Shown piece after piece: positions 1-37,690 of a DNA stretch of 37,690 bases. The notes under the pieces are model-generated. The model was not told the DNA's origin and did not search any database. It was given only the letters and a program-made list of their open reading frames with translations. Both the position numbers and the translations under genes were made by a program. The first letter of the stretch is position 1; each line of letters opens with the position of its first letter. Location of the stretch: the NCBI GenBank assembly GCA_027306885.1, contig DAHUYV010000033.1:1-37690 (forward strand). Direction: 5' to 3'. This DNA is from Candidatus Dormiibacterota bacterium (GTDB lineage: Bacteria; Chloroflexota; Dormibacteria; Aeolococcales; Bog-877).

Positions 1-138
1 GGCCTCGGGATCGACGCCCTCGGGTTCCGGAAGACCTTTCTCATCCTCCTGATCCCGGTTGCGGCAGCTGGGGCGGCCCAGCACCTGGTGGGAGCCCGGC
101 GAGGTCAGATCCGGCCCTCGCTCAGCTCAACCCACCTC
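1..138 (+). CDS. C-terminal fragment of a membrane protein (truncated at the window edge)
   Basis: Frame 1 is open from base 1 to TGA at 136-138: GLGIDALGFRKTFLILLIPVAAAGAAQHLVGARRGQIRPSLSSTHL*; one hydrophobic helix then a basic tail. No start in window. Confidence 0.4.
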
Positions 139-369
139 TGATCAATAGCGCAGGTTCGGAGCGATCGACGCCGCCTGCCAGCTCCTTCAGCAGATGGAGC
201 GGCGGCGGGGGGAGCGGCGATCCCGCCGGCGGGGGGTCGGGCCGCCAGCGGTGAGCCGCAGCCGGAGCGGAACCGCTGGCCGGGCGGGACTGGCCGTGGT
301 CCACCGGCGCTCTCGGCGGGGAGAATGGTGCTCCCGAGGCGACAGGGAAGGATGGCAAAGGGGTAATCG

Positions 370-1272
370 GTGCAGCGGAATCCAAGCGCGGTGGGGGAGC
401 GGGTCCGGGCGGTCTTCGCCGCGGCCGGCTGCCAGGGCTGGTGCCACGCCCGCGACCTCGACGCCGACAATGAGATCGGGATCGGGGAGGATGTGCCGGT
501 GGCGGCGGCGTCGGTGTTCAAGGTCCAGGTCGCGCTGGAGCTCTTCCGCCAGGTCGAGGAGGGGGCGCTCGCGGCTGGCCAGCGGATCGCCCTCGACCCG
601 CGAGGACGGACCCCCGGGCCGACCGGGATATCGCTGATGCGCGACCGGGTGGAGGTCAGCCTGAGAGACCTTGCGCTGCTGATGCTGACGGTCAGCGACA
701 ACGCCGCCACCGATGAGATCTTGAGAGCTGTCGGTCTGGACCGGGTGAAGGAGCTGGGCCGGTCGCTGGGTCTCACCGCAACCCGCGTCCGCGGGGACAC
801 CAGGTGGATTCTGGACGCGATAGCCGCTGACTGTGGGTTCCCTAGGTGGGAGGAGCTCAGTGCCGGCGAGGCGGTGGATCCGCTGCGGCTGCGCCGGGCG
901 CTGCGGCCGGAGAACACAGTGTCCACAAGCGCCCGCGATTCAACCCGCCTCCTCGCCGCGATCTGGGCGGACGAGGGAGCGCCGCCGCCGGCCTGCGCCG
1001 AGGTGCGGCGGCTGATGCGGCTGCAGCTGACCCGAAACCGGCTCGCCACCGGCTTCGATCGGTCGGTCATGGTGGCGGCGAAGTCCGGGTCGCTGCTGGG
1101 CTGGGTGCGCAACGAGGTGGGGGTGGTCGAGGTGCCGGGGGGCGGCCGCTTCGCGGTCGCGGTGTTCACCGTGGCCGAGGAGCACTACCGCCGCGAGGCG
1201 GAGATCAACTCTGCCATCGGAGCGGCGGCGCGGATGTTGGTGGAGAGCCTCCAAGGTAGGCGGGAAGCCTGA
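370..1272 (+). CDS. Class A beta-lactamase-like serine hydrolase
   Basis: Translation has SxxK (ASVFKVQ), SDN (TVSDNAATD) and KSG (AAKSGSLLGW) motifs in the right order; GTG start. Confidence 0.85.
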   Translation: MQRNPSAVGERVRAVFAAAGCQGWCHARDLDADNEIGIGEDVPVAAASVFKVQVALELFRQVEEGALAAGQRIALDPRGRTPGPTGISLMRDRVEVSLRDLALLMLTVSDNAATDEILRAVGLDRVKELGRSLGLTATRVRGDTRWILDAIAADCGFPRWEELSAGEAVDPLRLRRALRPENTVSTSARDSTRLLAAIWADEGAPPPACAEVRRLMRLQLTRNRLATGFDRSVMVAAKSGSLLGWVRNEVGVVEVPGGGRFAVAVFTVAEEHYRREAEINSAIGAAARMLVESLQGRREA

Positions 1273-1345
1273 GGGAAGGGCGCGGGCGGCGCCGCCGCGG
1301 GCGGCCCGCGCGCACTTTCGGCTCCGTTCTGATACCGTCGCCTCC

Positions 1346-2377
1346 ATGGGCGGCGTAATCGCGCTAGTCGTAATCGTGGTGGTGCTGGCCATCCTGGTGC
1401 GGGTCACGGTGCGGGTGGTGCAGCAGGGACAGAAGGGGGTGGTGAAGCGGCTGGGCCGCTTCCACACCACCCACAACCCCGGGCTGACCTTCCTCCTCCC
1501 CTTCGTGGACAGCATGACCCGGGTGGACATGCGCGAGGTCCCCCGGCGCGGGGACAAGCAGGACGTGATCACCAAGGACAACGTCGCCGTCGGGGTGAGC
1601 GCCACCATCTTTCACCAGGTCGTCGACGTCAACAAGGCGCTCTTTGAGGTCCAGGATTACCTGGTGGCGATCGACCAGATCGGCCGGACCGCACTGCGCG
1701 CGGTGTTCGGGACGATGAGCCTGGATGAGGCCCTCTCCGAGCGTCAGAAGATCAACACCCTGCTCAGCGAGCACATCGCCGACGCCACCGAGAAGTGGGG
1801 GGTGCGGGTCAACCGGATCGAGGTCCTGGACATCTTGCCCCCTCAGAACATCCTCCGGGCGATGGAGGAGCAGAAGGAGGCCGATCAGCACAAGCGATCG
1901 GTGATCCTGAAGTCGGAGGGAGACAAGCAGGCGGCGATCAACCAGGCCGAGGGAGATGCCCAGGCCAACATCACCAGGGCGACGGCCCAGAAGCAGGCGA
2001 CCGTGCTCGCCGCCGAGGCCAAGAAGCAGGCGCAGATCCTGGAGGCGGAGGGCCGGCGCGAGAGCCAGCGGCTGGACGCCGAGGGCGAGGCGGCCGCCAT
2101 CGACTCGGTGTTCGGGGCGATCCACGAGGGCAAGGCGAGCCCGGACGTGCTCGCCTTCTGGCAGCTGAAGAACCTGGCCCGGCTCGCCGAAAGCCCCAAC
2201 TCCAAGCTGATCGTCCCGGCCGACTTCGCGGGGCTGATGGGGGCGGCGCAGGCGCTGGCGGCCAGCATGGGTGAGCCCGGGGTCCCCGGCAACGGAAAGG
2301 CCGCGGCGGCACCCGAGGTGGTGGCCCACTCCCCGGCCCGGGCCAAGCGCGGGAGCGGCGAAGACAGTCCCTCGTAG
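1346..2377 (+). CDS. SPFH/band-7 (stomatin/prohibitin-like) membrane protein
   Basis: N-terminal TM helix, then VVQQGQKGVVKRLGRFHTTHNPGLTFLLPFVDSMTRVDMRE and an Ala/Glu-rich helical C-terminal region (AEAKKQAQILEAEGRRESQRLDAEGEA). Confidence 0.93.
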   Translation: MGGVIALVVIVVVLAILVRVTVRVVQQGQKGVVKRLGRFHTTHNPGLTFLLPFVDSMTRVDMREVPRRGDKQDVITKDNVAVGVSATIFHQVVDVNKALFEVQDYLVAIDQIGRTALRAVFGTMSLDEALSERQKINTLLSEHIADATEKWGVRVNRIEVLDILPPQNILRAMEEQKEADQHKRSVILKSEGDKQAAINQAEGDAQANITRATAQKQATVLAAEAKKQAQILEAEGRRESQRLDAEGEAAAIDSVFGAIHEGKASPDVLAFWQLKNLARLAESPNSKLIVPADFAGLMGAAQALAASMGEPGVPGNGKAAAAPEVVAHSPARAKRGSGEDSPS

Positions 2378-2450
2378 GAACTTGCCAGGGTCGTCGGACG
2401 GTCACTGATGTTGGAAGTTCGAGCAGCTCGGTGCTGACGGGGGGCCGTCG

Positions 2451-2657
2451 ATGCTCAACGGGATAGAGGCCCTTCCCGGTGAGGAGGGCACGGTGGTAAG
2501 GGCCATTCCGGGCAGCATCCATCTGGGTGAGGTGCGCGCCCGAGGTGACCTGTGGGCAGCGCGCTCGGCAACCGGCGAGCCGATACCCGAGGGGACGGTG
2601 GTGTTCATCCTCTATGTGGACCAGGGTCACCTGATCGTCGTCCCAGAGGCGGACTGA
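2451..2657 (+). CDS. Short NfeD-like OB-fold protein
   Basis: 68 aa: GEEGTVVRAIPGSIHLGEVRARGDLWAARSATGEPIPEGTVVFILYVDQGHLIVVPEAD matches the NfeD C-terminal pattern (G.v...G.w.A.s...I..G..V.v..v.g..L.V.p); directly downstream of the SPFH gene. Confidence 0.7.
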   Translation: MLNGIEALPGEEGTVVRAIPGSIHLGEVRARGDLWAARSATGEPIPEGTVVFILYVDQGHLIVVPEAD

Positions 2658-2831
2658 CCCGCTCCCGGGACCAGAAGAGCCCCGCAGCCAAACGCGTTCC
2701 GCTAGACCCTCGGTCTGCCCGCAGGCGGGCGACCCCGCACCTCAGCGCCCAGGGAGCGCCCGCGACCCGGAGGGCGATGTCTTCACCTTCCGCACCCACC
2801 GACCGGGCCCGGCTGAGGGCAGGAGCGCCGG

Positions 2832-3935
2832 TCAGACGTTGAAGAGGAAGTGCATGACGTCCCCGTCCTGGGTGAGGTACTCCCGCCCCTCCAGCCGGCG
2901 CTGCCCGCGCTCCCGGACCCCGGGGTAGCCGCCGGCCGCCACCAGGTCGTCCCAGCGGCAGACCTCGGCCCGGATGAAGCCCCTGGCGAAGTCGCTGTGG
3001 ATGGCGGCGGCGGCCTCCACCGCGCTTGAGCCGGAGCGCACCGTCCAGGCCCTGACCTCCTTCTCCCCGGCGGTGAAGAAGGTGATGAGGGAGAGCACGT
3101 GGTACCCAGCCCGGCTCAGCTTCCCCAGCCCGGTCTCGGTCAGCCCCAGCTGAGAGAGGAACTCCGCCGCCTCGCTGGGCTCGAGCTCCGCCAGCTCCGC
3201 CTCCAGCTTGGCCGAGACGGCGGCGAAATCCGCGCCCTCGCTGGCCGCCCGCTCCCGGACCCCGATCGCGGAGGCGGGCAGCTCCCCGGAGAGCGCTGCC
3301 TCGTCGACGTTGGCGACGAAGATCACCGGCTTGGCGGTGAGCAGCTGCCACTCGCGCAGGATCGGGGCCTGCTCTCGGCTGACCTCCACGCTCCGGGCGC
3401 TGGCGCCCCGCTCCAGCGCCGCCCGGACCTGCTCCAGCAGCTCCACCTCCTGCTTGACCTCGCGCGAGCCGGCGCCGGCCCGCGCCACCCGTCCCACCCG
3501 GTCCAGCCGACGCTCCAGGGTGGCGAGGTCGGCCAGCGCCAGCTCCAGCTCCAGGATCTCCAGGTCCCGAAGCGGGTCGATCTCCCCCTCGACGTGGCCC
3601 ACGTCCCCGGCGGAGAAGCAGCGCAGCACGAAGGCGATCGCGTCGGCGCCGCGGATGTGGCCGAGGAACTGGTTGCCAAGCCCCTCGCCGCGGTGGGCCC
3701 CCCGGACCAGCCCGGCGATGTCGGTGAAGGTGACGGTGGCGGGTATCACCCGCGGTGGGTGGAACACCGCGGCCAGCTGCTCCAGACGGGGGTCCGGCAC
3801 CGGCACCACCCCGGTGCTGGGCTCGATGGTGGTGAAGGGGAAGGCGCCGACGGCGGCGTGGGCCCTCGTGAGGGCGTTGAAGAGGGTCGACTTGCCGGCG
3901 TTGGGGAGGCCGACGATGCCCACCGAGAGGCTCAA
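2832..3935 (-). CDS. ychF: Ribosome-binding GTPase/ATPase YchF (Obg family)
   Basis: LSVGIVGLPNAGKSTLFNALTRAHAAVGAFPFTTIEPSTGVVPVPDPRL; ends ...LTQDGDVMHFLFNV. Probable TTG start at 3935 overlapping the upstream stop codon. Confidence 0.94.
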   Translation of the reverse strand: MSLSVGIVGLPNAGKSTLFNALTRAHAAVGAFPFTTIEPSTGVVPVPDPRLEQLAAVFHPPRVIPATVTFTDIAGLVRGAHRGEGLGNQFLGHIRGADAIAFVLRCFSAGDVGHVEGEIDPLRDLEILELELALADLATLERRLDRVGRVARAGAGSREVKQEVELLEQVRAALERGASARSVEVSREQAPILREWQLLTAKPVIFVANVDEAALSGELPASAIGVRERAASEGADFAAVSAKLEAELAELEPSEAAEFLSQLGLTETGLGKLSRAGYHVLSLITFFTAGEKEVRAWTVRSGSSAVEAAAAIHSDFARGFIRAEVCRWDDLVAAGGYPGVRERGQRRLEGREYLTQDGDVMHFLFNV

Positions 3936-4771
3936 GCCGGGACCACCACCGCCGGCTGGTCCAGCTGGTAGTGGCTCACCACCGCCGCCAACCCGCCGCC
4001 GCCGGGGCCGGGGGCGACCCACTCGGCGGCGCGGCGCACCTCCTCGGAGGCGGTCTCCACCGCCACCGCGGTCCCGGCGGCCCGGAGCAGGGGCAGGTCG
4101 TTGGGGGCATCGCCGAGGGCGATCACCTGGCTCGGGTCAACGCCGAGGTGAGCGCAGAGCCAGCGCAGCGCCGCCCCCTTGTCGACGTCTCGGGCGGTGA
4201 TCTCGCAGAAGCCCACCAGCGACCTGGTGACCTCGGCCCGGTCCCCGACCAGCTCCCGGACCTCCGCGAGCAGGGCGGGAAAGCGGTCCAGCTCCGCCGT
4301 CACCAGGGTCATCTTGGTGGTCCCCCGGCGCAGCCGCTCCTCCAGGGGCGGGTCCTTCGCCACCACCGGCTCCACCTGGGCGATGCTGGTGTAGAAGGCG
4401 ACGTCGTCGTTGAGCGCCTCCACCAGCAGCTGGTCGTCCTGGTACACGTTGACCGAGTAGCCGCGGCGGTGGGCCAGCTCCAGGACCGGGAGGGCCACCT
4501 CGGCGGGCAGCTCCCGGCGCCACAGCACCCGCCCCCCCACCCGGGAGGGCAGCTCCCGGATCAGCGCTCCCTGGTAGCAGATGATCGGCAGCCGGGTCTC
4601 GAGCCGGGTGGCGTAGGGCAACGCCGAGCGGTACATCCGGCCGGTGGCGACCCCGATCAACGTCCCGGCCTCCTGGGCGCGGTGGGCGGCCTCGACATCC
4701 CTCGGGTCCAGCTCCAAGCGGCGGTCGAGCAGCGTCCCGTCCAGATCGGTCAGCAGCAGGCGGGGGCTCAC
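3932..4771 (-). CDS. HAD-superfamily (Cof/IIB-type) hydrolase
   Basis: VSPRLLLTDLDGTLLDRRLELDPRDVEAAHRAQEAGTLIGVATGRM ... KGAALRWLCAHLGVDPSQVIALGDAPNDLPLLRAAGTAVAVETA; GTG start inferred at 4771. Confidence 0.92.
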   Translation of the reverse strand: MSPRLLLTDLDGTLLDRRLELDPRDVEAAHRAQEAGTLIGVATGRMYRSALPYATRLETRLPIICYQGALIRELPSRVGGRVLWRRELPAEVALPVLELAHRRGYSVNVYQDDQLLVEALNDDVAFYTSIAQVEPVVAKDPPLEERLRRGTTKMTLVTAELDRFPALLAEVRELVGDRAEVTRSLVGFCEITARDVDKGAALRWLCAHLGVDPSQVIALGDAPNDLPLLRAAGTAVAVETASEEVRRAAEWVAPGPGGGGLAAVVSHYQLDQPAVVVPA

Positions 4772-4938
4772 CCCACGGCCCCCCCACGAGAAGTGGCGGT
4801 GGGCCGCCGGGACGGGCGCCTTCCCGCTGTCGATGGGGCCGGGCTTTGGGTGGTCAACCCCCCCATTGTCGCCGATGGGGCCGGCCCGTCCGATCTCGGC
4901 CCGGGCGGGCCGGGTACCGCTACGGGTATAGTGGTGAC

Positions 4939-6180
4939 ATTCCAGTTCGTTCTCGACGTCCGTTTCGGCCCGCGGCCCGCACCTACGCCCCGGCCCCGCA
5001 AGAGGGTCCCGCGACCCCCCCAGTTCCGACGAGTTCATTCGCCGAGCTGGGCCTGTCGGCGTCCATGCGGTCCACCCTCGAGGGGATCGGGTACCGCAAC
5101 CCCACCCCGATCCAGGCCCTCACCATCCCCAAGGCGATCGCCGGCCGGGACATCATCGGAGGGGCGCAGACCGGCTCGGGCAAGACCGCGGCCTTCGCCA
5201 TCCCGGTGCTGGAGCGGCTGGACCCGCAGCTTCCGGAGGTGCAGGCGATCGTGCTCTGCCCCACTCGCGAGCTGGCCGCCCAGGTCACAATTGAGTTCGA
5301 GCGGCTCGCCGCCCACCTCCCGATCCAGGTGCTGGCGGTGGTCGGTGGAGACTCGATGACCCGTCAGCTGGACGGCCTGCGGCGGCACCCGGCGGTGGTG
5401 GTGGGAACCCCCGGGCGCGTCCTGGACCACCTCCAGCGGCGCAGCCTCTCCCTCGCCCGGGTGAAGTTCGCGATCCTGGACGAGGCCGACCGGATGCTGG
5501 ACATGGGCTTCGCCCCCGACGTGGAGCGGATCCTGCAGCAGACACCCAAGGCGCGCCAGACCCTGCTCTTCTCGGCGACGGTCCCGGCCTGGATCCACCG
5601 GCTCGCCGAACGCCACATGCGCGAACCCGAGACCCTGTCGGTCGCCGGGGAGATGGAGCTGGTGCCCACCGTCCGCCAGTGGTGCATCGAGTGCTCCTGG
5701 GCGGACAAGGTCGAGGCGCTGACCATGCTGATGGACAGCCCCCAGGTCACCATGGGCCTGATCTTCACCTCCACCAAGCGCAACGCCGACCTGCTCCACG
5801 CCTCGCTGCTGGCCCGCGGCTACGACGTCACCGTGATCCACGGCGACCTCAGCCAGCACGACCGCGACCAGGCGCTGGAGCGCTTCCGTCACTCCAAGGT
5901 GCGCTTCCTCATCGCCACCGATGTGGCCGCCCGAGGCCTCGACATCGAGGACATCAGCCACGTGATCAACTACGACGCCCCCTCCACGCCGGAGGACTAC
6001 GTCCACCGCGTGGGGCGCACCGCCCGGGCCGGGCGCGAGGGTGTGGCCCTCACCCTGATCACCCCGATCGAGATCCTGAAGATCCGCGACATCGAGCGCC
6101 ACACCCACCGACCGATCGAGCGCCATCAGCTCGAGGACCTCCGCCTGCTGGCGGGGTCGGTGGGTGAGCTGGTCGGCTGA
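4939..6180 (+). CDS. DEAD-box ATP-dependent RNA helicase
   Basis: Q-motif (FAELGLSASMRSTLEGIGYRNPTPIQ), AQTGSGKT, PTRELAAQV, TPGRVLDH, DEADRMLDMGF, SAT, HRVGRTARAGR. Stop at 6178-6180. Start uncertain: no in-frame ATG/GTG/TTG between the TATAGT box (4927) and the Q-motif Phe; ATT at 4939 proposed. Confidence 0.92.
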   Translation: MPVRSRRPFRPAARTYAPAPQEGPATPPVPTSSFAELGLSASMRSTLEGIGYRNPTPIQALTIPKAIAGRDIIGGAQTGSGKTAAFAIPVLERLDPQLPEVQAIVLCPTRELAAQVTIEFERLAAHLPIQVLAVVGGDSMTRQLDGLRRHPAVVVGTPGRVLDHLQRRSLSLARVKFAILDEADRMLDMGFAPDVERILQQTPKARQTLLFSATVPAWIHRLAERHMREPETLSVAGEMELVPTVRQWCIECSWADKVEALTMLMDSPQVTMGLIFTSTKRNADLLHASLLARGYDVTVIHGDLSQHDRDQALERFRHSKVRFLIATDVAARGLDIEDISHVINYDAPSTPEDYVHRVGRTARAGREGVALTLITPIEILKIRDIERHTHRPIERHQLEDLRLLAGSVGELVG

Positions 6181-6195
6181 GGGCCCCTCCCCCTC

Positions 6196-7053
6196 TCACC
6201 CCTCGCCGGATGGCGCCACCGCCCTGGGGTACAGGCCGAACGGGCGGAGCTCCGCCGTGAGCCGGGCCAGGTCCTCCAGCAGCGGACCGGGGTCGAGTCC
6301 GGCCGGCAGCTCAAGGTCCGCGTAGAAGCGGTAGTGGAAGGGGAGCTCGGGCACCGGCCGGGAGTCCAGCCGGCTGAGGTTGAGGTGGTGGCCGGCGCAG
6401 GCGTCGAGCACCGCCGCCAGCGCCCCCGGTCGGTGGGCGGTGGCGAAGCCCAGGGAGAGCTTGGAGTCCCCGGGCACCGGCCCGAGGTCCGTCCTCCCGA
6501 CCCGGCAGACGAGGAAGCGGGTGCGGTTGGAGGGCTGGTCGGCGATGTCCGAGGCGAGCACCTCCAGCCCGTAGCGAAGCGCGGCGGCCGAGCTGGCTAT
6601 CGCGGCTTCCCCCTCCCGCGAACCCTCCGCCACCTCCCGGGCCGCCCCCGCGGTGTCCGGGAACGGCACCGGCTCGATGCCCCGGGCGGCCAGCCACCCC
6701 GCGCACTGAGCGAGCGCCTGGGGGTGGGAGAGGGCCCGCTCCACCCGGCCCGGCCGGCGCGCCAGGAGGTGGTGCCGGATGGGAGCGATGTGCTCTCCCA
6801 CAACGCTCACCTTCGGGTGGGTCCAGAGCAGGTCGGAAACCTCCTGCACCACCCCGCCCAGGCTGTTCTCCACCGGGAGCACCGCGGTGGCCCCCGGCCC
6901 AAGATCGGCGAAGACCGCGGCGAAGGTCGCCCGCCCCGAGGGATCGGCCTTGGGGAAGAGCTTTCGGGCCGCCTCCTCGGAGTAGGCCCCAGGCTCCCCC
7001 TGGTAGAGGACCGGCCCGCCTCCGGGGGCCGCCGCCAGCCCAGCCTCGGCCAC
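6196..7053 (-). CDS. pheA: Prephenate dehydratase
   Basis: VLYQGEPGAYSEEAARKLFP ... VLPVENSLGGVVQEVSDLL ... SNRTRFLVC ... KLSLGFATAHRPGALAAVLDACAGHHLNLSRLDSRP (ACT domain). GTG start overlaps the leuD stop (TAGTG). Confidence 0.93.
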   Translation of the reverse strand: MAEAGLAAAPGGGPVLYQGEPGAYSEEAARKLFPKADPSGRATFAAVFADLGPGATAVLPVENSLGGVVQEVSDLLWTHPKVSVVGEHIAPIRHHLLARRPGRVERALSHPQALAQCAGWLAARGIEPVPFPDTAGAAREVAEGSREGEAAIASSAAALRYGLEVLASDIADQPSNRTRFLVCRVGRTDLGPVPGDSKLSLGFATAHRPGALAAVLDACAGHHLNLSRLDSRPVPELPFHYRFYADLELPAGLDPGPLLEDLARLTAELRPFGLYPRAVAPSGEG

Positions 7054-7673
7054 TATCCCCAGCTGTGCTTGGTGGTGGGCAGGAGCGGAGAGCGGGAGGC
7101 CTCGTAGGCGGCGATCGCCGCCTCCTCGCGGCCGGCCATCCCCAGAGGGTCCAGCCCACTGAGCAGGCACTCCCGCCAGAACGGCTCCACCTCGAAGGCG
7201 AAGGAGCGACCCTCCTCGTCGCGAACCGTAAGGGCGCTGAGGTCGACCGCCAGCCGATATCCGTCCCGCCGGCGGGTGCGCTCGGCCAGGGTGGTCACGA
7301 CCGCCTCGGGGAGGACCACCGGCAGGAACCCGTTCTGGTAGGAGTTGGTGGCGAAGATGTCGGCGAAGGAGGGGGCGATCACCGCCCGGAAGCCCATCCC
7401 CGAGAGCGCCCACACCGCGTGCTCCCGCGATGAGCCACATCCGAAGTTGCGGCCGGCGAGGAGCAGGGCAGCCCCCCGGTACTCAGGGCTGTTGAGTTCG
7501 AAATCGGGGACCTCACGGCCCTGTGAGTCGTATCGCCCATCGAAGAAGCAGGCCTCTCCATACCCGTCCCGTTCGGTGCTCTTGAGGAACTGCTTGGGGA
7601 TGATCTGGTCGGTGTCGACGTCGTCCCGGGAGAGGGTGGCGCAGAGGCCCTCGACGACCGTGAACGCCTCCAT
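7053..7673 (-). CDS. leuD: 3-isopropylmalate dehydratase small subunit
   Basis: RDDVDTDQIIPKQFLKSTERDGYGEACFFDGRY ... GRNFGCGSSREHAVWAL ... SFADIFATNSYQNGFLPV. Confidence 0.96.
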   Translation of the reverse strand: MEAFTVVEGLCATLSRDDVDTDQIIPKQFLKSTERDGYGEACFFDGRYDSQGREVPDFELNSPEYRGAALLLAGRNFGCGSSREHAVWALSGMGFRAVIAPSFADIFATNSYQNGFLPVVLPEAVVTTLAERTRRRDGYRLAVDLSALTVRDEEGRSFAFEVEPFWRECLLSGLDPLGMAGREEAAIAAYEASRSPLLPTTKHSWG

Positions 7674-7674
7674 C

Positions 7675-9150
7675 TCAGCCCACCTCGAGGGGCCGGCCGA
7701 GGTCGGCCGACTCCAGCTCCCGGACGTCGGCGAAGTGCCCGAACACGGCGGCGGCGGCCGCCATCTGTGGGCTGACCAGGTGGGTGCGCCCACCCGCCCC
7801 CTGGCGGCCTTCGAAGTTGCGGTTGGAGGTGGAGGCGCACCGCTCCCCCGGTGAAAGGATGTCGGGGTTCATCCCAAGGCACATCGAGCAGCCGGCCTCC
7901 AGCCACTCGAACCCCGCCTCCCGGAAGACCCGATCCAGCCCCTCGGCCTCGGCGGCCCGCTTCACCGACCCCGACCCGGGCACCACCATAGCCCGGACCC
8001 CGGAGTGGACTCGGCGGCCGGCGGCCACCCCGGCGGCGGCGCGCAGGTCCTCCAGCCGGCTGTTGGTGCAGGAGCCGATGAACACCCGGTCGACCGAGAT
8101 CTCCTGGATGGCGGTGCCCTCCTCCAGCCCCATGTAGGCAAGGGCGCGGGCGGCGGCCTCGCGCTCGGCACCGGGCTCCAGCTCCGCCAGCCGGGGGATC
8201 CGGCCCCCCACGGTCGCGGACATCGCCGGGGTGGTGCCCCAGGTCACGAAGGGGGCGAGCTGGGCGGCGTCCAGGACCACGGTGCGGTCGAAGACGGCGC
8301 CCTTGTCGGTGGCGAAGCTCAGCCAGCGCTCGGCCGCCCGGTCGAAGTCGGGCCCCTCGGGGACCGCCCGGCGACCCCGGAGGTAGGCCACGGTGGTCTG
8401 GTCGGGGGACACCAGCCCCGCCCGGGCGCCGGCCTCGATGGTCATGTTGCAGAGCGTCATGCGCCCCTCCATGCTGAGCCCGCGGATGGCGCTGCCGGTG
8501 TACTCGATCACCGATCCCCGGCCGCCGGCGACCCCGAGGCGCTGGATGATCCCGAGGGCGACATCCTTGGCGGTCACCCCCGCCGGGAGCTCGCCCTCCA
8601 CCCTGACCTCCAGCGTCGACGAGGGGGCCTGCCACAGGCACTGGGTCGCCAGCACCTGCTCCACCTCGGAGGTCCCGATGCCAAAGGCCAGCGCCCCGAG
8701 AGCGCCATGGGTGGCGGTGTGGGAGTCGCCGCAGACCACCGTGGTCCCCGGCTGGGAGAGTCCCAGCTCCGGACCCACCACGTGGACGATCCCCTGGCGG
8801 GCATGGTGCAGGTCGAGGAGGGGGATCTCCGCGGCAGCGCAGTTGGTGGCCAGCTGGCGGAGCTGCTCCCGTCCCACCGGGTCGGGGGAGGGGCGGCTGC
8901 GCTCCCAGGTGGGCACCACGTGGTCCATCACCGCCAGAGTCAGCTCCGGCCGCCGCACCGACCGGCCCTGCGCCCTCAGCCTGGAGAAGGCCTGGGGTGA
9001 GGTCACCTCGTGGACCAGATGCAGGTCAACGTACATGAGCATCCGCTGGTCGGGGTCCCCCGCCACCCGGTGCGACTCCCAGATCTTCCGGTACGCCGTT
9101 CGCCGGGGCGCGGGCGGGGCGGTGTCAACCTCCACGGTGTCTCCCTCCAT
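7675..9150 (-). CDS. leuC: 3-isopropylmalate dehydratase large subunit
   Basis: [87 protein letters not shown] at 9135 has a better-placed GGAGGG Shine-Dalgarno than the ATG at 9150. Confidence 0.96.
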
Positions 9151-9490
9151 CAGCCGGCGCCGGCCGCCGGAGCGTTCGCCAAGGGGTGGCGGGCCGTCTG
9201 GTCACAGCCCTCCGTCACGGGCCCGGTCGGGACCCAGAGGATGTTAGGGGAGTGGTCCCGGAGGACCCCGGGGCACCCCCGACCGATGGGGTCCACCCCG
9301 CCCCCCCGAACCCCCGTCTCCCCCCACCACCGCGGCCGGCGAGGCGGCCCCGGCAACGGCGCGGGGGTTGCGGCGGTGAATCCCGATCCGAGGGCCACGG
9401 CCGACGGCCCCACCACCCGCGCCGGCGCCATCGGCGCGGCGCCGAGGTCGGGACCGCAGCGGGCTTCTCCCGCCGCCGGCTGGGCGGTCC

Positions 9491-10570
9491 TCACGCCGAC
9501 CGCCGGAGCCACCCCACGACCTGCTGCGCGACCGCCTCGGTGCTGGCGTCGCCGCCCAGGTCAGGGGTCAGGACTCCCCCTCGAACCACCTCCGCCACCG
9601 CCGCGTCGACCGCCGCGGCGAGGTCGGCACGTCCCGCCGAGAGGCGGAGGAGCATCGCCGTCGCCGCGATCGCGCCGATGGGGTTGGCCACCCCCCGGCC
9701 CGCCAGCTCCGGGGCCGACCCGTGCACTGGCTCGTACAGCCAGGGGAGCTCCCCTCCCCCGCTGGCCGATGGCAGCACCCCGAGGGTGCCGGGCAGCGCC
9801 GCCGCCTCGTCGGTCAGGATGTCCCCGAAGAGGTTCTCGGTCACCACCACGTCGAAGCTCCGGGGCTGCTGCAGGAGGCGGAGGGCGAAGCTGTCGACCA
9901 GGCAGTGCTCGAGCTCCACGTCGGGGAACTCCCGCCCCACCTCGGTGGCCACCGCCCGCCAGAGCCGGGAGGTGGCCAGCACGTTGGCCTTGTCGACCGA
10001 GGTCACCCGGCGGCGCCGCTCCCGGGCCATCCGGAACGCCACCTCGCAGACGCGGCGCACCTCCAGCTCGCCGTACTCGGTGGTGTCGACCGCTCGGCGG
10101 TTGGGAGCGCGCCCCGCCTGCCCTTGGGGCCGGCCGAAGTAGGCCCCACCGGTGAGCTCCCGGACGAAGAGGATGTCGGTGCCGGCCACCCGCTCCGGTC
10201 GCAGCGGGCTCTGCCGCTCCAGGCCGGGCAGGACCCGCACCGGGCGCAGGTTGGCGAACGCCCCGAGAGCCCGGCGCAGAGCCAAAAGGCCGGCCTCCGG
10301 GCGCACCGGCAGCCCATCCCACCGGGGCCCGCCGACCGCCCCCAGGAGGATGGCTCCGGCCGAGAGCGCCGCCTCCCGGGTGGCGGCGGGGAGCGGGTCT
10401 GGGCCGGCGTCCAGCGCCACCCCCCCGATCGGCCGCCGCTCCACCTCCAGCTCGATGCCGCTGCCGGCCAGCGCCGCCCCCAGGACCAGGAGGGCGGCCT
10501 CGGTGACCTCGGGGCCCACCCCGTCGCCGGGGAGCACCAGGAGTTGGAGGGGGGTTGCCCCAAGGCTCAC
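9491..10570 (-). CDS. leuB: 3-isopropylmalate dehydrogenase
   Basis: LLVLPGDGVGPEVTEAAL ... VRELTGGAYFGRPQG ... SVDKANVLATSRLWR ... VTENLFGDILTDEAAALPGTLGVLPSAS ... EPVHGSAPELAGRGVANPIGAI. GTG start in GTGA overlap with the leuA stop. Confidence 0.96.
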   Translation of the reverse strand: MSLGATPLQLLVLPGDGVGPEVTEAALLVLGAALAGSGIELEVERRPIGGVALDAGPDPLPAATREAALSAGAILLGAVGGPRWDGLPVRPEAGLLALRRALGAFANLRPVRVLPGLERQSPLRPERVAGTDILFVRELTGGAYFGRPQGQAGRAPNRRAVDTTEYGELEVRRVCEVAFRMARERRRRVTSVDKANVLATSRLWRAVATEVGREFPDVELEHCLVDSFALRLLQQPRSFDVVVTENLFGDILTDEAAALPGTLGVLPSASGGGELPWLYEPVHGSAPELAGRGVANPIGAIAATAMLLRLSAGRADLAAAVDAAVAEVVRGGVLTPDLGGDASTEAVAQQVVGWLRRSA

Positions 10571-11784
10571 TGGGCAGCCGCCCCCGGCCGGTACCCGTGG
10601 ACCTCGCCCACGATCCGGATCAGCACCTCGTCCTCGACCTGCTTGCTGCCGTCGGCCACCTCCAGGAAGCGCGCCCACACCGCGGAGAGGTCACCGGCCG
10701 GAAGGTCCACCCCGATCCGGTGCAGCCGGTGGACCAGGGCGTGACGGCCGGAGCGGGCGGTGAGCACGATCTGGGTGCCGTCGGCGCCCACCTCCTCGGC
10801 GGCGATGATCTCGTAGGTGCGGCGGTCGCGCAGCACCCCGTGCTGGTGGACGCCGGAGGCGTGCGAGAAGGCGTTCCCACCCACCACTGGCTTGTTGGGG
10901 GGCACCCCGATGCCGGTGAGGGCGGCCACCATCCGGCTGGTGGGCACCAGCTCCCGGGCGTCCAGGTTGTCTCCCAGGCCGAGCAGCGGTCGACGCACCC
11001 GCAGGGCCATCGCCACCTCCTCGATCGCGGCGTTTCCGGCCCGCTCGCCCAGCCCGTTTATGCAGCCCTCCACCCGGCGGGCCCCGGCGGCGATCCCGGC
11101 GAGGGAGTTGGCGGTGGCCAGCCCCAGGTCGTCATGGCAGTGGACGCTGACCAGCACCCCCGCCATCCCCCGCACCTGGGACCGCACCGTGCTCACCAGC
11201 TCACCGAACTCGAACGGCAGGCAGTAGCCGGTGGTGTCCGGCAGGTTCACCACCCCAGCCCCGGCATCGACGGCCACCTGCACCGCCTCGCAGAGGTAGT
11301 CGGGGTCGGCCCGGCCGGCGTCCTCCGGGGAGAACTGGACCGTCGTGCAGAGCGAGCGGGCGTAGGACACCGCCTCCCTGATCCGGGCCAGCACCTGGGC
11401 CCGGTCCAGCCCCAGCTTCTCGGTGATGTGCACGTCGGAGACACCGATGAAGACGTGGATCAGGTGCCGGGAGGCGTCCCGCACCGCCTCGTGAACGGCG
11501 TCGATGTCCGAGCGCACCGCCCGTGCCAGTCCGGTCACGGCCGGGCCCTGGACCTCACGGGCGATGGTGCGCACCGCCTCCAGGTCCCCCGGCGAGGAGG
11601 CGGGGAAGCCCGCTTCGATCACGTCGACCTGAAGTCGGGCCAGCTGCCGGGCCACCTGCAGCTTGGCCAAGGGGTCCAGGCTGGCGCCCGGGGACTGCTC
11701 GCCGTCCCGCAGGGTCGTGTCGAAGAACTCGACGACATCGGCAGCGGGTGGCGCCGCCCCCCCCGATACGCCCTGCTCGCTCAC
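10567..11784 (-). CDS. leuA: 2-isopropylmalate synthase, short form
   Basis: [52 protein letters not shown] ... [41 protein letters not shown] ... [17 protein letters not shown]. About 405 aa, ending soon after the [10 protein letters not shown] segment; GTGA overlap with the ilvC stop. Confidence 0.92.
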
Positions 11785-12806
11785 GACCGCTCTCCCGCCG
11801 CCACCGGCACCTCGGCCACCGGCTGGATCCAGGACATCCGGGAGCGGAGGCGCGATCCCACCTCCTCGATCTGGTGCTGGGACTCCCGCTCCCGACGGTC
11901 GAGGAATTCCCGGCGGCCGGAGCGGTTCTCGTCGATCCAGGCCTCGGCGAAGGTTCCGTCCTGGATCCGGGCGAGGATCGTCCGCATCCGATCGCGGACC
12001 CCCTGGTCGATGAGGAACTCCCCACTCTGGTAGTCGCCGTACTCGGCGGTGTCGCTGACGCTGTAGCGCATGAGGGAGATCCCTCCCTGGTACATGAGGT
12101 CGACGATCAGCTTGAGCTCGTGCAGGCACTCGAAGTAGGCCAGCTCCGGCTGGTAGCCCGCCTCGGTGAGGGTCTCGAAGCCGGCCTTCACCAGCGCCGA
12201 GACCCCGCCGCAGAGCACCGCCTGCTCCCCGAAGAGGTCGGTCTCTGTCTCCTCGCGGAAGGTGGTGTGGAGGACGCCGGCGCGGGTCGCCCCGAGCCCC
12301 CTGGCGTAGGCCAGCGTCCGGGGCAGCGCCCTCCCGGTGTGGTCCTGGTGGATCGCCAGGAGAGCCGGGCAGCCGATCTGCTCTCGGAAGCAGGAGCGGA
12401 CCATGTGGCCGGGGGCCTTGGGCGCCACCATCGCCACGTCGCAGTCCCGGGGCGGGATGACGGTCCCGTAGTGGATGGAGAACCCGTGGGCGAAGAGAAG
12501 GAGGCAGCCGGGCTGGAGCGCCTCCCCCAGCCCCTCGTGGAAGAGTCGCGCCTGCTCGTGGTCGGGCACCAGCACCATCACCACGTCGGCTCCGCTGGCC
12601 GCCGCCGCCGGGTCCAGGACCTCGAAGCCGTCGGCCGCAGCCTTGGCCCGGCTGCGGCTCTGGGGCAGCAGTCCGACCCGCACCCGGTAGCCGCTGTCGC
12701 GCAGGTTCTGGGCGTGCGCGTGGCCCTGGCTGCCGTACCCGAGCACGGCCACCGTGGCCCCCTCGAGCTGGCCGGGGTCGGCGTCCTCGTCGTAGTACAT
12801 CTGCAT
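11781..12806 (-). CDS. ilvC: Ketol-acid reductoisomerase
   Basis: [40 protein letters not shown] ... [11 protein letters not shown] ... [76 protein letters not shown]. Confidence 0.97.
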
Positions 12807-12811
12807 CGGGC

Positions 12812-13354
12812 TCAGCCCTCCTCTTGAGTGATCGGCTCATGCCGCCCGCCGGTCGTGGCGAGGGCGATCGGCCGGCTGCAGACCCAGTCCCGCAGCCGCA
12901 TCGACGTGAACGCCTTCCGAGCGGCCTCCAGCAGTTGCGGCGGCCCCGAGAGGGCCGCCAGCAGCCGCTCCGCGCTGCGCTCCACCACCTGGGCCCCGAA
13001 CCGCTCCAGCTCCCGCTCCAGCCCCTTCGCCCTGGGGTCGGGGAAGTCGAACAGGCCCACCGCCCACTCGGAAGGCGCCTCCTCGGTGAGGTCCGCCACC
13101 TCGACCACGTCGATCAGCTTGGCCAGCTGGAGAGCCGCCTGGGCGGGGGGCTGACGGCCGGTGTCCACCCGCAACCAGAGGCAGAGCTCCCCTTGCCGTG
13201 ACCCCTCTCCCACAGCGCAGCTGAGAAGGCGGTGGCCGCGCCGGCTGAGGCAGTTGGTGACCCGCTGCAGAACCCCGGGGCGGTCCTCCACCCGCACCGA
13301 GATCAGCCGCGCCCCCGAGGCCTGGGGAGGCGCCAGGGTCACGGGTACGGGCAC
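12812..13354 (-). CDS. ilvN: Acetolactate synthase small (regulatory) subunit
   Basis: ACT-domain start [52 protein letters not shown]; between ilvB and ilvC. Confidence 0.92.
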
Positions 13355-15072
13355 TCCACGAACTCGGAGAGCGCCCCGCCGAGCGGGACTATGGGGAAGA
13401 TCCCCGCCTCCGGGTCGATCCGAAAGTCGACCACCGCCGGCCCGGGGTGGGCGATGGCGGCGTCCAGGGCCGGCCCCACCTCATCATGCCTCTCGACCAC
13501 TGCTCCGAAGCATCCGAAGGCCCGGGCCAGCATCGAGAAGTCGGGGGTCACCAGGTGGTCCACCTGGGAGCGGACCCCTCCGTAGAAGTCGTCCTGGAAC
13601 TGGCGGACCATGCCGAGCTGGCGGTTGTCGAGGATCAGCACCTTGACCGGGAGCTGGGCCTCGACCGCGGTGGCCAGCTCCTGGAGGGTCATCACCAGCC
13701 CGCCCTCGCCGCAGACGGCGAACACCCGCCGGTCCGGGTTGGCGGCCTGCGCCCCCACCGCGGCCGGGAGGGCGAACCCCATCGTCCCCTGACCCCCCGA
13801 GTTGAGGAAGATCCCCGGCTCGCCGCCGGTCCAGCTCATCGCCGCCCACATCTGGTTGAGCCCGACGTCGGCGACCGTGATGTCGCCCCGGCGCCGCCTC
13901 GAGTAGTAGGCGGAGAGCACCTCCTGGGGCTGGAGGCGGCCGTTGCGGGGATGGCGGAGCGGGTGGCGCTCCCGCCAGCCGTCCACCTGCCGGCGCCACT
14001 CCGGACGCGCCTGCGGCCGCACCGCGACGCAGAGGCGCTCCAGCACCTCCCGGGCGTCGCCCACGATCTGGCAGTCGGCGTCCACGGTCTTGCCCAGCTC
14101 CGCCGGGTCGATGTTGATGTGGATGATGTGCTCCGCCCGGGGCGCGAAGCCGTCCAACCGGCAGGTCACCCGGTCGTCGGCGCGCATCCCCACCATCACC
14201 AGGCAGTCGCACTCGCTCACCGCCAGGTTGCAGTACCCGGTCCCCATGAAGCCGACCAGCCCGAGGCCCAGCGGGTGCGGGCTGGGGAAGACGCCGGTCC
14301 CGAGGAGGGTCGTCCCCACCGGGGCGTCGACGGTCTCGGCCAGCCGCCGCAGCACCTCTTCGGCCCCGGCGATCGCGACCCCGCGGCCGGCGAGGATCAC
14401 CGGCCTCCGGGCAGCCCCCAGGTGGGCGGCGGCGGCGGCGATCTGGCGGTCGGGGGGCTCGGTTGGAGCACGGTGCACCCGGTGCCGGCCCAGCGGGCGC
14501 TTGAGCCCCACCAGGGCCTGCTGCACGTCCTTGGGGATGTCGATCAGCACCGCTCCCGGCCGACCGGTGCGGGCGACGTGGAACGCCTCCGCCACGATCT
14601 CCTCCAGGTCGTCGGCGTGCTGCACCTGGTAGCTGTGCTTGGTCACCGAGAGGCAGGAGCCGATGACATCGGACTCCTGGAAGGCGTCGGTTCCGATGGT
14701 GGGGGCCGCCACCTGGCCGGTGATCGCCACCACCGGGACCGAGTCGAAGTGGGCGGTGGCCAGGCCGGTGATCAGGTTCAGCGCTCCGGGACCGGAGGTG
14801 GCGAGGCACACGCCCACCCGGCCACTGGCCCTGGCGTAGCCGTCGGCCATGTGCGCCGCCCCCTGTTCGTGGCGGACCAGGATGTGGCGGATCGGGAAGT
14901 CGGGCAGGTGCTGGTAGATGGGGAGGTTGGCTCCTCCGGGGATGCCGAAGACGGTGTCCACCCCCTCGCGCACCAGAGCCGCGAGCAACGCCTGGGCCCC
15001 GCACTGCGAGGGCAGGACCTCCAGCTCGGGCCCGGGCTCGAACTCACTCCGGAAGGCGGCGAGGGAGGCCAC
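13339..15072 (-). CDS. ilvB: Acetolactate synthase large subunit
   Basis: GVDTVFGIPGGANLPIYQHL, RHEQGAAHMADGYARASGRVGVCLATSGPGALNLITGLATAHFDSVPVVAITGQV, LNSGGQGTMGFALPAAVGAQAA; GTG start at 15072. Confidence 0.96.
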   Translation of the reverse strand: MASLAAFRSEFEPGPELEVLPSQCGAQALLAALVREGVDTVFGIPGGANLPIYQHLPDFPIRHILVRHEQGAAHMADGYARASGRVGVCLATSGPGALNLITGLATAHFDSVPVVAITGQVAAPTIGTDAFQESDVIGSCLSVTKHSYQVQHADDLEEIVAEAFHVARTGRPGAVLIDIPKDVQQALVGLKRPLGRHRVHRAPTEPPDRQIAAAAAHLGAARRPVILAGRGVAIAGAEEVLRRLAETVDAPVGTTLLGTGVFPSPHPLGLGLVGFMGTGYCNLAVSECDCLVMVGMRADDRVTCRLDGFAPRAEHIIHINIDPAELGKTVDADCQIVGDAREVLERLCVAVRPQARPEWRRQVDGWRERHPLRHPRNGRLQPQEVLSAYYSRRRRGDITVADVGLNQMWAAMSWTGGEPGIFLNSGGQGTMGFALPAAVGAQAANPDRRVFAVCGEGGLVMTLQELATAVEAQLPVKVLILDNRQLGMVRQFQDDFYGGVRSQVDHLVTPDFSMLARAFGCFGAVVERHDEVGPALDAAIAHPGPAVVDFRIDPEAGIFPIVPLGGALSEFVECPYP

Positions 15073-15077
15073 TTCGC

Positions 15078-15269
15078 CTACCAGTCGGTGCTGTAGGCGC
15101 TGGCGATGGCGGCGGTCACCGAGGCGTCGGCCGCCAGCTTGCGGACCTCGCGGTCGGGCTCGGCGGCGCGGTGGCGGTCGACCCAGTTGCGACCCGCCTC
15201 GCCCAGCTTGATGTCCTCGGGCAGGTGGTCCGCCCCCGCGGTGGGTTCGGGCTGCGGATGTTGGTTCAT
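15078..15269 (-). CDS. Small conserved-looking protein of unknown function between the attenuator and ilvB
   Basis: 63 aa MNQHPQPEPTAGADHLPEDIKLGEAGRNWVDRHRAAEPDREVRKLAADASVTAAIASAYSTDW; GAGGAG Shine-Dalgarno 5 nt before ATG; stop 5 nt before the ilvB start. Confidence 0.65.
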   Translation of the reverse strand: MNQHPQPEPTAGADHLPEDIKLGEAGRNWVDRHRAAEPDREVRKLAADASVTAAIASAYSTDW

Positions 15270-15289
15270 GTCGTCTCCTCCTCGTGGGT

Positions 15290-15320
15290 AAAAAAAAGCC
15301 CCCCGGGGTTACCGGGGGGC
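15290..15320 (-). terminator. Intrinsic terminator (attenuator) upstream of the ilv-leu operon
   Basis: Minus strand GCCCCCCGG-TAACC-CCGGGGGGC followed by TTTTTTTT: perfect 9-bp stem, 5-nt loop, 8-T tract. Confidence 0.93.
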
Positions 15321-15347
15321 CGAAAGCTCCGTCCAGGTGCGCAGACG

Positions 15348-15431
15348 TTAGCTGACGTGCCCTCCTGCAATTGGGCGTACTAGAGCCAGGCGGCTCTCGG
15401 GGGCGGTCAGGGTGCGCGCTTGCTCGTTCAA
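15348..15431 (-). CDS. Leader peptide of the ilv-leu operon (putative attenuation peptide)
   Basis: TTG AAC GAG CAA GCG CGC ACC CTG ACC GCC CCC GAG AGC CGC CTG GCT CTA GTA CGC CCA ATT GCA GGA GGG CAC GTC AGC TAA = (M)NEQARTLTAPESRLALVRPIAGGHVS*; lies between the promoter and the terminator. Confidence 0.72.
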   Translation of the reverse strand: MNEQARTLTAPESRLALVRPIAGGHVS

Positions 15432-15440
15432 GGTGGCGTA

Positions 15441-15469
15441 GGTATACCAGCCACGGGCCGGAGAGTCAA
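15441..15469 (-). promoter_or_regulatory. Sigma70-type promoter of the ilv-leu operon
   Basis: TTGACT (15469-15464) - 17 nt - TATACC (15446-15441), about 10 nt before the leader peptide start. Confidence 0.75.
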
Positions 15470-15552
15470 GCGGAGCGCCAATCTGTGTCCGGGATGAAGC
15501 AGCTGGTGACGGTCCGGTCTGGGAGCGGCGACCGCGCAGCGCCCCCTTCGGC

Positions 15553-16239
15553 TCAGAGCGGCAGGCCCGCCTCCAGCAGTGCCAGCGCCTCGTCCATCTG
15601 CTGCATTCGTTGGTCGCTCAGCGCCAGAGCCACGATCTCGCGGGCGTCCCCCTGGCCCTCGTCGGCGACGGGCAGGTACGCCCCCATCAGCGCCCCCAGC
15701 AGGGCTCCGGTGAAGGTGCGCACCGGAAGCGCCTCGGGGGCGCTCCCCACCCGCTCGGCCACCGCCTCGGCAAACAGCCGGAAGGCGCGGAGCAGCTCGT
15801 CGATGAAACGCGCCCTGATCTCGGGAACCGAGAGCTGGAGGATCGCCCGCTCCTGCTCGAGGGCGAGCTCCTCAGGGCTGAGCTCGCCGAGGACGGCGGC
15901 CAGCTGGTGGATCGCGGCCCGGGCGGCCTGGACCGGGGTTAGCTCCCGGGGTTGAGCCCGAAAGGCGTCCAGCATCAGCCGGTCGTAGTCGTCCCGGATG
16001 ACGACGTCCTCCTTGGTCGGGAAGTAGCGGAAGACGGTGCTGGGAGACACCTCGGCGGCGGCGGCGATCTGCTCCACGGTGGTGCCCTCGTATCCCTGGT
16101 CGAGGAAGAGCCGGATCGCCTGCCGCTGGATGGCGGTCCTGGTCCTGGCCTTCTTGCGCTCCCGCAGCCCGGGGGCGGGCCCCGGGCCCAGGTCGGCGGC
16201 ACTCATGGCGATGATGCTAGCGCCGCTTCGAGCGCTCAC
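15553..16239 (-). CDS. TetR-family transcriptional regulator
   Basis: KKARTRTAIQRQAIRLFLDQGYEGTTVEQIAAAAEVSPSTVFRYFPTKEDVVI, a classic TetR HTH; GTGA overlap with the upstream MFS stop. Confidence 0.93.
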   Translation of the reverse strand: MSARSGASIIAMSAADLGPGPAPGLRERKKARTRTAIQRQAIRLFLDQGYEGTTVEQIAAAAEVSPSTVFRYFPTKEDVVIRDDYDRLMLDAFRAQPRELTPVQAARAAIHQLAAVLGELSPEELALEQERAILQLSVPEIRARFIDELLRAFRLFAEAVAERVGSAPEALPVRTFTGALLGALMGAYLPVADEGQGDAREIVALALSDQRMQQMDEALALLEAGLPL

Positions 16240-17792
16240 CCGGGGATCGCGCCCTCGGCTGTGCTGCCGCCCGCGGCCGGCTCGCGTTCGGCGGGGGCGG
16301 GAGTCCGAAGGGGCATCACCAGAAGGGCGATCACCAAACCCGCGCCGGCCAGCGCCGCCGAGACCAGCAGGGCCCGGTCCATCCCGACAACGAAGGCCGA
16401 CTCAACCTGGCGCAGCAGCGGTGCCGACCCCAGCCGGGCGGCGACCGCTATCCCGCCGAAGAGGGACGCTCGCACCGCGCCCGCCGCTGCCGGGGGGAGC
16501 TGACCCAGGTGGAGCTGCCCCTGGTAGACGGTGCTGACGATGCTGCCGAACACCGCGGCCCCGAAGGGGGCGCCGGTCTTCTGCACCGCCTGGAAGACCC
16601 CCCCGGTCACCCCGCTGCGCTCCGGCTCAACCTGGCTGAGGGCGGCCGAGGCGGTGGGAACGAACACCAGCCCCAGGCCCGCCCCGAGCAACGCCATCCA
16701 GCCGGCCACGAATCCCAGGCTCGAGGTGGTGGCGGTCCCCGACCCCACCGCCAGGCCGGCGGCGAGCAGCAGGAAGCCGAGGGCGATGGTCGCCTTGGGC
16801 CCCACCCGGGCCATCAGCCGGCCGCCGGGGACCGCGCCCAGCACCAGGCCGCCAATCAGCGGGAGCAGGCGCAGGCCGCTGCCCATCGGGTCGGCGCCGG
16901 CGATGCCCTGGAAGTACTGGGGCAGGGTGAACACCGCGCCCACCATCGTCACCCCCGCAAGGGTCAGGAGGGCGAGACCGGCGGAGAAGTTGCGGGAGCG
17001 GAAGAGCCCCAGGTCGACCAGCGGCTCGCCCCGGGGCCGGCGCCCAAGGGTCAGCTCCCAGCGCCCGAACAGCGCCAGCAGGACCAGCCCTCCGGCGATC
17101 GGCGAAACCGCCTGGGGGCTGCCCCATCCTTGGGTCCCGGCCTCGATCAGACCGTAGGTGAGGCCCACCAGCCCGAGGCTGGAGAGGAGGACGCCGACCA
17201 GGTCCAACTTGGGGGGTCTTTGGGCCCTCGTCTCGGGCACCAGCACCATCACCGCGAGCAGGCCGAGCACGGCGACGGGCACGTTGATCAGGAACACCCA
17301 TCCCCACCAGGTGTGGCTGAGCAGCCAGCCGCCGAGGATCGGGCCGATCGGGAGCGAGATGAAGTTGACCGCGGCCCAGATCCCCACCGCCCTCGGGCGC
17401 TCCTCCTCACTGAAGAGCACCGCCAGGGCGGAGATCGCCATCACGATGAGGGGCGCTCCCGCCAGCCCCAGCACCAGCCGGGCGCCGATGAACTCGGCCG
17501 GGGTCCGAGAGAGGGCGCAGCCGGCCGAGGCCAGCGCGAAGAGCAGCAGCGCCCCGGCCATCACCCGCTTCCGTCCGACCCGGTCCCCCAGCAGCCCGGA
17601 GGGGAGCATCGCCGCGGCCAGCACCAGCAGGTATCCGGAGGAGAACCACTGGAGATCTGACTCCGAGGCATGCAGCCTGGTGGCCAGGGTGGGCAGCGCG
17701 ACGCTGAGCACGGTCGCATCCAGCCCCACCGCCAGGACCGCCAGCATCACCGCGCCCAGCGCCCACCACCGGGCGCTTCCCCTGGTGTTGAT
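16236..17792 (-). CDS. MFS multidrug efflux transporter, DHA2 (EmrB/QacA) type
   Basis: WWALGAVMLAVLAVGLDATVLSVALPTLATRLHASESDLQWFSSGYLLVLAAAMLPSGLLGDRVGRKRVM, many TM segments. Start uncertain: ATC at 17792 has a GGGAGG 7 nt upstream; canonical GTG/ATG only at 17753/17750. Confidence 0.93.
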   Translation of the reverse strand: MNTRGSARWWALGAVMLAVLAVGLDATVLSVALPTLATRLHASESDLQWFSSGYLLVLAAAMLPSGLLGDRVGRKRVMAGALLLFALASAGCALSRTPAEFIGARLVLGLAGAPLIVMAISALAVLFSEEERPRAVGIWAAVNFISLPIGPILGGWLLSHTWWGWVFLINVPVAVLGLLAVMVLVPETRAQRPPKLDLVGVLLSSLGLVGLTYGLIEAGTQGWGSPQAVSPIAGGLVLLALFGRWELTLGRRPRGEPLVDLGLFRSRNFSAGLALLTLAGVTMVGAVFTLPQYFQGIAGADPMGSGLRLLPLIGGLVLGAVPGGRLMARVGPKATIALGFLLLAAGLAVGSGTATTSSLGFVAGWMALLGAGLGLVFVPTASAALSQVEPERSGVTGGVFQAVQKTGAPFGAAVFGSIVSTVYQGQLHLGQLPPAAAGAVRASLFGGIAVAARLGSAPLLRQVESAFVVGMDRALLVSAALAGAGLVIALLVMPLRTPAPAEREPAAGGSTAEGAIPG

Positions 17793-17856
17793 GATAGAAC
17801 CTCCCGTTAGACGGTTCCTATCAAATGATAGTAACTGCCAGATGTTGAGGCGTCAA
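17792..17856 (-). promoter_or_regulatory. Promoter with overlapping palindromic operator for the MFS-tetR operon
   Basis: Minus strand TTGACG (17856-17851) - 17 nt - TACTAT (17833-17828); palindrome CTATCA-TT-TGATAG (17818-17831) overlaps the -10 and predicted start; a further CTATCA half-site maps to 17792-17797. Confidence 0.72.
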
Positions 17857-17891
17857 GCGACCAGCGCGCCTCGATGGCGCGGTCGGGGGCC

Positions 17892-18794
17892 TCAGGCCAG
17901 CACGTCGCGCCGGGCCGAAACCACCAAGGCCATCGCCAGCAGGACCAGGAACCATCCGGCCACCACCGCCAGCGCCCCGCCGCCGGCGAGGGTGACCATG
18001 GGGGTGGGCAGGACCGCCCCGCTGGCCGCAGCCTGCCCGGTGAGGAGGCCGGGCAGCCGGTTCAGGGTGGGCCCCAGCAGGAGGGCGCTCACCGACCGCC
18101 AGACGCCGAGGTGGTCGAGGTGGTAGGCGGCGCGCAGCACCAGCGCCAGCGCGTTGTCGAGAGGGAAGAACAGGATGCTCAGCACCATGCCGCCGGTGAG
18201 TGAGCGGGTGATGGCCCCCAGGCCCACCCCGACCGCGGTGCAGCTGACCACGCTGGCGGCGCAGCTCAGGACGGCCAACCCCAGCTGGCGCCACCCGGCG
18301 GCCGGCAGGGCGCCGATCGGCGCGGTCGATCCGGCGAGGTGGACCGTGAGCAGGGTGAGCCCCAGGGCGGTCAGGCAGGCGTAGGCGACCAACAGGAGGC
18401 CGCCGAAGAGCAGACCGACGGCCAGCTTGGCCAGGACCAGCTGGGACCGGGTGGTGCCCCGTCCCAGGACCACCCGGATCGTGCCCAGGGCGTATTCCAT
18501 GCCGACCAGCCGGCTTGAGCTGGTGAGCAGGACCACTCCCGCACCTGCGGCGAACACGAACTGGACCGGGGGCAGCACCTGATCGAGCGCGGCCAGGGGC
18601 CGGGACGGCAGATCCGACCGGATCACGACATCCTGGGCGAGCGCGAAGAGGACCAGGCCCAGCAGCAGCAGCACGAAGCCGGCGAGGACAAAGGTCGGCC
18701 GGTGGCTGCGAAGCTTGAGGACCTCCGCCCGCAGCGCGTTGGCGAAGGTGGGGGTCGGATGCTCCTCCACTTCCGCCGCCGGAGTGGTGCTCAC
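17892..18794 (-). CDS. ABC-2 type transporter permease
   Basis: Multiple TM segments, N-terminal ALRAEVLKLRSHRPTFVLAGFVLLLLGLVLFAL, GMEYALGTIRVVLGRGTTRSQLVLAKL; adjacent to an ATPase gene. Confidence 0.88.
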   Translation of the reverse strand: MSTTPAAEVEEHPTPTFANALRAEVLKLRSHRPTFVLAGFVLLLLGLVLFALAQDVVIRSDLPSRPLAALDQVLPPVQFVFAAGAGVVLLTSSSRLVGMEYALGTIRVVLGRGTTRSQLVLAKLAVGLLFGGLLLVAYACLTALGLTLLTVHLAGSTAPIGALPAAGWRQLGLAVLSCAASVVSCTAVGVGLGAITRSLTGGMVLSILFFPLDNALALVLRAAYHLDHLGVWRSVSALLLGPTLNRLPGLLTGQAAASGAVLPTPMVTLAGGGALAVVAGWFLVLLAMALVVSARRDVLA

Positions 18795-19699
18795 CCCTCG
18801 GTCAGCTCCAGGAACGCCGCCTCCAGGTCCCGCTGGACGGCGGTGAGCGAGTCGGCGACGAATCCGGCCCCCGCCAGCGCCAGGTTGAGGTCCCGGCCCC
18901 GGCCGGTGGGTGAGCCGACCTCCACCTCACCGGCCTCTCCCAGGCGAGCGTCCGAGCCCCAGGGCTGGGCCCGCAGCCAGCGCAGCGCCCGATCCGCGTC
19001 GTCCAGCCCGACCCGGAACCTGCCGGCCGAGCCGCGCAGGGATTCGACGGTGCCGGTGTAGGCCAGGCGGCCCCGGTGCAGGATGGCGATCCGATCGCAG
19101 ACCCGCTCCACCTCCCCCAGCACGTGGCTGGAGAGGAAGACGGTGGTGCCCCGATCGCGCTGCTGGCGCAGCAGCGCCCGAATCTCGCGGATCCCGGCCG
19201 GGTCCAGGCCGTTGGCGGGCTCGTCCAAGACCAGCAGCGCCGGCTGGTGGAGGAGGGCGACCGCCAGCCCGAGTCGCTGGCGCATGCCAAGGGAGTAGCG
19301 GGACACCCGGTCACCGGCACGTTCGGCGAGCCCGACCAGCTCCAGCAGCTCCGGGATCCGCCCCGGGGGCACCCCTCCCAGCTCTGCGGCCAGCACCCTC
19401 AGGTTGTCCCTTCCCGAGAGGTGGAGGTAGAGGGCCGGCGTCTCCACCAGCGGTCCGACCCGGGGCAGAACCTCGGCTGAGTCCTCGGGGATTGCTCCGC
19501 CGAGCACCCGGAGCCGGCCCGCGCTGGGGCGGACCAGGCCCAGGACCATGCGCATGGTGGTGGTCTTGCCGGCACCGTTGGGCCCGAGGAAGCCGAAGAC
19601 CTCGCCCCTCTCCACGGTGAGGTCCAGGTCCTCCACCGCCGTCCGGCGCCCGAACCGCTTGCCCAGCCCTCGCAGTTCGATGGCGGCGTTCGAATTCAC
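18791..19699 (-). CDS. ABC transporter ATP-binding protein
   Basis: GFLGPNGAGKTTTMRMVLGL, YSLGMRQRLGLAVALLHQPALLVLDEPANGLDP, SSHVLGEVERVCDRI; GTG start at 19699. Confidence 0.95.
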   Translation of the reverse strand: MNSNAAIELRGLGKRFGRRTAVEDLDLTVERGEVFGFLGPNGAGKTTTMRMVLGLVRPSAGRLRVLGGAIPEDSAEVLPRVGPLVETPALYLHLSGRDNLRVLAAELGGVPPGRIPELLELVGLAERAGDRVSRYSLGMRQRLGLAVALLHQPALLVLDEPANGLDPAGIREIRALLRQQRDRGTTVFLSSHVLGEVERVCDRIAILHRGRLAYTGTVESLRGSAGRFRVGLDDADRALRWLRAQPWGSDARLGEAGEVEVGSPTGRGRDLNLALAGAGFVADSLTAVQRDLEAAFLELTEG

Positions 19700-19802
19700 G
19701 CCGCCATCATCGGAGAAGCGGCCGCCCCGGCGAGGGCACCGGCCCGACCCCCAGATCGGCCCAACTCCGGACCATCGACGGCCGCGGCCTGGGGGCCCTC
19801 GC

Positions 19803-20345
19803 TCAGACCCTCCGGCCGGTGAAGCAGAGGAACCGGGTCTGGTCATCGGCACCCGGGGGCGGCTCCACGGCGGGGCCGAAGCCGCCGGGCACCCGCATCT
19901 GCTCACCGCGGGGCAGGAGGAACCGATGGGCTACCGCCACCGCCTCCGGATCCAGCCGCTCGTCCAGGCCGGTCGCCCGGGCCAGGTCCCAGGTGTGGAC
20001 CAGGGTGTCGGCGCAGAGGAGGGTGCCGACCATCTGCTCGAAAGTCATCACGCCCACCCGGGACTTCACCTCGGTCGCCGCCCGCTCGGGGTCGGAGAGG
20101 GCCGCGGCGACCGCTGCGGAGGCCGACCGCCAGGCAAAGGCCGGGTCGGCGTCGGCGGCCGGCTCAGCCGGCGGCGACAGCATCGCCGCCACGTTGCGGT
20201 GGACGCCGGCGGAGTGGATGACCACGTCCCGAGCGGCCCACCCCTCGCAGGGGCTGGGGGAGTCCCACCGCACCGCCGGCACCGCCGCCAGTCGGGACCC
20301 GAAGCCCTCGGCGACCCTGGCATAGCGCTCGGCGACCTCGGACAC
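19803..20345 (-). CDS. TIGR03086-like / DinB-like (mycothiol-dependent maleylpyruvate isomerase N-terminal family) protein
   Basis: PCEGWAARDVVIHSAGVHRNVAAML, LLCADTLVHTWDLARATGLDERLDPEAVAVAHRFL. Confidence 0.8.
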   Translation of the reverse strand: MSEVAERYARVAEGFGSRLAAVPAVRWDSPSPCEGWAARDVVIHSAGVHRNVAAMLSPPAEPAADADPAFAWRSASAAVAAALSDPERAATEVKSRVGVMTFEQMVGTLLCADTLVHTWDLARATGLDERLDPEAVAVAHRFLLPRGEQMRVPGGFGPAVEPPPGADDQTRFLCFTGRRV

Positions 20346-20475
20346 CCGGTGAAGGTAACCGCCGGGCCGGGATTGGGTCAAGCCGGGCCGGCGGCCCCGC
20401 TCCACCGGGGTGCTCCCGCCGCTTGCTATGGTTGGCCGCCAGGCGCAATCGTCCGCAGCTCCAAGGAGGCTCGAA

Positions 20476-22161
20476 GTGGAGGCAGCCAATCCCAGCTGGC
20501 CGAGCCGCGGTCTGGTGGAGGGTCGGGAGCGGGCCGCCGCCCGGGCAATGCTCCGAGGAGCCGGCTTCAGCGGAGAGGACCTGGGAAAGCCGCTGATCGG
20601 GGTCGCCAACAGCTGGATCGAGACCATGCCCTGCAACCTCGGCCTTAGGGGCCTGGCGGAGCACGTCAAGCGCGGGATCCGCGCGGCCGGCGGCACCCCG
20701 ATGGAGTTCAACACCATCGCCATCAGCGACGGGGTGGCGATGGGCACCCAGGGGATGAAGGCATCGCTGGTGAGCCGAGAGGTGATCGCCGACTCCATCG
20801 AGCTGGTCTGCCGCGGCCACCTGCTGGACGGGGTGGTGGCCCTGGTCGGCTGCGACAAGACCATCCCCGGGGCCGCGATGGCGCTGGCCCGCATGGACCT
20901 GCCGGGATGCCTCCTGTATGGGGGATCGATCATGCCCGGTCGGTTCCGGGGCCGCGAGGTGACCATCCTCGACGTCTTCGAGGCGATCGGCAGCGCCGAG
21001 GCCGGCACCATCGACGACGCCGAGCTGGCGGAGCTGGAGGCCGTCGCCTGTCCCGGGGCCGGAGCCTGCGGCGGGCAGTTCACCGCCAACACCATGGCGA
21101 TGGCGGTGGAGATGCTGGGGGTCGCCCCGCTGCAGTCGGGAGGCATCCCGGCGGTCGATCCCGCCAAGGCCGCCGAGGGGGCGCGGGTCGGCTCCCTCGC
21201 CGTGGAGATGGTGCGCTCCGGCAGGAAGCCCAGCTCGTATCTCACCCGGGCGTCGTTCCTCAACGCCATCGCCGGGGCGATGGCCAGTGGGGGCTCCACC
21301 AACGCCGTCCTGCACCTCCTGGCGATCGCCCATGAGGCCGGAGTCCCCCTGGAGATCGATGACTTCGACATCGTGAGCCGCCGCACCCCCTGGCTCGCCG
21401 ACCTCAAGCCCGGCGGCCGGTACAACGCGGTCGACCTCACCCGGGCCGGAGGCGTCGCCCTCCTGGCGCGAAGGCTTCTGGAGGGGGGCCTGATCGAGGG
21501 AAAGGCGGGCACCTGCACCGGAACCACCCTCGGCGCCGCGGCCCTCGCCACCTCTCCCGAGGTGGACGGCCAGGAGGTGGTGCGCGACCTGGCCCGGCCG
21601 CTGGCCCCGACCGGGGGCACCGTCGTCCTCCACGGCCAGCTGGCACCGGACGGCGCGGTGGTGAAGGTGGCGGGGCACCTTTGGCGCCGCCACACCGGCC
21701 CGGCACGGGTGTTCGACTCTGAGGAGGAGTGCATGGCGGCGGTCGCCACCCGCGCCATCCAGCCCCATGACGTGGTGGTGATCCGCCACGAGGGACCGCG
21801 GGGCGGCCCCGGCATGCGGGAGATGCTCGGGGTCACGGCGGCGATCGTGGGGCAGGGGCTGGGTGACACCGTCGCCCTGGTCACCGACGGGAGGTTCAGC
21901 GGGGCCACCCACGGCCTGATGGTCGGCCACGTGGCCCCCGAGGCCGCGGTCGGCGGCCCGATCGCCCTCCTCCGCGACGGCGACCGGGTCACCATCGACG
22001 TGGAGGCGAGGACGATCTCCGCGGATCTCGACGATGCCGAGTGGGAGCGCCGGCGGGCGGCGTGGAGCCCCCGGAGAAACCGGCTGGGCGGAGCGTTCGA
22101 CCGCTACCAGCTGCTGGTCGGGTCGGCCGCCCGGGGAGCGGTCCTGGGCGAGCCGGAGTAG
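20476..22161 (+). CDS. ilvD: Dihydroxy-acid dehydratase
   Basis: [114 protein letters not shown] start preceded by AAGGAGG. Confidence 0.96.
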
Positions 22162-22198
22162 GGCCGGGCCCCGGGGAGGTTGAGCCGGACGCGGCTCC

Positions 22199-22229
22199 GG
22201 GGGGGGGGCGATGTCGCCGGTGATATAAT
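22199..22229 (+). promoter_or_regulatory. Extended -10 promoter of the padR-ABC operon with a G10 tract at the -35 position
   Basis: TGATATAATG at 22221-22230 (TGn-TATAAT, TATAAT 22224-22229); ten consecutive G at 22199-22208; ATG 12 nt downstream of TATAAT. Confidence 0.65.
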
Positions 22230-22241
22230 GCGGCACGCACT

Positions 22242-22969
22242 ATGGCGTACTCGCAGCCTCCTCGCATCGACCTCGCCACCCTGGCGGTCCTGGCGATCCT
22301 CTCCGAGGGGCAGAGCCATCCGTACGAGATCACCCACCAGGTGCGGGTGCGGTACCAGGACGAGCTGGAGGGACACACCGCCCGCTCGCTGTACCGCGCG
22401 GTGGACCGGCTCACCGACGAGGGCCTCATCGAGGTCGCCGAGTTGGTGCGCGAGGGCCGGCGCCCGGAGCGGACCGTGTACCGGATCACCGAGGAGGGGC
22501 GCTCCCACCTCCGGTACCAGCTGACCGACCTGCTGTCCAACCCGCGGCTCGGGCCGCAGGCGTTCCAGGCCGCGATCGCCCGTCTCGGCTACCTCAGTGA
22601 GATCGAGGCCGTGACCGCCCTCGAGGTCCGGCTCGGGGCGCTGGAGGGGCTGGTCGCCCACCACCGGGCCGCCCATCGGTCGCTCCGCGAGCGCAGCCGC
22701 CTGCCCCGCCTCTTCCTGCTCGAGGTCGAGTGGCGGCTGCACCAGATGGAGGCGGAGATCGCCTTCGTCACCGCCACGGTGGCGGCGATCCGCTCGCGCC
22801 AGCTGGATGTCGAAGAGGACTGGCTGCGGGGGCTGGCCCAGACGGGAGCCGCTCTTCCGGACCTCACCGGCGTCCCGCCGGAGCGGGTGCCGCTGGCGGT
22901 GCGGGCCTCCCCGTCGGTCGCCGCCGGAGGTGACCGCAGCTCAGAGAAGCGGGCGCCTGAGGAGAGCTG

Positions 22970-22970
<1 letters not shown>
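22242..22970 (+). CDS. PadR-family transcriptional regulator
   Basis: LATLAVLAILSEGQSHPYEITHQVRVRYQDELEGHTARSLYRAVDRLTDEGLIEVAE...RTVYRITEEGRSHL, a PadR winged helix. Confidence 0.92.
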
Positions 22971-23950
<980 letters not shown>

Positions 23951-23971
23951 GGGGGGAGGAGGGAGAAGCAA

Positions 23972-24739
23972 ATGAAACTCGCCGCCGACACCTGGCTGGT
24001 CTTCCAACGGTACTTCGGCATCTTCGTCCGCAACCCCGCCTGGGTGGCGGTGGGCGTGCTCCAGCCGGCGCTGTACCTCCTGCTCTTCGCTCCCCTCCTG
24101 AAGTCGGTCGCCGGAGCCCACCTCGCCGGATTCCCGCCCGGCGGGGCGTACAACGTGTTCGTCCCCGGGCTGCTGGTCCAGCTGGGGCTCTTCGGCGCCT
24201 CCGGCGTCGGCTTCAACCTCATCGCCGAGCTCCGAGAGGGGGTGGTGGAGCGGCTGCGGGTCACCCCGGTGAGCCGCCTGGCACTGCTCCTCGGCAAGGC
24301 GCTCCGCGACACCCTCACCATCCTCGTCCAGTCGGCCATCCTGATCGCCGTGGCCTTCCCCTTCGGCCTCAAGCTGCAACCGCTGGGGATGCTGATCGTG
24401 CTGGGGCTGGTGGCGCTGATCGGTTTGCTCTTCGCCTCGATCTCGTACTGGGTGGCGCTCGTCCTGCGGGACGAGAACTCCTTCGCCCCGGTGATCTTCA
24501 CCGCCGCCCTCCCGCTCCTGCTCCTCTCCGGGGTCCTCCTGCCCATGAGCCTTGCCCCCTCGTGGCTCCAGACCCTCTCCACCCTCAACCCCCTCTCGCA
24601 CGCGGTGACCGCCGCCCGGGCGCTCTTCCTCGGCAACGTCGCCAACGTGGATGTCGTCCAGGGGGTGGTGATCGTGGCGGTCCTGGCGGTCCTGGCGGTG
24701 GCCGGGGCGGCCCGGGCCTTCGGGCGGGCGATCGCCTGA
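23972..24739 (+). CDS. DrrB-like ABC-2 permease
   Basis: NPAWVAVGVLQPALYLLLFAPLLKSV, YNVFVPGLLVQLGLFGASGVGFNLIAELREGVVERLRVTPVSRLALLLGKALRD, LLLLSGVLLPMSLAPSWLQTLSTLNPLSHAV. Confidence 0.94.
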   Translation: MKLAADTWLVFQRYFGIFVRNPAWVAVGVLQPALYLLLFAPLLKSVAGAHLAGFPPGGAYNVFVPGLLVQLGLFGASGVGFNLIAELREGVVERLRVTPVSRLALLLGKALRDTLTILVQSAILIAVAFPFGLKLQPLGMLIVLGLVALIGLLFASISYWVALVLRDENSFAPVIFTAALPLLLLSGVLLPMSLAPSWLQTLSTLNPLSHAVTAARALFLGNVANVDVVQGVVIVAVLAVLAVAGAARAFGRAIA

Positions 24740-24742
24740 CGC

Positions 24743-25651
24743 TCAGCCGAGCCGCGCGAACCCCTGGGGAACCGGCCCCCGCCAGGCCTCCGGGTGAAGG
24801 ATCCGCGCCAGGATCTCCACCCCGTCGATGACCCTCGGCCCGGGCCGGTTGAAGTACCAGGACCCGTCCAGGGCGTATACCTGGCCCGCCTTCACCGCGG
24901 GCAGGTCCGCCCACCAGGGCTCGGACCGCAGCCTCTGGGCCTGCTCCTGGGCGCCCTCCAGCCGGTACCCGCAGGGCATGCAGAGCAGGAACTCGGGGGC
25001 GGCGGCGCGCAGCTCGTCGGGGGAGATCCTGCGGCTCTTCTCCCCGGAGGCACCGAGGACGTCCTCGCCGCCGGCGGTGGCGACCTGGTCGGGGACCCAG
25101 TGGCCGGCGCACATGAGGGGATCGACCCACTCCAGGCAGGCGACCCGCGGCCGCTCCCGGCCGGCGACCGCGCCCCGGATGGCGTCCACCCGGGCCCAGA
25201 GTCCCCGGACCAACTCCTGGGCCCGCTCCCGGGTCCCGGTGGCAGAGCCGACATCCAGGATGGAGCGCAGCACGTCGGCGAGGGTCCGCGGCTCCAGCGA
25301 GATGACCGAAGGGTGGCCGGGCAGGAGCCGGGCTGCCTCCAGCACCTGCGGATAGGCGACGGCGCAGACCTCGCAGAGCTCCTGGGTGAGGATCAGGTCG
25401 GGCCGCGCCCTCGCCAGCTCCTCCTGGTGCAGCCGGTACAGGCTGCTCCCCTCGTGGACCGCCGCCCTCACGTGCCGGTCGAGCGCCGCCGGATCGCCGT
25501 CCGGGGGCCCCAGCGTCCCCTCGGTCAGCACCGTCTTGAACTGCGCCTGAGGCGGGAAGTCGCACTCATGGGTGACCCCCACCAGGCTCTGTCCCAGCCC
25601 CAGTGCGAAGCAGATCTCCGTCGCGCTGGGCAGGAGCGAGACGATGCGCAC
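24743..25651 (-). CDS. BtuF-like periplasmic-binding-family protein (cobalamin/iron type), no evident signal peptide
   Basis: VRIVSLLPSATEICFALGLGQSLVGVTHECDFPPQ ... PDLILTQELCEVCAVAYPQVLEAARLLPGHPSVISLEPRTLADVL ... WWADLPAVKAGQVYALDGSWYFNRPGPRVIDGVEILARILHP. Confidence 0.87.
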   Translation of the reverse strand: MRIVSLLPSATEICFALGLGQSLVGVTHECDFPPQAQFKTVLTEGTLGPPDGDPAALDRHVRAAVHEGSSLYRLHQEELARARPDLILTQELCEVCAVAYPQVLEAARLLPGHPSVISLEPRTLADVLRSILDVGSATGTRERAQELVRGLWARVDAIRGAVAGRERPRVACLEWVDPLMCAGHWVPDQVATAGGEDVLGASGEKSRRISPDELRAAAPEFLLCMPCGYRLEGAQEQAQRLRSEPWWADLPAVKAGQVYALDGSWYFNRPGPRVIDGVEILARILHPEAWRGPVPQGFARLG

Positions 25652-25656
25652 CGAGC

Positions 25657-28128
25657 TCAGCTCTCCTCGGCCGCCGCGGGCTCGGGCTCGTCGGCGGAGG
25701 CGGGCACCTCGCCCAGCGGGAGCACCGCCACACCCTTGCGCTGGGCCCAGTCGGCGACCCGGCGCTCGTGGGAGAACACCACGACCTGGGAGGTCTCGCA
25801 GAGATCGAGCAGGGTGTCCAGGAGCGCGAAGCAGCGGTGGTCGTCGGAGTTCACCGTGGGGTCGTCGAAGAACAGCGGGAGGGGCTCGCCGCGCGGCGAC
25901 AGCGCCTGGGCCAGGACCATCCGCAGGCACACGTAGATCTGCTCCTGGGTGCCCTGCGACAGGTGCTCGACCGGAACCTGCCTTGTGGAGTTGGCGGCCG
26001 CCACGTGCATCGAGAGGTCCGCGGGGTCGACCCAGGCCTGCTGGTAGCGGCGGTGGGTGAGCTTGGGCAGCCGGAGCTTCAGACCCTCGGCCAGCACCGG
26101 CGCCAGGCTGTTGTGGATCTCGCCCTGGGCCGTCTCCAGCTGCTCGATGGCCAGCTTGATGGCCTCCTCGGCGAAGGTCATCCGGGCCAGCTCGTCCTGA
26201 AGGTCGGCGGCCCGCTCCTCCAGCTCCACCAGGTTCCCCGCCGCCCGCAGCTTCTGCTCCAGCCTGCCCTCCAGGGGCAGCCGCTCCGCCCGCAGCGCCT
26301 CCAGCTCCGCCCGCTTCTGGTCGTACTCCAGTCGCAGCTCCTGGCTGGGACGCCCGGTCTTGGGGATCAGCCCCTGACGCATGAGGCCGCCGACCTCCGA
26401 GCGCAGCTCCTCGGCCCGGGCCACCATCGCCCGGAGCTCGCGCCCGTTGAGCCGCTCCTCGCGCCGGATCCCGAGCTCGGACCGGCGCCGGGCCGCCTCC
26501 GCGGCCCGCTCCCCGGCCCGGGCTCGCTGGCTCAGCTGCTCGGCGGCCGCCAGCGGTTCGGTCTCGGTGATTCCCGCCGCTGCCGCCCGGGCCAGCAGCT
26601 GCTCCCGGGCCCGGTCCCTGGTCGAGGTCCAGGATCCCAGCTGGCGAAGCACCTCCTGGAGCGGGGGCAGCTCCAGCGCCAGCTGGCGCAACTGGTCGAT
26701 GCTGAACTGGTTCACTCCCAGCTCGCTCACCCGCTGGCGGGCCTTGGAGCGCTGGGCCAGGACCTCCTCCTGGGCCGCCACCGCCTTCATCACCTCCGGG
26801 TCCTGGCTGCGTTTGGCCCGCCTCATCTCCGCGACCGAGGTGAAGCCCCCGACCGCCAGCAGGCGGCGGAGCCGGTGCTGCAGGAACAGGAAGGCGCTGA
26901 AGGCGATCGCCATCACCAGGAGCCCGCCGACGAACAGCTCCACCGAGAACTGGTTGCCCTTGCCGCTCACCGAGTTCCAGATCAGCAGCACCCCGGCGAT
27001 CCCCCCGAGGACGGCGATCAGGTCGGACGACCAGCGGTGCAGCGCCACGGCGCGCCGGTCGAGAAGCTCCAGCCGGGCCGCGCCCCCGGCCTGGGCCGGC
27101 AGCGGCGGGACGGGGCGCTCCAGCGCGTCGGCGAGGAAGGTGAGCTCGGAGACGGAGAGCCGGTCGGCCAGAAGGGCCTGCGTGGGGTCGGGGGGAGTGA
27201 GCTCGGCGATCTTGGCCTCAGCTTCCTGGAACTGCGCGGCTAGCTGCGGGGCCCCCTCGGCCGCCTCGTGGACCGCGGCGATGTCGGCGGGCACCTCGCC
27301 GTCGGGCAGCTGGGAGAGGGAGCTGTCGATCTCCTCGATGGCGATCAGGTCCTGGTCGAGCTCGGCCAGCTCGGCGGCCTTCCAGGTCCCCTCGGCGGCG
27401 CCTGCGGCGTGGGCCGCCGCCGCCTCCCTGGCCCGCAGCTCGTCGCGGCTGGCCAGCTCCTCGGACAGCTGGGAGCGAGCCTGCCGGGCCCGGTCCAGCG
27501 CCACCTGCGTCTCGTCGAGCTGCTTGACCACGTTGTCCATCGGTCGGCTGGTGGTGCGCTCGGTGCGCAGGTGGTCCTGGCGCCAGCGGCGCAGCGCCTC
27601 AATGGCGGCGCTCACCGTCGAGCCGGCGCCGGAGGTGGCGGAGGCCCGCTGCAGGTCGGCCTGCAGGGAGCTGGCGCTGATCTCCAGGATCTGGTCCTGA
27701 GCCACCGTGGAGACCGCCAGGAAGGCGTCGCGGCCCATCCCCAGCGGCACCGCCACGTCGACGTTGCGGCCGCGTCGGAACTGGTTGGTGACGTCACCGC
27801 CCCGGACCAGGTCCAGCACCTGGCAGTTGTCGGGCTGGTCCAGGTCGCGGAGGAAGCGGTACCTGCCGCTGCCCAGCTCCACCTCGGCCTGCACGGTGAA
27901 GCTGCGCCCGCGCCAGGGGCGGAAGTGGCGCAGCACCTGCTCGGTGCCCTTGGGCATCCGGCCCCGGCTGGGCAGGTCGACCCCGGCGAGAGCCACCCGC
28001 AGGGCGGTGTGCAGCGTGCTCTTGCCGGACTCGTTGGGGCCGACGATGACCGTGATCTTGGGGTCCAGGTTGTAGATGCCCCGAAGTGCCCCGAAGCGCT
28101 CCAGGGTGACCGACAGCACCTTCACCAA
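25657..28128 (-). CDS. SbcC/Rad50-like (YhaN-type) ATPase with internal hydrophobic segments
   Basis: Walker A VIVGPNESGKSTLHTALR; signature-like LSQGTQEQIYVCLRMVLAQ; Walker B PLFFDDPTVNSDDHR; coiled-coil-rich middle with two hydrophobic stretches. Confidence 0.88.
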   Translation of the reverse strand: MVKVLSVTLERFGALRGIYNLDPKITVIVGPNESGKSTLHTALRVALAGVDLPSRGRMPKGTEQVLRHFRPWRGRSFTVQAEVELGSGRYRFLRDLDQPDNCQVLDLVRGGDVTNQFRRGRNVDVAVPLGMGRDAFLAVSTVAQDQILEISASSLQADLQRASATSGAGSTVSAAIEALRRWRQDHLRTERTTSRPMDNVVKQLDETQVALDRARQARSQLSEELASRDELRAREAAAAHAAGAAEGTWKAAELAELDQDLIAIEEIDSSLSQLPDGEVPADIAAVHEAAEGAPQLAAQFQEAEAKIAELTPPDPTQALLADRLSVSELTFLADALERPVPPLPAQAGGAARLELLDRRAVALHRWSSDLIAVLGGIAGVLLIWNSVSGKGNQFSVELFVGGLLVMAIAFSAFLFLQHRLRRLLAVGGFTSVAEMRRAKRSQDPEVMKAVAAQEEVLAQRSKARQRVSELGVNQFSIDQLRQLALELPPLQEVLRQLGSWTSTRDRAREQLLARAAAAGITETEPLAAAEQLSQRARAGERAAEAARRRSELGIRREERLNGRELRAMVARAEELRSEVGGLMRQGLIPKTGRPSQELRLEYDQKRAELEALRAERLPLEGRLEQKLRAAGNLVELEERAADLQDELARMTFAEEAIKLAIEQLETAQGEIHNSLAPVLAEGLKLRLPKLTHRRYQQAWVDPADLSMHVAAANSTRQVPVEHLSQGTQEQIYVCLRMVLAQALSPRGEPLPLFFDDPTVNSDDHRCFALLDTLLDLCETSQVVVFSHERRVADWAQRKGVAVLPLGEVPASADEPEPAAAEES

Positions 28129-28156
28129 CCCCCACCTCCGCTTCCGGCCAGCCTGC

Positions 28157-29248
28157 TCACAGAAGCCGGGGCTCCTCCCCCCGCAGGGCGTCGAGCCCGG
28201 CCACCAGCGCCGCCTGCACCAGCTCCCCCTCGAAGTCGGGACGAGCCATGAGGGCCCGGACGAACTGGCCGCGGGCGTCGGGGGCCTGGCGCAGGGACTC
28301 CAGGTCGAGCGCCGGGCGCGCCTCCATCACCAGCTCCACACAGCGGTCGCCCCGGCGCAGGCGCGCCAGAAGGTCGGTGGTTCCAATCCGGACCCCGGGA
28401 GCCAGGTCGCCCACCACCTTGATCCGCACCCCCTCGGTGGGAGAGGCGGGGACCACCGCCTCCAGCTTCTCGACCAGCGCCTCGGAGTGCTGGCACCCGG
28501 TGACGTCGACCTCCTGATCCTCCAGATGGTAGCTGGCCACCGGCCTCGTCTCCAACTTGGGATGGGACGGCTCCAGGTCCACCAGGACCGGGCCCCTCTC
28601 CCCGACCTCCCCGAAGGTCAGCGGCTCGGGGTTGCCGGGGTACACCAGGTGCTGGGTCTGGCGCGGGGTGTGGAAGTGGCCGAGCAGCGCGTAGGCGAAG
28701 CCGGCACGGCCCAGTTCGTCCTCCGAGAAGGGGGCGTGGTCCTCCTTTCCCGACTCCTGCCAGGCCATCTGGGCGCGCTCGGAGCCGTGGAACAGCGCCA
28801 CCGCCCGCTCCCCCTTGGGCACCTTGACCCCGCTCAGCAGGTTTTGGGTGCCCTTGGGCTGGCGGTGCCCCGCACCGAAGATCCGGACGCCCCCCACCAC
28901 GACCGGGGTGAAGGAGGGCTCCGAGAAGATGGTGACGTTCTCCGGCCAGGCGAGGGTGGCGTACAGCGACCCGGGATGCCAGTAGTCGTGGTTCCCCGGG
29001 GCGATCAGCACCGGGCACTGAAGGCGCCCCAGCTGCTGACGGAGGAACTCGGCGGTGTCCTGGCGGACGCGCTCGTCCTCGTACAGGTCACCGGCGATCG
29101 TGACGGCGTCCACCTGCTCCGCCATCGCCAGCTCCACGCTGCGCTGGAAGGCGGCCCGGATCCCCTCGCGGCGGCGCCCGGCGACCGCCGCTCCGAGGCC
29201 GGCGAAGGCCGCGTCCAGGTGGACATCGGCCAGGTGGAGAATTCTCAT
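28157..29248 (-). CDS. SbcD/Mre11-like metallophosphoesterase (DNA repair exonuclease type)
   Basis: MRILHLADVHLDAAFAGL, DAVTIAGDLYED, LIAPGNHDYW, YALLGHFHTPRQT, a calcineurin-like phosphoesterase series; directly upstream of the SbcC-like gene. Confidence 0.9.
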   Translation of the reverse strand: MRILHLADVHLDAAFAGLGAAVAGRRREGIRAAFQRSVELAMAEQVDAVTIAGDLYEDERVRQDTAEFLRQQLGRLQCPVLIAPGNHDYWHPGSLYATLAWPENVTIFSEPSFTPVVVGGVRIFGAGHRQPKGTQNLLSGVKVPKGERAVALFHGSERAQMAWQESGKEDHAPFSEDELGRAGFAYALLGHFHTPRQTQHLVYPGNPEPLTFGEVGERGPVLVDLEPSHPKLETRPVASYHLEDQEVDVTGCQHSEALVEKLEAVVPASPTEGVRIKVVGDLAPGVRIGTTDLLARLRRGDRCVELVMEARPALDLESLRQAPDARGQFVRALMARPDFEGELVQAALVAGLDALRGEEPRLL

Positions 29249-29320
29249 GGTCGCAATATGCAGCACCGGGGCCTTCCCGTGGGGCCGACGCCCCCTCGAG
29301 CGGACAACTAGACTCAGGCG

Positions 29321-29545
29321 ATGGCTCCCATATTGCCGCCGGGCCCGGTGGCGGAGGCCCAGCGCGTGGTGCTGCGCAAGGTCAACCGGCGCGCCCCCGG
29401 ATTCATCAGCAACCTGGTCCGGTCCCGGATCGTCGGGCACCAGGTCGAGGTGGGTCAGAAGATCGTGGTGTTCCAGGTGGCCTTCACCGAGCCCAAGGGA
29501 CTGGTCGAGGTGACTCCTCAGACCGCCATCGAGTTCATCGACTGA
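29321..29545 (+). CDS. Hypothetical 74-aa protein
   Basis: MAPILPPGPVAEAQRVVLRKVNRRAPGFISNLVRSRIVGHQVEVGQKIVVFQVAFTEPKGLVEVTPQTAIEFID; TAGACT box exactly 6 nt before ATG; followed at once by an ABC ATPase gene. Confidence 0.6.
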   Translation: MAPILPPGPVAEAQRVVLRKVNRRAPGFISNLVRSRIVGHQVEVGQKIVVFQVAFTEPKGLVEVTPQTAIEFID

Positions 29546-29550
29546 GGGAG

Positions 29551-30459
29551 TTGCCCACTCCGGTCCTCCTGGCGGAGGCGGTCTCCCGTCGATACCGCAA
29601 CGGCCGGGGGGTGGGGCCGGTGAGCCTGCGGGTAGAGGGCGGCGAGGTGCTGGCGCTGGTGGGCCCCAACGGGAGCGGCAAGACCACCCTGGTCCGCTGC
29701 CTCGGTACCCGCAGCCCCCATCAGTCGGGGGAGCTGCTCTGGTTCGGCAAGCCCGACCCGAGGAGGGCCAGAGGGCGGCTCGGGGTGGTCTTCGACGCCA
29801 CCGCCCACGTCGATGAGCTGAGCGGAGAGGAGAACCTCCAGTTCTTCGCTCGGGTCCGGGGCGGGGCCAGCACCGAGCCCCTCCTCCGCGACGCCGAGCT
29901 GACCGAGGTGGCCGGGGAGCCGATCAGCTCGTACTCATACGGGATGCGCCGCCGGCTGCTGCTGGCGGAGGCGCTCCTCGGCGACCCCGAGCTCCTGATC
30001 CTCGACGAGCCCACCCTCGGCCTGGACGTGGTGGGCCGGCGCTGGCTGGCCGACACCCTGGCCGAGCGCCGCCGAAGGGGTCTGGTCGCGGTGGTGTCCA
30101 CCAACGACACCGAGTTCGTCGAGGCGGTGGCGACCCGGGTCGGCTTCCTCATCGACGGGCTTTTGGTCCAGGATGCGCCCCTTCATCAGCTGCTGGCCTC
30201 GGTCGGGGGGCTGCGGGAGATCCACCTCAGCTGCCGAGCCGGGGTGGATGCCGACCTCCTGCGCCGGGTGGCGGGGGTGGAGCGGGTCGCCGAGGTGGAG
30301 GGGGGGTTCACGGTGCTGGCCACCCGCCGCGACGGGCTGCTGGCCGACGTTCTCGCCTGCATCGGAGAGCTGGACCGCAAGTTGGTCGACCTCTCGGTGC
30401 GGGAGCCCGGGCTCGCCGACTGCTTCCTTCGCCTCACCGGAAGGAGCCTTGATGGCTGA
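29551..30459 (+). CDS. ABC transporter ATP-binding protein
   Basis: VLALVGPNGSGKTTLVRCLG, YSYGMRRRLLLAEALLGDPELLILDEPTLGLDVVGR; TTG start. Confidence 0.94.
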   Translation: MPTPVLLAEAVSRRYRNGRGVGPVSLRVEGGEVLALVGPNGSGKTTLVRCLGTRSPHQSGELLWFGKPDPRRARGRLGVVFDATAHVDELSGEENLQFFARVRGGASTEPLLRDAELTEVAGEPISSYSYGMRRRLLLAEALLGDPELLILDEPTLGLDVVGRRWLADTLAERRRRGLVAVVSTNDTEFVEAVATRVGFLIDGLLVQDAPLHQLLASVGGLREIHLSCRAGVDADLLRRVAGVERVAEVEGGFTVLATRRDGLLADVLACIGELDRKLVDLSVREPGLADCFLRLTGRSLDG

Positions 30460-31222
30460 GCGGCTGCCGGCGGCCGTGGCCCAGAGCGCTCGCCGGGCGG
30501 GGCCGGGGCTCCCCGGCGGCCTCTGGCGGCTCGAGCTGCGGGCGGCTCTGGCCCGGCGCCGGGCGCTGGCGATCAAGCTGCTCTTCCCCCTGGTGCTGGC
30601 GCTGCCCCTGGCGCTCACCGGCGCGCCCCAGTTCTTCGCCGCCATGCTGCTCACCGTCCTCATCGCGATGGTGGGGACGGTAGGCACCGGGGTGAGCCTC
30701 ACCCGCTCCCGGGGCGCCGGCTGGCTGGACCGGCTGGCGGTCCTCCCCCTGGCGCCCTGGCGGGTCGGGCTGGAGGTGTTCCTCGCCAGCTGGCTCCTGG
30801 ACTGCCTGCAGGCCACCCTCATGATCCTGGTGCTGGAGCTGGCCCAGCGGGCGGACCCGCTGACCGTGGTCAGCACCTGGCTGCTGGCCCTCGGAACCCT
30901 CGCCTTCTCCGGGGCGCTGGGGCTGGCGGTGGCGACCCTCACCGACAACGCCGGCGAGGCGATGCTGCTGCTGGCGGTGGTGCTGGCCCCGATGCTGTTC
31001 CTCTCGGGCCTCTTCACCGGGGTCCCCGCGGTTGGGCCCCGGTACTGGGTCGCCCAGCTGCTGCCCTTCAGCTACCTGCAGAACGGCTTCCAGCTGGTCC
31101 TGCACGGCAACCCCCCGGACGGCGCCCCGGGTCAGTTCCTCTGGGCGGCGGGGGTGTTCCTCCTGGTCGGCGGCGCGGCGGCGGCGGCCCTCGGGCGGCC
31201 CCTGCTCGCCCGGGGGGCGTAG
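30452..31222 (+). CDS. ABC-2 type permease
   Basis: About six hydrophobic segments, LSGLFTGVPAVGPRYWVAQLLPFSYLQNGFQLVLHG; ATG at 30452 overlaps the ATPase stop by 8 nt. Confidence 0.9.
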   Translation: MAERLPAAVAQSARRAGPGLPGGLWRLELRAALARRRALAIKLLFPLVLALPLALTGAPQFFAAMLLTVLIAMVGTVGTGVSLTRSRGAGWLDRLAVLPLAPWRVGLEVFLASWLLDCLQATLMILVLELAQRADPLTVVSTWLLALGTLAFSGALGLAVATLTDNAGEAMLLLAVVLAPMLFLSGLFTGVPAVGPRYWVAQLLPFSYLQNGFQLVLHGNPPDGAPGQFLWAAGVFLLVGGAAAAALGRPLLARGA

Positions 31223-31229
31223 GGCGGGG

Positions 31230-33647
31230 TCAGCCGGCCCCGTCGAGCAGGGAGCGGAGGCGGGAGAGCCGCTGCGCCCGCTCGGCGGCGAAGCGCTCCA
31301 GCGCGGCGAGGATGTGCCCCGGGTCCAGGTGGGCCTCCTCCATCACCTCCGCCACGGTCCCCCCGGTGCGCCACCTGTGGTCCCAGTCGGGGAAGAGCGA
31401 GTACTCCTCGAAGAGGGGGTGGTCGGCCCAGTCCCGCATCATCCGCAGCGCGCCGTTGGTGATCGCCATCGAGTCGAGGATGTCGGTGGGGGCGATCACC
31501 GAGCGCCGGCGCTCCTCGTCCTGCAGCCGGAACAGCTGGGGGCTGATGGCGGCCACCACCTTGACGTTGATCCCCCGGCGGTCCAGCTCGGGCAGGAGCG
31601 AGACCAGGTTCGCGGTGGTGACGGTGCCCCGCACCAGCACCATGCCCCCCTTCGGCTCGCCGGGACGGTACTGGCGCAGCACGTACGCCCCCCGGGCCGC
31701 TTCCAGGTGGGAGGGCATCCCCAGCTTCTCCCGGTCGGGGATCTCCACCGCCGGCCGGGTAAGGTGGAGGGCCACCACCGGGGCGGAGGCGGAGAGCGCC
31801 GCCGCCAGCACCGCCGGCACCTCGTTGTACTCCCAGGGGTGGAGGTCGATCACCTGTCCCTCGGGGAACATCTGGGTGACCCCGGGCTCGTATATCCCGA
31901 AGTGGGTGCGCGAGTCCTCGGCGGTCTCGGGCCCGGAGTGGCCGGCCACCCAGAGCAGCTTGCCCACCTTGAGCTCGCAGTCCTGGGCCAGCTGGCTGAA
32001 GAGTCGAATCGGCCCGTACTTGAGGTACGAGAAGGAGCCGTACGTGGAGCAGGCGCCCCAGAAGCCGTCGAACCGGGAGAACGGGTCGTCGGCCAGGTTG
32101 ACCGTCGCCAGCCCGGCCATGAGCCCGGCGTTGCCGAACTCGGTGATCTCGGTCGGCAGCAGCGCCCCCTTGGGGTTCTTCTCCCGCTCGTACCAGCCCG
32201 AGCCCTCCATCCCCTGGGAGCCGGCGGCGAAGCCGGCGAGGTTGGTGGACTCGGCGAGGTCGGCCGAGGCGGCGATGAACAGCGGCCTTCCGTGGTCGCG
32301 GCGGGAGAGGGAGTTGACATATGCCGCCCAGGCGCCCAGCGCCGCCCGGTTGGGCGCCTTCTCCCCGGGCTTCTTCCAGAGCTCACTCGGGTACTCGCCG
32401 ACATCGAAGATGCGCTTGTCGGAGAAGACCTCTCCGGAACCCATGGGGGAGCCAGCGAGCCGCTCCGGCACCCCCTCCCCGATGGCACAGAGGCGGCCCG
32501 ACAGCCACTCCACCAGCTGCTCATCGCGGGTCAGGACGCCGATCGCCGTCTGGAGGTTGGCCCTCGCCTGGGAGCGCAGCTCCAGGGGGTCCTCGGGACC
32601 CGGCTGGTCCACCCCCTGGTACTCGACCCCGTACCGCTCCATGAACTGCTTGCGCACGGCCCAGAACTCCTTGGCGTTGAGCGGCCAGGGGGTACCGTGG
32701 CTGGAGGCGTCGTACTTCCCGTATCCCCTCCCCTTGCGGGTCTTGAACCAGGCCACGGTCGGTGTCGAGAGGGGGTTCTCCCCGACTGCCGCATCCAGCA
32801 CCGCCCGGGTGACGTCGTCCCACTCCGAGCCGCGCTCCGCTCCCACGACTCGCCAGCCGTACGGGGCGAACCAGTCCGAGGGAGTGCCGTGCACCACGCT
32901 GGAGAGGGGGCGGGGGTCGATGCCGAAGTCGTTCCAGTCGAGCAGGAAGACCAGGTTGGAGAGCCCCAACCCGAACGCCGCGGCCCGGGCCTCGTGGCTG
33001 CCGCCCGGGGTCAGCCCGCCCTCGCCCTCCACGGCGAAGACCTTGACCTCCTCCGCCCCGGCCAGGCGCAGGGCGAGCGCCTCCCCCGACGCCGGCGCCG
33101 TGCCGTGCCCCGACGGCCCGGTGTTGAACTTGAGGAAGAGGGTGCGGCCGGACATCTCGGCGTGGCCGGGCAGGCCGCCGCGGTGGCGGAGCTCCAGGAG
33201 GTGCTCCCAGGTGAGGGCCCACCGCCCACCGTCAGGGAACGCGTACCTCTCGTCGCCGGTCTGCCGGTGCCGCTCCCGGAGCCCCTCGTTGAGGAGTGCC
33301 AGCGTCGCGTACACCAGCGGCACGGTGTGCCCGGCGGAGAGCACGAACCGGTCGGAGAAGCGCAGCCAGGGCCGGCGCAGGTCCCAGCGCATCGCGCCGG
33401 ACAGCAGCAGCGCCAGCAAGAGGTGGACCTTGGAGCGGGAGCCCCCGGGATGGCCGCTCTGGCGGTAGTTGAGGGAGAGGTCGATCAGCTCATCGGTGAG
33501 GTCCTTCAGCACCTCGTACCGGGGGAAGTCGGTGCCGGCCGCGGTGAGGAGGCGGGTCACCTCCGCCTCGCCGGGCACCCCGGAGCGGACCGGCGGCTGG
33601 GGGAGCAGGAGGTCTGCCCCCGCGTCGCGCTGACCTCCCGACGCCAT
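31230..33647 (-). CDS. Divergent transketolase-family (TPP-dependent) protein, ~800 aa
   Basis: SGHPGGSRSKVHLLLALLLSGAMRWD, FVLSAGHTVPLVYATLALL, FAVEGEGGLTPGGSHEARAAAFGLGLSNLVFLLDWNDFGIDPRP, ITEFGNAGLMAGLATVN; ATG at 33647 with GGAGG upstream. Confidence 0.85.
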   Translation of the reverse strand: MASGGQRDAGADLLLPQPPVRSGVPGEAEVTRLLTAAGTDFPRYEVLKDLTDELIDLSLNYRQSGHPGGSRSKVHLLLALLLSGAMRWDLRRPWLRFSDRFVLSAGHTVPLVYATLALLNEGLRERHRQTGDERYAFPDGGRWALTWEHLLELRHRGGLPGHAEMSGRTLFLKFNTGPSGHGTAPASGEALALRLAGAEEVKVFAVEGEGGLTPGGSHEARAAAFGLGLSNLVFLLDWNDFGIDPRPLSSVVHGTPSDWFAPYGWRVVGAERGSEWDDVTRAVLDAAVGENPLSTPTVAWFKTRKGRGYGKYDASSHGTPWPLNAKEFWAVRKQFMERYGVEYQGVDQPGPEDPLELRSQARANLQTAIGVLTRDEQLVEWLSGRLCAIGEGVPERLAGSPMGSGEVFSDKRIFDVGEYPSELWKKPGEKAPNRAALGAWAAYVNSLSRRDHGRPLFIAASADLAESTNLAGFAAGSQGMEGSGWYEREKNPKGALLPTEITEFGNAGLMAGLATVNLADDPFSRFDGFWGACSTYGSFSYLKYGPIRLFSQLAQDCELKVGKLLWVAGHSGPETAEDSRTHFGIYEPGVTQMFPEGQVIDLHPWEYNEVPAVLAAALSASAPVVALHLTRPAVEIPDREKLGMPSHLEAARGAYVLRQYRPGEPKGGMVLVRGTVTTANLVSLLPELDRRGINVKVVAAISPQLFRLQDEERRRSVIAPTDILDSMAITNGALRMMRDWADHPLFEEYSLFPDWDHRWRTGGTVAEVMEEAHLDPGHILAALERFAAERAQRLSRLRSLLDGAG

Positions 33648-33817
33648 CGGCGACACCTCCGCCCACTCCCGACCGCCTACCGCCCCAGGATACCGCCCGA
33701 CCGTCCGGCCTCAGCGGCCACCCCCGCCGCGAATCGAGGTTGCCAAAAGGCGCTCCGAAGTGGGATCCGTGGCAGAGCGGCCGGGATCGGGGTCGGCGAG
33801 GAGTGCCGGCGTCCGGC

Positions 33818-34627
33818 TCAGCGAGCCAGCCGCCCGCGCTCCCTCCTCCAGAGCCAGGAGCCCACCAGAATCGCCACCAGCCCCACCAGGACCAGTGCCC
33901 AGCTCAGGTACGCCGGCAGCTGGGCGCCGGTGCCCGGTGTGCTCGCCCCGCCCTGCTGGGTGCTGGCCCCGAGGACCGCCCCCGAGGCGGTGCCGGTGAG
34001 CACGGCCCCCAGGGTGACGGTGGCGCCACCGCCCTGATACTGGTTGCCGGCGGCCAGCGGCAGCGACCAGTGCACGGTGAAGGTGTCGCTGTACCCCGTT
34101 GGCTGGGAGGTGGCCACCTTCTGGTTCTGGTCCGAGCTCTGGCAGTACGCCGCGTGGGGCGGGGCGGCCGAGGCGCTCGGCGGAGCGGATGCGTAGCAGG
34201 AGACCGTGCCGATGCCGTAGGTGCTGCCGGTGCTGTCGGTGACCGTGACCTGCAGGCCGGTCGGCGTGCCATCGAGGAGCGCCTCGGTGCCAACGCCGGG
34301 CCGCAACGGGGATCCAGAGGAGTGGGCCTGAGTGGACACGTCGAGGGCCACGTCGACTGGGCCGCTGTACGAGCTGGCGCCGGACCAGGTGACGGTGTTC
34401 GTGCAGGTTCCGGAGTCGCCAGGCTGAAGCGACAACCTCGACCCGCAGATCGTAAGGCCAGAGGCGGACACGGGGGCCGCGGTGAGCGCGGCTACCGACC
34501 CGACCCCGACACTGAGCAGGCCCGCGCAGGCCAGGGCAGCGGAAAGCAGTACTCGGTGATGAGCGGTGGGAAACTGACTAGGCCGCAGTCCCAGGGCGTC
34601 CCACACGCGCCGCCAGCCACTCGCCAC
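33818..34627 (-). CDS. Secreted surface protein with sortase-like C-terminal tail
   Basis: N-terminal TM/signal (HHRVLLSAALACAGLLSVGVGSVAALTAAPVSASG), LSLQPGDSGTCTNTVTWSGA, C-terminal TPGTGAQLPAYLSWALVLVGLVAILVGSWLWRRERGRLAR. Confidence 0.72.
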   Translation of the reverse strand: MASGWRRVWDALGLRPSQFPTAHHRVLLSAALACAGLLSVGVGSVAALTAAPVSASGLTICGSRLSLQPGDSGTCTNTVTWSGASSYSGPVDVALDVSTQAHSSGSPLRPGVGTEALLDGTPTGLQVTVTDSTGSTYGIGTVSCYASAPPSASAAPPHAAYCQSSDQNQKVATSQPTGYSDTFTVHWSLPLAAGNQYQGGGATVTLGAVLTGTASGAVLGASTQQGGASTPGTGAQLPAYLSWALVLVGLVAILVGSWLWRRERGRLAR

Positions 34628-34678
34628 GTTATTCCCTTCTCCACGTCCAATCGATTCGCTCTTGTACTAGCGCGAATT

Positions 34679-34709
34679 GGGGGCTGGCGGCCCCAAGCCG
34701 CCAGCCCCC
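34679..34709 (-). other. Strong intercistronic stem-loop
   Basis: GGGGGCTGGCGGC - CCCAA - GCCGCCAGCCCCC: perfect 13-bp inverted repeat, 5-nt loop, no T-tract on either side. Confidence 0.9.
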
Positions 34710-34800
34710 CCGGGCCCCGGGTCAGATAGTCGTCATCGCGGGTTGGGCTCCATGCCCATCACCACCCGCTGAGCTAAGTTCAGACGGGCAATCATCCGTT

Positions 34801-36033
34801 CTAGGAATTGAACTGCACGGCAGGAATGTAGGGGTACATGCCATAGTTGCCGCTCACAGCAGTGCTGACCTGGGCAAACGTCGTTGTCACTGTGTTGGCA
34901 GTGACTTCGCCAGGACCTACATCGTTGTAAGCAAACGACGGAAACAACGCCGCGAACACGTACCCTTGGTTAGTATCTGAGCCGACACTCACATGGGTGG
35001 GCTCGGTCGACAGTTGGACATTCACCCCACCATCAACAGCATTTTGGGGATCATCGTACTGAATCCCGTAGATTACTGTGCCTGGGAGCGTGACATTCTG
35101 AGATGCAAAGTCGAAGGTAATGCTGAAGTTGCCGATGCCACAATACGGATTGCCAGCACCCGGGCCCGTCGTGCAGTAGGGCGAGCCGTAACCCCCATTC
35201 GGCGCTGCCGGGATCGAGAAAAGCTGAGTGTCGCTTGCTATCAAGCTGCCGGGCAGGCCGCCCGAGCCTGGATTGTAGATGTTGAACGTGATGTTCATTG
35301 TCCCCGCAGTTGTGTCGAAGTTGGCCATGTCGACTACCACGTTATTGAGGTACCCGCCACCGTTGGCTAGATTGACTTCGTTCCCGAGCTCGCCAAGTTG
35401 AGTTGCGTAGTACGCCATGGACGCGGTGTACGCAGGGTAATCGATCCGGCTGTTGTAGAGGACTCCTGGTGCATTGGCCCAAGTCGCAGGCGTTCCGCTG
35501 CAAGTCTCATTGCGAGCGCTAGAGCCATATTCGTTATTGGAGCACTGCACCGCGTAGAACGTGACCGTGACAACGGCCGATTGCGCCTGGTACGAGTTGT
35601 CGGCAGCCGCGGAGAGCGCATACCCCACGACCGCTGTGAAAGTCTCACCATTTGGGTCCAGGGTTGACCCGGCGACACTATTACCTATGAGCACAGGGTT
35701 GGACCCCAATGCCGTACCATCGATTGTGAACGAGAGCTCGGGCGCGAGGACTCCGTTAGCGGTCGCTTCAGCACCGATGTAAGCAGGCAGGCTGCCCCCG
35801 TACATCACGGTGAAGTTGCAGTTGCCTGTGTCTCCCGGCTCTAGGTTGCCGACGGTGCACGTGCCCGTGGTGGGGCTGTTCAGACTCACCGTGCCTGCGG
35901 TGAATGTCTGACTCGCTCCAGCAGAGGTCGCACTGAAAAGAGCAAAGCTAGCGCCAATCGCCAGCGCGGCGATGGCGCCAACCCCCACTACGCCAGCGAG
36001 CACCAGCCCGAAGCGCTTAGTGAATAGATTCAT
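34801..36033 (-). CDS. TasA/camelysin (CalY)-like secreted protein with additional C-terminal domain
   Basis: MNLFTKRFGLVLAGVVGVGAIAALAIGASFALFSATSAGASQTFTAGTVSLNSPTTGTCTVGNLEPGDTGNCNFTVMYGGSLPAYIGAEA has the SipW-dependent signal (ALFSxT...TFTAGTVSL) and LEPGDT...F.V.Y.G motif; strong RBS GGAAGGAAGGGAAG. Confidence 0.82.
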   Translation of the reverse strand: MNLFTKRFGLVLAGVVGVGAIAALAIGASFALFSATSAGASQTFTAGTVSLNSPTTGTCTVGNLEPGDTGNCNFTVMYGGSLPAYIGAEATANGVLAPELSFTIDGTALGSNPVLIGNSVAGSTLDPNGETFTAVVGYALSAAADNSYQAQSAVVTVTFYAVQCSNNEYGSSARNETCSGTPATWANAPGVLYNSRIDYPAYTASMAYYATQLGELGNEVNLANGGGYLNNVVVDMANFDTTAGTMNITFNIYNPGSGGLPGSLIASDTQLFSIPAAPNGGYGSPYCTTGPGAGNPYCGIGNFSITFDFASQNVTLPGTVIYGIQYDDPQNAVDGGVNVQLSTEPTHVSVGSDTNQGYVFAALFPSFAYNDVGPGEVTANTVTTTFAQVSTAVSGNYGMYPYIPAVQFNS

Positions 36034-36068
36034 CGTTGTCTTCCCTTCCTTCCGTTGGTCGTGTTCGC

Positions 36069-36087
36069 GTCCGCAAGAATTGCGGAC
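36069..36087 (-). other. Short perfect stem-loop between sipW and the TasA-like gene
   Basis: GTCCGCAA-GAA-TTGCGGAC: 8-bp arms, 3-nt loop. Confidence 0.75.
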
Positions 36088-36186
36088 TCAGCGTTGACTT
36101 GGAGTCGCATTCGTCAGTGGCTGTCCCTCCCTAATACCACCCGTCTGCACGCACTCATAGGCGATGTGTAGCCCTCAGAGTCCACC

Positions 36187-36825
36187 CTACCGGTTGGACT
36201 GGGCCCGCTTGCCCTGGGCGTCCTGCTCTCCGAGGGCAACCCACTTTGTCCGGATCAACTCCTCTGCCACGTAGACCACGACGATCATGATCAGTACCAC
36301 GAACGTGATCGGCTGGTGTAGTGCGCTGAGAAGGTACCCCCCGTAAGGGATGCGCTCCCCTCGGTAGATTCCCAAGATTTGTGAAGGCTGCACCAACCCA
36401 ACGTCCGGGGCATTGTTGGCGTCCCCTTTAGTCCGATACTCGACCGTCTTCGCTTCGGCGACGGCGGGCCCTGTCAGCACCGCGTAGATTCGGTGCGTAA
36501 TTACCAGGCCAGTCGAAGTACCCGCTGCCGGAGTCGCCTGGAAGGTGATGATCTGGCCCTTGCGCAGGTGCGCGGCGGCGGCCGCGGATATTGTGTTGTC
36601 GATGATGAGGTCGCCGGTGTTGAAAGTCGGGGCCATCGAACCGCTGTCCACCGAGTAGATGGGACGGCCGAACAAGGTGGTGGCGCCGTTGGCTCCGTGG
36701 CGTAGGGAGACCGCTAGGAAGAGCGCCAGAACCACGAGCACAATCACGACCGCGGCTAGGACCCATTGGACCGCCTTCGCCACTGGGTGGCGGCGCTTGG
36801 CTGGCGTCCCCACATGCGCCGCCAT
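36187..36825 (-). CDS. sipW: SipW-type (ER/archaeal-type, S26B) signal peptidase I
   Basis: IYSVDSGSMAPTFNTGDLIIDN (SGSM, catalytic Ser), GLVITHRIYAV (His in place of the P-type Lys), YRTKGDANNAPDVGLVQPSQILGIYRGERIPYGGYLL; N- and C-terminal TM helices. Confidence 0.9.
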   Translation of the reverse strand: MAAHVGTPAKRRHPVAKAVQWVLAAVVIVLVVLALFLAVSLRHGANGATTLFGRPIYSVDSGSMAPTFNTGDLIIDNTISAAAAAHLRKGQIITFQATPAAGTSTGLVITHRIYAVLTGPAVAEAKTVEYRTKGDANNAPDVGLVQPSQILGIYRGERIPYGGYLLSALHQPITFVVLIMIVVVYVAEELIRTKWVALGEQDAQGKRAQSNR

Positions 36826-37397
36826 CAGCTGGCGCTCGGGCTGGGTGAGGGGTTAGCCGATGGACTGGGCGTCGCCGCCGGGCTTGGACTGGGACTCGGC
36901 GTCGGACTTGGGGTCCCCGTGGGACTGGGGGTCGCCGTCGGGTTTGAAGTCGTAGTCGCACTGGGCGCCGCCGGGGCAGCGGAGGTCGGGGTTGGCGATG
37001 GGGTAGACCCCACCTTCGGGGCCACGGCCGCGCTCGAGGTGGAGGTGGGTGGCGGCTCTCTGAGGGTGACCTGCTGGGAAGCCGCTGTCGAACTGAAGAG
37101 CGAGGTGGTGGGGCTCAGCGCCGAGTCGATCGCGATGATGGGAGCGGAGAGCAGGACCGCGACCGCCAGTAGCGGAAGCAGGGCACGGCGGAGGTCCCAT
37201 CGGCGCCGCCGCGGTCCGGGGACAAAAGGGCGAGGAGTCCGCTCACCGAACGCGAGCACACTTTCCGACCGGCGCCAGGGATGGGGCGTCGGCGTTTCGG
37301 CGCCTGGCCTCTCTGGCGCACCTCGCACTTCTACTTGGCCCAAACCATCCTCCACCAATGGAGGTCCGACACCCCTAGCCCATGGCCCTACGTCCAC
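36825..37397 (-). CDS. Membrane-anchored Pro/Ser/Thr-rich protein of the SipW/TasA-like operon
   Basis: RRRRWDLRRALLPLLAVAVLLSAPIIAIDSALSPTTSLFSSTAASQQVTL then SPTPSPSPSPAATPSPSANPSPSPSAS; TGA/ATG overlap (TGATG) with sipW. Start codon uncertain. Confidence 0.68.
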   Translation of the reverse strand: MDVGPWARGVGPPLVEDGLGQVEVRGAPERPGAETPTPHPWRRSESVLAFGERTPRPFVPGPRRRRWDLRRALLPLLAVAVLLSAPIIAIDSALSPTTSLFSSTAASQQVTLREPPPTSTSSAAVAPKVGSTPSPTPTSAAPAAPSATTTSNPTATPSPTGTPSPTPSPSPSPAATPSPSANPSPSPSAS

Positions 37398-37444
37398 AGG
37401 GCCGTGTGTCAGTAGGCTTCTGGCCTCTCCTTCCAGCCACCGTT

Positions 37445-37473
37445 ATTTTACTCGGGCCACAAGGTTCCGGAAC
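37445..37473 (-). promoter_or_regulatory. Possible promoter of the surface-protein operon
   Basis: AT-rich patch on the minus strand with TAAAAT (37450-37445) and a weak upstream TTCCGG, just before the PST-rich ORF. Confidence 0.3.
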
Positions 37474-37500
37474 GGGGATTGACGGTCTCGTCACATTGGG

Positions 37501-37690
37501 TCAGTGGCAGTTGGACGCCGTCGAGGTGAGGAAGATCAGGATCACGGCGATCAGGTTGAAGGAGGCGTGCAGGGCCATCCCCGGGTAGAGGGAGCGGGTC
37601 CGCTGGTACACCAGCGCCAGCGCCACCCCGGCGATGAAGAGTGACGGTCCCAGCAGCAGGATCGACCCGCCCACCGAGAGGCTGTGGGCG
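37501..37690 (-). CDS. CPBP (CAAX/ABI-like) intramembrane protease, C-terminal fragment (truncated at the window edge)
   Basis: Open minus-strand frame ending TGA at 37503-37501: ...AHSLSVGGSILLLGPSLFIAGVALALVYQRTRSLYPGMALHASFNLIAVILIFLTSTASNCH*; HASFN matches the CPBP HxxxN motif. Absent from the ORF track because its start is outside the window. Confidence 0.7.
   Translation of the reverse strand, partial: AHSLSVGGSILLLGPSLFIAGVALALVYQRTRSLYPGMALHASFNLIAVILIFLTSTASNCH

Follow-up and report, generated by a model that had tools for sequence, protein, structure and literature searches.

A SipW/TasA-type operon in a Dormibacterota genome and a proposed division of roles among its secreted proteins

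Organization and Distribution of the Gene Set

The window analyzed here is a stretch of 37,690 nucleotides from an uncultured Candidatus Dormiibacterota bacterium (contig DAHUYV010000033.1). It carries four ORFs, all on the minus strand, whose coordinates were verified in the ORF list (Table 1). The order given by an earlier sequence-only reading, namely a Pro/Ser/Thr (PST)-rich protein, a SipW-type signal peptidase, a TasA/camelysin-like protein, and a protein that ends in a sortase-like tail, agrees with this list, and the TGATG overlap that it had noted between the PST gene and sipW is present both here and at further loci. The four genes are co-directional and may be co-transcribed, although ~153 nt lie between sipW and the TasA-like gene and ~173 nt, with a strong hairpin, between the latter and the fourth gene; a promoter scan found no promoter.

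Table 1. Features of the four-gene set, with positions in the window.
Feature	Position	Strand	Details and basis
PST-rich secreted protein	36825..37397	-	190 aa ORF; one hydrophobic segment, then Pro/Ser/Thr-rich; start codon uncertain
Donor-strand-like motif TTSLFSSTAASQQVTL...	37044..37109	-	Immediately follows the PST protein's hydrophobic signal segment; PWM
TGATG stop/start overlap of the PST gene and sipW	36823..36827	-	Also in L003, L053, and L055
SipW-type (ER/archaeal-type) signal peptidase	36187..36825	-	212 aa; TIGR02228, motifs
Island of divergence vs the sister genome	34740..36528	.	From the 3' half of sipW through the TasA-like gene; sliding identity vs L003
TasA/camelysin-type protein, proposed fiber shaft subunit	34801..36033	-	410 aa; PF12389, profile, Foldseek
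N-terminal segment SFALFSATSAGASQTFTAGTVS, proposed donor strand plus linker	35884..35949	-	Immediately follows the SipW-type signal peptide; ten TasA-like proteins align here without gaps
Residues 190-410 of the TasA-like protein, an exchangeable C-terminal domain	34804..35466	-	Match to a window-free profile
Perfect hairpin, GC-rich and lacking a U-tract	34679..34710	-	Between the shaft and anchor genes, in the ~173-nt gap
TasA-domain paralog, acceptor-only, sortase-like tail; proposed wall-anchored fiber end	33818..34627	-	269 aa; hhalign, profile A5
Putative C-terminal sorting signal: TPGTG(A), hydrophobic helix, RRER	33818..33940	-	Homolog alignment A1

The sister genome (L003/G007) holds the four genes in identical order and with identical neighbors, a CPBP-type protease upstream and a transketolase-like gene downstream; since order and neighbors are both kept, the set is more than a chance association. 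Five further loci (L047/G002, L048/G010, L050/G012, L051/G016, and L053/G035) carry partial or rearranged versions, and all four parts stand in one unbroken row only in the window and in L003. Within the class, the TasA-like domain or its paralog occurs in only 10 of 110 genomes. The fourth gene adjoins the TasA-like gene in L003, L050, L047, and L048, and the hairpin that lies between these two genes in the window was found in six places, i.e., in the window, in L003, L050, and L047, and after each of the two TasA-like genes of L048. No relatives of either protein family were found in viral contigs; thus, on the evidence of that collection, the proteins are not phage-borne.

The Signal Peptidase and the TasA/Camelysin-Type Protein

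For each of the two proteins, one family model of the type named in the sequence-only reading scores above its cut-off. The peptidase scores 95.8 bits against TIGR02228 (ER/archaeal/SipW-type signal peptidase; curated cut-off 51.85) and is the sole strong match in its own genome. Its catalytic Ser-His motif consists of SGSM at residues 61-64 (Ser63), HR with His111, and KGD at residues 133-135 (Asp135). At 99.8 bits against NF046067, the NCBIfam equivalog of Bacillus SipW with a cut-off of 190, it counts by that rule as a relative rather than as the Bacillus ortholog.

The TasA-like protein reaches 28.0 bits against the Pfam camelysin model PF12389 (cut-off 22.5), with the match confined to the N-terminal part of the model, and lies far under the NCBIfam TasA equivalog NF046066 (12.1 bits vs a cut-off of 450), by whose rule it is not classed as TasA proper. 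Against TIGR04088, the NCBIfam model of the SipW-cognate signal, it scores 17.3 bits, just under the cut-off of 19; the PST protein is absent from the matches to this model. Its profile (A2) retrieved only TasA from the PDB (8aur and 5of1), at marginal E-values of 0.05 and 0.11, though the order of two motifs is shared. The AlphaFold models, built from two-sequence alignments, are poor (mean pLDDT 43 and 48); the model of the TasA-like protein, at a pLDDT of only 43, has TasA (5of2 and 5of1) as its top two Foldseek matches, with a probability of 1.00 and an E-value of 5.6e-3. The proposed donor segment is conserved in length and register in the ten TasA-like proteins that were aligned.

The C-terminal domain of the TasA-like protein is matched at 5e-16 by a window-free profile from G092, G036, and G037, in which its relatives are stand-alone secreted proteins. 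The TasA-like proteins of L003 and L050 carry a different C-terminus that is not reliably alignable with that of the window. Inside the island of divergence, identity to L003 drops to 34-50%, apart from a single 100-nt bin within sipW that reaches 92%, and the TasA-like gene has diverged from its L003 allele far more than the remainder of the operon. On these alignments, the TasA-like gene is a mosaic, and exchange of the shaft gene while the operon around it is conserved suggests that the exposed part of the proposed fiber is under selection.

The Fourth Protein and Its Sorting Tail

The fourth protein is homologous to the TasA domain, as established with hhalign (P 96.6, E 5e-10) and by a whole-genome search, in which the TasA profile A5 matched it at 4e-9 over model positions 66-211 only. 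From the V-x-A signal cleavage site to the PGD motif it has 13 residues vs 37 in the TasA-like protein; by these comparisons, it is a TasA-domain paralog that starts past the donor-strand region. Its own profile gave only chance matches in the PDB, and a structure search with its AlphaFold model matched nothing useful, so its kinship with TasA rests on profile comparison. The tail carries TPxTGA, not the canonical LPxTG, in all six members of alignment A1, together with a membrane helix and Arg residues. The description of the fourth protein in the sequence-only reading as wall-anchor-like is right but leaves out that the protein is a TasA-domain paralog devoid of the donor-strand region.

Two other proteins of the same genome have similar C-terminal tails. 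The genome encodes one recognizable sortase (74.8 bits vs a cut-off of 26.6), located on contig C149 and unlinked to the operon; it falls below the cut-offs of the sortase classes, with class E as the best match. Most genomes with the family, including this one, give one sortase match.

The PST-Rich First Protein

The donor PWM was trained only on the ten TasA-like donor segments, and 1791 ORFs were scanned with it. Among the 85 ORFs with a preceding hydrophobic segment, the motif of the window's PST protein ranks 23rd, behind TasA/camelysin-type proteins and the PST proteins of L003 and L048. Four genomes have the motif in a PST-type or first-gene protein; it is weak in the f2 PST proteins, with L053 at rank 88 of all ORFs and L055 and L054 lower. 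Past the motif, the protein has only low-complexity Pro/Ser/Thr sequence, with no Pfam match, no central Ig-type domain, and no TasA-like sandwich domain. Its ortholog in the sister genome is L003:6271-6780 (dN 0.039 and dS 0.129 vs the window), and related proteins are encoded at L048:9522-10097, L053:357-1220, and L055:5897-6523. A frame-choice artifact was considered for this ORF and rejected, given a dN/dS far under 1 (0.038/0.200) vs L003 for residues 66-116 and the conserved overlap with sipW.

The sequence-only reading had placed a PST stalk where Bacillus has TapA. A PST-rich protein is indeed present; however, since it combines a TasA-like donor motif with a tapA-like overlap with sipW, it more likely plays the part of TapA itself. 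A donor motif without a sandwich domain is what one would expect of a minimal TapA. The protein may work like TapA, although it is not classed as TapA.

Comparison with Known Systems

In B. subtilis, TasA polymerizes by the insertion of residues 28-38 into the next subunit, and TapA may supply the first strand of the fiber (PMC9674648); tapA overlaps sipW, and residues 44-57 of secreted TapA suffice for biofilm formation (PMC10151520). The window resembles this operon in a first gene that overlaps sipW and encodes a donor-like N-terminus and a probably disordered tail (PMC9674648, PMC10151520), as well as in its SipW-type peptidase and a TasA/camelysin-type shaft protein with an N-terminal donor segment. 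Unlike the B. subtilis operon, its first protein is devoid of an Ig-type domain, its shaft protein bears an extra exchangeable C-terminal domain, an acceptor-only paralog with a sortase-like tail is added, and its proteins fall under the TasA and SipW equivalog cut-offs.

In the C. perfringens sipW-bsaABCRSD locus, sipW likewise adjoins the fiber gene, and transcription there, as may be the case in the window, yields a bicistronic message that reads through into the genes for accessory secreted proteins (PMC7395162). Both genomes have a sortase gene, beside sipW in C. perfringens and unlinked in the window; no TapA-like overlapping gene is described for C. perfringens, and its two-component system is absent from the window (PMC7395162). 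The B. cereus system (sipW-tasA, capP, and calY) shares SipW, subunits of camelysin type, and a chaperone-like partner whose C-terminal domain is disordered; it is described as sortase-independent, and the DUF4047 motif of CapP is not seen in the window (PMC13082335). Sortase-assembled Gram-positive pili likewise combine a shaft with a base subunit, which a housekeeping sortase would here attach to the wall. Unlike in those pili, the shaft protein of the window has no sorting signal and the operon no pilin sortase; assembly would proceed by non-covalent strand exchange. The family is already known, and the proposed division of labor among its parts is new; the particular architecture of the window was not found in the literature searched.

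Proposed Mechanism and Alternative Explanations

The surface-fiber operon of SipW/TasA type put forward in the sequence-only reading is supported by the family models, the profile and fold comparisons, and the conserved gene order. We consider it somewhat probable that the operon encodes a wall-attached, TasA-type donor-strand fiber, composed of a donor-only starter, a shaft subunit with both donor and acceptor, and an acceptor-only end anchored by sortase. SipW would remove the camelysin-type signal peptide and free the N-terminal donor strand of the TasA-like protein, and probably that of the PST protein too. The donor strand of each TasA-like subunit would enter the groove of the next, yielding a non-covalent shaft in which every subunit displays its species-specific C-terminal domain. 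Having a putative donor strand and no sandwich domain, the PST protein would supply the first strand and either start or cap one end. A sandwich and no donor strand characterize the fourth protein, which would accept the last donor strand at what would be the wall-side end, where the genome's sole recognizable sortase would fix it to peptidoglycan via the TPxTG tail. The hairpin downstream of the shaft gene may keep this anchor scarce relative to the shaft.

A less likely explanation is a classical TasA-like matrix, in which the TasA-like protein is secreted and polymerizes freely, while the fourth protein, though from the same domain superfamily, acts separately as a wall adhesin and neither caps nor holds the fiber. 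It draws on the sortase-independent TasA/CalY filaments of B. cereus (PMC13082335) and on C. perfringens BsaA, which has no sorting signal, polymerizes without the neighboring SrtB, and forms mostly extracellular polymers, which counts against a sortase-anchored fiber (PMC7395162). The long gap and the hairpin that part the fourth gene from the shaft gene also favor it; however, the two genes adjoin at the four loci named above and share a domain, and a protein devoid of the donor segment fits a capping part. It is improbable that no fiber forms at all and that the camelysin-type proteins exported by SipW stay monomeric on the surface, as metalloprotease-like or coat proteins that bind substrates or surfaces through their C-terminal domains. 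PF12389 takes its name from a metallo-endopeptidase, and the large extra domain of the shaft protein could be the active part, but the length and register of the donor segment over ten proteins fit the region by which TasA exchanges strands, and TasA provides the top structural matches.

The remaining alternative concerns one part and is compatible with the fiber. The PST protein could be a single-pass membrane stalk that crosses the wall and holds SipW or the fiber base, with its donor likeness a by-product of a common signal-peptide type. Long Pro/Ser/Thr tails such as its own are typical of stalks that span the wall, the resemblance to the donor is short and lies partly within the signal region, and L053, L054, and L055 score low for the motif. 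Nevertheless, the donor match runs ~20 residues past the hydrophobic segment (in L048, HALFVASSPGGSQTFVGG), and the same operon slot of L047 holds a globular domain to which a donor-like segment is fused; we regard the stalk as rather doubtful. Only tentatively, with slightly more confidence than we give the stalk, do we extend the wall-attached fiber to a complete donor-strand pilus of monoderm bacteria, with its genes in assembly order and its shaft genes swapped between species as cassettes of display domains.

Implications

The start, stop, and attachment of TasA fibers are poorly understood in Bacillus, and the role of TapA has been debated. In the window, each of the three seems to fall to a small protein of its own, and these proteins are distinguishable by the presence or absence of a donor strand or groove; each step is thus testable with short purified proteins or peptides. 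The fiber may have a role in biofilm formation, and its shaft may serve as a display scaffold.

Layout and conservation of the putative operon

The window is one entire contig (G000:C4) of a 2.26-Mb source assembly (170 contigs, 90% complete), and close to its right end lie four co-directional minus-strand ORFs. The sequence-only reading had placed two of them in the camelysin/TasA and S26B families, an assignment that holds at the cut-offs of TIGR02228 (peptidase, 95.8 bits; cut-off 51.85) and Pfam camelysin (TasA-like protein, 28.0; cut-off 22.5), whereas scores fall below those of the Bacillus SipW model (99.8 bits; cut-off 190) and the TasA equivalog (12.1; cut-off 450). Pfam searches of the Pro/Ser/Thr-rich (PST) protein and the fourth protein gave no family above cut-off.

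Genes of the operon in the window
Product	Position	Strand	Basis
Pro/Ser/Thr-rich secreted protein	36825-37397	-	ORF
SipW-type signal peptidase	36187-36825	-	ORF, TIGR02228
TasA/camelysin-like protein	34801-36033	-	ORF, Pfam camelysin
Protein with sortase-like tail (fourth protein)	33818-34627	-	ORF

Synteny, proposed earlier as a check on the operon, is borne out in the sister genome (L003; JAJYET010000039.1, isolate DBS1-1.bin61, G007:C50), which keeps the four-gene order between a transketolase-like gene and a protease that we read, from its sequence, as CPBP-type. L050 (G012) has the TasA-like and fourth genes with the same transketolase-like neighbour, its upstream part being cut by the contig end. 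L047 (G002) carries a donor-bearing first gene, two differing sipW-type genes overlapping head-to-tail (3146-4015 and 3835-4527), a single TasA-like gene and the fourth gene, and L048 (G010) runs PST, sipW, TasA-like, sipW, TasA-like, fourth gene. A single sipW precedes three tandem TasA-like genes, possibly a hetero-filament, in L049 (G010; 11374-14499) and one in L051 (G016). In another family (f2), L053 (G035) comprises PST, a C-terminally extended sipW, a later camelysin-like gene, a second peptidase and the fourth gene. Occurrence is patchy, with matches to the TasA-domain profile in 10 of 110 class genomes searched and to camelysin in 23 of 400 in a phylum sample.

Extended SipW-type peptidases occur in three f2 genomes (L053:1220-2446, L055:6523-7407, L054:2178-4010); the ~200-aa extension of L053 had no match in Pfam, and in L054 the PST and sipW frames are merged as one continuous ORF. 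In two f2 loci (L077:3269-6255, L075:3615-6725) a camelysin-like gene comes first, then the gene of a short signal peptidase and then one for a long secreted protein whose N-terminus is likewise camelysin-type (AFAMFTDSTTAGPGSFQTGTL); we read this as a second kind of SipW-type locus.

A GC-rich hairpin without a U-tract, perfect or near-perfect, lies 3' of the TasA-like gene in the window, L003, L050 and L047 (z -3.4, -4.5 and -4.2 in the first three) and after each of both TasA-like genes of L048. C. perfringens makes a sipW-bsaA mRNA plus a read-through sipW-bsaABCRSD mRNA (PMC7395162), and by analogy our guess is that the hairpin might have a similar effect.

Elsewhere in the window are a leuC-like 3-isopropylmalate dehydratase gene (7675-9150), a 757-aa mechanical ORF (10567-12840, minus strand) with 2-isopropylmalate synthase at residues 368-746 and ~370 N-terminal residues without a match, possibly a fusion or a start set too far upstream, and a 730-aa ORF (19803-21995, minus strand) with a mycothiol maleylpyruvate isomerase N-terminal domain (MDMPI_N) close to its C-terminus.

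Proposed shaft, anchor and starter proteins

A profile of ten TasA-like homologues, searched against all PDB sequences, matched TasA only (8aur, E 0.051; 5of1, E 0.11), E-values insufficient as proof alone; the alignments contain the motifs TFxxGTxxL...PGD and N-x-YQG...A-x-Q in the correct order. AlphaFold2 alignments held the window and L003 sequences only, giving weak models (mature TasA-like protein: mean pLDDT 43; 57-73 across residues 11-90), and the best two Foldseek matches of this model among 350,542 PDB chains were TasA 5of2 (E 5.6e-3) and 5of1 (E 6.3e-3), with probability 1.00. Because the profile, Foldseek and Pfam matches agree, we take the relation to TasA as established. All ten proteins share an ungapped segment directly after the signal peptide (SFALFSATSAGASQTFTAGTVS in the window), at the position occupied in B. 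subtilis TasA by the donor strand (residues 28-38) and linker (39-47) (PMC9674648).

The fourth-protein family aligns with the TasA-like family (hhalign probability 96.6, E 5.3e-10), and, independently, the TasA-domain profile finds its members in whole-genome searches of G000 (E 4e-9), G007 (2e-10) and G012 (1e-9), all three matches beginning at model position 66. From the V-x-A cleavage site to the PGD motif there are ~13 residues, versus 37 in the TasA-like protein, and a donor-segment PWM scored no site well behind its signal segment. This makes the fourth protein a paralogue of the TasA domain that lacks a donor segment; nothing in it corresponds to the donor and linker region. It ends, in 6/6 homologues, with TPxTGA, a hydrophobic helix and Arg residues. 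Two further secreted G000 proteins have like tails (GVLGAST..TPGTGA and GVLGAST..TPGAGA; C84:24054-24188 and C52:13234-13371) and are likely substrates of its single sortase; the one recognisable sortase of G000 is unlinked and nearest class E but under class cut-offs, and a single sortase is also the count in most genomes of the family.

The PST gene overlaps sipW as TGATG in the window, L003, L053 and L055 and as GTGA in L048, as the tapA stop and sipW start codons overlap in B. subtilis (PMC10151520). We scanned 1791 ORFs of related loci with the PWM, whose training set was solely the ten donor segments of TasA-like proteins, and in 85 ORFs the best site follows a hydrophobic segment. Ranked within these 85, PST proteins stand at 17 (L048), 22 (L003) and 23 (window) and the L047 first-gene protein at 25, near and below ORFs with SipW-type or camelysin-type N-termini. 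The f2 PST proteins (L053, L054, L055) score low, though alike by eye, and thus the test supports the donor motif of the closer relatives only. After the motif the PST protein is Pro/Ser/Thr sequence with no folded domain. Since a secreted TapA peptide (residues 44-57) suffices for biofilm formation in B. subtilis (PMC10151520), a donor-only protein could in principle perform TapA's work. In L047 the donor-like segment of the first-gene protein is followed by a globular domain, which shares 39% identity with a stretch of a secreted G000 protein that bears a sortase-like tail.

A mosaic gene for the proposed shaft protein

In the TasA-like protein, residues 190-410 fall within a family of secreted proteins that stand alone; the family profile, built without the window, matches these residues at 5e-16 and also matches L053:4966-5994, inside another sipW locus. 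Between the window and L003, identity is 99% in the transketolase-like N-terminal part, 91% in the fourth protein and 85% in SipW, versus 48% in the TasA-like protein, whose C-terminal parts (27%) align unreliably; dS is 0.13-0.33 in neighbours versus ~1.0 in the TasA-like N-domain. L050 is of another genus; its TasA-like protein is 86% identical to that of L003, although their fourth proteins share only 67%. In a sliding comparison of the window with L003, divergence begins inside sipW at ~36528 and is interrupted by a single recovered bin near 36328-36229; across the C-terminal domain identity drops to 34-50%, and it rises again at 34739, the location of the hairpin. Fast divergence alone would leave this sharp right edge and the allele common to two genera unexplained; we therefore read the pattern as replacement of the shaft gene by recombination in either the window or the L003 lineage. 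Immediately upstream of the TasA-like gene of L050, at the contig end, lies an integrase-core (rve_3) fragment (3738-4064), a possible agent or scar of exchange.

Proposed assembly

That the operon builds a fibre is the reading we modestly favour, and it has more support than the precise three-part scheme of donor-only start, TasA-like shaft and acceptor-only anchor, which we offer tentatively. The polarity may also be opposite, with the PST protein as the wall-bound base. In the three-part scheme, SipW would expose the donor strands and strand exchange would polymerise the TasA-like subunits; the donor-only PST protein would start one fibre end, and the acceptor-only, sortase-tailed fourth protein would accept the last strand and hold the fibre to the wall.
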